Positions 1-64,000 of a stretch of DNA of 64,000 bases are shown piece after piece (position 1 is the stretch's first letter; each line of letters opens with the position of its first letter). Made by a program: the position numbers and the translations under genes. Below the pieces are notes generated by a model. That model made no database searches, was not told the DNA's origin, and saw only the letters and a program-made list of their open reading frames with translations. The stretch is from Polyangiaceae bacterium (lineage in GTDB: Bacteria > Myxococcota_A > Polyangia > Polyangiales > Polyangiaceae). The stretch is taken from the NCBI GenBank assembly GCA_020849655.1, contig JADLFU010000012.1, forward strand, positions 1 through 64,000, read 5' to 3'.

Positions 1-732
<732 letters not shown>

Positions 733-990
733 CAGGTGAGGGGTTCTCTTCTTCTGCGCGGCCCATGTGCCGCGACGAGACGACTGGGTGGCCCTCCCGC
801 TGCTCTCTGCGTCTGGGAGGGGCTCGGGTAGACGGACGGGGGCGGGGCGCACCATGCGGCCCGCGCGAACCTGGCGCAGAGGGGCCGGCGGCTATCAGGG
901 CCGCGGCCGCGCGTCAACGCGGCTCCCGGACGTTGCGGCGGCGCTGGATCCTTGCTGGCATCGACCGATGCGCGCGGGCAGGCGTCGACG
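733..990. other. Intergenic region between divergent rpsA and SpeE-like gene
   Basis: About 260 bases separate rpsA (minus) from the SpeE-like gene (plus). The region is GC-rich and must hold the rpsA promoter and leader, but I see no convincing -35/-10 pair, riboswitch or terminator hairpin. A TTG at 952 is in frame with the downstream gene. The ATG at 991 is the better start because the first membrane helix begins directly after it. Confidence 0.5.
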
Positions 991-3348
991 ATGAGCTTGG
1001 CCCAGCGGCGCGCCGCGGTCGCGTGCGCGCTGTACTTCGCGAGCGGCGCCGCGGGGCTGATCGTCGAGCAGGTGTTCGAGCGGCTGCTGACGACGGTCAT
1101 CGGGACGTCGGTCGAGGCTGCGGCGGTCGTGCTCACCGTCTACTTCGCCGGCGTCTCCGCGGGCGCCTTGCTCTTCCCCCTCGCGCGGCGGCGAGGCGCG
1201 AGACCGCTCGCGATCTACGCGGGCGCGGAGGCCGTCGCCGGCGCCCTGTCGATCGGCCTCGCGCTCGGGTTCGGCCCGATCCAGCGCGCGAGCGTCTGGC
1301 TGCTGCACGCGATCGGGACGGAGGGCGCGGCGCTGTCCGTGTCGCGCGTCCTCGTCGCGGCGTGCTTCGTCGGGCCGCCCGCGCTCGCGGTGGGGCTGAC
1401 CTTCCCCGCGGTCTCGGCGTTCGCCGAGGGGCGCCCCGAGACCCGGCGCCTGATGAGCGTCTTCTACGCGCTCAACGTCGGCGGGGGCGTCGTGGCGGCG
1501 ATGAGCGCGCCGTACCTCCTGTTCCCGTCGCTCGGCCTGACGACGACGGTCGGGCTCGCGGGCGCAGCGCAGCTCCTGGTCGCCGTGGTCGCGGCGAGGA
1601 TGCCCGCGCCCGACGCGGTACGGGCGGGCGAGGCAGCTGGAGAGGCTGGCCCTCCGCGGGATCGCGCGCTCCTGCTCACGCTGTCGTTCGCGTCGGGCGC
1701 GCTCGTGTTCGGGTTCGAGGTGCTGTGGGTCCACCTCATCGGCGTGACGCTCGGGATGAGCGTGTACGCGTTCTCCATGATGCTCGCGCTCGTGCTCGCG
1801 GGGCTGTTCCTCGGCGGCACGATCGGCGCGGCGCTTCCCGCTCGCGCGCACGGGGACGCGGCGCTCGCGGCGGCGTTCCTGGCCGCGGGCGCGGCGGCAG
1901 CGATCGTGTTCCCTGCGTGGGGGACGGTGGGCGAGCGGCTGCTCGAGGGCGGCGCGTTCGTGCGGACGTTCGCCGACGCCGAGGCGCTCCGCTACCGCCA
2001 GGCGGCGGTGCTGCTGGGCGTGCCGGCGACGTGCCTCGGCCTCGCGTACCCGGCGCTGATCCGCTCGCCGAGGTTCCCGGTCGGCGACGCGGCGCGGTTC
2101 GCCGCCAGGCTCGGGGTCGCGAACGCCGTCGGCAGCGCGGTGGGCGCGATGGGCGTCGCGCACGCGCTCTTGCCGAGGATCGGATCGGAGCAGACGTACC
2201 GCGCGCTCGTGGGCGCCGCGCTGCTCCTCGGGGGCGCGCTCGCAGCGGCGTCGCTCCGTCGGCCCGGGCGGACGCGCCTGGTCGTGCTCTCGGCGCTCGC
2301 CCTCTCGGCCCTCGCGGCCCTCCCGGCCCGCGCGCGCTGGGACAGGCTCGCGCTGACGAGCGGCGCGCACGTGTACCTGCACGGCATGTTCGTCCGCCGG
2401 GGCACCCAGCTCCGCTTCTGGCACGAGGACGCGGTCGGCGGTGTGACGACGGTCGTCGCCAACCCGTCGGGCGACGGCGAGATCAAGTACCTGCTGACGA
2501 ACGGCAAATTTCAGGGATCCGACCGCGGCGAGACGGCTGCGCAGACGTCGTTCGCGCTCCTGCCCATCACGGCGACCGAGCGTCGCTCACGCGCGCTCGT
2601 CATCGGCCTCGGCACCGGCCACACGGCGTCGGCGCTCACGGCGGTCGCGTTCTCCGACGTCGACGTCCTCGAGCTCGCGCCCGGCATCGTCGCGGCGGCG
2701 CGGGCGGAGTTCTCGGCCCTCAACCACGGCGTCCTCGACGAGCCGCGCGCGCACGTGGTGCTGGAGGACGGGCGCAACTTCCTGCTGCGCGGCGCGCACC
2801 GGTACGATCTCGTGTCGATCGAGGTCTCGAGCATCTGGTTCGCGGGCGCGACGAACATCTACAGCCGGCAGTTCTACGAGCTCGCGCGCGGGCGGCTCAC
2901 GCCGGGCGGCGTGCTCGCGCAGTGGGTGCAGGTGCACCACACGTCGCGAGACGATTTTCTGTGCGTCGTCCGGACCGTCGCCGCCGCCTTCCCGCACGTC
3001 GCCGTCTGGTACCTCGGCGGGCAGGGTGTGGTGCTGGCGAGCGAGGCGCCGCTGCGGTTCCGGCCCGAGGCGATGCCGGCCGTCCTCTCCGCGAAGGAGC
3101 TGGAGGCGGGCCTCGAGGCGCTGCGCCGGAGCGGGGTGGATCCGGCGAAGGTCTTCGACGCGCCGCTGTTCGACGAGGCGGCGACGGCTCGCCTCATCGC
3201 CGCGGCCGCGCGGCTCGGCGTGCCGCTGAACACCGACGAGAACCGACGCCTCGAGTACTCCTCACCGCGCCACAACTTCGGCGCGCCGTCGACCGAAGAG
3301 CTGCTCGAGTCCCTGCGCGCGCTCGCGGCCGAGCCCGCGAAGCGGTAA
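991..3348 (+). CDS. SpeE-like fused membrane protein I (MFS-like helices plus methyltransferase-fold domain)
   Basis: The 785-residue protein has an N-terminal half of many hydrophobic helices (from ALYFASGAAGLIVEQVFERL onward), as in fused MFS/spermidine-synthase proteins. Its C-terminal Rossmann domain carries the nucleotide-binding motif VIGLGTGHTA and an acidic residue in DVLELAP. The catalytic D-[ST]-[ST]-D-P motif of real aminopropyltransferases is absent. The equivalent place reads IEVSSIWFAGATNIYS, so spermidine synthesis is unlikely and the substrate is unknown. The start is taken at ATG 991 rather than the upstream TTG 952. Ten bases separate its stop from prmA, so it probably heads a prmA-rsmE-uvrB transcript. 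Two related proteins lie at 38100-40577 and 50036-52206. Confidence 0.8.
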   Translation: MSLAQRRAAVACALYFASGAAGLIVEQVFERLLTTVIGTSVEAAAVVLTVYFAGVSAGALLFPLARRRGARPLAIYAGAEAVAGALSIGLALGFGPIQRASVWLLHAIGTEGAALSVSRVLVAACFVGPPALAVGLTFPAVSAFAEGRPETRRLMSVFYALNVGGGVVAAMSAPYLLFPSLGLTTTVGLAGAAQLLVAVVAARMPAPDAVRAGEAAGEAGPPRDRALLLTLSFASGALVFGFEVLWVHLIGVTLGMSVYAFSMMLALVLAGLFLGGTIGAALPARAHGDAALAAAFLAAGAAAAIVFPAWGTVGERLLEGGAFVRTFADAEALRYRQAAVLLGVPATCLGLAYPALIRSPRFPVGDAARFAARLGVANAVGSAVGAMGVAHALLPRIGSEQTYRALVGAALLLGGALAAASLRRPGRTRLVVLSALALSALAALPARARWDRLALTSGAHVYLHGMFVRRGTQLRFWHEDAVGGVTTVVANPSGDGEIKYLLTNGKFQGSDRGETAAQTSFALLPITATERRSRALVIGLGTGHTASALTAVAFSDVDVLELAPGIVAAARAEFSALNHGVLDEPRAHVVLEDGRNFLLRGAHRYDLVSIEVSSIWFAGATNIYSRQFYELARGRLTPGGVLAQWVQVHHTSRDDFLCVVRTVAAAFPHVAVWYLGGQGVVLASEAPLRFRPEAMPAVLSAKELEAGLEALRRSGVDPAKVFDAPLFDEAATARLIAAAARLGVPLNTDENRRLEYSSPRHNFGAPSTEELLESLRALAAEPAKR

Positions 3349-3358
3349 GGGCGCCTCG

Positions 3359-4222
3359 ATGCCGGAGCCGCGCTACCCGTTCGTCCACGTCGACGTCCCC
3401 GAGGAGCTCGCGGACGCGCTGTCGCTCGCGCTGTTCGACCTCGGGGCCGAGGGCGTCGAGGTGCGGGACGCGGGGACGCTGGCGCGATCGGCGCAGGCCG
3501 GCGAGGTCACCTTGGTCGCGGCCTTCTCGTCGCGCGAAGGGGCCGAGCGCGCCGTCGCGGCGCTCGACGAGGAGCTGCGGCCGCGGATCGAGGAGCTCGT
3601 GGGCGACGCGTGGCGCGACGCGTGGAAGGAGCACTACAAGCCGTTCTCGCTCACGCCGAGGGTGACCGTGCGCCCTCCGTGGGAGCGCTGCGAGCCGACG
3701 CGCGACGACGAGATCGTGCTCGAGCTCGAGCCGGGCCGCGCCTTCGGCACCGGCCTGCACGCGACGACGTCGCTCGTCGCCCGCGCGCTCGATCACGGCT
3801 CGAGCCGCCTCGCGGGCGCGCGGGTGCTCGACGTCGGGACGGGCAGCGGCATCCTCTCGCTCGTCGCGCTCTCGCTCGGCGCCGCCGCCGCCGTCGCGGT
3901 CGACGACGACGAGGACGTGCTCGGCGTCGTCCGCGAGAACGCCGCGCGCAACGGGCTCGAGGGCCGGCTGGAGGCGTCCGCCACGCCGGTGGGCGCGCTC
4001 ACCGAGCGCTTCCCCGTCGTGGTCGCGAACATCGAGGCGCGCGTGCTCATCCCGCTCGCCGCGGAGATCTCCGCGCGCGTGGCCGCCGGCGGGCTGCTGC
4101 TCCTCTCGGGGATCCTCGACGGACAGGAGGCCGACGTCGCGGCGGCCTACGCGCCGATGCGGGAGCTCGAGCGCACGCGCGAGGGCGAGTGGGTCTGCCT
4201 CGCGCTGACGACGTCGCCGTGA
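3359..4222 (+). CDS. prmA: Ribosomal protein L11 methyltransferase
   Basis: PrmA trimethylates lysines and the N-terminus of ribosomal protein L11 using S-adenosylmethionine. The 287-residue protein has the expected small N-terminal domain, a linker containing DAWKEHYKPF (around residue 90), and the C-terminal methyltransferase domain. The latter shows GTGLHATT, the SAM-binding DVGTGSGILSL, and VVANIEARVL in place of the usual NIL motif. Its length matches the family. The TGA stop overlaps the GTG start of rsmE by four bases (GTGA), which indicates translational coupling of two ribosome-modification genes. Confidence 0.95.
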   Translation: MPEPRYPFVHVDVPEELADALSLALFDLGAEGVEVRDAGTLARSAQAGEVTLVAAFSSREGAERAVAALDEELRPRIEELVGDAWRDAWKEHYKPFSLTPRVTVRPPWERCEPTRDDEIVLELEPGRAFGTGLHATTSLVARALDHGSSRLAGARVLDVGTGSGILSLVALSLGAAAAVAVDDDEDVLGVVRENAARNGLEGRLEASATPVGALTERFPVVVANIEARVLIPLAAEISARVAAGGLLLLSGILDGQEADVAAAYAPMRELERTREGEWVCLALTTSP

Positions 4223-4956
4223 AGGCGGCGCTGCGCGTCCCGGTGGCGCGACTCGAGGCGGGCGCGCTCCGCCTCGACGCCCGCGCGAGCCGGTACGTCG
4301 CGCGCGTGCACCGACTCTCCGCCGGCGCGCCGCTCGTCCTCTTCTCCGCGGGTCATGAGGCCGACGCCGTCGTCACGCGCGCCGGCCCGGACGACGTCGA
4401 GGTCCTGGTCTCGTCGCCCCGCCCGGCGCCGCCCGCGCGCGAGGTGACGCTCGTGCAGGCGATCGGCAAATCTGACAAGACTGACTCGATCGTGCGCGAC
4501 GCGACGGAGCTCGGCGCGACGTGCGTCGTGCCGGTGACGACGGCGCGCACCGTCCCGCGCCTCGGCGAGAGGGCGGAGGCGCGACTCTCCCGATGGCGCG
4601 CGATCGCGCTCGACGCCGCGCGGCAGTGCGGGCGCGCGGCCCCGCCGGAGATCTGCGCCCCAGAGCCGCTCGCGGCGGCCCTCGCCCGGCTCGCCTGCGC
4701 GCGCGTGCTGCTGACGCCGGGCGCGCCGAGCCCGCTCGCGCCGCTGGTGTCGGGGCGAGAGAGCCTGATGATCGCGGTGGGTCCGGAGGGAGGGTTCTCG
4801 CCCGAGGAGCAGCGCGACGCCGAGGCGCTCGGGTGGACGCTCGCCCGGCTCGGCGCCGCCGTGCTGCGCACCGAGACGGTGGCGGCGGCTGCGCTCGGCG
4901 CGGCGCTCGTGCTCGCGGAGATCGATCCCTGCGCGTTGCCATCCTGCCGCGACTGA
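4219..4956 (+). CDS. rsmE: 16S rRNA (uracil-1498-N3)-methyltransferase
   Basis: RsmE is a SPOUT-family enzyme that methylates U1498 of 16S rRNA. The 245-residue protein starts at GTG 4219, overlapping the prmA stop. An N-terminal PUA-like domain ([19 protein letters not shown]) is followed by the family motif [20 protein letters not shown] and the C-terminal knot motifs [13 protein letters not shown] and [12 protein letters not shown]. These are characteristic of RsmE. The codons for Gly-Lys-Ser-Asp near 4465 are unusually AT-rich. uvrB follows after 14 bases. Confidence 0.95.
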
Positions 4957-4970
4957 GCGATGCGAGGCGC

Positions 4971-7058
4971 ATGGCCCGCCCGCTCCGCCTGGTCACGTCG
5001 ATGGAGCCGCGCGGGGATCAGCCGCGCGCGATCTCGCAGCTCGTCAGCGGCTTCGAGCGAGGTCTCGCGCAGCAGACGCTGCTCGGCGTGACCGGCTCGG
5101 GCAAGACGTTCACCGTCGCCAACGTCATCCAGGCGTACGCGCGCCCGACGCTGGTGCTCGCGCCGAACAAGACGCTCGCGGCGCAGCTCTACGGCGAGCT
5201 GCGCGACATGTTCCCCGAGAACGCCGTGCAGTACTTCGTCTCGTACTACGACTACTACCAGCCCGAGGCGTACGTCCCGACGACCGACACCTTCGTCGAG
5301 AAGGACGCCATCGTGAACGACGCGATCGACCGCATGCGCCACGCGGCGACGATGTCGCTCCTGTCGCGCCCCGACGTCATCATCGTCGCCAGCGTCAGCT
5401 GCATCTACGGCATCGGCTCGGCCGAGAGCTACCAGGGCCAGGTCATCCACCTCGCGCGCGGCGAGGAGATCCGCCGCGACGAGCTCCTGCGGCGCCTCGT
5501 CGACATCCAGTACGAGCGCAACGACGTCGATTTTCATCGAGGCACGTTCCGCGTGCGCGGCGACGTCATCGAGATCTTCCCGGCCTACGAGGAGACGCAG
5601 GCGATCCGGGTCGAGCTGTTCGGCGACGAGATCGAGCAGCTGCGCGTGATCGACCCCCTGCGCGGCAAGGTGATCGACACGCGCGACCGCTACTCGATCT
5701 TCCCTGGCAGCCACTACGTCACCGAGAAGGACATCCTGCGCCGGGCGATCGGCACCATCCGCGAGGAGCTGCGCGAGAGGCTCGAGTTCTACGACCGCGA
5801 GGGGAGGTTCCTCGAGAAGCAGCGGCTCGAGCAGCGCACGACCTACGACCTCGAGATGATGGAGCAGATGGGGTTCTGTCAGGGGATCGAGAACTACTCG
5901 CGGCACCTGTCGGGGCGCGCGGCGGGCGATCCGCCCCCGACGCTGATGGACTACTTCCCCGAGGATTTCTTGCTCGTCATCGACGAGTCGCACCAGACGG
6001 TGCCGCAGCTCGGCTCGATGTACAAAGGCGATCGCGCGCGCAAGGAGACCCTCGTCGAGCATGGATTCCGCCTGCCGTCGGCGCTCGACAACCGACCGCT
6101 CAAGTTCGACGAGGTCGAGCGGTTCATGCGGCGCGTGCTGTTCGTCTCGGCGACGCCCGGCGCGTACGAGCTCGAGAAGTGCGAGGGCGTGTTCGCTGAG
6201 CAGATCATCCGGCCGACGGGGCTCATCGACCCGGAGATCGAGGTGCGCGAGGTCGCGGGGCAGGTCGACGCCCTGCTCGACGAGATCCGCGCGCGCGTCG
6301 CGGCAGGCGATCGGGTGCTCGTGACCACGCTGACGAAGCGGATGGCCGAGGATCTCACCGAGTACTACGGCGAGCTCGGCGTGAAGGTGCGGTACCTGCA
6401 CTCCGACATCGACACGCTGGAGCGCGTCGAGATCCTGCGAGATCTCCGCAGCGGCGTGTTCGACGTGCTCATCGGCATCAACCTCCTGCGCGAGGGGCTC
6501 GATCTCCCCGAGGTGTCGCTGGTCGCGATCCTCGACGCCGACAAGGAGGGGTTCCTGCGCAGCCCCCGCTCGCTCATCCAGACCATCGGCCGCGCCGCGC
6601 GCAACGTGCGAGGCAAGGTGCTGATGTTCGCCGACCGCGTGACGCCCGCGATGGAGCACGCGATCGGCGAGACCGAGCGACGCCGCGAGCTGCAGCGCGC
6701 GTACAACGCGGAGCACGGCATCACCCCCGAGACGGTGAAGAAGGCGGTGCGCGATCTCTCGCCGACGTCGGGCACGCAGGACTACTACGCGGTGCCAAAG
6801 CGCACGGTCGGGCCGCGCGACGATCCCGAGGCGCGCGCCGAGCAGATCGAGGAGCTGCGTCAGCAGATGTTCGCCGCGGCCGAGCGCCTCGAGTTCGAGG
6901 CCGCGACGCGCCTGCGCGACGAGATCGCGAGGCTCTCCGGCGGCGGCGCGGAGGCGCGCGCGCAGCCCGCCCCGAAGACGACGGCGAGGGGCTCCGGCAA
7001 GGCCGCGGCGCGCGGAGGGACGCGGGCCAGCGCGCCTCGCGGCGGGCGGCGCCCCTGA
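4971..7058 (+). CDS. uvrB: Excinuclease ABC subunit B
   Basis: UvrB is the damage-verifying helicase-like subunit of nucleotide excision repair. The 695-residue protein begins [18 protein letters not shown]. It shows Walker A GVTGSGKT, the DNA-gripping beta-hairpin [12 protein letters not shown], the box [10 protein letters not shown], helicase motifs [10 protein letters not shown] and [14 protein letters not shown], and [11 protein letters not shown]-terminal UVR (UvrC-binding) motif lies around residues 625-660, followed by a short basic Ala/Gly-rich tail. Upstream ATG/GTG codons that lengthen the frame back to 4521 lie inside rsmE and add no family sequence. It is probably cotranscribed with rsmE. 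Confidence 0.97.
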
Positions 7059-7146
7059 CACGGCTGCCAGATCACCGCGGTGCCCACGGGCCTGAACGCC
7101 TGGAATTCCAGCGTACGGCACGTGAGGTGCTAGTGGAGGCGAGCAC

Positions 7147-8589
7147 ATGCGCGCCATCGTTCGACTCGCGGGGGCGGGCCTGGTCCTCTCGGGGCTCGCG
7201 TGCGGCGCCGACCCGGCGGAGACGGCGAGCGCCGACGCGGCAGCGGCCGGCGCGGGCGGATCGACGGCGGGGCGAGCCGGAGCGGCGGGCGCCACCTCGC
7301 CCGCTGGCGGCGCGGCGGGCAAGGCGGGGGCGAGCGGCGCCGGCGCGAGCGGCGCGCCCCTCGCGGCGACGCCGAAGGGCTCCTTCGAGCTGCACCTCTC
7401 GCCTGCGAGCGCGCCGGGCGCGAAGACGAAGCCGTACGCGGAGGAGGGCGCGCCGCGCGTCGATCTCTCGGGCGCAGACACCGCGGTCGTGACGCCGCGG
7501 TGGGGATCGCCCGCGGTGTTCCAGGTCGCCGAGAAGAAGGGCGCGCTCGTGCTCACGGGCAGCGTCTCGCTGCGGTCGGGCGACACGACCGACACGTGGC
7601 AGTCGTTCGCGCTCGAGCTGGACGCGGCGCGCCGGCTGACGGGCAAGCTCTCCGCGGTGGGGCAGCGCACCGTCTTCGACGGCACGGTCGGCGCGTCGAC
7701 GGCCGTCACCGCGACGGGCTCGCTCTCCGACGATGACACAGCGCCCGACGCGAGGCTCGACCTCTCCCCTCCCTTCACCGGGGGCGCACGGCTGCCGTGG
7801 GAGGCGCTCGCGGTGAGGTTCTCCGAGCCCCTCGCGCCGTCGATGATCTCGGCGTCGCTCCGCGTGACCGGCGCGGAGGGCCCCGTCGAGGTCGCGTGGA
7901 CGCTCGGACCGGCGGGGGGCGCGAACGGCGCGGTCACCGCCACCGCCTCCCTGCCGTCCTTCGACGTTGGGGTCGACGCGCTCTCCGTCCGCGCCCAGGC
8001 GGGCTACGCCGACCTCGCGGGGAACCCAGGCCCCGCCGTGGAGGGCGAGATCGCGCTGCTCCCCATCAGCCCCGCCGGCTCGTTGCCGGGGAAGCTCTCC
8101 GCCCAGGCCATGTCAGGTTTGTTCACATGGGGGTCTGCGGCCTCCTCGCCCGACGGCGGGCTCGCGCTCGGCCCGCTCGCGCTCGGCTCGTGCGGCGTCG
8201 CGCCGGCAGGGGTCGCGGGGCGGGCGCCGCTGCCAGCGGGCGCGTCGAAGCTCGAGGTGCGCTACCGGGTCGTCGCGGCCCCGAAGGCGCCGGGTGTGAG
8301 CCCCGTGAGCGGCGCGCTGCCCGCGCTCTCCCTGCTCGTCGGCGCCCCCGGCGCGGCGCCGCGCTCGAAGGAGGTGCTCTCCCCCGCCCTCACCGAGCTC
8401 ACCGCCGAGGGCGCGCTCGCGTCGCCGTGGACGGCGGTGTCGGTGCCGGTGAGCGCCGACGGCGGCGGCGAGATCGGCTGGGCGCTGCGCGCTGGCGCCC
8501 TCACCTCCTCGAGCCCATGCGAGGCGGATCCGAGCGAGCTCTCGCCCGTCGTCGTGACCGTGCTCGTGAAGTCGGTCGCTTCGAAGTAG
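7147..8589 (+). CDS. Lipoprotein with Gly/Ala linker and Ig-like domain
   Basis: The 480-residue product has a lipoprotein signal peptide with lipobox LSGLAC (Cys about residue 19), then a low-complexity Ala/Gly linker to about residue 72. The body is beta-rich. Residues around 215-300 (LPWEALAVRFSEPLAPSMIS to YADLAGNPG) resemble the bacterial Ig-like (SbsA/Big) module found in cell-surface proteins. A GGAGG ribosome-binding site sits seven bases before the ATG. It is likely anchored in the outer membrane; the function is unknown. The 3' end abuts the convergent guanylyltransferase gene with two bases between. A rare-codon stretch (TCA GGT TTG TTC) lies at 8113-8124. Confidence 0.75.
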   Translation: MRAIVRLAGAGLVLSGLACGADPAETASADAAAAGAGGSTAGRAGAAGATSPAGGAAGKAGASGAGASGAPLAATPKGSFELHLSPASAPGAKTKPYAEEGAPRVDLSGADTAVVTPRWGSPAVFQVAEKKGALVLTGSVSLRSGDTTDTWQSFALELDAARRLTGKLSAVGQRTVFDGTVGASTAVTATGSLSDDDTAPDARLDLSPPFTGGARLPWEALAVRFSEPLAPSMISASLRVTGAEGPVEVAWTLGPAGGANGAVTATASLPSFDVGVDALSVRAQAGYADLAGNPGPAVEGEIALLPISPAGSLPGKLSAQAMSGLFTWGSAASSPDGGLALGPLALGSCGVAPAGVAGRAPLPAGASKLEVRYRVVAAPKAPGVSPVSGALPALSLLVGAPGAAPRSKEVLSPALTELTAEGALASPWTAVSVPVSADGGGEIGWALRAGALTSSSPCEADPSELSPVVVTVLVKSVASK

Positions 8590-8591
8590 CG

Positions 8592-9659
8592 CTACCGCGC
8601 GCGCGCGCGGAGCGCGTCGACCGCGAGCTTCACGTCCTCCGCGCGATCGCGGCGCACCACGAGCAGCGCGTCGTCGGTCTCGACCACGACGAGATCCTCG
8701 ACGCCGACGAGCGCGATGGCGCGCGGGCGCCCCGTCGTCAGGCTGCGGACGAGGCAGCGCTCGGAGTCGACCACGACGGCGCCGCCGGTCGCGTTCCCGC
8801 GGGCGTCCTTCTCGGCGAGCTCCCACGCGGTGAGCCAGCTGCCGACGTCGCTCCAGCCGAAGTCGCCGGGCACGACGGCGAGCCCGCGCTCGCGCTCCAT
8901 GACGCCGTGATCGATGCTGATCGACGGCAGCGACGGGAACACGCGCGAGAGCGCCTCCTCGCGCGCGCGCCCCCGGGCGGCCTGGAGCTCGTCGAGGCCC
9001 TCGGCGAGCGCGGGCAGGTGCGCGGCGATCGCCGCCCGCATGCGCGCGGCCTGGCCGACGACCAGCCCGCCGTTCCACAGGTGCCGCCCGCCGCGGACGT
9101 ACTCCTCGGCCACCTCGCGCGAGGGCTTCTCGACGAAGCGCGTGACCTCGCGCGCGCGAGCGTGCCCTGGGAGCGGCTCGCCCAGCTCGATGTAGCCGTA
9201 GCCCGTCTCGGGGCGCGTGGGCGCGAGCCCGATGGTGACGATCCGGCCCTCCGACGCGAGCGCCGCGGCCGCGCGCGCGGCCTCGAGAAATGCGCCGAGA
9301 TCGCGCACCGCGTGATCGGCCGGGAAGACGCACACGACCGCGTCCGGATCTCGCGCCTCGATCTCGCGCGCCGCCCACCCGATGCACGCGGCGGTGTTGC
9401 GCGGCGCGGGCTCGGCGAGGAGGTTCGCGGGCGGCAGGTCGGGCAAGAGCGCGCGCGTGGCGTCGCCGAGGTGCGCCCCGGTCGCGACGACCAGGCGCGC
9501 CTCGGGGACGAGCGATCGCAAGCGCCGCGTGGTCGCGAGGAGCAGCGGCTCGTCCGACCCTGGGCCGAGCGCGAGCAGCTGCTTCGGGCGCGCGGGCGTC
9601 GACGCGGGCCAGAACCGGGTGCCCGCGCCGCCCGCGATGACGACCGCCCAGAGGGCCAA
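8592..9659 (-). CDS. manC: Mannose-1-phosphate guanylyltransferase
   Basis: The enzyme makes GDP-mannose from mannose-1-phosphate and GTP for glycan and lipopolysaccharide synthesis. The 355-residue protein shows the nucleotidyltransferase signature GGAGTRFWPAS, PKQLL, EPAPRNTAA and FPADHAV. The length fits a single-domain enzyme without the fused isomerase domain of bifunctional ManC/AlgA. The start is TTG at 9659, three bases after the secF stop. It is therefore the last gene of the yajC-secD-secF transcript, a linkage that is probably positional rather than functional. Confidence 0.9.
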   Translation of the reverse strand: MALWAVVIAGGAGTRFWPASTPARPKQLLALGPGSDEPLLLATTRRLRSLVPEARLVVATGAHLGDATRALLPDLPPANLLAEPAPRNTAACIGWAAREIEARDPDAVVCVFPADHAVRDLGAFLEAARAAAALASEGRIVTIGLAPTRPETGYGYIELGEPLPGHARAREVTRFVEKPSREVAEEYVRGGRHLWNGGLVVGQAARMRAAIAAHLPALAEGLDELQAARGRAREEALSRVFPSLPSISIDHGVMERERGLAVVPGDFGWSDVGSWLTAWELAEKDARGNATGGAVVVDSERCLVRSLTTGRPRAIALVGVEDLVVVETDDALLVVRRDRAEDVKLAVDALRARAR

Positions 9660-9662
9660 CGC

Positions 9663-10901
9663 TCAGACCTGCGCGCCGGACTTGTTCACGCCCGCGGGGC
9701 GCGCGGTGAACTTGCGCTTCTTCTTCACCTTCGTCGCGCTGTCGTCGGCGAAGAAGCGGCGATCGATCCACTCGGTGAGCGGCGCCGCGACGTAGATCGA
9801 CGAGTAGGTGCCGGCGACGACGCCCACCACGAGCGCGAGCGCGAAGTCCTTCAGCACGCCCGTCCCCCAGAGGAAGAACATGCTCATGCTCAGCAACACG
9901 GTGCCCGACGTGAGCACCGTGCGGCTCAGCGTCTCGCTCACGCTGATGTTGATGATCTCGGCGAAGGGCTTGCCGGCGAACTTCCCGAGGTTCTCGCGGA
10001 TGCGGTCGTAGATGATGACGGTGTCGGCGATCGAGTAGCCGACGATCGTCAGGATCGCGGCGATCGTGGAGAGCGTGATCTCCTTCTTCAGCAGGATGAA
10101 CACGCCGATGACGACCATCGAGTCGTGCACGAGCGCGAGGATGCCGCCCGGCGCGAACCGCATGTCGAACCGGAACGCGACGTACATCATGATGAACACG
10201 ATCGCGATGCCGATGGATTTCACCGCGGCGTCCCGCAGCTGCTTGCCCGCCTTCGGACCGACCCACTCCACGCGCAGCGCGGCGTCGGGCGCGACGTCGG
10301 CGCCGATGACCTTCTTCAGGTTGTCGACGAGGATGTCGCCCTTCGACTTCAGCGCGACCTCGACCTTGTGATCGCGCTCGGAGACGATCTGCGGGTTGTG
10401 CTGGCCCGCGCGGATCTCGACGTGCGGGACGCTGTGCAGCTGATCGACCAGCACCTTGAGATCCGGCACCGCGTCGTAGCGCAGCGTGATCTTGTCGCCG
10501 CCGGGGGAGAACTTCACCTCGGTGGGGCGGTGCTCGGCGGCGCATTTCTCGGTGCCGAAGCAGACGGCCTCGTGCACCTTGACCTTCGTGGGCTCGTCGA
10601 GGCTCGAGACCTCCTGCACGCGGATGAGGAAGCGGTTCGGGTTCGCTGGGTCGGAGACCTCGACGACGTCGGGGTGCTGGAACCCTGCGTCCTGGCAGGC
10701 CTTGCGCACCGTCGCGACGTCGATCGACTTCTTGAACGCGAGCTCGACCTCGGTGCCGCCCTTGAAGTCGGTGCCGTAGTTGGGCTTCGGGTAGATGAGC
10801 ACCATCACCATGCTCGCGATGGTCAAGAAGAGGGACAGCGCCACCCAGAAGGTGCGCATCCCCATGAAGTCGTAGACCTTGCCCGGCTTGAAGATTTCCA
10901 T
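9663..10901 (-). CDS. secF: Protein translocase subunit SecF
   Basis: SecF is an inner-membrane partner of SecD that uses the proton motive force to finish protein export through SecYEG. The 412-residue protein has one N-terminal helix and the P1-head motif YGTDFKGGTEVELAF. A long periplasmic section (about residues 45-215) precedes a C-terminal five-helix bundle with LALVHDSMVVIG, ILTIVGYSIADTVIIYDRI and LSRTVLTSG. It is about 90 residues longer than E. coli SecF, and the extra length is periplasmic. The C-terminus is Lys-rich. It starts ten bases after the secD stop. Confidence 0.95.
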   Translation of the reverse strand: MEIFKPGKVYDFMGMRTFWVALSLFLTIASMVMVLIYPKPNYGTDFKGGTEVELAFKKSIDVATVRKACQDAGFQHPDVVEVSDPANPNRFLIRVQEVSSLDEPTKVKVHEAVCFGTEKCAAEHRPTEVKFSPGGDKITLRYDAVPDLKVLVDQLHSVPHVEIRAGQHNPQIVSERDHKVEVALKSKGDILVDNLKKVIGADVAPDAALRVEWVGPKAGKQLRDAAVKSIGIAIVFIMMYVAFRFDMRFAPGGILALVHDSMVVIGVFILLKKEITLSTIAAILTIVGYSIADTVIIYDRIRENLGKFAGKPFAEIINISVSETLSRTVLTSGTVLLSMSMFFLWGTGVLKDFALALVVGVVAGTYSSIYVAAPLTEWIDRRFFADDSATKVKKKRKFTARPAGVNKSGAQV

Positions 10902-10911
10902 CGGGGCTCCC

Positions 10912-12993
10912 TCAGCCGACGCTGAGCACCTTCACCTTGCGACCGCGGACCCACCAGTCGAACGCGAGGCGCGTGCAGACGACCGACGTGAACAGGCTGA
11001 CCACCATGCCGAGCAGCAGCGTCACCGCGAAGCCCTTGATGGGCCCGGTGCCGTACTGCGCGAGGATGAGGCCCGAGATGAACGTCGTCATGTGGCCGTC
11101 GATGATGGCGGAGAGCGCCTTGTCGTAGCCGATGTCGACCGCCGCGCGCGCGGACTTGCCGACCCGCAGCTCCTCGCGGATTCGCTCGTTGATGAGCACG
11201 TTGGCGTCGATGGCCATGCCGACCGTGAGCGCGAGCCCCGCGATCCCGGGCAGCGTCATCGCGGCGCCGAACGTCGCGAGCAGCGCCACCTGCAAGAACA
11301 GGTTGAAGATCACCGCGACGTCCGCGACGAGGCCCGCCGTCCGGTAGTAGAACGCGATGAACACGAGCACGAGGCCCGCGCCCGCGAGCGCGCCCGTGAT
11401 GCCCTGCCGGATGGCGTCCGTGCCGAGGCTCGCGCCGATGCGCTGCTCGTTCGACGGCGTGATAGGCGCCGGGAGCGCGCCCGCGCGCAGGACGAGCTCG
11501 AGCTTCTTCGCCTCGGCGAGCTGCTTCGCGGGATCGCTCGAGCCCATCGTGATCGTGCAGCGGCCGCCGCCGATCTTGCCGAGGATTCGCGGCGCGCTCT
11601 GGACGACCTCGTCGAGGATGATCGCGAAGCGCTTCTGGATGTTGGAGCCCGTGATCTCCTCGAAGTGCGTCGCGCCCGCCTCGGTGAACGTCAGCTCGAC
11701 GAGGTGGCCGCCCGTCGCCGCGCGGGACTGATCCTGCGCGACGCGCGCGTCGCGGACCTGATCTCCGACGAGCTCGGTCTTCGAGTAGAGGTACATCGAC
11801 TGCCAGCCGATCTCCTCCTCGACGCCCGTGTCCGCGTCGGTCTGGCGCCACACCGTGAGGCCCACCTCGTGATCGCTCGGCACCTCGAGGGTCGCGATCC
11901 ACTGCTTCATCCGCGCGCGGGCGTCCTTCATCGTCTCGTTCGGCTGCTTCAGCAGCTGCGCGACGGTGATCTGGTTCGTCTTGCCGGGGCCGACGGGCGC
12001 GGTCTCCTTGCCGAACCGCAGGCCGGGCATGTCCTTCACGACGTCCGACTTGTAGTAGCGGGCCATGAAGTCGACGGTGTCGTCGACCATCTTGAACTCG
12101 AGGCGCGCCGTCTTCGAGACGATCTCGCGGATCTCCTTGAACGCGCGCTCGTCCTGGCCCGGCACCTCGACGATGATGTCCTCGTCGCGGACGGTGACCG
12201 ACGCCTCGCGCAGGCCGAGCTCGTCGACGCGGCGACCGACCGTGTCCTTCGCCTGGCTGACGGCGGACTCGCGGATCTGCGTCTCGACCTCCGTGCGGAT
12301 CTTGAAGATGGACGAGCTCGCGTCGGCGCCGGGCTGGCGCACGAGCTCCGCCATCTGTCGGAACCGATCGGTGTCGAGCTTCGCGACGTCGGCCGCGTCC
12401 TTGAACTTGAGGGTGATGGTCGTGACCGACCCCTTCACCTTGTCGACGGTGACCTTCTCGGCGACCTTCTCGAAGTCCTCGCGGGAGGCGTTCTTCGACT
12501 CGGCCTTGAAGCCGTACGCGGTCGCGAGCTCGCTGCGGATCTGGTCGAAGTACTTGTCGCGCTTGTCCTTGATGGCCTCCTCGACGTCGACCGTGTAGAC
12601 GAGGCGCAGGCCGCCGCGCAGATCGAGCCCCGCGACCAGCCGGAACTCGACCCGCTCCTTCAGGTACTGCGGGCACTTGATCTTGCCCTGCGACATCTCG
12701 TCGAGCGTCGGCCACAGGCAGAGGAACGCGCCGAGCGCGATCGCGGTCGTCATGCCGGCCTTCACGCGCCAGGAGAGGTCGACGATGTCGCGCGTGCAGA
12801 CGAGCGACCAGACCATCCCGAGCCCGCCTATCACCACCATCCAGAACGACTCGTAGACGGCCGAGACGCTCGAGACCCCGGCGCACGCGGCGGCCACCCA
12901 CCACGCCGCGCGGTGGGGACGCAGCACATAGCCGAGCACGAGCCAGAGCGCGGCGGCCCCGGCGAAGCCGTACTTCAGGTAGGTGTCGACCAT
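10912..12993 (-). CDS. secD: Protein translocase subunit SecD, with an N-terminal membrane extension
   Basis: SecD works with SecF and YajC at the Sec translocon. The 693-residue protein has the hallmark GLDLRGGLRLVY (near residue 130), the P1 periplasmic domain, and a C-terminal RND-type helix bundle with GLALTVGMAIDANVLINERI. Family members usually start with one helix shortly before the RGG motif. Here about 85 extra residues with two to three further hydrophobic segments come first. An internal start (for example the Met before VWSLVCTRD) could remove part of this extension. secD lies 15 bases after yajC and 10 before secF, so all three are one operon. Confidence 0.95.
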   Translation of the reverse strand: MVDTYLKYGFAGAAALWLVLGYVLRPHRAAWWVAAACAGVSSVSAVYESFWMVVIGGLGMVWSLVCTRDIVDLSWRVKAGMTTAIALGAFLCLWPTLDEMSQGKIKCPQYLKERVEFRLVAGLDLRGGLRLVYTVDVEEAIKDKRDKYFDQIRSELATAYGFKAESKNASREDFEKVAEKVTVDKVKGSVTTITLKFKDAADVAKLDTDRFRQMAELVRQPGADASSSIFKIRTEVETQIRESAVSQAKDTVGRRVDELGLREASVTVRDEDIIVEVPGQDERAFKEIREIVSKTARLEFKMVDDTVDFMARYYKSDVVKDMPGLRFGKETAPVGPGKTNQITVAQLLKQPNETMKDARARMKQWIATLEVPSDHEVGLTVWRQTDADTGVEEEIGWQSMYLYSKTELVGDQVRDARVAQDQSRAATGGHLVELTFTEAGATHFEEITGSNIQKRFAIILDEVVQSAPRILGKIGGGRCTITMGSSDPAKQLAEAKKLELVLRAGALPAPITPSNEQRIGASLGTDAIRQGITGALAGAGLVLVFIAFYYRTAGLVADVAVIFNLFLQVALLATFGAAMTLPGIAGLALTVGMAIDANVLINERIREELRVGKSARAAVDIGYDKALSAIIDGHMTTFISGLILAQYGTGPIKGFAVTLLLGMVVSLFTSVVCTRLAFDWWVRGRKVKVLSVG

Positions 12994-13008
12994 GGCGCTA
13001 TCGGGCGC

Positions 13009-13407
13009 TCACTTCGACGACGCGGGCGCGGCGGCGGAGGTGACCCCGTCGCCGTCGAGGCTGACGACGGAGGTCTTCAGGATGTCGATCTTCACGCCGG
13101 GGGCGATCTCGAGCTTCGCGAGGCGGGCGTCCTTCTCGAAGACCACGAGCTTGCCGACGAGGCCGGCCTGCGTGACCACCCGGTCGCCGACCTTCAGCTT
13201 GGCCTCGAACTCCTTCTGCTTCTTCTGCTGCGATCGGTTCATGAAGACCATCAGCAGCACCATCGGGATGACGATGAGCAGCGGGAACATCGCGCCGAGC
13301 GCGCCGCCGGGGGGCGCGCCACCGCCGGGAGGAGCCGAGGTGCCTGGGTGACCCGTCTGGGGCGCGGGGGCGCCGCCGGGGTTGGGGATGTCTTGGGCGA
13401 ATGACAC
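13009..13407 (-). CDS. yajC: Preprotein translocase subunit YajC
   Basis: YajC is a small single-helix inner-membrane protein that associates with SecDF. The 132-residue product is read from a GTG at 13407 preceded by GGAGAA, which fits a ribosome-binding site. An upstream in-frame extension to 13710 lies over the divergent permease gene and lacks a plausible signal. After a Pro/Gly-rich N-terminus come one membrane helix (FPLLIVIPMVLLMVF), the typical RSQQKKQKEFEA, and the conserved LKVGDRVVTQAGLVGK loop. It is the first gene of the operon yajC-secD-secF-manC. Confidence 0.93.
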   Translation of the reverse strand: MSFAQDIPNPGGAPAPQTGHPGTSAPPGGGAPPGGALGAMFPLLIVIPMVLLMVFMNRSQQKKQKEFEAKLKVGDRVVTQAGLVGKLVVFEKDARLAKLEIAPGVKIDILKTSVVSLDGDGVTSAAAPASSK

Positions 13408-13519
13408 TGATGGTTCTCCGGGGGCGCGGCCTATAGCGGGGTTGGGCAACTCGGGCAAGCGGCCATTGTCGACGAGCGCGCTCGTCGCGGGGGCCTCGCC
13501 GGGGTAGCTCGCGCCGCGC

Positions 13520-14749
13520 GTGTCGCTCCTGCTCGCGCTCTCGTCCGCCGTCCGCCTGGCGCTCCGCGCCGTCGCGCGGTCGAAGCTGCGCGCGGCGCTC
13601 ACGGTGCTCGGCATCCTCATCGGCGTCGCCGCGGTCGTGACCGTCACGGCGCTCGGCCGGGGCGCGCGCGACAAGATCGCGAAGCAGATCGAGGACCTCG
13701 GGTCGAACACCCTCTACATCAACCCGCAGCCGACGCAGCTCTCGGGCGTGAAGCAGAAGAGCTTCGGGCGGCTCACCGAGGCGGACGCGCGCGCCATCCT
13801 GCGCGAGGCGAACAGCGTCGTCGCGATCGCGCCGTTTCTCTCGCAGTCGGCGCAGGTCGTCGCGGGCGACCGGAACGCCGCGACGTCGGTGATGGGCTCG
13901 ACGCGCGACTACTTCCACGTGCGGCAGTTCACGCCCCGGCGCGGAGCCATCTGGAGCGAGGCCGACGAGCGCGCGAAGGCGAAGGTGGTCGTCCTCGGCG
14001 CGACGACGGCGGAGAACCTCTTCGGCTCGCAGGATCCCGTCGGCGCGATCGTGCGCATCGGTCGCCACCCGTACCGCGTGATCGCCGTGCTCGCCCGCAA
14101 GGGCCCGAGCCCCTTCGGGGAAGACCAGGACGACCGCGCGCTGATGCCCTCGTCGACGTTTCGCGCGCGCGTCCGCCCGACCGGGCCGGGCCGCGTCGAC
14201 TTCATCATGGCGTCGGCGAGCTCCGCCGACACCGTGGGGCGCGCGGAGGCGCAGATCGACGCCATCCTGCGCCAGCGCCACGGCACCGACGTGATGGGCC
14301 AGACCGATTTTCGCATCCGCACGCAGCAGGAGTTCCGCGAGAGCCAGGAGGCCATCTACGGCGTCTTGTCGGCGCTGCTCGTGTCGGTCGCCGCCGTGTC
14401 GCTGTTCGTCGGCGGCATCGGCGTGATGAACATCATGCTGGTCAGCGTCACCGAGCGCACGCGCGAGATCGGCATCCGCATGGCGATCGGCGCGACGCAC
14501 TCGGACATCTTGCTGCAGTTCCTCGTCGAGGCGGTGGTCCTGTCGCTGCTCGGCGGCCTCGCGGGCACGGCGCTCGGGGTGTCGCTGGTGCTCGGCTTCG
14601 CGCGGGCGCTCGACTGGCCGATGCGGCTCCCGGTGGAGGCGCTCCTGCTCGCGCTCACGACGAGCGCGGGCATCGGCGTGCTGTTCGGGTTCTTGCCGGC
14701 GCGGCGCGCGGCGCTGCTCGATCCGATCGACGCGCTCCGGCAGGAGTAG
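13520..14749 (+). CDS. MacB/FtsX-type ABC transporter permease
   Basis: This 409-residue inner-membrane permease belongs to the MacB family of lipoprotein, peptide or macrolide efflux systems that couple ATP hydrolysis to periplasmic work. One N-terminal helix precedes a large periplasmic MacB-core domain (about residues 45-270). Three C-terminal helices follow with the family motif SLFVGGIGVMNIMLVSVTER, then TREIGIRMAIGAT. The start is GTG at 13520. No ATP-binding subunit or membrane-fusion partner is adjacent, so these must be encoded elsewhere. The gene ends three bases from the convergent LptD-like gene. The substrate cannot be inferred. Confidence 0.9.
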   Translation: MSLLLALSSAVRLALRAVARSKLRAALTVLGILIGVAAVVTVTALGRGARDKIAKQIEDLGSNTLYINPQPTQLSGVKQKSFGRLTEADARAILREANSVVAIAPFLSQSAQVVAGDRNAATSVMGSTRDYFHVRQFTPRRGAIWSEADERAKAKVVVLGATTAENLFGSQDPVGAIVRIGRHPYRVIAVLARKGPSPFGEDQDDRALMPSSTFRARVRPTGPGRVDFIMASASSADTVGRAEAQIDAILRQRHGTDVMGQTDFRIRTQQEFRESQEAIYGVLSALLVSVAAVSLFVGGIGVMNIMLVSVTERTREIGIRMAIGATHSDILLQFLVEAVVLSLLGGLAGTALGVSLVLGFARALDWPMRLPVEALLLALTTSAGIGVLFGFLPARRAALLDPIDALRQE

Positions 14750-14752
14750 CCG

Positions 14753-16354
14753 TCACCGGAACAGCGCGACCGACACCGCGACGTCGACGCCGTCCCGCCC
14801 GAGCCGGCGCGCGCCGAGCGCCGTCACCTCCAGGCACAGACAGCGGGGGCGGTACCCGACGCGCGCCTCGTCCGCGAGCGCGACGCCGCCCGGCAGTCCC
14901 CAGACGCGCGACGCGTCGGCGAAGAGCGCGCCGGAGGAGCCCCCGAGCCCCGCGCGCACCGTCGTGCCGTCCGTCGCGAACCAGCGCGCGCGCGCGGCGT
15001 CGGCGAGGCCGAGCGCGCGGGTCTCCACCGGGTTCGAGCCGTGGAGGGACTCGAGGCCGGCCCGCGCGAAGAGCGCCCGCGGGCCGAGATCCGCGCGCGC
15101 GACATAGAGCGCCCCGCGCGCGACGACGGCGCCCTCCAGCTCCGCCCGCGCGAGGTCACCGCGCGCGCCGAGCCGCGCCCGCGCGAGCGGCTCCACGCGA
15201 TCCGCCGTCGCGAGCAGCCCGGGCTCGATCGACGCCGAGGCGACGCCGCGGCCGGGCGGCCCGAGCGACGACGCGAGCGCGAGCGAGACGAGCCCGGCGC
15301 GCCCGCGCGCCACGACGGACGGGGCGAACGACGCGCCCGCGCCGCGCTCGTCGGCGGCGAACACGGCCGCGCGCAGCCCAGGGTCGACGACGTGCACCCA
15401 GCCGCCGCCGACCGCGCGCGCGACGGGGACACCGACGCCGACCGCGAGCGAGCCGGACGCGCCGCCCACGCCGCCCCCCGACGCCTCCGACGCGACCCAC
15501 GCGGCGGCGTCCGCGCGGAGGTCCATTCTGACGATACCAACAAATCCACCCGCGGTGGCGAGCGCGCGCGCGCGGGCGACGCTCACCGCCTGACCGGACG
15601 AGGCGAGCGACAGCGCGTCGCCGACGACCGAGAGCGATCCCGAGCGCGCCGCGAGCTCGACCGGCGCGACGACGCGCAGGCCCGACCACGCGCGGCCGAG
15701 CCCTCGCGGCGCGTAGGCGAACGCGGAGACGCCGGCCGTCCCGGCGCCGACGGCGACGTCGAGGCGATCGCGCGGGCGGGCGGCCGAGTCGAGATCGAGC
15801 GCCGCGCGCCCGACGCCCGGCCCGCGCACGACGTCGATCGACGCGTTGACCGCCTCCGCGCCCGGGACGGACGCGCGCCCGGCGAGCGTCACCCGGTCTC
15901 CGTGGAGCCGCTCCCAGCGCGCACGCAGCCTCGCGCGCTCGGTGTCCAGGGTCGCGACCGAGTCGACGCCTGTGCCGCGCAGGTAGGCCCCGGTGTGAAG
16001 ATCGAGGGATCGCGCGGCGCCGAGCGGGACGTGCGCGCCCGCGCCGGCGAACGGCCCGTCCGCGGCGCGCCACGCGAGCGTGGGGGGCAACAGGCCCACC
16101 TGGGACGGCGATCGAAGCGAGAGCCACGGCAGCGGCAGCGCGCGCGCGCCGAACAGCCGCAGCGACGCGTCGGTCGCCCGCACCTCGCCGCGGTCGGTCA
16201 CGACCAGGCGCGCCGCCTCGACCGACACCGCCGGGGGATCGCACGCGCAGGCGGACGCGACGACCGGCCCCTCCACCTCGAGCGCGCCGTCAGGGCGACG
16301 CCTCACCTTGAGGCGCTCGGCGCGGAGCTTCAGGCGCCCCGCCTCGACGACCAC
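14753..16354 (-). CDS. LptD-like outer-membrane LPS-assembly protein (divergent, short)
   Basis: The N-terminal part reads like an OstA/LptA beta-jellyroll (LRAERLKVRR to VEGPV) and continues into LFGARALPLPWLSL plus SQVGLLPPTL. This mirrors the conserved 'P-x-x-P-W ... S/T-G-L-P' junction of LptD before its barrel. The rest is beta-rich and ends in an outer-membrane-like terminal strand with Phe-Arg. The protein has exactly four cysteines, in two C-x-C pairs (residues 36/38 and 505/507), recalling the inter-domain disulfides of LptD. At 533 residues it is much shorter than typical LptD (750 or more). OstA-like coding continues upstream of the GTG at 16354 to about 16450 without an ATG/GTG/TTG, so the true start may be a CTG or otherwise non-standard. 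Confidence 0.6.
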   Translation of the reverse strand: MVVEAGRLKLRAERLKVRRRPDGALEVEGPVVASACACDPPAVSVEAARLVVTDRGEVRATDASLRLFGARALPLPWLSLRSPSQVGLLPPTLAWRAADGPFAGAGAHVPLGAARSLDLHTGAYLRGTGVDSVATLDTERARLRARWERLHGDRVTLAGRASVPGAEAVNASIDVVRGPGVGRAALDLDSAARPRDRLDVAVGAGTAGVSAFAYAPRGLGRAWSGLRVVAPVELAARSGSLSVVGDALSLASSGQAVSVARARALATAGGFVGIVRMDLRADAAAWVASEASGGGVGGASGSLAVGVGVPVARAVGGGWVHVVDPGLRAAVFAADERGAGASFAPSVVARGRAGLVSLALASSLGPPGRGVASASIEPGLLATADRVEPLARARLGARGDLARAELEGAVVARGALYVARADLGPRALFARAGLESLHGSNPVETRALGLADAARARWFATDGTTVRAGLGGSSGALFADASRVWGLPGGVALADEARVGYRPRCLCLEVTALGARRLGRDGVDVAVSVALFR

Positions 16355-16469
16355 GCGGCCGCGCAGCTCCGCCTCGCGCAGATCGAGCGAGAGGTCGGCC
16401 TCGTCGGCGCGGAACCGCAGCGGCGCGACGACAGGCGGCGGCTCGGGCGGGCCCGTCGGACGCCCCCCG

Positions 16470-16979
16470 CTACTTCTTCTTCTCGACCTTCGGCGCGGGC
16501 GGCGCGGGCTTCTCGGCGTACGAGCCCGCGGGGAACTGCACCTCGAACCGGACGCCGTGCTTCGTGTCGACCATGCGGGTCGTCGCCTTCACGTCGGCGC
16601 GCAAGGCGACGGTGAGCACGACGTCCTTCTTCACGGAGCGCATCCGCGCGCGGAGCGCCGGCGTGTCGAAGTAGAAGAGCTCGAGCGGGTTCGTGTCGTT
16701 GTAGGTGTCGACGCGCGCGTCGTGCAGCACGTACGTGAGCGTCCCCGAGGACGCCTGCTCGCCGACCTCGACCCGCTTCGACAGGTACACGACGAGGCGC
16801 GAGCCGCCGCCTTCGCCCTTGATCATCTCGAACGCGGGGAACTCCGCGGTGGCGAGCGGCTCGGCCTTCTTCTTCTTCGCCGGGGCCGGGCGCGCGGGCG
16901 CGGGAGCCGGCTTCTCCTCGGCGACGGCGGGGGAGGCGGCGAGCGCGAGCGAGAGGGCACAGGGCACGGCGAGGCGCAT
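16470..16979 (-). CDS. Periplasmic AMIN-like beta-strand protein
   Basis: The 169-residue protein has a clear Sec signal peptide (LAVPCALSLALAASPAVA), then a Lys/Pro/Ala-rich spacer. The body (about residues 50-150) has the strand pattern of AMIN-type domains: SRLVVYLSKRVEV, LTYVLHDARV, and a repeat ending VRFEVQFPAGSY. AMIN domains bind peptidoglycan or secretin partners, but I cannot assign a partner here. The C-terminus is Lys-rich. A GTG one codon upstream is possible; the ATG at 16979 is preferred. The LptD-like gene lies immediately downstream on the same strand, which suggests an envelope role. Confidence 0.6.
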   Translation of the reverse strand: MRLAVPCALSLALAASPAVAEEKPAPAPARPAPAKKKKAEPLATAEFPAFEMIKGEGGGSRLVVYLSKRVEVGEQASSGTLTYVLHDARVDTYNDTNPLELFYFDTPALRARMRSVKKDVVLTVALRADVKATTRMVDTKHGVRFEVQFPAGSYAEKPAPPAPKVEKKK

Positions 16980-17055
16980 CACCGCCCGATTGTGTCAGAC
17001 GCCCGCCCGCCGGCCAAGATCGCGCGGGGATCGATCGCGACGCGCAAACGCTGTA

Positions 17056-17069
17056 AGGAGGCGCCTCCT
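17056..17069. promoter_or_regulatory. Perfect 14-bp palindrome upstream of tkt
   Basis: The sequence AGGAGGCGCCTCCT is a perfect inverted repeat 24 bases upstream of the transketolase ATG and just before a separate GGAG ribosome-binding site. It could be an operator. As RNA it could form a small hairpin that hides a Shine-Dalgarno-like AGGAGG. No regulator is suggested by the neighbours, so this is only a structural observation. Confidence 0.35.
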
Positions 17070-17092
17070 CTGCAGCGGGATCGGAGACCACC

Positions 17093-19078
17093 ATGTCGAA
17101 CGTCGAACTCCTCGAGAAAGCCAGCAACATCGCCCGTGGGCTCGCGATGGACGCCGTCCACGCCTGCTCGTCGGGGCACCTCGGGTTGCCGCTCGGGGCC
17201 GCCGAGATCGGCGCGGCGCTCTACGGCGAGGTGCTGCGCCACGATCCGTCCGATCCTGCGTGGCTCGGCCGTGATCGCTTCGTGCTGTCCGCGGGGCACG
17301 GCAGCATGTTCCTGTACGCGTGGCTGCACCTCTCGGGCTACGACGTCTCGCTCGACGACGTGAAGCGGTTCCGCCAGTGGGGCAGCAAGACGCCCGGGCA
17401 CCCCGAGTTCCACGAGACGCCCGGGGTCGAGGCGACCACGGGGCCGCTCGGCCAGGGCCTCGGCAACGCGGTCGGGCACGCGGTGGCGGCGAAGATGCTC
17501 GCCGCGACCTACAACACCGCGGCGCACACGATCTTCGACTCGACGATCTTCGTGCTGGCGGGCGACGGCTGCCTGCAGGAGGGCGTCGCGGCCGAGGCGG
17601 CGGCGTTCGCGGGGCACCAGCGCCTCGACAACCTCGTCGTCCTGTACGACTCGAACGACGTCACCCTCGACGCGATGGCCGACAAGACGCAGAGCGAGGA
17701 CACCCTCGCGCGCTTCCGGGCGTACGGGTTCGAGGTGTCGCGCGTCGAGCGCGGCAACGATCTGGGCGCGGTCATCGAGGCCCTCTCGGGCGCGCGCGCC
17801 TCGACCTCGGGCAAGCCGAGGTTCGTCGAGCTGAGGACCCTGATAGGCAAGGGCATCGCCGAGGTGGCGGGCACCGCGAAGGCGCACGGCGAGGGCGGCG
17901 CGAAGTTCATCCCCGCCGCGAAGAAGGCCCTCGGCCTGCCCGATGAGCACTTCCACGTGAGCGACGAGGTCCGCGCGTTCTTCGCGGCTCGCATGGCCGA
18001 GCTCCGCGCGCGCCGCGAGCAGTGGGACGCGACGTACGCCGCGTGGCGCGCGGCCAACCCTTCGCTCGCCGAGCGGCTCGACGCGGCGCGATCGGGCGCG
18101 GCCCCCGCGAACCTCGTCGACGCGATCCCGGAGTTCCCCGCCGACGCGAAGCTCGCGACCCGCAAGGCGGGCGAGGCGGCGCTGCAGGCGGTCGCGAAGG
18201 CCGTCCCGAGCCTGATGGGCACGTGCGCGGATCTCTACGGCTCGACGTTCAACTACATCGCGGGCGGCGGCGACTTCGAGCCCGCGACGCGCGGCGGTCG
18301 CAACGTGCGCGCGGGCATTCGCGAGCACGGGATGGGCGCCATCATGAACGGCATCGCGTACCACGGGGGGCTGCGCCCGAGCGGCGCGACGTTCCTCGTG
18401 TTCGCGGACTACCTGCGCCCGAGCATCCGCGTCGCGGCGCTCTCGCACCTGCCGGTCGTGTACGTGTTCACGCACGACTCCGTGGGCGTGGGCGAGGACG
18501 GCCCGACCCACCAGCCCGTCGAGACGGTGATGGGCCTGCGCGCGATCCCGAACCTCGACGTCCTGCGACCGGCCGATCCGGAGGAGACGGCGGGCGCGTG
18601 GGCCGCGGCGATCGAGCGCGCCGACGGCCCCACGGTGCTCGCGCTCTCACGTCAGGCGGTGCCGATGCTGCCGGGCGACGCGAAGAGCCGGCGAGAGGGC
18701 GCGCGGCGCGGCGGCTACGTGCTCGTGAAGGAGACGGCGGCGCTCCAGCACATCCTCATCGCGACCGGCAGCGAGGTGTCGCTCGCGGTCGCCGCGGCGA
18801 AGGAGCTGGGCGCGGGCGCGCGCGTCGTCTCGCTCCCGTGCTGGGAGCGCTTCCTCCGGCAGGACGCCGCGTACCAGGACGACGTGCTGCCGCCGGCGTG
18901 CACGGCGCGCGTCTCGATCGAGGCGGGGATCACGCTCGGCTGGAAGGCCTGGGTCGGCTCGCGGGGCCGGGCGATCGGCATCGATCGCTTCGGCGCGAGC
19001 GCGCCCGGCGGCCTCGTGATGGAGCGCCTCGGCGTCACCGCGCAGGCCGTCGTCGACGCGGCGCGCGCGATCGGCTGA
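17093..19078 (+). CDS. tkt: Transketolase
   Basis: Transketolase moves two-carbon units between sugar phosphates in the pentose phosphate pathway, using thiamine diphosphate. The 661-residue length is typical. Visible motifs include the early [32 protein letters not shown], the thiamine-binding [10 protein letters not shown] (a GDG-type motif), and the catalytic-Glu region [12 protein letters not shown]. The latter half carries [18 protein letters not shown] and, near the C-terminus, [19 protein letters not shown] ribosome-binding site lies about eight bases before the ATG. The stop codon is directly adjacent to the stop of the convergent MoxR gene. Confidence 0.96.
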
Positions 19079-19978
19079 TCAGGGGCGGCGCGCGAGCACG
19101 AGGGCGCGATCGGCCTCGTGCTTCACGAGCACGTCGAGCGTCGCAAGGACGAGCTCGGGGTCGAGCGTCGAGGCGCCGAGCGTGAGGAGCGCGCGCGCCC
19201 AGTCGATCGTCTCGCTGATGCTCGGCGCCTTCTTGAGATCGAGCGCGCGCACGCGGCCGACGAACGCGACGAGCTCCGCCGCGAGCGCCGCGTCGACGCC
19301 GGGCGCGCGGAGCTTGACGATCTCGAGCTCGCGCGAGGGCGGCGGGTAGTCGAGGAACGCGTGGAAGCACCGGCGCCGGAGCGCGTCGGTGAGATCGCGC
19401 GTGCCGTTCGTGGTCAGGAGGACGAGCGGCGGCGTCGCCGCCTTGAACGTGCCGAGCTCCGGCACGGTCACCTCGTACGTGGCGAGCACCTCGAGCAGGA
19501 GGGCCTCGAGCTCGGGATCCCCTCGATCGATCTCGTCGATGAGCAGCACCGTCGGGGTGGTCGACCGCACCGCGCGCAGGATGGGCCGCTCGACCAGGAA
19601 GTCCTCGGCGAAGAACGCCGCCTCGCTCGCGAGCACGCGCGACGTCGCCTCGGCGATCGACGACGCGCCCGCGAGCGTGCGCGCGACGACGTCGCGGCAG
19701 AGCTCGGTGGTGAGGATCTGCTTCGCGTAGTCCCACTCGTAGAGCGCGCGAGCCTCGTCGAGTCCCTCGTAGCAGGAGAGCCGCACCAGCTGCCGGCCCG
19801 TGATCTCGGCGGCGGCGCGGGCGAGATCGGTCTTGCCGACGCCGGGGGGCCCCTCGAGCAGGATGGGGCGCTCGAGCTCCAGCGCGAGGTAGAGCGCCAT
19901 CGCGGCGCGCGGATCGGCCAGGTACGACGCCCGGGCGAGCGCGGCCTCGACCTCTTCGGCGCTGCGAAACGTGGACAA
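19079..19978 (-). CDS. MoxR-family AAA+ ATPase
   Basis: MoxR ATPases act as chaperones that help assemble or activate partner proteins, often with VWA-domain proteins. The 299-residue protein has Walker A GPPGVGKTDLARA, Walker B VLLIDEIDRGD, and the sensor-1 Asn in LLTTNGTRDLTDALRRRC, followed by the C-terminal lid domain. The start appears to be TTG at 19978. No VWA or DUF58 partner gene is next to it, so the client is unknown. It converges with tkt with no base between the two stop codons. Confidence 0.9.
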   Translation of the reverse strand: MSTFRSAEEVEAALARASYLADPRAAMALYLALELERPILLEGPPGVGKTDLARAAAEITGRQLVRLSCYEGLDEARALYEWDYAKQILTTELCRDVVARTLAGASSIAEATSRVLASEAAFFAEDFLVERPILRAVRSTTPTVLLIDEIDRGDPELEALLLEVLATYEVTVPELGTFKAATPPLVLLTTNGTRDLTDALRRRCFHAFLDYPPPSRELEIVKLRAPGVDAALAAELVAFVGRVRALDLKKAPSISETIDWARALLTLGASTLDPELVLATLDVLVKHEADRALVLARRP

Positions 19979-20064
19979 GACACCGGAGCCTTACGCCGAC
20001 GCGCGCCGGAAGCGCACGGAAATTCGCGGCCCGGCGGGGCCCGAGGCTATCCTGACGGCGCCGC

Positions 20065-21357
20065 ATGCCCGATCCCTCGCACGACCTCGTCCGCATCGAC
20101 GACACCGGGACGGCGCACCCGGTGACGCGCTCGGCGAGCCAGCGGATGCGCGGCGCGGCGGGGACGTTCCGGCTGATGCCCGCGCCGCCGCACGTGCTGT
20201 TCCTGCGCTACGTCGGCGACGACGGGCAGCGCGACGAGGACGACGGCGCGATCGTGAAGCTCTCGGGCGAGATCGTCGCGCGCGGCACGCTGTGCGACAT
20301 CGTCGCGTTCGCCGGGAACGCGGGCTGGAAGGGCGAGCTCGTGGTGCTCGAGGGCGAGACGAGCCGGTCGATCTTCTTCGAGGGCGGCAACGTCATCGCC
20401 GCGACGTCGACCGCGGAGGGCGAGCGCCTCGGCGAGGTGCTCTACCAGATGGGCGCGCTCACCGAGGACCAGGTCAACGAGTGCATGCTCGAGGCGGGCA
20501 AGCGCCTCGGCGACGCCGCCGTCGAGCTCGGGTTCATCGCGCGCGACAAGCTCTTCTTCTACATGGGCAAGCAGACGGAGGAGATCGTCTACAAGACGCT
20601 GCTCGTCGGCGACGGCATGTTCTACTTCCTCGACAGGTTCGACGAGTCGCGCGTCGCCGCGCGGCACAACCTGTCGGCGGGCATGCTGCTGATGGAAGGC
20701 GTGCGGCGGATGGACGAGATGGGGTTCTTCCGCGAGCGCATCCCGTCCGACGAGCACGTGCCGCTCCGCGTGGCGGGCAAGCGCGAGCCCGAGGACGAGC
20801 TGCGATCCGTCTGGGACGCGGTCGACGGCGAGCGCAGCGTGACCGAGCTCGCGCGGCACCTCGGGATGGATCTGTTCGACGTGACGCAGGCGCTGTTCCA
20901 GCTGACGTCGAAGGGCCTCGTGAAGATCACGCCGCCGCGCCCGACCGATCCCGTCGCGATCTGCGAGACGTACAACGCCGCGATGCGCCTGGTGTTCGGG
21001 GCGATCGGCGCGGAGCGCAGGCGCGAGCTCGCCGACACGCTGTCGCGGTTCGCGTCGGGCTCGGGCGTGTACGACGCGCTCTTCGCGGGCGCCGGGCCGC
21101 TCGACGACGGCGCGGTGGGCACCTTGCGCGTGTGCCAGAACCTCTCCGGCCTCGCCGGCCTCGACGCCGTGCCGCTGCTCGCGCAGTGGCTCTACGAGTA
21201 CGCGGCCTTCGCGCTGTTCGCCGTCGGCTCGTACCTCGCGACCGACGCCGAGCAGCGCCTCGCGCGCCAGGTGGGCGAGCTGATCGCGCCGCTCCGCCAG
21301 ATGATCCCGAGCGACGACGGCCTCCCGAACGGCCCGGTGTCGATCCTCGTCGACTGA
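20065..21357 (+). CDS. DUF4388 (PATAN-type) domain protein
   Basis: The 430-residue soluble protein contains a DUF4388/PATAN-type module of the myxobacterial kind. KLSGEIVARGTLCDIVAFAG is followed by GELVVLEGETSRSIFFEGG and a three-step 'gene-regulator' pattern (LGEVLYQMGALTEDQ). After it comes a winged-helix-like stretch, VWDAVDGERSVTELARHL to LVKITPP (about residues 250-290), and an alpha-helical C-terminal domain. DUF4388 proteins often occur in response-regulator and gliding networks of Myxococcota. No receiver domain is visible here. The precise function is unknown. Confidence 0.75.
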   Translation: MPDPSHDLVRIDDTGTAHPVTRSASQRMRGAAGTFRLMPAPPHVLFLRYVGDDGQRDEDDGAIVKLSGEIVARGTLCDIVAFAGNAGWKGELVVLEGETSRSIFFEGGNVIAATSTAEGERLGEVLYQMGALTEDQVNECMLEAGKRLGDAAVELGFIARDKLFFYMGKQTEEIVYKTLLVGDGMFYFLDRFDESRVAARHNLSAGMLLMEGVRRMDEMGFFRERIPSDEHVPLRVAGKREPEDELRSVWDAVDGERSVTELARHLGMDLFDVTQALFQLTSKGLVKITPPRPTDPVAICETYNAAMRLVFGAIGAERRRELADTLSRFASGSGVYDALFAGAGPLDDGAVGTLRVCQNLSGLAGLDAVPLLAQWLYEYAAFALFAVGSYLATDAEQRLARQVGELIAPLRQMIPSDDGLPNGPVSILVD

Positions 21358-21446
21358 TCGCCACCGAGCGGCGCGCTCGCTCGGGCGCACCTGCAGCGAG
21401 GGCGCTTCGGCGGCGGCGGCGTGCGCCGGCGTGCTAGACGGGCGCG

Positions 21447-22184
21447 ATGGCCCTGCTCGTCCGGCTGCACTACTCCCCCTGGTCCGAGAAGGCGCGCTGG
21501 GCGCTCGACCACCACCGCGTCGCCTACGAGCTGCGCGAGCACGCGCCCATCCTCGGCGAGCCGCTGCTCCGCGCGCGGGCGCGGAGGCTGCGAGGCCCGG
21601 TCACGGTGCCGCTGTTCGTCCCCGACACCGGGGCCCCGATCATGGGCAGCGCCGCGATCGCGCGCCACGCGGACGAGGTCGGGCGGGGCGCGCGGCTGTT
21701 CCTCCCCGGGCGCGCGGACGAGGTCGCCCGGTGGGACGCGCGGGCCGACGGGCTCATCGAGCTCGCCCGCGTGCTCGTCGTCGCGCGCATCGAGGCCGAC
21801 CCCGAGATCCAGCGCGCGTCGCTGCCGCCGTTCCTCCCCTCCGCGCTGCGCGGCGCGCTCTCGCCGATGGCGGTGATGGGCAGCCGCTTCATCCGCTGGA
21901 AGTACGCGGCGGACGGAGGAGAAGACGCGGTGCACGACCGCATGCGGCGGATGCTCGACGAGCTGCGGCGCGCGCTCGACGGCAAGCCGTACCTGCTCGG
22001 AGAGTTCTCGTTCGCCGACCTCGCGATGGCCGTCGCGATGCAGGCGGTCTCCCCCGTCGAGCACGCCGCCTGGCCGATCTCGGCGCCCATCCGGCGCTGC
22101 TGGACGACGCCCGAGGTCGCCGCGGAGGCCGCCGATCTGCTCGCGTGGCGCGACCGCGTGTTCCGCGATCACAGGTCGGCGTGA
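21447..22184 (+). CDS. Glutathione S-transferase family protein
   Basis: The 245-residue protein has a thioredoxin-like N-terminal domain beginning LHYSPWSEKARWALDHH, where the Ser in SPWS is the probable glutathione-activating residue. It continues to VTVPLFVPDTGAPIMGSAAI, the cis-Pro and gamma-glutamyl binding region. The alpha-helical C-terminal domain ends with GKPYLLGEFSFADLAMAVAMQ, a classic GST N-capping motif. The substrate is unknown. The TGA overlaps the GTG start of the following AsmA-like gene by four bases, which indicates coupling. Confidence 0.85.
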   Translation: MALLVRLHYSPWSEKARWALDHHRVAYELREHAPILGEPLLRARARRLRGPVTVPLFVPDTGAPIMGSAAIARHADEVGRGARLFLPGRADEVARWDARADGLIELARVLVVARIEADPEIQRASLPPFLPSALRGALSPMAVMGSRFIRWKYAADGGEDAVHDRMRRMLDELRRALDGKPYLLGEFSFADLAMAVAMQAVSPVEHAAWPISAPIRRCWTTPEVAAEAADLLAWRDRVFRDHRSA

Positions 22185-23293
22185 GCCGCGCCCGGCGCGC
22201 CGCGATCCTCGCCGCCGCGGCCGCGCTCGCGGTGGCCCTGCTCGCCTTCGTGACGTACGACGCGTGGCTCACCGCCCTCGTGCGCGCGGCCGCGGCGCGG
22301 CGCGGGGTCGAGCTCTCGTTCTCGTCCGCGCAGGTCTCGGGGACGAAGGTGCGCCTCGTCGGGATCACCGCGGCGCTCGCGGGCGTGCGCGGCGTCGGGA
22401 TACGCGCCGACGAGGCGACGGTGTTCGTGTCAGGATTGTCCATATCGCGCGTCGACGTGCAGCGCCCGGTGATCACCGTCTCCGAGCTCGATCTCGACGG
22501 CCTGCGCGCAGCCGCGCGGCGCGGGGGCGGCGACGGCGCGAGGCTGTACGCGCGCGACGCGACCGCGACCTGGGGCGCCGCCACGGCGCGCGGCGTCGAC
22601 GTCGATCACGACCCCGTGGCAGGGGGCAAGCTGACCGCGCGGGAGGTGACGCTGCCCGGCGCGCCCGCCACGGGCGCGGAGCTGTCGTGGACCGTCTCGG
22701 GAGACGAGACGACCGTGCGCGTGCCGGGCCGCCTGGAGGCGCGGCTGCGCCTGCCGGAGCGCGGCGCGGGGAGCGCCGCCTTCACCTTCCCGGAGCAGTC
22801 GATCGCGGCCTGGACGGGCGGTCGCCACCCGCAGGCCAGGGCGTCGGGCGCGCTGACGCTGAGCGTGCCCGAGGGCGCGGGCGTGACGACCGGGGAGCTC
22901 ACGGCGAGGGTGGACGGCGTGCGGCCGTCGGTCGGGCGCGAGGCCGCGGGCCTCGTCGGGGCGCAGACGGACGTGTCGGCGACGATCTCGGCGCCCGCCG
23001 GCGCGCCCGCGTCCCTCACGAGCCTCAAGCTCACGAACGGCGCGCTCGCGCTCGCCGGGCGCGGCGAGGTCTCGCGCGCGGGGCACCTCCGCGCCGCGCT
23101 CGACGGCGCGGTCCCGTGCTCCACGGCCGCGTCGAGCGCCGCCGGGGGCGGCCTCATCGGAGGGCTGGTCGGGCGCGCGGTCGGCGCCGCGCTCGGCGGG
23201 AACATCGCCGTCCACCTCGCCGTCGACGCCGACGCGACGAACCCCGGCGCGGCCTCCGTCACGCCGACCGTGCGCGTCGGATGCGGCCTGTGA
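22181..23293 (+). CDS. AsmA-like membrane-anchored protein
   Basis: The 370-residue protein is read from GTG 22181, which overlaps the GST stop. One N-terminal membrane helix (AAILAAAAALAVALLAF) precedes a long beta-rich region of repeated short strands (LVGITAAL, VFVSGLSIS, RVDVQRPVI). This resembles AsmA/TamB-like or GspN-like proteins that span the periplasm. A Gly-rich hydrophobic patch near residues 318-340 (GGGLIGGLVGRAVGAALGG) is unusual. I assign only the general fold class; the role is not known. A rare-codon cluster (TCA GGA TTG TCC ATA) lies at 22431-22445. Confidence 0.5.
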   Translation: MSRARRAAILAAAAALAVALLAFVTYDAWLTALVRAAAARRGVELSFSSAQVSGTKVRLVGITAALAGVRGVGIRADEATVFVSGLSISRVDVQRPVITVSELDLDGLRAAARRGGGDGARLYARDATATWGAATARGVDVDHDPVAGGKLTAREVTLPGAPATGAELSWTVSGDETTVRVPGRLEARLRLPERGAGSAAFTFPEQSIAAWTGGRHPQARASGALTLSVPEGAGVTTGELTARVDGVRPSVGREAAGLVGAQTDVSATISAPAGAPASLTSLKLTNGALALAGRGEVSRAGHLRAALDGAVPCSTAASSAAGGGLIGGLVGRAVGAALGGNIAVHLAVDADATNPGAASVTPTVRVGCGL

Positions 23294-23345
23294 ACGGCGC
23301 GTTCTGCTTGCCAGGCGTCGCGACAAGATCGACGGTGCGCGCCCC

Positions 23346-25241
23346 ATGCGCCCCCCCAGGCTGACCCTCGCCGCCACGCTGTGCCTCCTCGCCGTCGCCG
23401 CCCCCGCGTGCGGCCCGGCCGCGACGGAGACCCCCGCGAAGACCCCCTGCCCCGCGTGCCCCCCCGCCGCGCCCCCCGTCGCCAGCGCCGCGCCCGTCGA
23501 CCGGCCCGCCACCGTCGACGAGGCGCGCGCGTTCTTCACGAAGGTCGACGGCGATCTGCGCAAGCTCTGGGCGAGCCGCGAGACGATGGGCTTCGTCAAC
23601 CTCACGTACATCACAGAGGACACCGAGCGCCTCGCCGCCCAGATGGAGGAGGCCGCGATGGAGTACCTCGGGCGCGCCATCAAGGACGCGCGCAGGTTCG
23701 ACGGCCTGGAGCTCCCGCCCGACCTCGCGCGCATGCGCCACCTCCTGCGGCTCGCCGGCACGGTGCCGGCGCCCGACGACGCGAAGGCGCGGGGCGAGCT
23801 CGCGCAGATCCTCTCGCAGATGCAGGGGATCTACGGCAAGGGCAAGTACTGCCCGCCGCGCTTGAAGGGCAAGTGCCAGGACCTCGGCGAGCTCTCCAAG
23901 ATCCTGAAGACCAGCCGGAAGTACGACGAGCTGACGGAGGCCTGGGTCGGCTGGCACGCGATCTCGCCCCCCATCCGCGACAAGTTCAGCCGGTACGTCG
24001 AGCTCGGCAACCAGGGCGCGAAGGAGATCGGGTTCAAGGATCTCGGCGAGCTCTGGCGCAGCGGCTACGACATGCCGGCCCAGGCCTTCGAGGCCGACCT
24101 CGAGCGGCTGTGGCAGCAGGTGAAGCCGCTCTACGACGATCTCCACTGTTACACCCGCGGCAAGCTCCAGAAGCAGTACGGCAAGGACAAGGTGCACGAC
24201 AAGGCGCCCATCCCCGCGCAGCTGCTCGGCAACAGGTGGGCGCAGGAGTGGATGGACATCTACCCGCTCGTCGAGCCCTACCCCGGGCAGGCGTCGCTCG
24301 ACATCGAGCGATCGCTGGCGAAGCAGAAGTACGACGAGATCAAGCTCGTGAAGCTCGGCGAGCGGTTCTTCACGTCGCTGGGCATGGATCCCTTGCCGAA
24401 GACGTTCTGGGAGCGCTCGATGTTCAAGAAGCCGAGGGACCGCGAGGTGGTCTGCCACGCGAGCGCGTGGGACGTCACCTACAGCGACGATCTCCGCATC
24501 AAGATGTGCATCAAGATCGACGAGGAGGATCTCATCACGATCCACCACGAGCTCGGGCACAACTACTACTTTCACGCCTACAACAAGCTGCCGATCCTGT
24601 TCCAGCAGGGCGCGAACGACGGGTTCCACGAGGGCATCGGCGACACGCTCGCGCTCAGCGTGACGCCCCGCTACCTCGCCGACCAGAAGCTCCTCGACAA
24701 GGTGCCCGACAACCCGAAGGCCGAGACGAACCACCTCCTGCGCATGGCGCTCGACAAGGTCGCGTTCCTCCCGTTCGGTTTGTTGATTGACAAGTGGCGC
24801 TGGGACGTGATGAGCGGCACGACGCCCAAGGAGAAGTACAACGAGGCGTGGTGGGCGCTGCGCAAGCGCTACCAGGGCGTCGACGCGCCCGTCGCGCGCA
24901 CCGAGGCCGACTTCGATCCGGGCGCCAAGTACCACATCCCCGGCAACACGCCGTACATCCGGTACTTCCTCGCGCGCATCTACCAGTTTCAGTTTCACAA
25001 GGCGCTCTGCGCGGCGGCCGGCCACAAGGGGCCGCTCCACACCTGCTCCATCTATGGCAACAAGGCCGCGGGCGAGCGCCTCCAGGCGATGCTCGCGCTC
25101 GGCGCGTCGAAGCCCTGGCCCGAGGCGATGAGGGCGATCACGGGCGGCGATCAGGCCGACGCCGGCCCGCTGCTGGAGTACTTCGCGCCGCTCTCCACCT
25201 GGCTGAAGGAGCAGAACAAGGGCCAGGCATGCGGCTGGTGA
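23346..25241 (+). CDS. Peptidase M2 (ACE-like) zinc dipeptidyl carboxypeptidase, lipoprotein
   Basis: The 631-residue protein resembles angiotensin-converting-enzyme-type M2 peptidases, which release C-terminal dipeptides. A signal peptide ends in a lipobox VAAPAC, and a Pro/Ala/Cys spacer precedes the helical catalytic domain. The zinc motif is H401-E402-L-G-H405 (HHELGHNYYF) and the third ligand is probably E429 in FHEGIGDT. YCPPRLKGKCQDLGELSKIL and IRYFLARIYQFQFHKALC match conserved M2 regions. The enzyme is probably anchored in the outer membrane or periplasm. Bacterial M2 enzymes are uncommon but known. It is convergent with hrpA. Confidence 0.93.
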   Translation: MRPPRLTLAATLCLLAVAAPACGPAATETPAKTPCPACPPAAPPVASAAPVDRPATVDEARAFFTKVDGDLRKLWASRETMGFVNLTYITEDTERLAAQMEEAAMEYLGRAIKDARRFDGLELPPDLARMRHLLRLAGTVPAPDDAKARGELAQILSQMQGIYGKGKYCPPRLKGKCQDLGELSKILKTSRKYDELTEAWVGWHAISPPIRDKFSRYVELGNQGAKEIGFKDLGELWRSGYDMPAQAFEADLERLWQQVKPLYDDLHCYTRGKLQKQYGKDKVHDKAPIPAQLLGNRWAQEWMDIYPLVEPYPGQASLDIERSLAKQKYDEIKLVKLGERFFTSLGMDPLPKTFWERSMFKKPRDREVVCHASAWDVTYSDDLRIKMCIKIDEEDLITIHHELGHNYYFHAYNKLPILFQQGANDGFHEGIGDTLALSVTPRYLADQKLLDKVPDNPKAETNHLLRMALDKVAFLPFGLLIDKWRWDVMSGTTPKEKYNEAWWALRKRYQGVDAPVARTEADFDPGAKYHIPGNTPYIRYFLARIYQFQFHKALCAAAGHKGPLHTCSIYGNKAAGERLQAMLALGASKPWPEAMRAITGGDQADAGPLLEYFAPLSTWLKEQNKGQACGW

Positions 25242-25318
25242 GCGGCTGACGCGCGACGGTCTGCCCTGGCCCGATCGCCTGCCAGCGTCTCGGCCGGCGG
25301 GCCGGGGCCCTGCCGCGC

Positions 25319-28300
25319 TCACCGGAGCGCCGCGAGCATCGCGGCCACGCGCGCGGTCGACACCTGCACGGGCGTGCGCAGCTCGGGCGCGAAGATCGAG
25401 ACGCGCAGCTCCTCCAGCGCCCAGCGCAGCTCCTCGACGGCCGACAGATCGCGCGCGGACGCGCGCCTCTGCGTGAAGGCGTCCCAGTGGGGCGCCAGCT
25501 GCGCGAGCTTCTCGGCGTCCTTCCGGGGATCGTGGAGCGCGCGGGCGAGGCGCGCCCTCGCGGCCCGCAGGTAGCGCGGCACGTGCGCGAGCTGCCCCGC
25601 CGGGATCGTGTCGATGAAATCCGCTGGCACCAGCCGCTCGACGTGCGCTGCCAGCTCTGCGATCGCGGCCTTGCCGACCGGCTGGCCTCGCGCGGCCTGG
25701 AGCGCGGCCAGGAGCGCGCCGAGCTCGGTCGCGATCTCCGCGAGCGCGGTCGACCAGCGCCTCGACGCCACGGCGACGCCGGGCCTGCCGTCGCGGAGCA
25801 GGCTCTCGAAGCCCTCACGCGTGCGCGGGAGCGGCGCGTGGTCGAGCCCGAAGGCCTCCTCCACGACGCGCGCGCGCACGCGGGCCTGCTCGGCCTCCGC
25901 CTCGGCGCGAGACGGCGTCCGACGCGACGCCTGCGGCAGGGCCTTCGGGACGCAGGCCGACAGCTCCCGCTTGGTCGCGATCGACAGCAGGCGCCGCACG
26001 CCGGCCCTCGTCGCGGCGTCGGCCGCCGCCCTCGACTCGGCGAGCTCGAGCTCCACCGACGTGCCCCGGTCGAACAGCGCCGGATACGCCCGCACGGTGG
26101 TCGCGCCGACGCGCCGGTCGACGTGCTCGGGGAGCTCATCGAGGTCCCAGGTGGTCATCACCCTCCGCTCCTGCTCGGGCCGCGCCGCGCGCTGCCACGC
26201 CTCGCGCGCCCTCGCGCCGTGCGCGAGGAGCAGCCCCGCGACGTCACGCCCGCGCGCGACCGTGCGCCCCTCGGCGTCGACGACGTGCACGGTGGGACGA
26301 AGGTACGGCGGCAGCGCGTCCGGGCGGAGCGAGCCGTCCGGGAGCGACACGCCCGTCTCGGCCTCGATCGCGCGCGCGGTCTCCGGCACGAGCTCGCCGC
26401 GGAACGGGGTGAGCCTCGGCGTGATGGCCCGCGCGAGCGCGCCGAGATCGCCGAGCTCGCGGGCGCGCGCGCGGGGGAGCTCGTCGAGCAGCGAGGCGAC
26501 GAGCCGCGCGTGCTCCCCCGGGATCATCCACTCGAGCTCGCCCGGCGAGAGCTGCGGCAGCAGCGACAGCGGCACCGTCAGCGTGATCCCGTCGTCGTCC
26601 GCCGACGGATCGAAGCGGTACGTGACGCCCACCTCGGCGCCGTGCAGCGTGACCGCGTCGGGGTAGTCCTCCGGGCGGAGCTCCCCCTCGCCCGCCAGCA
26701 GCTCCTCCCTCGAGAGGAACAAGCACCGAGGGTCGACGCGCTCGGCGCGCTCGCGCCACGCCTCGAAGTCCTTGCCGCACGCGACGTCGGCGGGGACGAC
26801 GCGATCGAACACCTCGAACACCGCGCCCTCGTCCGCGAGCATGTCGCTGCGGCGCGCCTTGTCGCGCAGGCGGGCGACCTCGTCGTACAGCGCGCGGTTC
26901 GCGTCGTGGAACGCGCCGCGCGTCTCCAGCTCGCCCCGCACGAGCGCGTGCGTGAGGAAGATGCGCCGCGCCTGTGCGGGCGCGATCGGCGCGTAGTCGA
27001 CGCTGCGATCCTTGCGCACCGGCAGGCCGAACAGCGTCGCGTGCTCGCGCACCGACGCGCGCGCCGACCGCGCCGACCAGTGCGGCGACGAGTAGCTCCG
27101 CCGCAACAGGTGGCCTCCCACCTCGCACAGCCACTCGGGCTCGACGCGCGCGGCCATCCTCGCGAACAGGCGGGTCGTCTCGACCAGCTCGAACGCCATC
27201 ACCCACCCGGGGGGCTTCTTCGCGAGCGCGGACGACGGGTGCAGGGTGAACCTGGTCTGCTTCGCGCCGATGTAGACCTTGTTCTCCTGGTTCCACATCC
27301 CCACCCGCGACAACAATCCTGACGCGAGCGAGGCGTGCAGCGGATCGGCGTCGGACGTGATCGTCGGCTCGCGCTCGAGGCCGAGCTCGCGCGCCGTATC
27401 CGCGAGCTGGCGGCGCACCTCGATCCACTCGCGCACGCGGAGGAACGACAGGAACGACTCCTTGCACACGCGCCGCAGGTGCGACGAGCCGCGACGCTCC
27501 GCCTCCTCGACGAACGCCCAGAGTCGCAGCGCGCCGACGAAGTCGGAGGCTGGATCGCGGAACCGCGCGTGCGCCTGATCGGCGCGCTGCAGCGCCGCGG
27601 CGGGCCGCTCCCGCGGGTCCTGCACCGACAGGAACGCCGTGACGGTCAGCACCTCGCGCAGGCAGCCCCGCCGGCTGCCCTCGAGGATCATCCGGGCGAG
27701 CCGCGGATCCACGGGGAACCTCGCGAGGCGCCGCCCGAGGTCCGTCAGCTCGCGCCGCTCGTCGAGCGCGCCGAGCTCCTCGAGCACGCGGTACCCCTCC
27801 GCGACCGCCCGCGCGCCCGGCGGGTCGAGGAACGCGAACTCCTCGACGTCGCCGAGCGACAGCGCCTTCATCCGCAGGATCACGCCCGCGAGGCCGGTGC
27901 GCTTGATCTCGGGATCGGTGAACCCGGGGCGCGCGGCGAAGCTCGGCTCGTCGTACAGCCGCACGCACACGCCGTCGCGCACGCGCCCGCAGCGGCCCTT
28001 GCGCTGCTCGGCGCTCGCCTGGGAGACGCCCTCGATCTGCAGCCGCGTCGTGCCCGAGCGCGCGTCGTACCGGGAGAGCCTGACGACGCCCGTGTCGACC
28101 ACGTAGACGATGCGCGGCAGCGTGATCGAGGTCTCGGCGACGTTGGTGGCGAGGATGATCTTGCGCTCCGGCGCGTCGGCGAACGCGCGCGCCTGCTCCG
28201 CGGCCGTCAGCCTCGCGAACAGGGGCACGACGCGCGTGTGCCGGAGCGCGCGCCCGAGGAGCGCCTGCTCCGCCTCCCGGATCTCGCGCTCGCCGGGGAG

Positions 28301-29002
28301 GAACACGAGCACGTCACCGCGAGGATCGAGCGCGGTGATGCGCGCGACGGCGTCGGCGACCGCCGTCGCCTGATCGACGTCGTCGGGCGGGGGCTCGTAG
28401 AGAACGTCGACGGGGAACGTGCGGCCCTCGACCTCGATCACCGGCGCGCCGCCGAAGAACGCGGAGAAGCGCCCGGTCTCGAGCGTCGCCGAGCTGACGA
28501 CGACCTTCAGCTCGGGGCGCTCGGGCAGGATGCGGCGGAGCCAGCCGAGCACGAAATCGATCGTGAGGCTCCGCTCGTGGGCCTCGTCGATGATCAGCGT
28601 GTCGTACCGGCGGAGCAGCCGGTCGTGCTCGATCTCGGCGAGCAGCACGCCGTCGGTCATGAACTTGACGTACGTGCCCTTCGACGTGCGGTCGTCGAAG
28701 CGGATCTTGTAGCCGACGTCCGCGCCGAGCGGGCTGCCCAGCTCCTCCGCGACGCGCGCGGCGACGCTGGTCGCGGCGAGCCTGCGCGGCTGCGTGACGC
28801 CGATCAGCGCGTCGACGCCGCGCCCCATCGCGAGCGCGATCTTCGGCAGCTGGGTCGTCTTGCCCGAGCCGGTCGCGCCCGCGACGACGATGACCTGGTG
28901 CTCGTGCAGCGCGACGGCGATGTCGCGCACGCGGGCCGAGATCGGCAGCGCCTCGGGGAACGAGATGGGGGACCCGCCGGACGCGGGCTCGTCGCGAGCC
29001 AT
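25319..29002 (-). CDS. hrpA: ATP-dependent RNA helicase HrpA
   Basis: HrpA is a DEAH-box RNA helicase implicated in RNA processing and ribosome rescue in bacteria. The 1227-residue protein begins with a short leader, then Walker A GATGSGKTTQLPKIAL and the box LIIDEAHERSLTIDF. Helicase motifs VVSSATLE, ATNVAETSITLP and QRKGRCGRV follow. The OB-fold and long C-terminal DUF3418 region (from about residue 600) match full-length HrpA. The ATG at 29002 is well placed. About 170 bases separate it from the downstream CBS gene on the same strand. The identification is secure. Confidence 0.95.
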   Translation of the reverse strand: MARDEPASGGSPISFPEALPISARVRDIAVALHEHQVIVVAGATGSGKTTQLPKIALAMGRGVDALIGVTQPRRLAATSVAARVAEELGSPLGADVGYKIRFDDRTSKGTYVKFMTDGVLLAEIEHDRLLRRYDTLIIDEAHERSLTIDFVLGWLRRILPERPELKVVVSSATLETGRFSAFFGGAPVIEVEGRTFPVDVLYEPPPDDVDQATAVADAVARITALDPRGDVLVFLPGEREIREAEQALLGRALRHTRVVPLFARLTAAEQARAFADAPERKIILATNVAETSITLPRIVYVVDTGVVRLSRYDARSGTTRLQIEGVSQASAEQRKGRCGRVRDGVCVRLYDEPSFAARPGFTDPEIKRTGLAGVILRMKALSLGDVEEFAFLDPPGARAVAEGYRVLEELGALDERRELTDLGRRLARFPVDPRLARMILEGSRRGCLREVLTVTAFLSVQDPRERPAAALQRADQAHARFRDPASDFVGALRLWAFVEEAERRGSSHLRRVCKESFLSFLRVREWIEVRRQLADTARELGLEREPTITSDADPLHASLASGLLSRVGMWNQENKVYIGAKQTRFTLHPSSALAKKPPGWVMAFELVETTRLFARMAARVEPEWLCEVGGHLLRRSYSSPHWSARSARASVREHATLFGLPVRKDRSVDYAPIAPAQARRIFLTHALVRGELETRGAFHDANRALYDEVARLRDKARRSDMLADEGAVFEVFDRVVPADVACGKDFEAWRERAERVDPRCLFLSREELLAGEGELRPEDYPDAVTLHGAEVGVTYRFDPSADDDGITLTVPLSLLPQLSPGELEWMIPGEHARLVASLLDELPRARARELGDLGALARAITPRLTPFRGELVPETARAIEAETGVSLPDGSLRPDALPPYLRPTVHVVDAEGRTVARGRDVAGLLLAHGARAREAWQRAARPEQERRVMTTWDLDELPEHVDRRVGATTVRAYPALFDRGTSVELELAESRAAADAATRAGVRRLLSIATKRELSACVPKALPQASRRTPSRAEAEAEQARVRARVVEEAFGLDHAPLPRTREGFESLLRDGRPGVAVASRRWSTALAEIATELGALLAALQAARGQPVGKAAIAELAAHVERLVPADFIDTIPAGQLAHVPRYLRAARARLARALHDPRKDAEKLAQLAPHWDAFTQRRASARDLSAVEELRWALEELRVSIFAPELRTPVQVSTARVAAMLAALR

Positions 29003-29173
29003 GGTGCACCCGCTCTGCGGGCGCGGCCGCTTAGCATGGGTTTCGGGAGCCCAAGGCGCGAGTGTCGGAGTCCGAAGCGGAATTCGAGCTGATATGGGCT
29101 GAAGCGCAAGGAACCGGCGCTCGCGAAGAAGGGATCCCGAGACCCGTGCTTGGCACGTCGCCCCCTCCGCGCG

Positions 29174-29980
29174 TCAGCGGGCGGCGGCGTCGAGGAACGC
29201 GTACGCGAGGCGGACGAAGTCGCTCGGCGTGACGATCCCCACGAGCGCGCCGTCGGGGCGGATGATCGGGAAGCACCCGAGCCGCTGCTGGATCATCACC
29301 TTGCACGCGGTCGCGAGCGGCGCGTCGGGCGTGCCGGTGACGAGGTTGCGGCGCATGATCTCGCGCGCCGGCGTCGAGGCGTCGGCCGGCGTCATCGCCT
29401 CGCCCCCCGGCCCGACGCCGAGCCGCGCGCGCAGGTAGTCGGTGGGCGTGATGAGCCCGACGAGCTTCATCCCGGCCGTCACGATGGGGAGGTGATGAAA
29501 GTGAAAGCGATCCATCAGAGCGTCGAGGTCGCCGACGGGCTCGTGCTCGCCCATCGTGATCACCTTGCGCGTCATCACGTCCCCGACGACCCTCGGCGGC
29601 CAGTGCGGCGCCTCGCTGCTGACGAAGCTCATCGGGGCGATCGACTCGCCCGCGCGCCTCGGCGGGGGCGGCGGCGCCTTCGCGACGAGCTCGATGATCG
29701 ACGCCGGCGGCAGCGACTCCGCCTCCGGCTCGACGTCCAGCGACACCTCGACGCTCGGAGCGCCGCCAGACGCTGGCGCGGGCTCCGCGAGCCCCGCCTC
29801 CCCGAGCGCAGGCGCGAGCCCAGCCGACGTCGGGGCAGCCGGCTCCGCGGCGGAGAGCGCGCGCAGCGTCGCCGTGTCCGGGCCCGGCACCGTCGGGCGG
29901 TCGAACACGTCGGGCGGCACCGAGACCGTGGGCTCGTCCTCGGGCGGCGCGGCGCTCATCTCCTCCTGGCTATCAGACAT
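29174..29980 (-). CDS. Tandem CBS-domain protein with acidic Pro/Ala N-terminus
   Basis: The 268-residue protein has a disordered acidic N-terminal third rich in Pro, Ala and Glu. Two CBS motifs then make one Bateman pair (about residues 130-265): VMTRKVITMGEHEPVGDLDA with LPIVTAGMKLVGLITPTDYL, and IMRRNLVTGTPDAPLATACK with FPIIRPDGALVGIVTPSDFV. CBS pairs bind adenine nucleotides such as AMP or ATP and act as energy sensors. No effector domain is fused. It overlaps the upstream DUF2071 gene by eight bases and is therefore the third gene of the regulator-DUF2071-CBS unit. Confidence 0.88.
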   Translation of the reverse strand: MSDSQEEMSAAPPEDEPTVSVPPDVFDRPTVPGPDTATLRALSAAEPAAPTSAGLAPALGEAGLAEPAPASGGAPSVEVSLDVEPEAESLPPASIIELVAKAPPPPPRRAGESIAPMSFVSSEAPHWPPRVVGDVMTRKVITMGEHEPVGDLDALMDRFHFHHLPIVTAGMKLVGLITPTDYLRARLGVGPGGEAMTPADASTPAREIMRRNLVTGTPDAPLATACKVMIQQRLGCFPIIRPDGALVGIVTPSDFVRLAYAFLDAAAR

Positions 29981-30827
29981 CCGCGCGCCGCGCGACGGGC
30001 TGGGGCCGCAGCCGGGACGGCGGCAGGCGCACGATGAAGTGGGTCGCTCGCTGCACGAGGACGGAGTGCGGCGCCTGCCCCGCCGGGACCAGCCCCGCGC
30101 GCTCGAAGACCTCGTGCCGGGCGTCGCTCGCGGACGCTACCTCGAGGTCGAGCAGCGCGTGCGACACGCCGTAGGTGACGACCAGGCCGTCGCGTCGTCG
30201 CAGGTAGCCGACGAGCGGGTGCGTGAGCACGCGCCTCGCCTCCGCCGCGTCCTCGAACCCCGGCAGCGTGGCCAGCGTCGCGCCCGTCCCCCTGGCGACG
30301 AGGCGCTCCTCTCCCTCCGGGGCCTCGCCGCGCCACCGGAGCTCCTCGAGGTGCTCTCCTCGCCACTCGGACGCGCACGCCCCGCGCACGCGATGCCACG
30401 GGAACCGCCACACATGCCTCGGCAGCGCGACGAACCTCGACCCCAGCGACGTCGCGACGAACCACACCGCCGACTCGCCCTCGCGCCGCACGTACGCGCG
30501 GTAGTTCGTCTGCTGGCACGTCAGCCTGATGAACGGCGCAAAGCCAACATAGAAACGAGTGTTCACGAAGCTGACGGCGGAGACGAGGGCGCGCGGCCGG
30601 CCCCCGAGCGTCACCACCTCGGGCTCGAACCCCTCGGGCAGCAGCCGGCGGAGCGCCTCGGGCGCGACGTCGTACGTCGTGATCGAGAAGTCGCGGAGCT
30701 CGGACGAGACGTCCGTCAGGCGCTGTCGCGCGGGCGCTCGCGGGTGGGCGAGCGGCGACGGCGACCGGCCGGGCGCGAGCAGCGAGCGCGGCGCGTCGTC
30801 GTCGAGGGGCACACCGATCGGTACCAC
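29973..30827 (-). CDS. DUF2071 (YqjF-like) family protein
   Basis: The 284-residue protein matches the DUF2071 family. Residues about 45-110 contain TTYDVAPEALRRLLPEGFEP, LVSAVSFVNTRFY and LTCQQTNYRAYVRR, and later ATSLGSRFVALPRHVWRFPWH. The biochemical role of this family is not established. The start is a GTG at 30827, leaving a 35-residue Pro/Arg-rich leader that may be partly untranslated. A cluster of rare AT-rich codons lies around 30538-30560 (CGT TTC TAT GTT GGC TTT). It lies nine bases after the regulator stop. Confidence 0.8.
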   Translation of the reverse strand: MVPIGVPLDDDAPRSLLAPGRSPSPLAHPRAPARQRLTDVSSELRDFSITTYDVAPEALRRLLPEGFEPEVVTLGGRPRALVSAVSFVNTRFYVGFAPFIRLTCQQTNYRAYVRREGESAVWFVATSLGSRFVALPRHVWRFPWHRVRGACASEWRGEHLEELRWRGEAPEGEERLVARGTGATLATLPGFEDAAEARRVLTHPLVGYLRRRDGLVVTYGVSHALLDLEVASASDARHEVFERAGLVPAGQAPHSVLVQRATHFIVRLPPSRLRPQPVARRADV

Positions 30828-30836
30828 ATGCGAAAC

Positions 30837-32303
30837 TCAGCGACCGACGGGCGTGAACACCGAGAGCCGCCGCACGTCCTCCTCGATGCGCAGCGCGTGG
30901 CCGACCGACGGGAACGCGCGCTGCTCGCAGTCGGTGCGCTCGCACAGCCGACAGGTGACGCCGACGTTCACGGCCGTCTCGTGCCCCTCGAGCTCGACGC
31001 CGTCGGAGTACACGAGCCGCTTCGCGTGCTCGACGCGGCACCCGAGGCCGATCGCCTGCACCGGGTGCTGCGCGTGGAACCCGCCCGCGTCCTTCTGGAT
31101 GCTGCGCGCGATGCAGAAGTACGCCTCGCCGTCGGGCATCTTCGAGACCTGGATGCGGATCATCCCCGGCGTCATGAAGGCCGCGAACACGTTCCAGCGC
31201 GGGCAGGCGCCCGAGTACCGGGCGAACCGGATGCCCGACGCGGAGAAGCGCTTCGAGATGTTCCCCGCGACGTCGATGCGGATCATGTGCAGCGGCACGC
31301 CCTCGCGCCCGGGCCTGCGCAGCGACGTCAGCCGGTGGCACGCCTGCTCGAAGCCAACGCGAAAGCGCCGCCCGAGCACGTCGATGTCGTAGCGCTCCTC
31401 CTCCGCCGCAGAGCAGAACTGCCCGTAGGGCATCAGGAGCGCGGCGGCGAAGTAGTTGGCGAGCGCGGCGCGGGCGAGCGCCCTCGCCTCGTCGGTCGAG
31501 AGCATCGGATCGGCGACGATCCCGTCGATGACCTCGTGGTGCTCGAGCAGCGCGAGCTGGTGCGCGACCTGAAACTTGCGGCTCCGCGTCGGCAAGAGCT
31601 CCGAGAGGCGCAGGAGCCCCCGGCGCGCGTCGAACCGCCGCAGGATCCCCGGCTCGGCGCCGTGCGGCACGACCTCCACCGCGACGCCGTGGGCCTTGTG
31701 GAGATAGCCGATGAGGTTGCCGTACAGCTGCTCCCTGTCGAACCTCGCGCGGCGCCACAGCTCCTCCGCGGCCTCCTCGAGCTCGGGGAAGTGGTTGAGG
31801 TGGCGCTGGATGAGATCGCTCACCTCCTCGGACGGCAGCTGGAACCCCCGCGGCGCGCCCTCCTCGTCGCCCTCGTCGACGACGCGCCACGCGAGGTGCT
31901 CCGCGGAGCCGCGCGCCGCGGCGTACGCGCCGTACAGCGTGAGGATCGCGCGCGCGATGGTGGGCTGGCTCTGCAGCAGCTCGCGGACCTCGTGCTGCGT
32001 GAGGTGCAGCCCCTCGAACATCCGATCGCTGAAGGCCTCCATCAGATCGCTGACGAGCCGCGAGTCGTCGTCGACCGCGAAGCTGCCGAGGTCCATCTCG
32101 AACAGCTGCGCGAGCTTCACGAGCAGCGGCGCGGGCAGCGGGCGGCGGTGGTTCTCGATGAGGTTCAGGTAGCTCGCGCTGATGCCGAGCTTCTCTGCGA
32201 GCTGCTGCTGCGAGAGCCCGCCGCGCCGCCGCACCGCGCGCACCTTCGCGCCGAGCCGGGGCAGCTCCGGCGCGTCATTCTTCGCCTTGCGGGCCGTTGT
32301 CAT
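30837..32303 (-). CDS. RamB/ScfR-type transcriptional regulator (XRE HTH plus ImmA/IrrE-like and DUF2083 domains)
   Basis: The 488-residue protein has an N-terminal XRE helix-turn-helix (residues 17-70, GGLSQQQLAEKLGISASYL). A middle ImmA/IrrE-like domain follows in which the usual HExxH is degenerate (AHQLALLEH). The C-terminal DUF2083-type region holds a cysteine cluster, GVTCRLCERTDCEQRAFP. This architecture is that of RamB in actinobacteria and ScfR regulators in proteobacteria, which control acetate, propionate and glyoxylate metabolism in response to acyl-CoA. The divergent malate synthase/isocitrate lyase genes fit that role. ATG 32303 is chosen; an in-frame ATG at 32351 would place the repeats below inside the coding region. 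Confidence 0.9.
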   Translation of the reverse strand: MTTARKAKNDAPELPRLGAKVRAVRRRGGLSQQQLAEKLGISASYLNLIENHRRPLPAPLLVKLAQLFEMDLGSFAVDDDSRLVSDLMEAFSDRMFEGLHLTQHEVRELLQSQPTIARAILTLYGAYAAARGSAEHLAWRVVDEGDEEGAPRGFQLPSEEVSDLIQRHLNHFPELEEAAEELWRRARFDREQLYGNLIGYLHKAHGVAVEVVPHGAEPGILRRFDARRGLLRLSELLPTRSRKFQVAHQLALLEHHEVIDGIVADPMLSTDEARALARAALANYFAAALLMPYGQFCSAAEEERYDIDVLGRRFRVGFEQACHRLTSLRRPGREGVPLHMIRIDVAGNISKRFSASGIRFARYSGACPRWNVFAAFMTPGMIRIQVSKMPDGEAYFCIARSIQKDAGGFHAQHPVQAIGLGCRVEHAKRLVYSDGVELEGHETAVNVGVTCRLCERTDCEQRAFPSVGHALRIEEDVRRLSVFTPVGR

Positions 32304-32360
32304 TGACAGGCATTTACAGCATGACACATCGCGATTTACAACGTTTGACATCGCTTACAG
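32304..32360. promoter_or_regulatory. Repeat-rich operator/promoter region between regulator and aceB
   Basis: This short AT-rich island contains alternating half-sites. TGACA occurs at 32304-32308, 32322-32326 and 32346-32350. TTTACA or CTTACA occurs at 32313-32318, 32335-32340 and 32354-32359. The two exact ATTTACA copies are 22 bases apart, two helical turns, which places them on the same face of the DNA. The position, between a RamB/ScfR-type regulator and the glyoxylate-shunt genes, makes a direct binding site likely. TTGACA at 32345 could serve as a -35 element for aceB, but I see no good -10. Confidence 0.55.
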
Positions 32361-32414
32361 GCTTCGTGCTCCGCGCGCTTGACCGAGTGCGTCAAAGGGC
32401 GCACCGTCCAGCCC

Positions 32415-34226
<1,812 letters not shown>

Positions 34227-35416
34227 CTACGTGCCGGCGCTGGGGGCGCTGACGGGCAACATGGCGGTGCAGCACGTCCGCGCGGGGCTGGAGGCCATCT
34301 ACCTCTCCGGCTGGCAGGTGGCGGCGGACAACAACACCTCCGGGCAGATGTACCCCGACCAGAGCCTGTACCCCGTCGACAGCGTGCCGAACGTCGTGCG
34401 CCGGGTGAACGCGGCGTTGCGCCGCTCCGACCAGATCGAGAGCGCCGAGGGCAAGGTGACGCGCCACTGGCTCGCGCCGATCATGGCCGACGCGGAGGCC
34501 GGGTTCGGCGGGCCGCTGAACGCGTACGAGCTGATGAAGTCGCTCATCGAGGCGGGCGCGGCGGGCGTCCACTTCGAGGACCAGCTGGCGAGCGAGAAGA
34601 AGTGCGGCCACCTCGGCGGCAAGGTGCTCATCCCGACCTCGCAGTTCATCCGCACGCTGACGGCCGCGCGCCTCGCGGCCGACGTCGCCGACGTGCCGAC
34701 GGTGCTCGTCGCGCGCACCGACGCCGACAGCGCGAAGCTGCTCACCTCCGACGTCGACGAGCGCGACCGGCCGTTCATCGAGAAGGGCGAGCGCACGCCC
34801 GAGGGCTTCTACCGGATCAAGAGCGGCATCGAGACGGCCATCGCGCGCGGCGTGGCGTACGCGCCGTTCGCGGATCTCGTGTGGTGCGAGACGTCCAAGC
34901 CCGACATCAAGGAGGCGAAGCAGTTCGCCGAGGGCATGAAGAAGGCGCACCCGGACAAGATGCTCGCCTACAACTGCTCGCCGTCGTTCAACTGGAAGAA
35001 GAACCTCGACGACGCCACGATCGCGAAGTTCCAGCGGGAGCTCGGCGCGATGGGCTACAAGTTCCAGTTCGTCACGCTCGCCGGGTTCCACGCGCTCAAC
35101 CACTCGGTGTACACGCTCGCGAAGGGCTACGCGGAGCGCGGGATGGCCGCGTACTCCGAGTTCCAGCAGGCCGAGTTCGCCTCGGAGAAGGACGGCTACA
35201 CCGCGACGCGCCACCAGCGCGAGGTGGGCACCGGGTACTTCGACGCGGTCGCCGAGGTGATCAGCGGCGGCAAGTCGTCGACGACCGCCCTGAAGGACTC
35301 GACCGAGGCCCACCAGTTCTTAGCTTGGGCGGGTCAGGCGTGAGCGCGTCCTCCGGGGCGCGCTCGGCGCGCGCCCGTCGAGCCCGTCGACCGGACATTC
35401 GGGTTAGGGTGCGCCC

Positions 35417-35941
35417 ATGGAGCAGCTGAAGACCGCCGGCGCGCTGGGCTTCGTGCTCGCGTGCGCGCTCGCGTCGTGCGCGTCGAGCGGCACGGAGACA
35501 CAGGGCGACGACACGCCGGCAGGCGGGAAGGCCGCGGGGGGCACCGCCGGCGCCGCGGGCTCGAGCGCCGGCGGCGCGGCGGGAGCGACGACGGGCGGCG
35601 CGGCGGGGAGCGGCGGCGCGGGGAGCGGCGGCGCGGCGGGGAGCGGCGGCGCGGCGGGGGCGTGCAAGCTCGTGTCCCCGTACTCCAGCAAGAACGTTGC
35701 TTGCAACACGTGCGCGGAGCAACAGTGTTGTGAGGAGATCAACGGTTGCCTCGGCGAGGTCGTGTGCAACGACGTGTACGTCAACTGCATCCTCGCCTGC
35801 TCGCTCCTGTCGGGCGACGCGGGCAAGGCGGAGATCGACGCCTGCGTCGAGAAGTGCGGGCTCGACGCCCCGGACGGCAAGGCCGCCTACGAGAAGGCCA
35901 CGGGGTGCGCCGAGACGAGGTGCGCGAGCGTCTGCGACTGA
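35417..35941 (+). CDS. Cys-rich lipoprotein with Gly/Ala linker
   Basis: The 174-residue protein has a lipoprotein signal peptide ending in ALASC (Cys about residue 21) and a Gly/Ala/Ser linker to about residue 82. A compact C-terminal domain with 14 cysteines follows, including ACNTCAEQQCCEEINGCLG and CVEKCG. The spacing suggests a disulfide-stabilised domain exposed outside the inner membrane. Similar Cys-rich lipoproteins are common in Myxococcota, but I know of no assigned function. It faces the kelch lipoprotein gene convergently with 28 bases between. Confidence 0.7.
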   Translation: MEQLKTAGALGFVLACALASCASSGTETQGDDTPAGGKAAGGTAGAAGSSAGGAAGATTGGAAGSGGAGSGGAAGSGGAAGACKLVSPYSSKNVACNTCAEQQCCEEINGCLGEVVCNDVYVNCILACSLLSGDAGKAEIDACVEKCGLDAPDGKAAYEKATGCAETRCASVCD

Positions 35942-35969
35942 CGCGCGCACCTCAGGATGGACTCCGGGC

Positions 35970-38027
35970 TCACAGAGGGAGCGTGAGGAGCGCCGTCTCG
36001 TTCGCGAGGAACTGGCCCGAGGCGCCCGTCGAGGTCTGCCCACCGAACACCACGATCCGGCCGCCCAGCACCACCATCGTGTGGGTGTCGCGCGGCACCG
36101 GCAGCGGGGGGCCGGCCGACCACTCATCCTTCGCGGGATCGTAGAACCAGCTGTCGGCGCGAGACTGGAAGCCGTTCCCGTCGTACTCCTCTCCCCCAGA
36201 TACGAACACGCGGCCGTCCGGCAGGAGCACCGCGGCGAGCAGCGAGCGCGCCTGCGGCAGCGGCGCGACCAGGCCCCAGGAGTCGGTCGCCGGGTTGTAG
36301 CGGTACACTTTCACCGTGCCCACGCTCGCGCTGTACCCGCCGAGCGCGAGGACCGAGCCGTCGAGGAGCTTCACGAGGCGCGGCGAGAACATCGGGAACG
36401 CCGGCGCCGGCGCCGACCACGCCGCGCCCGCCGGATCGAGGCGCTCGGAGGTCTCGATGTCGACGCCGGCGCCGTCTCCGCCCCCGGCCACGAGCACCGA
36501 GCCGTCGTCCAGCGTCAGCATCCCCGCCGCGACGCGCGGCACCGAGAGGCTCGGCCCGGTCGACCAGGTGCCGAGCGCGATGTTCCAGATCTCGCTCGTC
36601 ACTTCCATCGCTGACGCGCCGGTCGCGACGACGATCCGATCCCGGGACGGGCCGAACCGCGCCGCCCTGGCCATCGACCTCGACTTCTGCGGTGGGCTCG
36701 ATGTCTGGAAGCCGCCCGCAGCCCAGCGATAGGACTCCGGCGTCGCGTACGCGCTGCCGAAGAGCGCCGTGCCGTCGCTCTCCCCGCACTGCCAGCCCTC
36801 CACCAGCACGTTCACGAGCGGCGCCGTCTGGGTCACGGTCAACGTCGTCTTGTCGAGCAGCTCGCAGGCGTCGACGGGGACGTTCCCGCCCATGGCCTTG
36901 TCATGGTAGGAGCCTTGACAGATCAACAGCTTCCCGAGGGAAGGCAGATCGATCCATTGCGCGCCGCTGCGGGCCAGCATCGTCCCCACCGCGGTGAACG
37001 CGCCGCTGCCCGCCGAGCCGCTCGCGCCTCCCTGGCCGCCGCCCCCTCCTCCGCTGCCAGCGCTTCCGCCGCCGGCACCCGCCTGGCCCGCCCCGCCGCT
37101 GCCCCCCGCGCCGCTGTTGCCAGCCTCGCCGCCGGCGCCACTGTTGCCAGCCTGGCCTCCCGCACCGCTGTTGCCAGCCTGACCGCCAGCGCCGCTGTTG
37201 CCAGCCTGACCGCCCGCACCGCTGTCGCCAGCCTGACCGCCAGCGCCGCTGTTGCCAACCTTGCCCCCGGCTCCGCTGTTGCCAGCCTGACCGCCAGCGC
37301 CGCTGTTGCCAGCCTGGCCGCCCGCACCGCTGTTGCCAGCCTGACCGCCAGCGCCGCTGTTGCCAGCCTGACCCCCCGCGCCGGCCTGACCGCCGGCGCC
37401 GCTGTTGCCAGCCTTGCCGCCTCCGGCCCCCGCCTGACCGCCCGCTCCGCCGCTCGCGCCCGAGGCGCCACCGGCACCGCCCCCGGCGCTGCCACCCCGC
37501 CCGCCCTCGGCGCCCCCCGCCCCGGCGGCGCCGCCCGTCGGCGGCTGGAGCGCCTGGGTCGTGTCGACGAAGTCAGGCAGCGTCCCCGGGTCGACGTCGA
37601 TCGGGGCGCACCTCCCGCCGTCGCACGTCTTGCCGTCCACGCACTCGACGCGCTCACACTGCCCTTGCAACGAGAGCTGCAGCAGCTTCGTCTTGCCATC
37701 CACGAAGCCGAGGCGCGCCTCGCGCGTGATCGAGCGAGACTCGTCGGCGCGGTGGGCGATGACCGTGTACCTGACCGGGTCCGACGTCGGGCCGTCGTCG
37801 TTGACGAAGGTCAACGTCGCGGGGAGCGTGACCGCGCCGGGCACGCCGTACGTCCGCCCGAACCGCGTGACGCCGCCCCGCTGCGCGCGGATCTCGAGGC
37901 GATCCGTGCCGGCGAGGGCGGCGTCGTCGGCCCGCACCGCCAGCACGAGCGCCGTCGGCGCGCTCTGCTCGCAGTGAACCGCGCCGATCGCGCACGCGAC
38001 CGCGACCAGCTTCCCCTTGACGCGCAT
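35970..38027 (-). CDS. Kelch-like beta-propeller lipoprotein with nonapeptide-repeat linker
   Basis: The 685-residue protein has a signal peptide with lipobox GAVHC, a beta-rich N-terminal domain (about 25-130), and a small Cys-containing knot, CVDGKTCDGGRCAPID. A Gly/Ala-rich low-complexity linker (about residues 160-350) contains eleven GxAGNSGAG-type nonapeptides. The C-terminal domain is built from kelch-type blades, recognisable by LDDGSVLVAGGGDG, LLDGSVLALGG, LLPDGRVFVSGG and VLGGRIVVFGG. This looks like a surface-displayed propeller on a flexible stalk. The ligand is unknown. Confidence 0.75.
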   Translation of the reverse strand: MRVKGKLVAVACAIGAVHCEQSAPTALVLAVRADDAALAGTDRLEIRAQRGGVTRFGRTYGVPGAVTLPATLTFVNDDGPTSDPVRYTVIAHRADESRSITREARLGFVDGKTKLLQLSLQGQCERVECVDGKTCDGGRCAPIDVDPGTLPDFVDTTQALQPPTGGAAGAGGAEGGRGGSAGGGAGGASGASGGAGGQAGAGGGKAGNSGAGGQAGAGGQAGNSGAGGQAGNSGAGGQAGNSGAGGQAGNSGAGGKVGNSGAGGQAGDSGAGGQAGNSGAGGQAGNSGAGGQAGNSGAGGEAGNSGAGGSGGAGQAGAGGGSAGSGGGGGGQGGASGSAGSGAFTAVGTMLARSGAQWIDLPSLGKLLICQGSYHDKAMGGNVPVDACELLDKTTLTVTQTAPLVNVLVEGWQCGESDGTALFGSAYATPESYRWAAGGFQTSSPPQKSRSMARAARFGPSRDRIVVATGASAMEVTSEIWNIALGTWSTGPSLSVPRVAAGMLTLDDGSVLVAGGGDGAGVDIETSERLDPAGAAWSAPAPAFPMFSPRLVKLLDGSVLALGGYSASVGTVKVYRYNPATDSWGLVAPLPQARSLLAAVLLPDGRVFVSGGEEYDGNGFQSRADSWFYDPAKDEWSAGPPLPVPRDTHTMVVLGGRIVVFGGQTSTGASGQFLANETALLTLPL
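37103..37423. repeat. 27-bp tandem repeat coding for nonapeptides
   Basis: About eleven imperfect copies of a 27-base unit (for example GCCGCTGTTGCCAGCCTGAC followed by CGCCAGC) run head to tail inside the kelch lipoprotein gene. One copy is shortened to 18 bases and single-base variants alter one residue in several units (GKVGNS, GQAGDS, GEAGNS). All copies keep the reading frame, so changes in copy number would lengthen or shorten the linker without disrupting the protein. Confidence 0.9.
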
Positions 38028-38099
38028 GGTGAGCCCCGGAGCCTACCAGGGCGCGCCGCGGGCACCAGTCCTCCGTTGCTCCCACGCGCCAACGCGCGC

Positions 38100-40577
38100 A
38101 TGGCAGCGGCGTCGATGGTCGAGACCTCCGCCCTGCCGCTGTCACCGCGCGTGGGGCTGGGCGTCGCGGCGTTGAGCGCCTGCCTCTTGATGATCGAGGT
38201 CGCGCTGACGCGCGTGTTCTCGGTCACCATCTGGTACCACTTCGCGTTCCTCGCGATCTCGGTCGCCCTCTTCGGCGCCGGCGCGGCGTCGGTCGCGCTG
38301 TACCTGGGCCAGCGTCGCCTGGATCCGTCGCGCACCTCGCGGACGCTGTCGATCGCGTGCGCCGTGCTCGCCGCCGTCATCGTGGGCGCGGAGCTCGTGC
38401 TGGTGCAGGTGTCGTCGCGCTGGACGGAGGCGCTGCTCGGCGAGGTCGGCAAGCTGTCGTTGATCTTCGCCGCGGGGGCGGCGCCGTTCGTCGTCGGAGG
38501 GTTCGCGATCGGCCTCGCGATGACGCGGCACGCGGCGCGCGCGCACGCGCTGTACGCCTGGGATCTGCTCGGCGCGGCGGTCGGGTGCCTCGCCGTCATC
38601 CCCGCGATGGACGCCGTCGACGCGCCGCGCGTGGTCGTCGCGACCGCCGCGCTCGCGGGCCTCGCCGGCGTCGCGCTGTCGGGGGGCGGACCCGGACCAG
38701 CGTGGCCGCGTGGGCGCGCGCTCGGGCTCGGCGTCGCGGCGCTCGTCACCGCGGCGCTCCTCGCGGCGCCCGGCGCGTTCCGCGTCCGCTTCGCGAAGGG
38801 GGAGCGCCTCGACGCGCTGCGGCCCGAGTTCAACCGGTGGAACTCCTACTCGATGGTGACGGTGCTCGCGCAGCATGAGTTTCGCGGCTGGGGGATGAGC
38901 CCGAGGTACCGCGGCCCGCTGCCGGAGCAGAAGGCGGTGCTCATCGACTTGAACGCGCTGACGATGCTGACGCGGTTTCATGGCGACCTCGGCGAGGTGA
39001 CGAGCGGCCTGTACGACGCGACGGCCTTCGTCCACCAGGTGCGCCCCGCGCCCGCGGAGGCGTGCGTGATCGGCGCCGGCGCAGGCAAGGACGTGCTCGC
39101 CGCGCTCGCGTCGGGCGCGCGGCACGTCACCGCGATCGAGCTGAACCCGCTCGTCGCGAACGGCGTCGTGAGGGGCGCGTACCGCACCTACGCGGGCGGA
39201 CTCTACGACCGGCCCGACGTCACGCTCCGCCTCGGCGACGGGCGCGCGGCGCTCCGCGACACGCCGCGCGACCTCGATCTCGTGCAGCTCAGCATGGTCG
39301 ACACCTCGGCCGCGACCGCCGCCGGCGCGTACGCGCTCAGCGAGAACAGCCTGTACACGGTCGAGGCGTTCCACGACTACCTCTCGCACCTGCGACCTGG
39401 CGGGCTGCTGTCGGTGTCGAGCGTGAGCCTCCCAGGCCTCGCGGGCGGGCAGCGCCTCGTGGCCCTCGCGCGCGCGGCGGTGCTCGCGGACGGCGGCGCG
39501 CCCGCCGACAGCGTCGTCGTCGTCAGCGCGCCGTGGCTCGCGCTGCCGGACGCCGTCTTGCACACCGTGATCGTCAAGCGGGGCGCCCTCACCGCCGACG
39601 AGCGAGACCGCGCGCGCCGACGCGCCGACGAGCTCGGGTTCCAGCTCGCGTACGCGCCGGGCCAGCCCCCGCCGAGCGCCGGCAGCGAGCGCATGATGGC
39701 GACGATCCTCGGCGCCCGCGACGACGCCGAGCTCGCTCGCGCGCTCGCCTCGTGGCCCGTCGACGTCGCGGCGACGACCGACGATCGCCCGTATTTCTTC
39801 TATCAGAACCGCCTCGGCGATCTGTGGCGGATGGTCGCGCCGTCGGCGAACACCCAGGCGTACCCCTTCGGCAACGGCCTCTTCGTCCTCGCGAAGGTGC
39901 TGCTGATCTCCGCCGTGATGGTGCTCGCGTGCATGCTCGCGCCGCTCATGCTCCGCGCGCGCGAGGGCGGGGGCACCGGAGGACACGCAGGGGACGTGGG
40001 CTTCGTCGCGCTCCTCGGCGTCGGGTTCATGGCCGTCGAGATCGGCATGGTCCAGCGCGTGACGCTGTACCTCGGGCGCCCCTCCGACGGGCTCGCCGTC
40101 GTCCTCTTCGTGCTGCTGTCGGCCGGCGGGCTCGGCAGCGCGGCGGCGCGGCGCGTGCTCACGGCGGCCGGCCCCGCGCGCCTCGTCGTCGCGCTCCTGT
40201 CCCTCGTCGCGTACCTGCTCGTCGTGTCGCAGTCGGGGCTGCTCGCGCGGGTGTTCTCGGCGACGCTCACGTGGTCGCTGGGCGCGCGGCTCGGCGTCGC
40301 GTGCGCGCTGCTCGCCCCGCTCGGCGCGCTCCTCGGTGCAGCGCTGCCGACGTGGCTCGCCGCCGTCGCCCGTCGCGCGCCCGATCGGGTGCCGTGGCTG
40401 TGGGGCGTCAACGGCGCCGCGAGCGTGCTCGGCTCGGCGCTGGCGACGCTCGTCGCGATGCACGCCGGCATCTCCGGCGCGCTCTGGCTCGGCGTCGCCG
40501 CGTACGCCGCCGCGGCTGCGCTCGCGTGGGCCGGGCGCGGGCGCGTCTCCGTTGCGGCGGTCCCGGCCCTTCGATAG
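38100..40577 (+). CDS. SpeE-like fused membrane protein II
   Basis: The 825-residue protein begins at ATG 38100 (or 38115). N-terminal hydrophobic helices (LSACLLMIEVALTRVFSVTI and IWYHFAFLAISVALFGAGAA) are typical of fused spermidine-synthase-like membrane proteins. A soluble methyltransferase-fold domain in the middle has VIGAGAGKDVLAAL, an acidic loop TAIELNPLVA, and LRLGDGRAALRD. More helices follow at the C-terminus (from about residue 600). The aminopropyltransferase D-x-x-D-P motif is missing; the site reads QLSMVDTSAATAAGAYALSE. It is the first gene of an operon with UbiA, a large membrane protein and a reductase, so it may act on a lipid or prenyl substrate. Confidence 0.78.
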   Translation: MAAASMVETSALPLSPRVGLGVAALSACLLMIEVALTRVFSVTIWYHFAFLAISVALFGAGAASVALYLGQRRLDPSRTSRTLSIACAVLAAVIVGAELVLVQVSSRWTEALLGEVGKLSLIFAAGAAPFVVGGFAIGLAMTRHAARAHALYAWDLLGAAVGCLAVIPAMDAVDAPRVVVATAALAGLAGVALSGGGPGPAWPRGRALGLGVAALVTAALLAAPGAFRVRFAKGERLDALRPEFNRWNSYSMVTVLAQHEFRGWGMSPRYRGPLPEQKAVLIDLNALTMLTRFHGDLGEVTSGLYDATAFVHQVRPAPAEACVIGAGAGKDVLAALASGARHVTAIELNPLVANGVVRGAYRTYAGGLYDRPDVTLRLGDGRAALRDTPRDLDLVQLSMVDTSAATAAGAYALSENSLYTVEAFHDYLSHLRPGGLLSVSSVSLPGLAGGQRLVALARAAVLADGGAPADSVVVVSAPWLALPDAVLHTVIVKRGALTADERDRARRRADELGFQLAYAPGQPPPSAGSERMMATILGARDDAELARALASWPVDVAATTDDRPYFFYQNRLGDLWRMVAPSANTQAYPFGNGLFVLAKVLLISAVMVLACMLAPLMLRAREGGGTGGHAGDVGFVALLGVGFMAVEIGMVQRVTLYLGRPSDGLAVVLFVLLSAGGLGSAAARRVLTAAGPARLVVALLSLVAYLLVVSQSGLLARVFSATLTWSLGARLGVACALLAPLGALLGAALPTWLAAVARRAPDRVPWLWGVNGAASVLGSALATLVAMHAGISGALWLGVAAYAAAAALAWAGRGRVSVAAVPALR

Positions 40578-40616
40578 CGTCCGCCCCGCCTTGCCCTCTC
40601 GCCCCTCGGCCCGCTG

Positions 40617-41450
40617 ATGCTCGGCCTCCTCGACTCGGCCCGCATCGTCGCCGATGCGACGGTGTACCGGCTGAAGAAGCGAGAGATGGGCAACCTCGTG
40701 ACGAGCGCGACCCTCGCCCTCGGCCTCTCGCTGCCGCTCCGCGACGTCGCGCACCGCGTGGCGTTCGGCCTCGCGCTCAACGTGTTCGTCTACCTCGTCA
40801 ACGATCTGTTCGACGTCGAGATCGACCAGCGCGCCGAGGGGCGCGACGTCGAGCGCACGAGGTTCCTCGCGGCGCACCTCGGCGCGGGCGTGCAGGGCGC
40901 GGCGCTCGTCCTCGGCGCGTGCGCGGCGCTCGCGGCGGCGCACGGCCGAGACCTGCTCGTCGTGCTGGGGGTCAACGTCGTCGTGATCGTGCTGTACTCG
41001 CGGTGGCTGAAGCGACGGCCCGTCCTCGATCTGCTGTCGATGGCGACCTGGGGCACGTCGATGGCGCTGGTGGGCTGCCCGCTCGACAGCCGGCCCGGCT
41101 GGGCGATGGTGGGTTTGTTGGCGATCCTTTGTATGGTCACCGAGGGCGTGCAGGTCATCCGCGACGCCGAGACGGACGCCGCCGCGGGCGTGCGGACGAC
41201 GGCGGCCGCGCTCGGCGTGGTGCGGGCGGCGGCGCTCACCCGCGCCCTCGTCCTCGCGGCGTCGGTGTACGCGACCCTGACGCTGGACGTCATCGTCGGG
41301 CCGCTCCTGTCGCTGGGGCTCTTCACGCGGCTCGACACCGCCCACGCGAACCAGAGCTGGGACCGCCTGCGCCTCTTGTTCGGCGTCGGCTGGCTCCTGA
41401 TCGTCGGCCACTTTCACCTGGCGGGCCGCCTCACCGGGGCGCTGTCATGA
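40617..41450 (+). CDS. UbiA-family prenyltransferase
   Basis: UbiA enzymes are multi-helix membrane proteins that transfer prenyl groups to aromatic or glycerol acceptors. The 277-residue protein has both Mg-diphosphate-binding aspartate motifs: NDLFDVEIDQRAEGRD (residues 62-77) and VIRDAETDAAAGVRT (around 180-195). About eight hydrophobic helices are visible. The acceptor cannot be read from the sequence. The downstream geranylgeranyl-reductase-type gene suggests a prenyl chain that is later reduced. The TGA overlaps the next ATG by four bases. An AT-rich codon patch (GGT TTG TTG ... CTT TGT) lies at 41113-41134. Confidence 0.85.
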   Translation: MLGLLDSARIVADATVYRLKKREMGNLVTSATLALGLSLPLRDVAHRVAFGLALNVFVYLVNDLFDVEIDQRAEGRDVERTRFLAAHLGAGVQGAALVLGACAALAAAHGRDLLVVLGVNVVVIVLYSRWLKRRPVLDLLSMATWGTSMALVGCPLDSRPGWAMVGLLAILCMVTEGVQVIRDAETDAAAGVRTTAAALGVVRAAALTRALVLAASVYATLTLDVIVGPLLSLGLFTRLDTAHANQSWDRLRLLFGVGWLLIVGHFHLAGRLTGALS

Positions 41451-43342
41451 GCCGCGGCCGGTTCTGGCTGGCGGCGGCGCTGCTCTGGTGCGTGCACCTC
41501 GGCGTGATGCTGTACATGTCGCCGCCGTCCGTCATCCTCGGCCCGGCGCCGCTCATCAGCTTCGACTGGTCGACGCACTACGAGCAGTGCAAGCGCGCCG
41601 TCGAGTCGTTCACGGCGTCGGGGCGCGGCTGGATGTGGGACCCGCAGCTCCTCGCCGGCCAGCCCTCCGGGGCCATCTTCGACGCCGACAACAAGGGGTT
41701 CGAGCTCTGGTGCCTTGCGCTCGTGAAGCTGGGGGTGCCCTTCGACCGCGCGTTCAACCTGTTCATCTGGGCGGCGCTCGGGGCGGTGTTCCCTTGTGTG
41801 CTGCTCGGCGCACGCCTGCTCGGCCAGCGCCCCCGCGCGGCGCTGGTCGGGGCGGCCCTCGCGTGTTGTGTCTGGTGGTTCGACGGCTTCAGCCACTGGC
41901 TGTGGTTCGTCGGGATGATCTCCTGGGGCGTCGTCTCGTACGCGTGGCTGGTGCCGCTCGGGCTCTTCGTCGCGTACCTGCGCGACCGCCGCCCCTGGCA
42001 GGTCCTCGTCCTCGGGCCGGCCCTCGCCGCGGCGCACACCGTGCATCCATATGTGTTCTTCGTGCTCGCCCCGCCGATGCTCACAGCCTACGTGCGCGCG
42101 CGCGCGTCGCTGTCGAGGCGGGAGCACGCGCTCGTCTGGGGCGCGGCCGCGGTGACCGTGCTCGCGAACGCGTGGTGGCTGCGGGTCGCCTTCAGGTTCT
42201 GGCACTACATCCTCGACAGCGGCTACTACCTCGACGCCCGACCCACGTTCCTCCTCTGGGACTGGCTCGCGATCACGAAGGAGCCCTGGGTGACCGGCGT
42301 CGTCGCGAACCTCACGTCGTTCCGGTTCGTCGCGCTCGGGGCGGGCGCCGTCGCGCTCGTGCTCGCGCGGCGCGCGCGCGACGCGCGGCTGGTGTGGCTG
42401 GCCGTCGCGACGGGCGTGCCGCTGTTCATCGCGTACGTGGGCGGCGTGACGCCGCTCTTGCGCCAGGTGCAGCCGTACCGGTTCATCCTGCCGCTCGTGA
42501 TGCTGGCGGCCGTGCTCGCCGGCGGCGCCATCGACGAGCTGTGCGGGCCGGTGTGGCAGGCCGTGCGCGAGCGCGGCGCGCCGGGGCTCGCGCTCCTCGC
42601 CTCGTCGCTCCTGGGCGCGCCGAGGCTCGCGCGGGACGTGCAGTATTTCGTCCCCCAGCTCGTGCCAACTCATGACAAGCCGCTCCCGCTGCCGCCGCCG
42701 AACGTGAGCGGGCCGCTCGAGCTCGGCCTCCCCGGCTGGCCCAAGCCCTTCGACTTTCGACACACCCCGGACGACAAGGCCCCCCTGCTCGAGCGGTTCA
42801 TCACCGCGCACGACGACGGCCGGAGCCGCTGGCTGCTCGAGTGGTGGATGAGCGGGGAGCAGGCCGCGGGGCGCACCCGCGCGCAGGTGCTGGGCGGGTT
42901 CCGCGAGATCAACCTCGCGCACTCGGACGCCAACTTCTTCCGTGTCCACGAGGACGGCAAGCCGATCGATCCCGAGGCGTTTCGCCGCTACGCGGAGGCC
43001 TTCAACGTCGGCTGGGTGGGGCTCGTCCTGCCCTACCCGAGCGTCGAGGAGCGGCGTGATCTGCTCGAGCCCGTCGTCGGCCCGCCCGGCGCGCGCTGGT
43101 ACCGGGTGAGGCTCGCGCCGTCGTGGATCGTGGGCGGCGGACCGGGCGTCGTCACCGCGGTCGCCGACCGCATCACCGTGCGAGGCTCGGCGGGAGGATC
43201 CCTCGTGCTGAAGTACCACTACCTCGAGACCCTGCGCTGCCGCCCGGGGTGTACGCTGCGACGCGTGCCGAGCCCGCTGACGCGCGTCGGGTTCATCGGG
43301 GTCGACGGCGCGCCGGCCGACTTCGAGATCTACAACCCATGA
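41447..43342 (+). CDS. Large polytopic membrane protein, GT-C/YfhO-like
   Basis: The 631-residue protein starts in an ATGA overlap with the UbiA gene. An N-terminal helix is followed by a loop with LISFDWSTHYEQCKRAVES and DPQLLAGQPSGAIFDADN. About ten further helices follow, then a soluble C-terminal region of about 200 residues (from about 420). The acidic first loop, helix arrangement and soluble tail resemble GT-C-fold or YfhO/PTPS-related glycosyltransferases that use lipid-linked sugars. This assignment is by architecture only. Its TGA overlaps the ATG of the reductase by four bases, so the four genes 38100-44487 are tightly coupled. Confidence 0.55.
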   Translation: MSRGRFWLAAALLWCVHLGVMLYMSPPSVILGPAPLISFDWSTHYEQCKRAVESFTASGRGWMWDPQLLAGQPSGAIFDADNKGFELWCLALVKLGVPFDRAFNLFIWAALGAVFPCVLLGARLLGQRPRAALVGAALACCVWWFDGFSHWLWFVGMISWGVVSYAWLVPLGLFVAYLRDRRPWQVLVLGPALAAAHTVHPYVFFVLAPPMLTAYVRARASLSRREHALVWGAAAVTVLANAWWLRVAFRFWHYILDSGYYLDARPTFLLWDWLAITKEPWVTGVVANLTSFRFVALGAGAVALVLARRARDARLVWLAVATGVPLFIAYVGGVTPLLRQVQPYRFILPLVMLAAVLAGGAIDELCGPVWQAVRERGAPGLALLASSLLGAPRLARDVQYFVPQLVPTHDKPLPLPPPNVSGPLELGLPGWPKPFDFRHTPDDKAPLLERFITAHDDGRSRWLLEWWMSGEQAAGRTRAQVLGGFREINLAHSDANFFRVHEDGKPIDPEAFRRYAEAFNVGWVGLVLPYPSVEERRDLLEPVVGPPGARWYRVRLAPSWIVGGGPGVVTAVADRITVRGSAGGSLVLKYHYLETLRCRPGCTLRRVPSPLTRVGFIGVDGAPADFEIYNP

Positions 43343-44487
43343 GCGGCGTCGACGCGCTCGTGATCGGCGCGGGCCCCGCGGGGTGCGCGGCCGGCGTCAC
43401 GCTCGCGCGCTCCGGGCTGCGCGTGACGGTGGTGGACCGCGCGACGTTCCCGCGGCCGAAGACGTGCGGCGACGCCCTCTCGAACAAGGCGCTCGAGATC
43501 GTCGACGCGCTCGGCGCGGGGCCCGCGCTCCGCGACGCGCCGCACGCCGACGTGCACGGCGCGCTCGCGGTCTTGCCGGGCGGCGCGGCCATCCCGCGCG
43601 ACTACGGGGCCGCGCGCGGCAGGATCGTCGGTCGGCTCGACCTCGACGCCCTCCTGGTCGACGCGCTCGCCCGCTCGGGCGCGACGGTGGAGCAGGGGGT
43701 CACGGCGGACGATCTGCTCATCGAGGCCGGCCGCGTCGTCGGCGCCCGCGTCTCCGGCGGTCCGCGGCGGGCCCGCGTCGTCGTCTGCGCGGACGGCCCG
43801 GGGACGCTCGCGACCCGCGCGCTCGGCGCCCCTCGACCGCACGGCCGCCACCTCGCGATCTCGGCCACCGCGTATTTCGAGGGCGTGGAGGGCGCGCTCC
43901 GCGAGGGGTGGAGCGAGCACTGGTTCGATCGCGCGCTGCCGCGCGGCTACGGGTGGATCTTCCCGCCGGTCGACGGTGTGAGCAATGTTGGGGTGTACCT
44001 GCGACGGGACGGCTACGACGCGCGCGGCGCGCCGCTCTCGCGGCTCCTCGAGGAGTTCCTCGCGCGACACGCGGACCGGTTCGCGCGGGCGCGGCGCGTC
44101 GGGCAGGTGCGCACGTGGCAGCTGCCGCTCTCGGATCTGCGCGCGCCGACCGGCATGCCCGGCCTCCTGACCGCGGGCGACGCCGGGCGCCACGTCGACC
44201 CGCTCACCGGCGAGGGCATCTGGCAAGCGCTGCGCAGCGGCCAGCTCGCGGCCGAGATCGCCGTCGAGGCGCTCCGCCGGGGCGAGCTCGACGACGCCGC
44301 GGTGCGCCGCCACCGCGCCAGGGTCGCGCGCGAGATCGACGCGCCGGCCGAGCTGCGCGGGCGCGTGCAGGACGCGATGCACGTGCTCGTCTCGACGGGC
44401 CTCTGTCGCGCGCGCGCGGTGCAGGCGTGCCTGCGGTGGGGCTACGGAGGGGGCGCGCTCGAGGTGTCGAAGACCGTCGGCGCGTGA
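43339..44487 (+). CDS. Geranylgeranyl-reductase-family flavoprotein
   Basis: The 382-residue FAD protein has the dinucleotide motif DALVIGAGPAGCAAG at its N-terminus, then FPRPKTCGDALSNKAL. The latter matches the PG-x-K-x-CGG-type motif of geranylgeranyl reductases. A second FAD region, LLTAGDAGRHVDPLTGEGI, lies near residue 280. These enzymes saturate double bonds of prenyl chains in chlorophylls, quinones and archaeal lipids, but the family also includes halogenases and other oxidoreductases. Coupling with a UbiA prenyltransferase makes prenyl-chain reduction the best guess. It ends four bases from a convergent gene. Confidence 0.82.
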   Translation: MSGVDALVIGAGPAGCAAGVTLARSGLRVTVVDRATFPRPKTCGDALSNKALEIVDALGAGPALRDAPHADVHGALAVLPGGAAIPRDYGAARGRIVGRLDLDALLVDALARSGATVEQGVTADDLLIEAGRVVGARVSGGPRRARVVVCADGPGTLATRALGAPRPHGRHLAISATAYFEGVEGALREGWSEHWFDRALPRGYGWIFPPVDGVSNVGVYLRRDGYDARGAPLSRLLEEFLARHADRFARARRVGQVRTWQLPLSDLRAPTGMPGLLTAGDAGRHVDPLTGEGIWQALRSGQLAAEIAVEALRRGELDDAAVRRHRARVAREIDAPAELRGRVQDAMHVLVSTGLCRARAVQACLRWGYGGGALEVSKTVGA

Positions 44488-44491
44488 GGCG

Positions 44492-45040
44492 TCAGACCCA
44501 GTGGACCTCGGAGACCGTGTCGACGTCTCCGTCGCGTCCCCCGCTGAGGATGCGGTGGCGCACGTGCTTGCCACCCGCGAATTCCACGAGCGCCTCGCCG
44601 CTCGCGACCACCTCCTGCCACATCGTGCGGTCGAAGCCCGCGCACCCCGTCCACTCCGCGCGCGCGAACCCGGTGTCGCGGTGGCGCACCTGGAGCGTGC
44701 CCGTGTCGTAGTAGGTCGAGAAGAAGCGTGAGGCCCCCGCGAACACCGTCTCGGGTGACACGAGGCGCATCACGAGGCGGTACACGCCCGCGGTGTCCTG
44801 GCGCATGCACTCGTGCGCCACCTGCCGCACCAGCTCCGGCCCGCCCTGCGCGCCGGCGAGCACGCCCTGCCACATCGCCTTGTACCAGCCGATCGGGTAC
44901 CAGCCGCCCGCGACGATCTGGCCGTAGCGGAGGGGATCGCCGATCTCGGGCGCCATCGCGCCGACGCAGCGCTCTCGCGCCCCCGCGCCGCGCAGCGACT
45001 CGACGGCGTTCATCACCGATCGGAAGCTCACTCCCTTCAC
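44492..45040 (-). CDS. TIGR02265 (DUF2378) family protein of myxobacteria
   Basis: The 182-residue protein matches the myxobacterium-restricted TIGR02265/DUF2378 family. It contains KGVSFRSVMNAVESLRG, the conserved VAGGWYPIGWYKAMWQG, GVYRLVMRLVSPETVFAGAS and FFSTYYDTGTL. The fold may be related to heme-NO-binding-like bundles, but the role is unknown. The start is taken at GTG 45040, ten bases after AGGAGAG. An upstream GTG at 45061 would add seven residues. The gene is the clearest taxonomic marker of Myxococcota in this window. Confidence 0.75.
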   Translation of the reverse strand: MKGVSFRSVMNAVESLRGAGARERCVGAMAPEIGDPLRYGQIVAGGWYPIGWYKAMWQGVLAGAQGGPELVRQVAHECMRQDTAGVYRLVMRLVSPETVFAGASRFFSTYYDTGTLQVRHRDTGFARAEWTGCAGFDRTMWQEVVASGEALVEFAGGKHVRHRILSGGRDGDVDTVSEVHWV

Positions 45041-45123
45041 GCGAGGAGGTCTCTCCTGCACGGTCGGGGAGGCTACTCCATCTCGCGGGAGACGGTGGCC
45101 GCCGTCGGTACTAGGCTCGCGCG

Positions 45124-46125
45124 ATGTCGAGAGCCTTGACGCTCGTCGCGCTCGTCTCGGTCGCGGCGTGCGGCGCGAGCGACGCGACGAGCCCCCCGGT
45201 CGCCGCGGGCGGCGCGCCCGGCGCGGGCGGGGCGGCTGGCGCCGCGGGCGTGACGGTCGCGGGCGCCTCCGGTGCGGCGGGGTCTGCCGTGTGCGTCGCG
45301 TGTGACGCGTACGGCGACGAGGTCACGCAGGTGCCCGTCCCCCACCCTGCGCTCCTCGAGCTGTCCGGCGTCGTCGCCAGCCGCGCGCGCGCCGGCGTGT
45401 TCTACGCCCACAACGACTCGGGGGACACGGCCAGGTTCTTCGCGTTCGACAGGAGCGGGGCCGCCGCCGGGGAGTTCGTCGTCGCGGGCGAGGCCGCGAC
45501 CGACTGGGAGGACGTCGCCGCGGGCCCTTGCGACGCGGGAGCGTGCCTGTTCTTCGCCGACATCGGCGACAACGACGCGAAGCGCGCCGAGGTCTGGCTC
45601 GTGAAGGTCACCGAGCCCGCGCCGCCGTCCGAGCCCGGCGCGCCGACGGTGCTCGCCGGCGAGCGTGTGAGGTTCGTGTATCCCGACGGGCCCCACGACG
45701 CCGAGACCCTGCTCGTCCACCCGGTGACCGGCGACGCGTACGTCGTGACCAAGTCGGAGACGGGCGCGAGCGCCGTCTATCGCCTCGCCGCGCCGCTCGC
45801 CGCGGGCCCGGCGCGCGAGGCGACGAAGCTGACGACGCTCCAGCTCCCCGCGGGGGGCAGCCTGCTCGCGACGGGCGGCGACGTGCACCCGTGCGCGGAG
45901 AGGTTCCTCTTGCGCACCTACAGCCGCCTCTACGAGTACCGCGCGCCGCCGGGCGAGCCCTTCGAGCGCGCGTTCGACGCCTCGCCCACGACGCTGCTCA
46001 CGGACTTCGACGAGCTCCAGGCGGAGGCGGTCGCGTACCTCCCCGACGGCCGCGGGTTCGTCACGGGCACGGAGGATCCGCTGAAGAAGTCTCCTCGCGC
46101 GCTGCGCCTCCGCGCCTGCGAGTGA
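45124..46125 (+). CDS. Lipoprotein with predicted beta-propeller-like domain
   Basis: The 333-residue protein has a lipobox SVAAC (Cys about residue 16) and a short Gly/Ala linker. The body has family-type motifs: FYAHNDSGDTARFFAFD, a conserved ATDWEDVAAGPC, FFADIGDNDAKRAEVWLVKV and DAETLLVHPVTGDAYVVTKS. The 'DWED...GDIGDN' pattern belongs to a widespread but uncharacterised secreted family that is probably a propeller. It is divergent from the TIGR02265 gene across about 80 bases. No function can be assigned. Confidence 0.7.
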   Translation: MSRALTLVALVSVAACGASDATSPPVAAGGAPGAGGAAGAAGVTVAGASGAAGSAVCVACDAYGDEVTQVPVPHPALLELSGVVASRARAGVFYAHNDSGDTARFFAFDRSGAAAGEFVVAGEAATDWEDVAAGPCDAGACLFFADIGDNDAKRAEVWLVKVTEPAPPSEPGAPTVLAGERVRFVYPDGPHDAETLLVHPVTGDAYVVTKSETGASAVYRLAAPLAAGPAREATKLTTLQLPAGGSLLATGGDVHPCAERFLLRTYSRLYEYRAPPGEPFERAFDASPTTLLTDFDELQAEAVAYLPDGRGFVTGTEDPLKKSPRALRLRACE

Positions 46126-46137
46126 GGCGCCGACCGC

Positions 46138-47007
46138 TCACCGCGCGACGCCGGGATCGCTGTACACGATGGGCGCGTCGGGCCAGAGGCGCCTCGCGCC
46201 GCGCCGCGCGACGTCGAAGGCGGAGACGGCGGGCTCCGAGAGATCCCACTCGACGACCATCTTGTCTCCGTCGTGGCAGCCGAAGCTGGTCGAGAGGCAG
46301 ACGCGCGACGCGTCCTCGACCGCGAGCCCCTCGCGCACGACGTCGTGCCCGTAGATGGCCGTCGTCAGCGCAGGCCCGAGCGCCCGCAGAAACGCGCGCG
46401 CCCGCTCGCGCGTGGTCGAGCGCGCCCACAGGATCGCGCCGAGCACCGAGCGGGACGTCACCGACTCCGCGTCGAGCCCCGCGAGCGACCCGAGCTCCAC
46501 GCGCTCGACGTCGTCGCGCGACGAGATGTTCGCGTGGGGCGCCGCGTGCAGCATGCAGATCCGCGCGCGCGGCGCGACGGCGACGAGCGGCCACGTCCGC
46601 AGCCACGCGCGCACCTCCGACGAGCGGCGCGCGCCCATCAGCTCCTCGAGGCGCGCGGCCTCGTCCGTGAAGAATTTCCCCACGGTCGGACCGCCGACGT
46701 GCGCGTGCTCGTGGTTGCCGAGCAGGTACACGACCTGGCCAGGGAACTGCCGCTGCAGCCGCTCCGCCCGTGACAGCACCTCGGCCGAGTCGCCGTGGTA
46801 GTAGCTGCCGAGCTGCGCGGGCCACTCGTCGGGATCGAGCTCCGGGCCGTGCACGAGATCGCCCGTCACGACGAGGAACGCGTCCTCGCGCGCGGCGTGG
46901 AGCTCGAGGAACCTCCGCTCCACCGCGAGCCAGTCGGCGACGTTCCCCTGCAGATCGGTCGCGATGAGCAGCGTGCCGCGCGACGGCAGGTCCACGACGC
47001 GCGCCAC
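46138..47007 (-). CDS. Calcineurin-like metallophosphoesterase
   Basis: The 289-residue protein has the phosphoesterase metal-binding set: LIATDLQGNVADW (a D-x-x-G-N variant of the first D-x-H motif), VVTGDLVHGPE, LLGNHEHAHVGG and the C-terminal AIYGHDVVREG. LHAAPHANI supplies a further histidine. Such enzymes hydrolyse phosphomono- or diesters using two metals. The substrate is unknown. The usual His of motif I is replaced by Gln (DLQ). It begins with GTG directly after the DUF1415 stop codon, so the two are cotranscribed. Confidence 0.82.
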   Translation of the reverse strand: MARVVDLPSRGTLLIATDLQGNVADWLAVERRFLELHAAREDAFLVVTGDLVHGPELDPDEWPAQLGSYYHGDSAEVLSRAERLQRQFPGQVVYLLGNHEHAHVGGPTVGKFFTDEAARLEELMGARRSSEVRAWLRTWPLVAVAPRARICMLHAAPHANISSRDDVERVELGSLAGLDAESVTSRSVLGAILWARSTTRERARAFLRALGPALTTAIYGHDVVREGLAVEDASRVCLSTSFGCHDGDKMVVEWDLSEPAVSAFDVARRGARRLWPDAPIVYSDPGVAR

Positions 47008-47700
47008 TCAGCGCCCCTCGTCCTGCAAGAAGGGCGCGTACGCGCGCGCGCGATCGGCCGCGATGTCCGCCAGGATCGCGAGGACGTCCTCGTGCCCTCC
47101 CGCGGTCGCGCGCTCGTGGTTCTCGCGGGTGATGCGGTCGGTCACGCTCTCGGGGCGCGGCGCCGCGAGCAGCCGCGCGAGCTCCTCCGGGCCGCCGGAG
47201 AAGAACTGCGATCCGCGCGGCCTCGACCGGTGGACCGCGTCGAGCACCGCGAGGCGGATGAGCTGGATCATCGGGTCGGGCGCGCGACGGAACAGCGGCA
47301 CGAGGCGCGACGGCGTGTCGATCCCGTACGGTAGCTCCGGGTGGAACGCCGCGTGAACGAAGATCGGTCGGCGGGCCGACCGCGCGCTCCTCTCCTCCGC
47401 GTGCGCCGAGCCCATGCGCGAGAACTCCGCCGCCCCGAGCGTCACCAGCGGGAAGACGATCTGCGCGACCTCGATCTCCTCGCGCGGCGCGAGCTCCGCC
47501 TCGATCTCGTGGAGCGTCGCGGAGACGTCGGTCGACAGCGACACGCGCCGGACGCTCGCGCCCTGTGCCCGCGCCGGCCCCGCGTACGGGCACACGTTCA
47601 GCCCCTCGATGATCTCCGCGTTGAACCGCGCGTGCACGCGCAGCACCTCCGCGATGAAACCGGGCTCGTCCCGCACCCGGTCGTCATACCCGCGCGACAC
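47008..47700 (-). CDS. DUF1415 family protein
   Basis: The 230-residue protein matches DUF1415. It shows LNVCPYAGPARAQG near residue 35, then FPLVTLGAAEF, a FHPELPYGIDTPSRLVPLFR-type segment with RRAPDPMIQLIR, and FFSGGPEELARL with ITRENHERATAGG. The biochemical role of the family is unknown. The start is GTG at 47700, close to an AT-rich palindrome that it may share with the divergent bfd gene. The stop directly abuts the phosphoesterase start. Confidence 0.8.
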   Translation of the reverse strand: MSRGYDDRVRDEPGFIAEVLRVHARFNAEIIEGLNVCPYAGPARAQGASVRRVSLSTDVSATLHEIEAELAPREEIEVAQIVFPLVTLGAAEFSRMGSAHAEERSARSARRPIFVHAAFHPELPYGIDTPSRLVPLFRRAPDPMIQLIRLAVLDAVHRSRPRGSQFFSGGPEELARLLAAPRPESVTDRITRENHERATAGGHEDVLAILADIAADRARAYAPFLQDEGR

Positions 47701-47712
47701 GAAAAATAGCGC

Positions 47713-47744
47713 TTGAAGTTCTGATGTTGAAAACTATATTCAAC
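47713..47744. promoter_or_regulatory. bfd promoter with overlapping 19-bp inverted repeat
   Basis: In an otherwise very GC-rich window this stretch is AT-rich and reads as a sigma-70-like promoter on the plus strand: TTGAAG (47713-47718), a 16-base spacer, and TATATT (47735-47740). A 19-bp inverted repeat GTTGAA-N7-TTCAAC (47726-47744) overlaps the -10 box. Its size and place suit an iron- or redox-responsive repressor such as Fur or IscR. Transcription would start only a few bases before the bfd ATG at 47751, so the message may be nearly leaderless. Confidence 0.55.
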
Positions 47745-47750
47745 TGCACG

Positions 47751-47963
47751 ATGTACGTCTGCCTGTGCAAGGGAGTCTCCGACCGCGCGATCCGGGGCTG
47801 CATCCGCCGGGGCGCGGGCACCGTCGGCGCGGTCGGCGCGGAGTGCGGCGCGGGCACCGACTGCGGCTCCTGCCGCGGCATGATCGCGGACCTGATCGAG
47901 GAGGAGCAGGAGCAGAGCGGCGTACACATGCACCTGCCCGTGCTGGCGTCGCAGCTGGCCTGA
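47751..47963 (+). CDS. bfd: Bacterioferritin-associated ferredoxin
   Basis: Bfd carries a [2Fe-2S] cluster and delivers electrons to bacterioferritin to release stored iron. The 70-residue protein starts MYVCLCKGVSDRAIRG. Its four cysteines at positions 4, 6, 38 and 41 match the spacing of E. coli Bfd exactly. An in-frame ATG at 47724 would add nine residues but lies upstream of the promoter -10 box, so 47751 is chosen. The overlapping palindrome suggests iron-dependent control. No bacterioferritin gene lies next to it. Confidence 0.88.
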   Translation: MYVCLCKGVSDRAIRGCIRRGAGTVGAVGAECGAGTDCGSCRGMIADLIEEEQEQSGVHMHLPVLASQLA

Positions 47964-47981
47964 CGTGGTAAGGCGGGCGCG

Positions 47982-50039
47982 ATGAAGCGCCTCGCCCTCG
48001 GCACCTGCTCGCTCACCGCGGTCGTGGGGGCGCTCGCGCACCTCGGGTGCGCTTCGAGCGCGCCGCCGCCCGAGCACGCGCGGGAGCACCGTCACCACCG
48101 GCACGAGGCGTTCGGCAGCTGCAAGGACGCGCCCGCGGCCTCCACGTCGGCGTCCGCGGCCCCGCCCGGCTACAAGGGACACGGCGCGAGCAGCGTGCCG
48201 CCCGAGGTGCTCGCGAAGTACCCGCCGGAGCCGCTCGCGCCCGAGGTCGCGCGGCGCATCCAGGCGATGCTCGATCTGCGGCCCCCGTCGGCGGGCGCGC
48301 TCTCCCCCGACGGCAAGCGGCTGTTCTTCAACTGGGCGATCACCGGCGTGCAGCAGGTGTTCCGCGTCGACGGGGCCGGGAGGTTCCCCACGCAGCTCAC
48401 GGGAGGCGAGGACGTGACGACGCTCCTCGCCGTCACGCGCGACGGCAAGCAGGTCGTTCTCGCGCGCGACCGGAAGGGCGAGGAGAACCCCGGCCTGTAC
48501 CTCCAGGACGCGCTCCGCGGGGGCGAGCTCACGGTGGTGCAGCACAAGCCCGGCGTGCAGACGCACTTTCAGGCGCTCGGCGCCGACGGCCGCTCGATCT
48601 ACTTCACGGCCAACGACAAGAAGCGCGACTCGTACGTCGTCTACCGCTACGACCTCGTCGAGCGGCGATCCGAGCCCGTCGTCGAGGCGGACGGCCTGTG
48701 GCGCGTGGTCGACACGACGGCGGAGGGCGCGTTGCTCCTGCAGAAGGCGACGGGCGCGCTGTCGTCCGAGCTCTGGGAGTGGTCGCCGAAGACGAAGCAG
48801 CTCGCGCCGCTGCTCGGGCAGGGCGAGGCCGAGGAGTACAGGGCCGCGTGGGGACACGGCGGGGAGGTGCTCGTGCAGACCTCGAAGCTCGGCGATTTCA
48901 GGCGCCTGTACACGCTCGCCGGCGGCAAGCTGACGCCGATCACCGAGGAGCGCCGCGCGGACGTCTCGGGGTTCAGCGTCGATCCGGCGAAGACGCGCGT
49001 CCTCTACCAGGTCGACGACGGCGGGCGCACGCGACTGTTCGCGATGGACGCGCGCACGAAGAGGCCCCTCGCGCTGCCGAAGCTGCCCGAGGCCGATCAC
49101 GTCAACGCGGGCGCGACCACGCCCGACGGCCGCTTCACCACGCTCAGCGTCGACGACGGCGCGGGGCCGCGGCGGGCGTACGTCATCGACTGGAAGACCG
49201 GGAAGGCCGAGCCCTGGCACCAGCCGAGCGCGCCCGAGCTCGCGACCGAGTCGTTCGCGAAGGCGGAGCTCGCGCACTACCCCGCGCGCGACGGCGCCTC
49301 GATCCCCGCGTGGGTGCGCAAGCCCGCGCGCTGCCCCGACGATCCTTGCGCCGTCGTCGTGCACTTCCACGGCGGGCCGGAGTCCCAGGCGCGGCCAGGG
49401 TTCAGCGCGAGCGCGCAGATGTGGGTCGACGCCGGCTTCGTGTACGTCGAGCCGAACGTGCGCGGCTCGGACGGCCTCGGCAAGGCGTGGCTGCACGCCG
49501 ACGACGGGCCGAAGCGCCTCGACGTGATCACCGACATCGAGGACGCGTCGAGGTGGGTGAAGAAGGCGTTCGAGCGCAGCGGCAAGGCCCCGAAGGTCGG
49601 CGTCTACGGCGGCAGCTACGGCGGCTACTCGACGCTCATCGGCATGACGATGTTCGCGGGCGCGTACGACGCCGGCGTCGACGTCGTCGGCATGTCGAGC
49701 CTGGTGACGTTCCTCGAGAACACCGCGCCGTACCGGCGTCAGCTGCGCATCAGCGAGTACGGAGATCCGGTGAAGGACCGGGAGGCGCTGCTGAAGCTCT
49801 CGCCGATCACCCACCTCGACAAGCTGAAGGCGCCGCTGCTCATCCTGCAGGGCGCGACCGATCCGCGCGTGCCCGCGGGCGAGGCCATCCAGCTGCACGA
49901 CGCGCTCGCGGCGAAGGGCGTCTCGACGAAGCTGATGATCTTCCCGAACGAGGGCCACGGCGCGCAGCGGCGCGAGAACCAGGCGCTGATGCTCGGGCAC
50001 TCGATCGCCTTCATGAAGAAGCACCTGCAGGGTCGATGA
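47982..50039 (+). CDS. S9-family prolyl-oligopeptidase-like peptidase, lipoprotein
   Basis: The 685-residue protein has a signal peptide ending in HLGC and a His-rich, then Pro/Ala-rich spacer. A beta-propeller domain with TolB-like repeats (ALSPDGKRLFFNW, GADGRSIYFTAN) follows. The C-terminal alpha/beta-hydrolase domain has the S9 catalytic triad: Ser in YGGSYGGYST, Asp in LQGATDPRVPAG, His in NEGHGAQR. S9 peptidases cleave short peptides; this one is probably periplasmic or surface-bound. Its stop overlaps the start of the next gene (ATGA). Confidence 0.92.
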   Translation: MKRLALGTCSLTAVVGALAHLGCASSAPPPEHAREHRHHRHEAFGSCKDAPAASTSASAAPPGYKGHGASSVPPEVLAKYPPEPLAPEVARRIQAMLDLRPPSAGALSPDGKRLFFNWAITGVQQVFRVDGAGRFPTQLTGGEDVTTLLAVTRDGKQVVLARDRKGEENPGLYLQDALRGGELTVVQHKPGVQTHFQALGADGRSIYFTANDKKRDSYVVYRYDLVERRSEPVVEADGLWRVVDTTAEGALLLQKATGALSSELWEWSPKTKQLAPLLGQGEAEEYRAAWGHGGEVLVQTSKLGDFRRLYTLAGGKLTPITEERRADVSGFSVDPAKTRVLYQVDDGGRTRLFAMDARTKRPLALPKLPEADHVNAGATTPDGRFTTLSVDDGAGPRRAYVIDWKTGKAEPWHQPSAPELATESFAKAELAHYPARDGASIPAWVRKPARCPDDPCAVVVHFHGGPESQARPGFSASAQMWVDAGFVYVEPNVRGSDGLGKAWLHADDGPKRLDVITDIEDASRWVKKAFERSGKAPKVGVYGGSYGGYSTLIGMTMFAGAYDAGVDVVGMSSLVTFLENTAPYRRQLRISEYGDPVKDREALLKLSPITHLDKLKAPLLILQGATDPRVPAGEAIQLHDALAAKGVSTKLMIFPNEGHGAQRRENQALMLGHSIAFMKKHLQGR

Positions 50040-50650
50040 CGCTCGCGCGGCTCGCCGTCTTCTTCGTCTTCTTCCTCAGCGGCTTCGCGGCGCTCGTCTA
50101 CCAGGTCGTGTGGCAGCGCTCGCTGTTCGCGATCTACGGCATCAACCTCGAGTCCGTGACGGTGATCGTCACGGCGTTCATGCTCGGCCTCGGCCTCGGC
50201 AGCCTCGCGGGCGGCGCGCTCTCGAAGGAGCCGCGGCGGCCGGTCCTGCTCCTGTTCGCGGCGGTCGAGGCGAGCATCGGCGCGTTCGGGCTCGTGTCGC
50301 TGCCGCTGTTCCACCGGGTGGGAGAGGCGACGCTCTCGCTGCCGCCGCTCGCGACCGCCGGCGTGACGTTCCTGCTCGTGCTCGCGCCGACGCTGCTGAT
50401 GGGCTCGACGCTGCCGCTGTTGACCGCGCACCTCGTCCGGCGCTCGGGCAACGTCGGCAAGTCGGTCGGCGCGCTCTACTTCGTCAACACGCTCGGCTCC
50501 GCGCTCGCGTCCGTCGCCGCCGTCGCGCTGCTCTTGCCGCGGCTGGGGCAGGCGCGCGCGGTGCTCGTCGCGGCCGTCGTCAACTGGGTCGCGGCGGCGA
50601 TCGTCGGCGGGTTCGCCGTCGTCGAGCGCAAGGGAGCGCGCGAGGCGTGA
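50036..50650 (+). CDS. SpeE-like system III, N-terminal membrane half (separate gene)
   Basis: The 204-residue protein is all membrane: LAVFFVFFLSGFAALVYQVV begins it, and GLGLGSLAGGALS and LYFVNTLGSALASVAAVALL follow. This corresponds to the first six-helix MFS-like half of the fused SpeE-like proteins, here made as its own polypeptide. It starts in an ATGA overlap with the S9 peptidase and ends in a GTGA overlap with the next gene. The pair would have to assemble to give the architecture that is fused at 991-3348 and 38100-40577. Confidence 0.75.
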   Translation: MTLARLAVFFVFFLSGFAALVYQVVWQRSLFAIYGINLESVTVIVTAFMLGLGLGSLAGGALSKEPRRPVLLLFAAVEASIGAFGLVSLPLFHRVGEATLSLPPLATAGVTFLLVLAPTLLMGSTLPLLTAHLVRRSGNVGKSVGALYFVNTLGSALASVAAVALLLPRLGQARAVLVAAVVNWVAAAIVGGFAVVERKGAREA

Positions 50651-52206
50651 GCTTCTCGCTGTCGCTCTGGGTCGCGGGCCTCGCCGGGTTCGTCGCGCTC
50701 TCGTACGAGATCCTCTGGTACCGGGCCTACGGCATCGTCTCGCGCAGCATGCCGGCGACGTTCGGCTGGCTGCTCGGCGCGTACCTCGCGGGGGTCGCGC
50801 TCGGCTCGCTCGGCTCTCGCGCGTTCTGCCACGACGACGCGCGCGCCGAGCGGCGCAGGCTGCTGCCGGTGGCGGTGTTCGTGTACCTCGCGAACGTCGC
50901 CTCCTTCCTCGTGGTGCCGGCGCTCGCGCGGCTGGTCACGTCGGTCAAGTGGCAGCTCTCGCTGCCGCTCGTCGCGCTCGCCGCGGGGCTGCTCGGCGCG
51001 GTGCTCCCGCTCGCGAGCCACTTCGGCATCCGCCCCGACGATCGCGCGGGCGCGCGCCTCTCCTACGTCTACGTCGCGAACATCGCGGGCTCGTCGCTCG
51101 GCAGCCTCGCCACGGGGTTCCTCCTGCTCGAGCACCTGTCGCTGCGCGGGGCCCGCGTCGCGCTCTCGGTGGCGGGCCTCGCGCTCTTCGCGCTGAGCGG
51201 CGCGACCGCGACCTCGACGGCGCGCGGCAGGCTCGCGGTCACGGGCGTCGCCGCGGTGACGCTGCTCGCGACCGCCGCGACGAGCCGCGCGGTGTTCGAG
51301 CAGGTGCACGAGCGGCTGTTCTTTCGCAAGGCCTTCACCGCCGACAAACGCTTCGACGCGCTCGTGGAGAACCGCCACGGCGTCATCGCGGTCACCGACG
51401 GCAAGGTGTACGGCGGCGGCGTCTACGACGGCATCCTGAACGTCGGGCTGCGAGACGATCCGAACTGGGTGTTCCGCGCGTACGCCCTCGGCGCCTACCA
51501 CCCCGCGCCGAAGCGCGTGCTGATGGTCGGCCTCGCGTCGGGCGCGTGGGCGCGCATCATCGCCGGCCTGCCCGGCGTCGAGAGGCTCACGGTCATCGAG
51601 ATCAACCCCGGCTACCTCGACCTCATCCCGCAGGTGCCGATCGTGGCGCCGGTGCTGAAGGATCCGAAGATCGAGATCGTGATCGACGACGGCCGCCGCT
51701 ACCTGCAGCGCCACCCCGGCGCGCGCTGGGACGCCATCGTGATGAACACGACGTGGCACTGGCGCGGTCACTCGACGAACCTCCTGTCGGCGGAGTTCTT
51801 CGAGGTCGTGCGCGCGCGGCTCGCGCCGGGCGGCGTGTTCATGTTCAACACGACGCTCTCCGAGCCGGTGATGAAGACGGCCGCGGTGTCATTTCCCCAC
51901 GCGCAGCGCCTGTACAACTTCATGGTCGTGTCCGACGCGCCCGTCGTCTTCGACGAGGCGCGCTGGCGCCGCACGATCGAGGACTACCGGATGGACGGCG
52001 CGCCGCTGCTCGACCCGGCAGGCGACGCGTGGGACGCGAAGCGCATGGCCGATCTCCTCTACCTGCCGGCGACGCTGCATCGCCCGCCGGTGTGGGAGGG
52101 CCTCGAGTCGCGCGAGAGCCTGCTCGCGAGGTTCGGCCACCTGCCGACGGTGACGGACGACAACATGTGGTGCGAGTGGCACCCGAGCGATCTCGAGGAG
52201 GAGTGA
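50647..52206 (+). CDS. SpeE-like system III, second membrane half plus methyltransferase-fold domain
   Basis: The 519-residue protein begins at GTG 50647. Its N-terminal half has about six helices (LSLWVAGLAGFVALSYEILW, LLGAYLAGVALGSLGS and others). The C-terminal half has the nucleotide-binding loop LMVGLASGAWARII, an acidic VIEINPGYLDLIP and VIDDGRRYLQ. In place of the aminopropyltransferase D-x-x-D-P it has MNTTWHWRGHSTNLLS, so it is probably not a spermidine synthase. It is translationally coupled to the upstream membrane half and converges with a PqqD-like gene. Confidence 0.78.
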   Translation: MSFSLSLWVAGLAGFVALSYEILWYRAYGIVSRSMPATFGWLLGAYLAGVALGSLGSRAFCHDDARAERRRLLPVAVFVYLANVASFLVVPALARLVTSVKWQLSLPLVALAAGLLGAVLPLASHFGIRPDDRAGARLSYVYVANIAGSSLGSLATGFLLLEHLSLRGARVALSVAGLALFALSGATATSTARGRLAVTGVAAVTLLATAATSRAVFEQVHERLFFRKAFTADKRFDALVENRHGVIAVTDGKVYGGGVYDGILNVGLRDDPNWVFRAYALGAYHPAPKRVLMVGLASGAWARIIAGLPGVERLTVIEINPGYLDLIPQVPIVAPVLKDPKIEIVIDDGRRYLQRHPGARWDAIVMNTTWHWRGHSTNLLSAEFFEVVRARLAPGGVFMFNTTLSEPVMKTAAVSFPHAQRLYNFMVVSDAPVVFDEARWRRTIEDYRMDGAPLLDPAGDAWDAKRMADLLYLPATLHRPPVWEGLESRESLLARFGHLPTVTDDNMWCEWHPSDLEEE

Positions 52207-52214
52207 GCGCGCGG

Positions 52215-52487
52215 TCAGCGCGTGAGCTTCACCAGGCCGTCATCGTCGAGCCCGCGCACGAGCGCCTCGAGATCGGCCTGGGCGACGTCGGCGGAGACGT
52301 CGAATTCCTCGCAGATCACGCGCGTGACAGCGTCGATCGTCGCCCCGCCCGTCGCGGAGAGCGCCCGCCACGCGGCCACGCCCACGGGGTTGAGCGTGAA
52401 GTAGAACTTCGTGTCGAGATCGAGCAACACGCCGCTGCCGTCGGCGAGCTCGGTGAGCAAGACCCGGGGGCTGGCGACGATCGTCAC
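52215..52487 (-). CDS. PqqD-like RiPP recognition element protein
   Basis: PqqD-type proteins bind the leader of a RiPP precursor and present it to maturation enzymes. The 90-residue product (from GTG 52487) reads SPRVLLTELADGSGVLLDLD, then KFYFTLNPVGVAAW, and ends with a helical region with EEFDVSADVAQADLEALV. This is the usual PqqD strand-strand-three-helix pattern. A longer frame to 52559 runs into the promoter of the divergent lipoprotein gene. It lies 1.1 kb beyond the other RiPP genes on the same strand, with a plus-strand lipoprotein gene between. It probably serves the precursor at 56003-56158. Confidence 0.75.
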   Translation of the reverse strand: MTIVASPRVLLTELADGSGVLLDLDTKFYFTLNPVGVAAWRALSATGGATIDAVTRVICEEFDVSADVAQADLEALVRGLDDDGLVKLTR

Positions 52488-52559
52488 GCCGCCGACCGTC
52501 CCACTTCGGGGGCACCGCGTCGAGCCCCGCCGTATGCTGGGCAGGAGGTATTCGAACAC

Positions 52560-53627
52560 ATGATCCGCCGAGCATCCTGGGCCGCCCTCTCCCTGTCGTT
52601 CGCGCTCTTCGCCGCCGCGTGCGTCGCAGAAGAAGACGTGGCGACGACCACGCCGATCAACGGATCAGCAGGCCAGGCGGGTGACGGCGGCGAGGCGGGC
52701 GCGGGCGGTGACGCGGGCGCGGCAGGCGCGAGCGCGGGCGCGGCAGGCACGAGCGCGGGCGCGGGCGGGCAGAGCGCCGGCGCAGCGGGCGCCAGCGCAG
52801 GCGCCGCGGGGTCGGGCGGGTCGAGCGCGGGCGCGGCGGGCGCGGCCGGGTCTCCCGGCTCCGGGGTCGGCGACTCGTGCGCCGATCTCGCAGGGTTCAT
52901 CTCGATCGACGAGGCGCCCGTCGTCGTCGACGCGTCGAGCGCGGCGGCGAAGGACGATCTGTCGGCGAGCTGCACCGGCAAGGGCACGACCGAGCGCGTC
53001 TTCCGCTTTCGCCCGCTGTCCGACGGCCTGATCACGTTCACGGCGCCCGCCGGCGTGTGGCCGAGCATGTACACGCTGACGAAGTGCGGCGGCGGCGAGG
53101 CCACGTGCACGGCGTCCGGCAAGCTCGTCGCGCCCGCCATCGCGGGCCAGGACATCACGCTAGTCGTGGAGACGCTGACGAGCGCGCCGTACCAGCTCAC
53201 CGCGACGCCCACGCCGTCGTCGCCGAAGGACATGTGCTCTCCGGCCGGCGTGACGCACGAGCTCCCAGACGGTGAGGCGCTCCTCTTCGAAGGAGACACG
53301 GCGGGCGGCGCGTCGACCGTCGCGCCCACCTGCGGCGCGGGCGCGAGCGGCGGCGAGCGCGCGTACCGCGTGCGACCGCTGAAGAGCGGGACGCTGAGCG
53401 TCGAGCTCCGATCCCCCGACGGTGATCCCTCCCTCGACGGCGCGGTCTATGTGCGCGACGCGTGCGACGCCAAGGGCAAGGAGCTCGCGTGCGCGTCGAG
53501 CGCCGCGGCCGGCGCCACGGAGACGACGAGCTTCGCCGCGACCGCGGGCGTCACCTACTTCGTCGTCGTCGACACCGTCGGCGCCGCCGCGGGGCCCTTC
53601 GAGCTGCGCGTCGCGCTCGATCCCTGA
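52560..53627 (+). CDS. Lipoprotein with Gly/Ala linker and repeated beta-sandwich domains
   Basis: The 355-residue protein has AGGAGG eleven bases before its ATG. A signal peptide ends in lipobox FAAAC, then a Gly/Ala/Ser linker runs to about residue 100. The body has two similar beta-sandwich-like segments: FRFRPLSDGLITFTAPA with VWPSMYTLTKC, and YRVRPLKSGTLSVELR with DPSLDGAVYVRDAC. These resemble PPC-type or C-terminal secretion-associated domains. It lies inside the RiPP region but on the opposite strand. Its last 73 bases overlap the 3' end of the leader peptidase gene. Confidence 0.75.
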   Translation: MIRRASWAALSLSFALFAAACVAEEDVATTTPINGSAGQAGDGGEAGAGGDAGAAGASAGAAGTSAGAGGQSAGAAGASAGAAGSGGSSAGAAGAAGSPGSGVGDSCADLAGFISIDEAPVVVDASSAAAKDDLSASCTGKGTTERVFRFRPLSDGLITFTAPAGVWPSMYTLTKCGGGEATCTASGKLVAPAIAGQDITLVVETLTSAPYQLTATPTPSSPKDMCSPAGVTHELPDGEALLFEGDTAGGASTVAPTCGAGASGGERAYRVRPLKSGTLSVELRSPDGDPSLDGAVYVRDACDAKGKELACASSAAAGATETTSFAATAGVTYFVVVDTVGAAAGPFELRVALDP

Positions 53628-53998
53628 GCGCTCGCGCGGAGCGTCACCGTGTACGCGCGCTCGAGCGCCTCGTCGAAGACCTCACCCTCGAGCTCGACCC
53701 ACGCGTGGCCGGTGTCAGGCTCGTCGGTGACCACCGCGAGCACGAACTCCGCGCGGTGACCGTGGCGCGCGAGCAGCGCGAAGCGCGTGAGCGCGCGGTA
53801 CAGGCACGTGTCCGGGACGACGCGGGCGGTCGTGACCCACCCTTCGGTCGACGCGAGCGCGCGCCGCACCGACACGAGCGGCGCCCGCCACGTCGGCCGG
53901 GAGAGGCGCCCGAGCAGCGCGTCGAGGGGCGAAGCTCGGAGCGCGAACGGCAGCGAGAGACGCAACGCGATCGCCTCCGCGACGAGCCTGGCGCTCAC
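53555..53998 (-). CDS. Transglutaminase-like leader peptidase (lasso-type B2 protein)
   Basis: B2 proteins are cysteine proteases of the transglutaminase superfamily that remove RiPP leader peptides. The 147-residue product has the catalytic Cys65 in DTCLYRALTRFALLARHG, His98 in GHAWVELEG and an acidic partner at about Asp109 (VFDE). The N-terminal helices match the short B2 form. It starts at GTG 53998, overlapping the kinase-like gene by four bases. The last 25 residues are low complexity and overlap a convergent lipoprotein gene, so the functional protein may end earlier. PqqD as partner is consistent with B1/B2 systems. Confidence 0.78.
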   Translation of the reverse strand: MSARLVAEAIALRLSLPFALRASPLDALLGRLSRPTWRAPLVSVRRALASTEGWVTTARVVPDTCLYRALTRFALLARHGHRAEFVLAVVTDEPDTGHAWVELEGEVFDEALERAYTVTLRASAQGSSATRSSKGPAAAPTVSTTTK

Positions 53999-54912
53999 GA
54001 CGCCGCCCTCGAGACCGCCGCGTGGACGACGCCCGGATCCCGGAGCGCGTCAGGCCCGAGCTCGAGCGACCACGCCGGCACAGCGTCGGCGAGGCGCGCG
54101 AGCAGCGCGAGGTTCTCCGTCGCGAGGGGCACCTCTGCCACCGCGACGAGCGCGCTCGCCTCGATGAGCCCGCCGAGCGCGTCAGCGGGGGCGAGCGGCA
54201 AGAGGCGCGTCGGCTCGCTCGCGAGGCGCGGGAAGACCAGCGCCGCCGGCCTTGGCGACGACGCGACGAAGCGCTCCGGCCACCGCGCGCGGACGTCGCC
54301 GCGGCGCTTGCCACCGAGCACCGGGCCGGCGAGCGGCACGTCGCGGAGCGAGGGGAGCGCGGCGACCGTCGCCGCCGCCAGGTGCGCCTCGCGCGGGTAG
54401 GCGAGCACGCGGTCCGGGCCGCGCAGGAGCACGCGATCGTCCGAGAGGAACCGCGCGCCACGCTCGACGCACGAGAACAGCGCCGTCGTCTTGCCCACGC
54501 CCGCGTCTCCGACGAGGAGCGCCGCGCGCTCACCGAGCATCAGCCCCGCCGCGTGCAGCTCCACCCACCCGCGCAGGCGGAGCGCGAGCAGGAGCGCCGC
54601 GTGCATCAGCCCACCCAGGAACGGCTGTGGCGCGCACGGCGCCGCGACGCTGACCTGGCCTCCCTCCGCCGACACGTCGCCGCGCGCGTCGCCGTCGAAG
54701 AGCGAGTAGCCGTCCGGCTCGGCGTACACCTGCACGGCACCAAGAAAGTACAGCGGTCGCCCAGCGGGCCGCGTCGGCGTCGCGCGCCGGACCCGCACGA
54801 CCACCTCGGGCGCGCGGACGACAGCGGGGAACGCCGAGAAGAACGGCGTGAGCGGATCGTCGTCGAGCTCGGTGTCGTGGGACACCGCGAGCCCGTGCAC
54901 GTCCGCGATCAC
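53995..54912 (-). CDS. HPr-kinase-like P-loop protein of a RiPP cluster
   Basis: The 305-residue protein resembles the HprK-related kinases seen beside lasso-peptide and PqqD genes. A variable N-terminal half precedes the P-loop GDAGVGKTT (residues 135-143), FLSDDRVLL with the conserved acidic pair (158-159), and C-terminal GKRRGDVRARW and LVFPRL. Some relatives phosphorylate a Ser of a RiPP product; most are untested. The start (GTG) and stop both overlap neighbours by four bases, so it is coupled between the radical SAM gene and the B2 peptidase gene. Confidence 0.75.
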   Translation of the reverse strand: MIADVHGLAVSHDTELDDDPLTPFFSAFPAVVRAPEVVVRVRRATPTRPAGRPLYFLGAVQVYAEPDGYSLFDGDARGDVSAEGGQVSVAAPCAPQPFLGGLMHAALLLALRLRGWVELHAAGLMLGERAALLVGDAGVGKTTALFSCVERGARFLSDDRVLLRGPDRVLAYPREAHLAAATVAALPSLRDVPLAGPVLGGKRRGDVRARWPERFVASSPRPAALVFPRLASEPTRLLPLAPADALGGLIEASALVAVAEVPLATENLALLARLADAVPAWSLELGPDALRDPGVVHAAVSRAAS

Positions 54913-55964
54913 GACACGATCGGCAGGCGGTTGCGCTTCTCCCAGGCGCCCCGCCAGCGCTGTCGCGCCGCGGGAGGGCCGCCGACGCCGTCGTCGATCC
55001 AGTGCGGTTTACCGAAGTGCTTCATGCACCAGTTGCAGGCGAAATGATCCCAGTCGCCGATCTCGCCGCGCTCGATGGCGTCGAGCTTCGCCTCCTGGGC
55101 GTCGTGGACGAGCCTCACGAAGCGCCGGTGCGCCTCGGTCAGCGACATCACGTTGAGGTCGCCCGCGATGTCCCGGTCGGAGCCGTCGCCGGGGATGCCC
55201 GAGTGCTGGCAGCAGAGGTTCACGCGCCCCTGGAGATCGACGTGCAGCTGCTGGCTCGCGAACGGCTGGCACACATGAAACGGCTGCTCGGTGTACCACC
55301 CCTCGGGCACCCCGACCGGCAGCGTCAACGCGTCGCGCAGCCGCTCGATGCGCGCGAGCACCCTGCGGAACGCGGCCGGTGACAGGTAGTGATCCCGGTC
55401 GTGGTGGGTGCCGGTCGGTTGCGTCAGCGTGAACGAGAGCCGGTTGGCGCCGAGCTGGCTCGCGAGGAGCCCCATCGCCTCGACCTCGTGCTCGTTCTTC
55501 GCGTGGACGGCCATCTGCAGCACGAACTTGACCCCTGACGCCATGCACACCGACGCCGCGCGGAGCACCTCCTCGTAGCTGCCCTTCTCGCGGATGGCGT
55601 CGTGGACGCCGGCGGTCGCGCCGTCGAGGCTGAACGACACGGAGGTGAGGCCCGCGAGCCGCTCCGGGCGCGCGCCGAGAAGCTCGAGGACCGCGGGGAA
55701 CCCGTGGCCGTTCGACACCATGTGCCAGCTGAAACCCTGGTCGACCGCGGCGTCGACGACCGCGCCGAACTCGGGGTGCAGCGTGGGCTCCCCGCCGCTG
55801 AACGCGGTGTGGTCGGAGCCGTACTTCTCGCGCGCCTCGCCGAGCACCCGGCGGATCAAGGCGACGGGGAGATCCTTCGGGCGCAGCTCGGGATCGCGCA
55901 GGCAGTGGTGACAGTCGAGGTTGCACCGATCGGTGATGTGGAAAGTGATCCATCCCACTGCCAT
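54909..55964 (-). CDS. Radical SAM/SPASM-like peptide maturase
   Basis: The 351-residue protein has the radical SAM cluster C14-x3-C18-x2-C21 (TDRCNLDCHHC), the SAM-contact GGEP motif (SGGEPTLHP, near residue 58), and SFSLDGATAGVHDAIR. The C-terminal part has cysteines at 232, 251, 252, 310 and 313, in the SPASM/Twitch region: VCQPFASQQL, GRVNLCCQHSG and CNWCMKHFGKPHW. Such enzymes install C-C, C-S or C-N crosslinks or epimerise residues in peptides. It starts 38 bases after the precursor gene and runs by a GTGA overlap into the kinase gene. The chemistry cannot be predicted from sequence alone. Confidence 0.88.
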   Translation of the reverse strand: MAVGWITFHITDRCNLDCHHCLRDPELRPKDLPVALIRRVLGEAREKYGSDHTAFSGGEPTLHPEFGAVVDAAVDQGFSWHMVSNGHGFPAVLELLGARPERLAGLTSVSFSLDGATAGVHDAIREKGSYEEVLRAASVCMASGVKFVLQMAVHAKNEHEVEAMGLLASQLGANRLSFTLTQPTGTHHDRDHYLSPAAFRRVLARIERLRDALTLPVGVPEGWYTEQPFHVCQPFASQQLHVDLQGRVNLCCQHSGIPGDGSDRDIAGDLNVMSLTEAHRRFVRLVHDAQEAKLDAIERGEIGDWDHFACNWCMKHFGKPHWIDDGVGGPPAARQRWRGAWEKRNRLPIVS

Positions 55965-56002
55965 CGGCGCGCCTCTCTCTCAAGAAACCGGCGGCGTCGC
56001 CG

Positions 56003-56158
56003 TCAGTTCATCACGTTGATGACGCCGACGCTGACCATGTTGACGGCCATGCCCGACAGCAACGTGACCCGCGCGACCGAGCGCTTCTTCTCGATCTTCG
56101 GCGGCTGGTAGGGCTTCTTCGGGGCGCGGGGCGCGCTCTTGTCGTCGGGCTTGTCCAT
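56003..56158 (-). CDS. Candidate RiPP precursor peptide
   Basis: The 51-residue peptide starts with a charged leader (MDKPDDKSAPRAPKK), then the motif Y17-x-x-P20-x-I22 (PYQPPKIEKK). This resembles the Y-x-x-P-x-L motif that PqqD-type elements recognise in lasso leaders. VTLLSG (31-36) may close the leader. The C-terminal segment MAVNMVSVGVINVMN is a plausible core, with no Cys, Ser only once, no Thr, three Asn and three Val-Asn/Ile-Asn pairs. The gene starts two bases after the stop of the upstream lipoprotein (TGACCATG) and lies 38 bases before the radical SAM gene. Longer upstream frame is inside the lipoprotein gene. Confidence 0.72.
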   Translation of the reverse strand: MDKPDDKSAPRAPKKPYQPPKIEKKRSVARVTLLSGMAVNMVSVGVINVMN

Positions 56159-56160
56159 GG

Positions 56161-57513
56161 TCAGTTCGGGGTCAGGGTGTAGCGGACGGGGTAGTTCGCA
56201 GCCCCGCCGGTCGCGGGGAGGAAGACGGTGTTCGGGGTCACCGCCGCCTGACCCACGCGGGTCACGCCGAGCGGATTGGTGCCCTGGACGCCGACGACGG
56301 CGTCGATGCCGCGGGTGTCGCTGGTGATGCCGCCGGCCGTGGGCTCCTCGTAGTAGTACTCGAGGACGTCCGTCCCCTCGTACACGATCGCGGTCATGCT
56401 CACCTTCGTCGTGCCGCTCAGGTTGATGTCGACGTCGTGCCAGCGCAGCACCAGCTGCCGGTTGGGCGCGGTGCCGAGCGTCTTCATGCACACCTTGGAG
56501 TCGCCCGCGTAGGCGAGGTTCAGGTCGGCCCAGAAGACCATGCCCACCGCGCTGCCGAAGCCGAACTGGCTGGAGGGCACGTTGTTGCTGTTGTCAGACG
56601 CGCCGGTCGCCCCGATGCCGAACACCCCGTTGTCGGAGACCCAGCCCTTGTCCACGTACGCGGCGGGCGTCGCGTGGCTGGGGTTCAGCTGGTAGATCGT
56701 GAACGGAAAGGGGAGGCTGAACAGCGACGTCACGCTCTCGCCGCCGCCGTCGTCGAGCAGCACGGTGCCGCCGGCGCACGCGTCGGGGGGGGTCGCCACG
56801 GCCGGACCCGAGACCGTGTAGCCCGTGTAGCGCCCCGAGGAGTAGACCTCGACGGTGAAGTTGACGCTGTCGACCGTCGGATCGAAGCCCCCGGAGTAGT
56901 TGATGTTCATCCGCTTGTTGGCGGACGCGCCCTCGAGCGTGCCGTACTTGTAGTAGACGGCGCCAGACAGCGGCGGATTGTACGTCGAGGGGGGCGTGTC
57001 CGTCCCGGAGAAAGTGACCGTGCCGTTCGTGGTCGTCACGTTGCTGATGACCACCCAGACGTCGTCGAAGCTCGCCGCGCCCGGGTCGACGTTCACCTGC
57101 CCGCAGGTCTGCACGCCGCCCGCGCCGCAGTCGGAGAACAGCGGGTGGGGCGTCCCGAGCGCGCCGCACGTGCCGCTCGTGCAGTCGGCGCAGTTGTTGG
57201 CGCCCGAGCAGTAGAACCCGCCCGTGCTGGAGAGCGTCGCGAACGTGAACTTGCTCCCGGTGTCGAGCTTGAAGGCCTGCTCGCCCGCGCCGGCCGCGCC
57301 GGGCATCGGGAGGCGCTCGAACGCGAGGCCCTTGCCCGCGCCGAACGTGCCGCGGTAGCGCGCGCCGAGCCGGCCTGGAGCCGCCGTCTGCGCCGCGGCG
57401 CCCGGGGTCGAGTCGGACGGCTGCGGCGCCGGCGCCTGGGGATCGCTGGACGCGCACGCCGCGGTGAGCGCGCAAGCGAGCAGGGCGACCGAGCCGAGAG
57501 CAAGCTTCTTCAT
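56161..57513 (-). CDS. Secreted lipoprotein upstream of RiPP precursor
   Basis: The 450-residue protein has a strong GGAGGA ribosome-binding site, a signal peptide ending in lipobox LTAAC (Cys about residue 20) and a Pro/Ala spacer. A Thr/Ser/Asn-rich beta domain follows. A Cys cluster lies near residues 100-117 (YCSGANNCADCTSGTCG). The C-terminal half contains GMVFWADLNLAYAG, LVLRWHDVDINL and VSMTAIVYEGTDVLEYYYEE, as in secreted repeat proteins of Myxococcota. I do not recognise a family. Its stop is two bases from the precursor start, so it should be translated from the same message and may be the anchor, target or sensor of the peptide. Confidence 0.7.
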   Translation of the reverse strand: MKKLALGSVALLACALTAACASSDPQAPAPQPSDSTPGAAAQTAAPGRLGARYRGTFGAGKGLAFERLPMPGAAGAGEQAFKLDTGSKFTFATLSSTGGFYCSGANNCADCTSGTCGALGTPHPLFSDCGAGGVQTCGQVNVDPGAASFDDVWVVISNVTTTNGTVTFSGTDTPPSTYNPPLSGAVYYKYGTLEGASANKRMNINYSGGFDPTVDSVNFTVEVYSSGRYTGYTVSGPAVATPPDACAGGTVLLDDGGGESVTSLFSLPFPFTIYQLNPSHATPAAYVDKGWVSDNGVFGIGATGASDNSNNVPSSQFGFGSAVGMVFWADLNLAYAGDSKVCMKTLGTAPNRQLVLRWHDVDINLSGTTKVSMTAIVYEGTDVLEYYYEEPTAGGITSDTRGIDAVVGVQGTNPLGVTRVGQAAVTPNTVFLPATGGAANYPVRYTLTPN

Positions 57514-57756
57514 GGGTTCCTCCAGTGTTGCGAGCGCGCCGCGTGGCGTTCAAAACCGGCGCGACGACGTGGCCGCGCCCCAAGACCGAGGCATGAACGT
57601 ACCTGGCCTCCGGGGTGCGGTCAACGGGCGTTCAGGCACCCGCCGCGTGTGTGCCAGCGCGTGCCACGTCGGGGGCCGGCGCCCGCCGCGCGGGTGGGCC
57701 CGCTGCCCGGCACGTGAGGATTGCTCGGCCGGCACGCCTCGTGCTGTCGTGGGCGC

Positions 57757-58410
57757 ATGACCCCGAAGAGCCTCTTGCAGCGCCTCCTCGTCGCCAGCGC
57801 CGCCGTCGGCGCGGTCGCGTGCGGCGCGCGGACCGGAGACCAGCTGGACGATCCCCGCGACCTCCTGCGCGCCGGCGCCGGCGTGGGCGGGCGCGCCGGA
57901 TCAGCGCAGGGCGGGTCGGCGCAGGCCGGGAGCGCCGGCGCGGCGCAGGCTGGGTCGGCGCAGGCCGGGAGCGCGGGCAAGGCGCAGGCAGGCAGCGCGG
58001 GCGCCGCGGGCAAGCCCATCTCGGTCGGCTGCTTCGAGGGCGCGAGCTGCGTGGCCGGCTCGTGGTGCAGCCCGGACAAGGAGACGTGGAGCGTGTGCGA
58101 GTGCGGCGAGAGCGGCTTCGAGTGCGACCAGCCTTACCCTTGGGGGAAATCGACCAAGGTGTGCTTCGAGCCCGCCAGCCAGGACTCCGACTGCCCCCCG
58201 TTCACCTCGCCCTCGCTGCAGCAGCAGCTCCCGTGGACGTTCTCGTGCACGGGCGTCGAGTCGGGGCCTACCCTGGAGCTCATCGGCGGCAGCGCCGAGC
58301 ACCCTGCGTGCTGCTACGGCGTGCAGAACTTCGGCTGCGGCGGCCGCCCGTTGATCGTCGAGCAGCGCGGCAGGACGGCGGGGATCGTCGCCCGCCGCGA
58401 CTGGGCCTGA
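57757..58410 (+). CDS. Cys-rich lipoprotein with Gly/Ala/Gln linker
   Basis: The 217-residue protein starts at ATG 57757; an upstream ORF start at 57721 adds no signal sequence. The signal peptide ends in GAVAC, then a GSAQAGSAGA-type linker runs to about residue 85. The C-terminal domain has twelve cysteines (for example CFEGASCVAGSWC and CECGESGFEC). The design is the same as the protein at 35417-35941, but the sequences differ. It is divergent from the RiPP lipoprotein operon across about 240 bases. The function is unknown. Confidence 0.65.
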   Translation: MTPKSLLQRLLVASAAVGAVACGARTGDQLDDPRDLLRAGAGVGGRAGSAQGGSAQAGSAGAAQAGSAQAGSAGKAQAGSAGAAGKPISVGCFEGASCVAGSWCSPDKETWSVCECGESGFECDQPYPWGKSTKVCFEPASQDSDCPPFTSPSLQQQLPWTFSCTGVESGPTLELIGGSAEHPACCYGVQNFGCGGRPLIVEQRGRTAGIVARRDWA

Positions 58411-58436
58411 CGCCGGCGCGCGGGTAACCTCCGGCG

Positions 58437-59684
58437 ATGGACCTGCTGGAGCTCGCGCGCGACGTCGTGGAGGGGAAGGCTGCGCTGCCGCAGACCGGGC
58501 TCATGCTCGGCGTGGACCCGGGGCTGAGGGAGCTGTTGCCCGGCGTCGCGTTCGTCCCGAGCTTCTGCAACGTGATGCCGCTCGCCGCGGAGGGCGCGCT
58601 CGCGCTCGTCGACACGGGCGCGGAGCTCGTCGCCGCGATGAACCACGCCGCCGTGCGCGCGTGGACCCAGGCGCCGCTCTGCCTCGCCGTCTACACGCAC
58701 GGGCACGTCGATCACTGCATGGGGATGGCGCCATGGGACCAGGAGGCGGACGCCGCGGGGCGGGCGCGGCCGAGGGTGCTCGCGCAGCGCGGGGTGCTGG
58801 CCAGGTTCGAGCGGTACCGCGCGACGGCCGGGTACAACGGCGCGATCAACCGCCGGCAGTTCTCGCTCGACGCGCTCGAGTGGCCGACGAGCTACCGCGC
58901 GCCCGACGAGGTGTTCGACGAGGAGACGCGCGTCGAACTCGGCGACCGCGCGCTCCGGCTGCGGCACGCGCGCGGAGAGACGGACGACCACGCGTGGGTG
59001 GTGCTCGAGCGTCCGCGCGTGCTCTACCCGGGAGACCTCTTCATCTGGTGCTCGCCGAACGCCGGCAACCCCCAGAAGGTGCAGCGCTACCCGCGCGAGT
59101 GGGCGCTCGCGCTGCGGGAGATGATCGCCGAGCAGCCGGCGCTGATGCTGCCGAGCCACGGCCTGCCGCTCGCAGGCGCGGAGGAGATCGCGCGGGTGCT
59201 GTCGACGACGGCGGAGGCGCTGGAATTCCTGCACGACTCGGCGCTCGCGCGGATGAACGCAGGCGAGCCCCTCGACGCCATCCTGCACGGCGTCCGGCTC
59301 CCCCGAGCGCTCGCGGAGCTGCCGTGGATGCAGCCCATCTACGACGAGCCCGAGTTCATCCTGCGCAACGTCTGGCGGCAGTACGGCGGCTGGTGGACGG
59401 GTGATCCGGCCGCGCTCCACCCCGCGCCCGAGCGCGCGCTCGCCCTCGAGGTCGCCGAGCTCGCGGGAGGCGCCCAGGCGCTGGCCTCGCGAGCCCGCGC
59501 GCTCGTGGACGCGGGCGACGACGTGTCGCTCCGCAAGGCCGTGCAGCTCGTCCGCTGGGCCCGGCTGGCGGCGCCGGACGACGCCGGGATCAGGGAGGCG
59601 CACGGCGCCGTGTTCGCGGCGCGCGTGGCATGCGCGACCTCGCTGATGGCGAAGGGGATCTACGGCGCCGCCGCGCGCGCGTGA
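58437..59684 (+). CDS. Alkyl-sulfatase-type metallo-beta-lactamase protein
   Basis: The 415-residue protein has the metal motif THGHVDH (residues 87-93) followed by further ligands around HARGETDDH and YPGDLFIW. The C-terminal third (RQYGGWWTGDPAALHP to GIYGAAARA) matches the dimerisation domain of SDS-hydrolase/alkyl-sulfatase enzymes. The substrate may be an alkyl sulfate or a related ester, but key sulfate-binding residues cannot be judged by eye. The start ATG is 26 bases after the upstream lipoprotein stop. Confidence 0.82.
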   Translation: MDLLELARDVVEGKAALPQTGLMLGVDPGLRELLPGVAFVPSFCNVMPLAAEGALALVDTGAELVAAMNHAAVRAWTQAPLCLAVYTHGHVDHCMGMAPWDQEADAAGRARPRVLAQRGVLARFERYRATAGYNGAINRRQFSLDALEWPTSYRAPDEVFDEETRVELGDRALRLRHARGETDDHAWVVLERPRVLYPGDLFIWCSPNAGNPQKVQRYPREWALALREMIAEQPALMLPSHGLPLAGAEEIARVLSTTAEALEFLHDSALARMNAGEPLDAILHGVRLPRALAELPWMQPIYDEPEFILRNVWRQYGGWWTGDPAALHPAPERALALEVAELAGGAQALASRARALVDAGDDVSLRKAVQLVRWARLAAPDDAGIREAHGAVFAARVACATSLMAKGIYGAAARA

Positions 59685-59783
59685 ACCGTCGATATTGGCC
59701 CGGGGCACACCTCGGCGGCTCTGACAATCATCATGCGCGTGGACGCGGGCGCCGATTGTGCTGGCCCCTGGGACGCGACTCCG

Positions 59784-60830
59784 ATGACATGCCGCGCAGT
59801 GACGAACGCCTACATCGCCGGCACCGGGTTCTACGTCCCCCCGCGCGTCGTGACGAACGACGATCTGCGCGAGGTGTACGGCCTCGATACCACCCACGAG
59901 TGGATCGTCAAGCGCACCGGCATCGAGGCGCGGCGCTACTCCGACGAGGGGACGGCGACCTCCGACCTCGCGCTCGAGGCGTCCAAGGAGGCGCTCGCCG
60001 ACGCAGGCATGACCGCGCACGACCTCGACCTCATCGTGTACGCGTCGCTGTCGCCTGACTACGGGTTTCCGGGGGGCGGGGTGTTCCTCCAGCAGAAGCT
60101 CGGCCTGTGCGACGGCGCCGACGCGAAGTTCATCCCGGCGCTCGACGTGCGCAACCAGTGCTCGGGGTTCATCTACGGCCTCGGCACGGCGACCTCGATG
60201 ATCGAGGCGGGGGTGTACCGCAACATCCTGCTCGTCGGCGCGGAGCTGCACTCGGCCGCGCTCGACTGGACGGCGCGCGGGCGCTCGATCGCGTCGCTGT
60301 TCGGCGACGGCGCGGGCGCCGTGGTGCTGCGCGCGACCGACGAGGACCGCGGCGTGCGCGGGTGGTGGCTCGGCGCGGACGGCAGGTTCGCGGAGGTGCT
60401 CGCGCAGAAGGTGTGGGACCTCAAGAAGCGGCCGTTCATCCCCGTCAACGAGCACGGCGTGGGGCAGGTCGAGCCGTTGATGATGTACGCGCAGATGGAC
60501 GGGAAGCTCGTGTTCCGTCACGCGGTCGAACGGATGATCGGCGCGCTCTTCACCGCGTACTCGGCGAAGGGCCTCACGCACGACGACGTCGATTTCTTCC
60601 TGTTCCACCAGGCGAACCTGCGCATCAACCAGTACGTCGCCGAGCAGCTGGGCATCCCGGAGCACAAGCTCCTCTCGAACATCCAGAGCTACGGCAACAC
60701 CACCGCGGCGACGATCCCCATCCTGCTCGCCGAGACGGCGCGCTCGGGCAAGCTGAAGCGCGGGATGAAGATCGCGCTCGTGGCGTTCGGCTCTGGCTTC
60801 ACCTGGGGCTCCGCGATCATCGACTGGTGA
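59784..60830 (+). CDS. 3-oxoacyl-ACP synthase III (FabH-like)
   Basis: The 348-residue thiolase-fold enzyme has the FabH-type triad: Cys126 in RNQCSGFIYG, His275 in FLFHQANLRIN and Asn305 in SYGNTTAAT. The N-terminus reads AYIAGTGFYVPPRVVTNDDL. FabH starts fatty acid synthesis by joining acetyl-CoA with malonyl-ACP; divergent copies act in secondary metabolism or long-chain condensation. There are no fab or acyl-carrier genes nearby, so this may be a specialised copy. A GTG at 59799 is an alternative start. It is followed by a strong hairpin at 60856-60883. Confidence 0.88.
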   Translation: MTCRAVTNAYIAGTGFYVPPRVVTNDDLREVYGLDTTHEWIVKRTGIEARRYSDEGTATSDLALEASKEALADAGMTAHDLDLIVYASLSPDYGFPGGGVFLQQKLGLCDGADAKFIPALDVRNQCSGFIYGLGTATSMIEAGVYRNILLVGAELHSAALDWTARGRSIASLFGDGAGAVVLRATDEDRGVRGWWLGADGRFAEVLAQKVWDLKKRPFIPVNEHGVGQVEPLMMYAQMDGKLVFRHAVERMIGALFTAYSAKGLTHDDVDFFLFHQANLRINQYVAEQLGIPEHKLLSNIQSYGNTTAATIPILLAETARSGKLKRGMKIALVAFGSGFTWGSAIIDW

Positions 60831-60855
60831 GCGACGGGCGGAGGGCGCGCACCGC

Positions 60856-60883
60856 GGGCCGCGAGGCGCCACCTCGCGAGCCC
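60856..60883. terminator. GC-rich hairpin between convergent genes
   Basis: GGGC-CGCGAGG and CCTCGCG-A-GCCC pair across a five-base loop, with one small bulge, between the convergent fabH-like gene and the small Lys-rich gene. It could terminate both transcripts. There is no run of T after it on either strand, so it would not be a classical Rho-independent terminator. In very GC-rich myxobacterial DNA such hairpins without T-tracts are the usual candidates. Confidence 0.45.
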
Positions 60884-60902
60884 GAGCGCCGCGCGTCGAG
60901 GG

Positions 60903-61007
60903 TCACTTGCCCTTCGAGGCCTGCTTCTCCTTCTTCTTCTGCTGCTTCTCCTTGGTCGAGAGCTTCGGCTTGTTCTTGCTGTTGGGCTTCTCCTGTCCCT
61001 TGGCCAT
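60903..61007 (-). CDS. 34-residue Lys-rich small protein
   Basis: The tiny protein begins MAKGQEKPNSKNK and is highly basic (Lys and Gln dominate), ending in QASKGK. A perfect GGAGGAT ribosome-binding site lies about five bases before the ATG. The opening MAKGQ resembles a small conserved basic protein seen in other bacteria, of unknown role. It may be RNA- or ribosome-associated, but this is a guess from charge only. A longer frame through 61415 overlaps msrB and was not used. Confidence 0.65.
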   Translation of the reverse strand: MAKGQEKPNSKNKPKLSTKEKQQKKKEKQASKGK

Positions 61008-61051
61008 CGGATCCTCCGGGGCCGCGCGAAGGGCGCGGCGCGCGCGAGAAG

Positions 61052-61450
61052 TTAGCGCGATCGAAACGTCAAGCTCACGGAATTGATGCAGTAGCGCTCG
61101 CCGCTCGGGGGCGGCCCGTCGTCGAACACGTGGCCGAGGTGCCCGTCGCACCGCGCGCACGTCACCTCGACCCGCCGCATGCCGTGCGAGTGGTCCGCCC
61201 GCCGCGCGACCCGGCCGGCCTCGATCGCGCCAGAGAACGCCGGCCAGCCGCAGTGCGAGTCGAACTTCGTCTCGGAAGAGAAGAGCGGCGCGCCGCAGCC
61301 CGCGCAGGCGTAGGTGCCGGGCGCGCGGTGGTCGTCGTACGCGCCGGTGAACGGCCGCTCGGTGCCGCGCTCGCGGAGCACATGGTACTGCGCGGGCGTG
61401 AGCTCGGCGCGCCACTCTGCGTCGGATTTGTTGATCTTGTCGTCACTCAT
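61052..61450 (-). CDS. msrB: Peptide-methionine (R)-S-oxide reductase
   Basis: MsrB reduces methionine-R-sulfoxide in proteins. The 132-residue protein has the zinc cysteines at 49, 52, 98 and 101 (CAGC and [12 protein letters not shown]). The catalytic Cys121 is in [28 protein letters not shown] and [11 protein letters not shown] are family hallmarks. Its length is that of a single-domain cytosolic MsrB. The ATG lies inside the end of the phytochelatin synthase gene (8-base overlap), so translation is coupled. The pairing suggests shared response to thiol or metal stress. Confidence 0.95.
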
Positions 61451-62645
61451 CGGGCGACAGGATACCCGGCGGCGCGCGGCACGGGGCCGGCTCCGGATCG
61501 GTGGGCGCGGCGAGCTCCATCAGCGCCGCGAGCTGCTCGCGGAGGTCGCCTAGCTCGCGCTGGAGGGCAGGGTCGGCGGAGGCGCGCGCGGCGTCGAGGG
61601 CGTCGCGGACCGAGGGCGAGAGCGTCGGGAGCGCGGCGTCCGGCAGCGCGAGGGTGAGCGCCGCGACGCCGAGCGCGCGCGCGGGATCGAGCGCGGGCTG
61701 CGACGCGACGACGCGACCGAACAGCGGCGTCGCCTCGATCGCCGATCGGAGGCGCGCGTGCAGCTCCCGCTCCGCGTCTGGCGCGTCCCCGGCGCGGGCG
61801 AGCGGGGCCGCGAGCGCGGCGAAGCGCTGTGAGAGGAGCGACGAGACGCGCTGGAGCAGCTCGTCGACGTCACGGGCGGGTGTCTGCTCGAGCGAGCGCG
61901 AGAGATCGAGCAGGAGCGCGCGGGCGGCCTCCAGCCACGGCGCGCGCGGATCGGCGAGCCGGGAGAGCAGGCTCGCGCCCGACGAGACGCGCCGGCGGAG
62001 CACGACCCAGCCCCGCGGGTGCCCCGTCACCGCGTCGATCTCCCGCATCGCGTCGTACAGCGCGCGGAGCGACGCCCAGTGCGGCGGGTACTTGAACCGC
62101 GCGACGTCGAGCACGAGCGCGAGATCGCGCGCGGCGTGCAGCCCGGCGACGGGAGAGAAATGCCCGTCGCCCGTCTGACCGAGCGCGCGCCGCGAGTAGG
62201 AGGCCGCGACGACGACGCCCGCCGGCGCGGCGCACGCCTCCTCGAGATCGCGGCGCAGCTCGTCGAGCGTCGAGGTGTCCGCGCGGCGCACGAGCGCGGT
62301 CGCGCCGTTGCACCGGGCGAGGCACGCGAACTGCCCGAGCGTCACGCCTCGCGCGCGGATGCTCTCGAGCGGCAGGCAGCAGTCGAGCAGCTCCTCGCTG
62401 TACCAGCGCCAGGGGCCCTTCCACACGCGACCGGGATCGATGCCGAGCGCGTTCAGCGCGACGACGAGGGTGCCGAGCCCGCAGAACGCCGGGTCGGCCT
62501 GCGTATGAAACTGCTCCGACAGCGCGAACCAGCCCTCGAGGTGCCCCTCGGCGAGCGCCTCGCGGAACAGCACGCGCCCCTCCGGGCTGGTGAACGCGAC
62601 GAGCTCGGGCGGCAGCGGGCGGCGGTAGAGTCCTTCGTCGGGCAT
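61443..62645 (-). CDS. Phytochelatin synthase (plant-like, long form)
   Basis: Phytochelatin synthase joins gamma-Glu-Cys units of glutathione into metal-binding peptides. The 400-residue protein shows [29 protein letters not shown], the block [19 protein letters not shown], and [15 protein letters not shown] with [13 protein letters not shown]. The catalytic triad is Cys55, His162 and Asp180, nearly identical in position to plant PCS1 (56/162/180). Most bacterial homologues are about 220 residues and hydrolyse glutathione only. This one adds a C-terminal 190-residue Ala/Arg-rich region without the usual Cys pairs. ATG 62645 is used; the frame upstream lacks signal. Confidence 0.9.
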
Positions 62646-62723
62646 CCGGCGCGCGGCAGGTAGCACACCCAGGCGGGCGGGCTCTACGCGACGGCGTCGC
62701 TCTGCTATGGCGACGGGAGGGCG

Positions 62724-64000
62724 GTGCTCACGGTCGGCCAGATCCTCGCGTCGAAATACCGCGTGCTCGCCACGCTCGGGCAAGGCGGGATGGGAGAGGT
62801 CGCGCTGGCGGAGCACCTGGTCACGGGAAGGCGCGTCGCGGTGAAGGTGATCCTCGGCGCCGCCGATCCCGCCACCCAGGCGCGCTTCGACCGCGAGGCG
62901 CGCGCGATGGCGGCGATCGAGTCACCGCACATCGTCGGCGTCCTCGACGCAGGGGCGGACGAGCAGACGGGGCAGCGGTTCCTGGTGATGGAGTACCTGC
63001 GGGGGCGAGATCTCGCGACGACCCTCGCGCGCGTCGGGCCGCTCGCGTCCGGTCTCGTCGCGCGCGTGGCGCTGCAGGCGTGCGCGGGCCTCGCGCGGGC
63101 CCACGCGGCGGGCTTCGTGCACCGGGATCTGAAGCCAGCGAACATCTTCCTCGCGGACAAAGACGGAGAGGTGACGGTGAAGCTGCTCGACTTCGGCGTC
63201 GCGAAGGCGGGCGTCGACGCCGGCGCGAGCCACGCGCTCACGCGCACGGGGCACCTCGTCGGCTCGCCGCTCTACATGTCCCCCGAGCAGGTGGCGGGCG
63301 ACGTGACGCTCGACGGACGCAGTGATCTCTTCTCGCTCGGCGTCGTGATGTACGAGCTCTTGACCGGAGCCGCACCTCACGCGGGCGTGCTCTCGTTTCC
63401 GAAGCTGCTGCTCGCGGTCTCGACGGTGGGGGCGCCGACGCTCGAGGACACCGCAGACGTCGACCCGGGCCTCGCGCGCGTGGTGCAGCGCGCGCTCGCG
63501 CTCGACCGCGAGGCGCGCTGGGAGAGCGCCGACGACCTGCGGGAGGCGCTCTCGAAGATCGTTGGCGCGGACACGCGGATCCAGACGCACGAGCTGGGCA
63601 TCACGCTCGAGGACGCCGCGCCGCCGCGGGTGACCGTGCCCCCCATCAGCGGCTTCGCGACGACCGAGCTCGCGACGGCGTCGACGACCGCGGCGAGCGT
63701 GCGACGTCCGTCGGCCCCGCCGCCCCGCGCGCCCCGCTGGCCGATCGGCGCGGGGATCGCGATCGCGGGGATCGCGCTCGGAGGGGTGTGGCTGCGGGTG
63801 AGCTCTGCGCCCCCTCACGTCGCGGAGCCAGCGCGCAGCCCCGCGACCACGCCGTCGGCGAGCGATGCGCCCCCGTCCGCGAGCGCCCCGGTCGCGGCGT
63901 CTGCCAGCGCGACCGCGAGCGCCGCGACGCCGCACACCGTCGACCCTCCGCGCGCCGCGAGGAGCGCCGCGCCGCCGCCGACACGCGCTGCGCCATCCCC
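62724..64000 (+). CDS. Serine/threonine protein kinase (3' end beyond window)
   Basis: A Hanks-type kinase is read from GTG 62724 after GGGAGG. The kinase domain shows the Gly-rich loop LGQGGMGEV, Lys41 in VAVKVI, FVHRDLKPANIFL (catalytic loop), LLDFGVAK, GSPLYMSPEQ and DGRSDLFSLGVVMYELLTG. A Pro/Thr-rich linker follows, then one membrane helix (WPIGAGIAIAGIALGGVWL) and a Pro/Ala/Ser-rich tail cut by the window end at 64000. The layout is the usual myxobacterial PknB-like receptor kinase; the tail would be outside the cytoplasm. The ligand and substrate are unknown. Confidence 0.9.
   Translation, partial: MLTVGQILASKYRVLATLGQGGMGEVALAEHLVTGRRVAVKVILGAADPATQARFDREARAMAAIESPHIVGVLDAGADEQTGQRFLVMEYLRGRDLATTLARVGPLASGLVARVALQACAGLARAHAAGFVHRDLKPANIFLADKDGEVTVKLLDFGVAKAGVDAGASHALTRTGHLVGSPLYMSPEQVAGDVTLDGRSDLFSLGVVMYELLTGAAPHAGVLSFPKLLLAVSTVGAPTLEDTADVDPGLARVVQRALALDREARWESADDLREALSKIVGADTRIQTHELGITLEDAAPPRVTVPPISGFATTELATASTTAASVRRPSAPPPRAPRWPIGAGIAIAGIALGGVWLRVSSAPPHVAEPARSPATTPSASDAPPSASAPVAASASATASAATPHTVDPPRAARSAAPPPTRAAPS

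Follow-up and report, generated by a model that had tools for sequence, protein, structure and literature searches.

Background

The systems for linear polyphosphorylated peptides (LPP; Popov et al. 2026, PMC13381572), described from Bacillota, combine lasso-like leaders with an RRE, an HprK, a nucleotidyltransferase and an exporter, possess no cyclase and employ a SipW-like signal peptidase, LppS. Phosphorylated lasso peptides (paeninodin, Bsf; PMC9266682, PMC10368454) rely on a set composed of B1 (RRE), B2, an HprK-like kinase, a nucleotidyltransferase and an exporter, and in the radical SAM pathway of StsC-type sactipeptides (PMC12710340) the PqqD-like RRE is a discrete protein and the leader has a W/Y/LxxP-like motif. 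Likewise, in the PQQ, mycofactocin and SynChlorMet (NCBIfam Scm) systems, related radical SAM enzymes are accompanied by a PqqD-like RRE. To our knowledge, a lasso-type B2 and a lasso-type leader are not features of these last three systems.

The myxobacterial locus presented here resembles each of these without coinciding with any. It shares with LPP the leader YxxPx[V]...T, the position of a near-invariant residue (Ser in LPP, Ser/Thr in the present group) three residues past this Thr, the absence of a macrolactam cyclase, a discrete RRE and an HprK-like kinase (nucleotidyltransferase and ABC exporter only in relatives), but it belongs to a group found in Myxococcota and others, with a lasso B2 and a radical SAM enzyme. 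The protein set and the leader motif are also those of phosphorylated lasso peptides, from which the locus is distinguished by the absence of a nearby cyclase and of a ring acid in the core, the presence of the radical SAM enzyme and a separate kinase branch. Contrary to StsC-type sactipeptides, the core is devoid of cysteines and both B2 and kinase are present. Altogether, the locus probably encodes a RiPP pathway that is a sister of lasso peptides and LPP, in which a lasso RRE/B2 pair and a predicted kinase are joined by a radical SAM maturase replacing the cyclase.

A previous sequence-only reading of the locus knew of no described class with exactly this gene set. This held in the open-licence literature searched, where no paper combining these genes was found (a subscription paper could exist), but the close relative LPP (PMC13381572, May 2026) already displays lasso-like leaders and no cyclase.

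Gene content of the locus

The DNA examined, hereafter the window, is a stretch of 64,000 nt from Polyangiaceae bacterium (GCA_020849655.1, contig JADLFU010000012.1, positions 1 to 64,000). Precursor, radical SAM, HprK-like, B2 and PqqD genes were all found at 52215-57513, where the sequence-only reading had placed them. The features of this region are the following:

56161..57513, minus strand: lipoprotein gene, 450 aa; homologues upstream of the precursor in relatives
56003..56158, minus strand: precursor peptide gene, 51 aa, MDKPDDKSAPRAPKKPYQPPKIEKKRSVARVTLLSGMAVNMVSVGVINVMN; conserved beside orthologous radical SAM genes
55989..56002, minus strand: small GC-rich hairpin, possible attenuator, between the precursor and radical SAM genes (pattern scan)
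54909..55964, minus strand: radical SAM maturase gene, 351 aa; PF04055, E 1.8e-21, 77 bits
53995..54912, minus strand: HprK-like kinase gene, 305 aa; Hpr_kinase_C E 2e-4 and HprK_rel_A E 1e-10, both below cut-off
53555..53998, minus strand: lasso-type B2 leader peptidase (transglutaminase-like cysteine protease), 147 aa; NF033537 and PF13471 above cut-off
52560-53627, plus strand: secreted-protein gene, between the B2 and PqqD genes
52215..52487, minus strand: PqqD-family RRE (lasso B1-like), about 90 aa; PF05402, 53.6 bits

The 4-base overlaps previously read between the enzyme genes were exact, at 54909-54912 (radical SAM/HprK) and 53995-53998 (HprK/B2). The PqqD gene lies outside this operon, an opposite-strand gene intervening; its open frame extends to 52559 and translation probably begins from the GTG at 52487. 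At the other end, the lipoprotein gene stops 2 bases short of the precursor gene and probably belongs to the operon. In 8 of the 27 loci compared below (5 of 15 locus groups), a homologue immediately precedes the precursor gene, and profile searches of the Pfam/NCBIfam type returned no informative family match for it. A promoter scan of the locus found none, and the number of terminator-like sites detected by pattern scan was within chance expectation.

As had been read from the sequence, no ABC exporter is encoded in the 64-kb window, but in several relatives one is encoded near these genes; methyltransferase and nucleotidyltransferase genes also occurred nearby in several of them. A polysaccharide-type gene adjoined the cluster in three relatives.

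Conservation of the gene set

Orthologues of the radical SAM gene were found in 26 of the 184 genomes of the order, and the 27 loci surrounding them, distributed over 15 locus groups, were compared. HprK and PqqD genes were each present in 26 of these loci and B2 in 24. The short peptide gene accompanied the radical SAM gene in 25, the two remaining loci being both interrupted by a contig end, so that the sequence-only expectation of a precursor beside radical SAM homologues was upheld. All five genes recurred in 13-14 of the 15 locus groups, in varying order; since this order was shuffled between genera, their association does not reflect mere synteny. Neither precursor nor B2 was found in any of 74 control loci around less related radical SAM genes. 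Chance adjacency is ruled out by this conservation and by the control loci. The conserved gene set points to a branch of peptide natural products not described so far.

A different view would be that the locus makes a linear phosphopeptide of LPP type, with the product of the kinase as the important outcome and a radical SAM enzyme that adds a minor modification or serves another, neighbouring pathway. The leader register and the conserved Ser/Thr are as in LPP, the HprK, RRE, exporter and nucleotidyltransferase types are the same, and one relative (G141, locus L163) encodes precursor, kinase, exporter and methyltransferase, radical SAM and cyclase being absent from the stretch read; the radical SAM enzyme may therefore not be indispensable everywhere. 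Yet in almost all loci its gene lies next to the precursor, and in the window it overlaps the kinase gene by 4 bases. Moreover, a lasso B2 is present, whereas LPP uses the signal-peptidase-like LppS. An LPP-type product is considered unlikely. Among the conserved neighbours found, no SipW-like signal peptidase was seen.

Leaders and cores of the precursors

A precursor-profile scan of the 184 genomes returned 25 top matches (E about 2e-13 or better), all beside the radical SAM gene. Relative to its nearest relative, the precursor gene of the window displayed 7 synonymous and 3 non-synonymous codon changes, and it is conserved beyond chance. No match was obtained for it among PDB sequences.

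The predicted leader covers residues 1-33 (56158-56060) and contains Y17xxP20xI22 and T32. It is followed by a predicted core of about 18 residues, LSGMAVNMVSVGVINVMN (56059-56006), with Ser35 (56056-56054) as predicted phosphorylation site; both cleavage site and phosphosite were placed according to the lasso and LPP registers (PMC10368454, PMC13381572). The leader motif of the group, Y(-17)xxP(-14)x[I/L/V](-12)...T(-2), fits the lasso register without gaps, lasso leaders displaying Y(-17), P(-14), L(-12) and usually T(-2), with Ile at the last position in Bsf (PMC10368454). Among 26 distinct tails, Pro(-14) was conserved in all, as was Tyr/Phe(-17) (24 Tyr); I/L/V(-12) was found in 25 and Thr(-2) in 22, the latter being replaced in the four others. 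A Ser/Thr occurred at Y+18, three residues past the conserved Thr, in 24 of the 26 tails. In the LPP motif YxxPxVLxHQxIxFETxxS, the Ser that becomes polyphosphorylated occupies the same register; the LPP kinase LppK did not accept Thr (PMC13381572).

The cores were far less constant, and past their first five residues both length and letters varied widely. Among 25 distinct cores, 23 were cysteine-free, that of the window included, and many, again including that of the window, contained no aromatic residue. An Asp/Glu at core position 7-9 was encountered in 2 of the 25 only, corresponding to two core groups (G181/G182 and G088); the core of the window has no acid.

Comparison with true lasso clusters

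The next-best precursor matches that were read stood mostly beside Asn_synthase genes, in genomes lacking the radical SAM gene. These are true lasso clusters from the same order; in 10 of the loci read, precursor and cyclase were no more than about 0.6 kb apart, and a ring acid was present at core position 7-9 in 10 of 10. Compared with 2 of 25 in the radical SAM group, this gives a Fisher p of 3.6e-7, a value inflated by the non-independence of loci from a single genus. The asparagine-synthetase-like cyclase is indeed absent from the window cluster, in agreement with the sequence-only reading. In PF00733 scans, the matches nearest to members of the radical SAM family lay at least about 10 kb away or on a different contig. 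A separation was also observed in the kinase tree, where a branch (SH-aLRT 99) set off the lasso-associated kinases, the radical SAM-associated ones lying apart.

These observations bear on the idea of a true lasso cluster whose cyclase acts in trans from elsewhere in the genome, the radical SAM enzyme being an extra tailoring enzyme. Leader, RRE, B2 and kinase are all of lasso type, and Asn_synthase-family genes do occur elsewhere in the genome of the window, on contigs other than this one. However, 23 of the 25 cores carry no Asp/Glu at position 7-9, so that the usual closure of a macrolactam ring is not available to them. In addition, in 10 of the true lasso loci read the cyclase stays close to the precursor, and the Asn_synthase nearest to any radical SAM family member, about 10 kb off, is an asparagine-synthetase-sized frame. 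A cyclase in trans is thus extremely improbable, the missing ring acid and the separate lineage seen in the kinase tree both speaking against it.

What had been proposed from the sequence, i.e. lasso-type leader processing of a non-lasso peptide, is therefore supported by the conserved gene set, by the in-register B1/B2 motif and by the fact that cyclase and ring acid are both missing in comparison with the sister clusters. The PqqD and B2 pair alone is insufficient to identify a lasso peptide cluster.

Predicted maturation enzymes

The radical SAM enzyme displays its CxxxCxxC motif at residues 14-21, with C14, C18 and C21 conserved, and five further conserved cysteines in its C-terminal part (C232, C251, C252, C310 and C313). 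It had been called SPASM-like: its radical SAM nature was confirmed (PF04055), but no Pfam match to a SPASM domain appeared at E up to 1, and the five C-terminal cysteines fall short of the seven-cysteine SPASM motif. They look like a reduced, twitch-like auxiliary-cluster region. The closest solved relatives by sequence were PqqE (best PDB match) and SkfB; by fold (model mean pLDDT 79) they were BlsE, PqqE and SkfB, with SuiB also among the fold neighbours.

SkfB and SuiB, together with the auxiliary-cluster cysteines, would fit a crosslinked peptide of the sactipeptide, ranthipeptide or cyclophane (triceptide-like) kind; the sequence-only reading had suggested a crosslinked or epimerised product. 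Yet the cores described above are nearly all free of Cys and many, the window's among them, lack aromatic residues; such a product is very improbable, and thioether or aromatic crosslinks are disfavoured as general chemistry by core composition.

Equally doubtful is a pathway for a peptide-derived redox cofactor of the PQQ or mycofactocin kind, where the peptide would be the scaffold of an excised small molecule. The closest radical SAM profile models include mycofactocin MftC, PqqE and SCM enzymes, PqqE also being the best PDB match; all NCBIfam equivalog scores for PQQ-, mycofactocin- and SynChlorMet-type systems were far below cut-off. However, cofactor precursors keep their cofactor-forming residues, contrary to the variable cores observed here, and no dehydrogenase family appeared among the conserved neighbours found. 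This reading is given very little weight.

The B2 protein scored 46.5 bits against NF033537 lasso_biosyn_B2 (cut-off 33) and 58 bits against PF13471, and its Cys65 and His98-Ala-Trp were invariant. No meaningful match to B2 was found in PDB by sequence, and a fold search yielded only weak transglutaminase/NAT-like matches. For PqqD, the only sequence match among solved structures was TbiB1 (E 3e-4), which we take to be a lasso RRE. In the kinase, the His, the Walker lysine and the DD motif are intact: His120, Lys141, Asp158 and Asp159 are conserved, and this His-Lys-Asp-Asp set, reported as essential in lasso-tailoring kinases (PMC9266682), was invariant among distant homologues. One distant kinase relative matched ScmC weakly.

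Proposed pathway

In the RiPP pathway favoured here, the PqqD-like RRE would bind the precursor in the manner of lasso B1 proteins, by way of Y(-17)xxP(-14)x[I/L/V](-12) in its leader. The radical SAM enzyme, standing in for the cyclase as the defining modifying enzyme, would then act on the core of the RRE-bound precursor, and the HprK-like kinase would phosphorylate the near-invariant Ser/Thr three residues past the conserved Thr (Ser35 here). Finally, the B2 cysteine protease, assisted by the RRE, may cut after Thr(-2)-Leu(-1) and free the core of ~18 residues. Since both lasso cyclase and ring acid are absent, no macrolactam lariat would be formed. As a guess, the radical SAM reaction could be an epimerisation or another change at aliphatic residues.

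More broadly, this ensemble probably constitutes a third lineage of RiPPs with lasso-type leaders, next to the lasso peptides and the LPPs and extending across Myxococcota, Acidobacteriota and Planctomycetota, in which the radical SAM maturase replaces the cyclase and acts with the kinase on RRE-bound precursors that B2 subsequently releases; on Cys-free and often aromatic-free cores, its reaction could be of an undescribed kind. This indicates that lasso leader, RRE and B2 form a portable module, coupled by evolution either to an Asn-synthetase-like cyclase or to a radical SAM enzyme with a kinase. Because the leaders share one register and cores could be swapped between sister systems, RiPP evolution by enzyme swapping becomes directly testable, and the concrete precursor set, together with a distinct radical SAM clade, offers a place to seek new peptide chemistry.

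Distant versions

Among the matches listed, partial gene sets occurred in Acidobacteriota. The precursor motif search was noisy at distant loci, and candidates were accepted only for L065 and L155 (G189), the one at L067 being doubtful. L065 is a distant version in a Brocadia (Planctomycetota), also among the matches listed, where the candidate precursor stands beside HprK, radical SAM, PqqD and B2 genes.

Gene content of the locus

The gene set proposed by the sequence-only reading (a short precursor and radical SAM, HprK-like, B2 and PqqD proteins) was found in full on the minus strand, and the 4-base overlaps it described do link the radical SAM, kinase and B2 genes.

Genes of the locus in the window
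57513-56161, minus: lipoprotein, 450 aa, directly 5' of the precursor, first in transcription order
56158-56003, minus: precursor peptide, 51 aa, starting 2 bases past the lipoprotein stop
55964-54909, minus: radical SAM enzyme (PF04055)
54912-53995, minus: HprK-like kinase, third in the order precursor, radical SAM, kinase
53998-53555, minus: B2-type protease (NCBIfam 'lasso peptide biosynthesis B2 protein')
52560-53627, plus: Gly/Ala-rich secreted lipoprotein between B2 and PqqD, overlapping the B2 3' end by 73 bases
52559 or 52487 (the latter start being more likely) to 52215, minus: PqqD-like protein, beyond the plus-strand gene

The B2 protein scored 46.5 bits against an NCBIfam cut-off of 33. 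The best NCBIfam scores of the PqqD protein were to the lasso and SynChlorMet RRE models, both below cut-off; TbiB1, which we take to be a lasso RRE, was the one solved structure that it matched by sequence. The maturase had been called SPASM-like, a description not borne out by the Pfam search, which returned PF04055 only and no SPASM match. The lipoprotein upstream of the precursor belongs to no known family; a homologue was kept 5' of the precursor in 8 loci, and candidate roles are surface target, immunity or an unrelated one. An open frame at 61443-62816 (minus) resembled phytochelatin synthase by eye.

Conservation of the gene set

Of 184 genomes in the order, 26 had a radical SAM orthologue; at a stricter threshold, 19 of 379 genomes sampled across the phylum did. 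It had been asked whether homologues of this gene might lack a neighbouring short peptide gene; iterated profiles run on 27 loci of the order, a few of them short and at contig ends, recovered a precursor in 25, the kinase in 26, PqqD in 26 and B2 in 24. Exceptions to the full set were L059 and L060 (contig ends) and L048 (one of two radical SAM copies in its genome). Among the matches listed in the genome-collection scan, 74 less related radical SAM loci served as control and displayed no precursor or B2 match, with a PqqD-like protein in 14 and an HprK-like one in 8. Gene order was highly variable: B2 and PqqD could be upstream and in opposite orientation, downstream, or at a distance of some kb, so that shared function is a better explanation of the co-occurrence than inherited synteny.

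Leader and core of the precursors

With YxxP as the anchor, the 26 distinct tails aligned without gaps as far as the predicted cleavage site. Conservation was strongest at -17 (Y/F in all 26, Y in 24), -14 (P in 26), -12 (I/L/V in 25), -2 (T in 22) and -1 (L in 24). These positions coincide with those of lasso leaders, where Tyr(-17), Pro(-14) and Leu(-12) are bound by B1 and Thr(-2) serves in processing (PMC10368454). After the predicted cleavage site came usually a hydrophobic residue and then Ser/Thr (24/26), the next position being Gly, Pro or Ala in most tails. The predicted core in the window is LSGMAVNMVSVGVINVMN; between its precursor gene and that of the nearest relative, 7 codons differed synonymously and 3 non-synonymously.

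Comparison with lasso clusters of the order

When the precursor profile was scanned over the 184 genomes, the top 25 matches (E up to about 2e-13) all adjoined a radical SAM gene, while the next-ranking ones lay mostly in genomes without it. Fourteen such lower-ranking places were inspected. L159 proved to be a radical SAM family member ending at a contig end. L163 (G141:C35:1-12000) displayed a precursor (4021-4212, minus; core FSPSQH) adjoining a kinase, an ABC exporter and a methyltransferase, with no radical SAM or cyclase gene in the stretch read; it is possibly a form like the linear polyphosphorylated peptides (LPP) or a cluster having lost its maturase. Ten of the remaining places carried an Asn_synthase-family gene no more than about 0.6 kb from their best precursor and are thus lasso clusters. 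Their cores (e.g. GGTMGITEGGG) displayed Asp/Glu at position 7-9 in 10 of 10 cases, versus 2 of the 25 distinct cores of radical SAM family members, a plain contrast even though its Fisher p of 3.6e-7 is inflated by related sequences. The same leader module is therefore coupled in one group to a cyclase and ring acid and in the other, where the ring acid is missing, to a radical SAM enzyme.

Since two defining features (lasso cyclase and ring acid) fail, the product is not a lasso peptide. As judged from sequence, leader handling would work as in lasso or LPP pathways, although the leader peptidase of LPP differs from that of the radical SAM family. The earlier proposal of lasso-type leader processing with a non-lasso product thus agrees with both leader register and ring-acid counts; the finding is real, holding under the tests available, and the locus was rated as a branch of the lasso-leader RiPPs that carries a radical SAM enzyme.

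Kinase-bearing lasso clusters with a YxxPxLxxLGSVRELTL leader and Gly-rich cores were recorded in several genomes of the order (L160-L172), one of which (G107) carried two or more of these precursors on a single contig.

Radical SAM chemistry and a distant version

The closest solved proteins to the radical SAM enzyme were PqqE and SkfB by sequence, and BlsE, PqqE, SkfB and anSME, among others, by predicted fold. Cys was missing from 23 of 25 distinct cores and aromatics from many, so thioether and cyclophane chemistry were rejected as the general reaction. Our guess is epimerisation or another change at aliphatic residues or at the conserved hydrophobic-Ser/Thr step at the core start. In a more distant branch the candidate cores are short and rich in aromatics (QSNGFFSAFVP from Brocadia, GFFGTFYP from G189), so the target may differ there.

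Loci of the distant version
L065 (Candidatus Brocadia pituitae), 6738-9952: kinase-radical SAM, then PqqD and B2
L155 (G189:C627), 159-2796: kinase-radical SAM

Further loci were L063, L064, L066 and L067. The candidate short peptide, 5' of the kinase, ended in PKLxKxGDAxxxT plus aromatic-rich residues (GFFSAFVP, GFFGTFYP), and its leader motif (EPKLTF/PKL) was seemingly duplicated.

Kinase and predicted phosphosite

In an unrooted tree from a quick search, lasso-associated kinases formed one side of a branch (SH-aLRT 99); radical SAM-associated ones, including distant Acidobacteriota and Planctomycetota members, stood apart, which suggests an old lineage rather than recent replacement. His120, Lys141, Asp158 and Asp159 were invariant in distant homologues; this His-Lys-Asp-Asp set was reported essential in lasso-tailoring kinases (PMC9266682). 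LPP leaders follow the consensus YxxPxVLxHQxIxFETxxS, an HprK-like kinase polyphosphorylating the Ser three residues past Thr (PMC13381572). The matching position was Ser/Thr in 24 of 26 tails, from which Ser35 of the window precursor is predicted, by analogy, to be the phosphosite. As a caution, Thr occupied this position in 7 of 26 tails; it was not accepted by the LPP kinase LppK (PMC13381572), unlike BsfK of phosphorylated lasso peptides, which took Thr (PMC10368454).

Exporter and other neighbours

An ABC exporter had been described as missing. This stands for the window, which has none of the relatives' type, but not for the relatives, which encode one in or adjoining the cluster in 8 locus groups. 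They likewise carried a SAM methyltransferase-like protein (5 groups) and a PF14907 nucleotidyltransferase (4 groups), also without counterpart in the window; all three are of types already described in lasso or LPP clusters. The window genome encodes many ABC proteins, none a clear orthologue of the relatives' exporter, the best match aligning mostly over the ATPase half, with 32 percent identity.

In L057, L058 and L059 (G181, G182 and G183), PD40/WD40-repeat proteins surrounded the cluster and a second PqqD-like protein lay on the opposite strand, adjoining the ABC exporter in the first two. A Wzz/BY-kinase type polysaccharide gene adjoined the cluster in three genomes (L045, L046, L052); LPP and paeninodin clusters have likewise been reported to lie with capsule loci.
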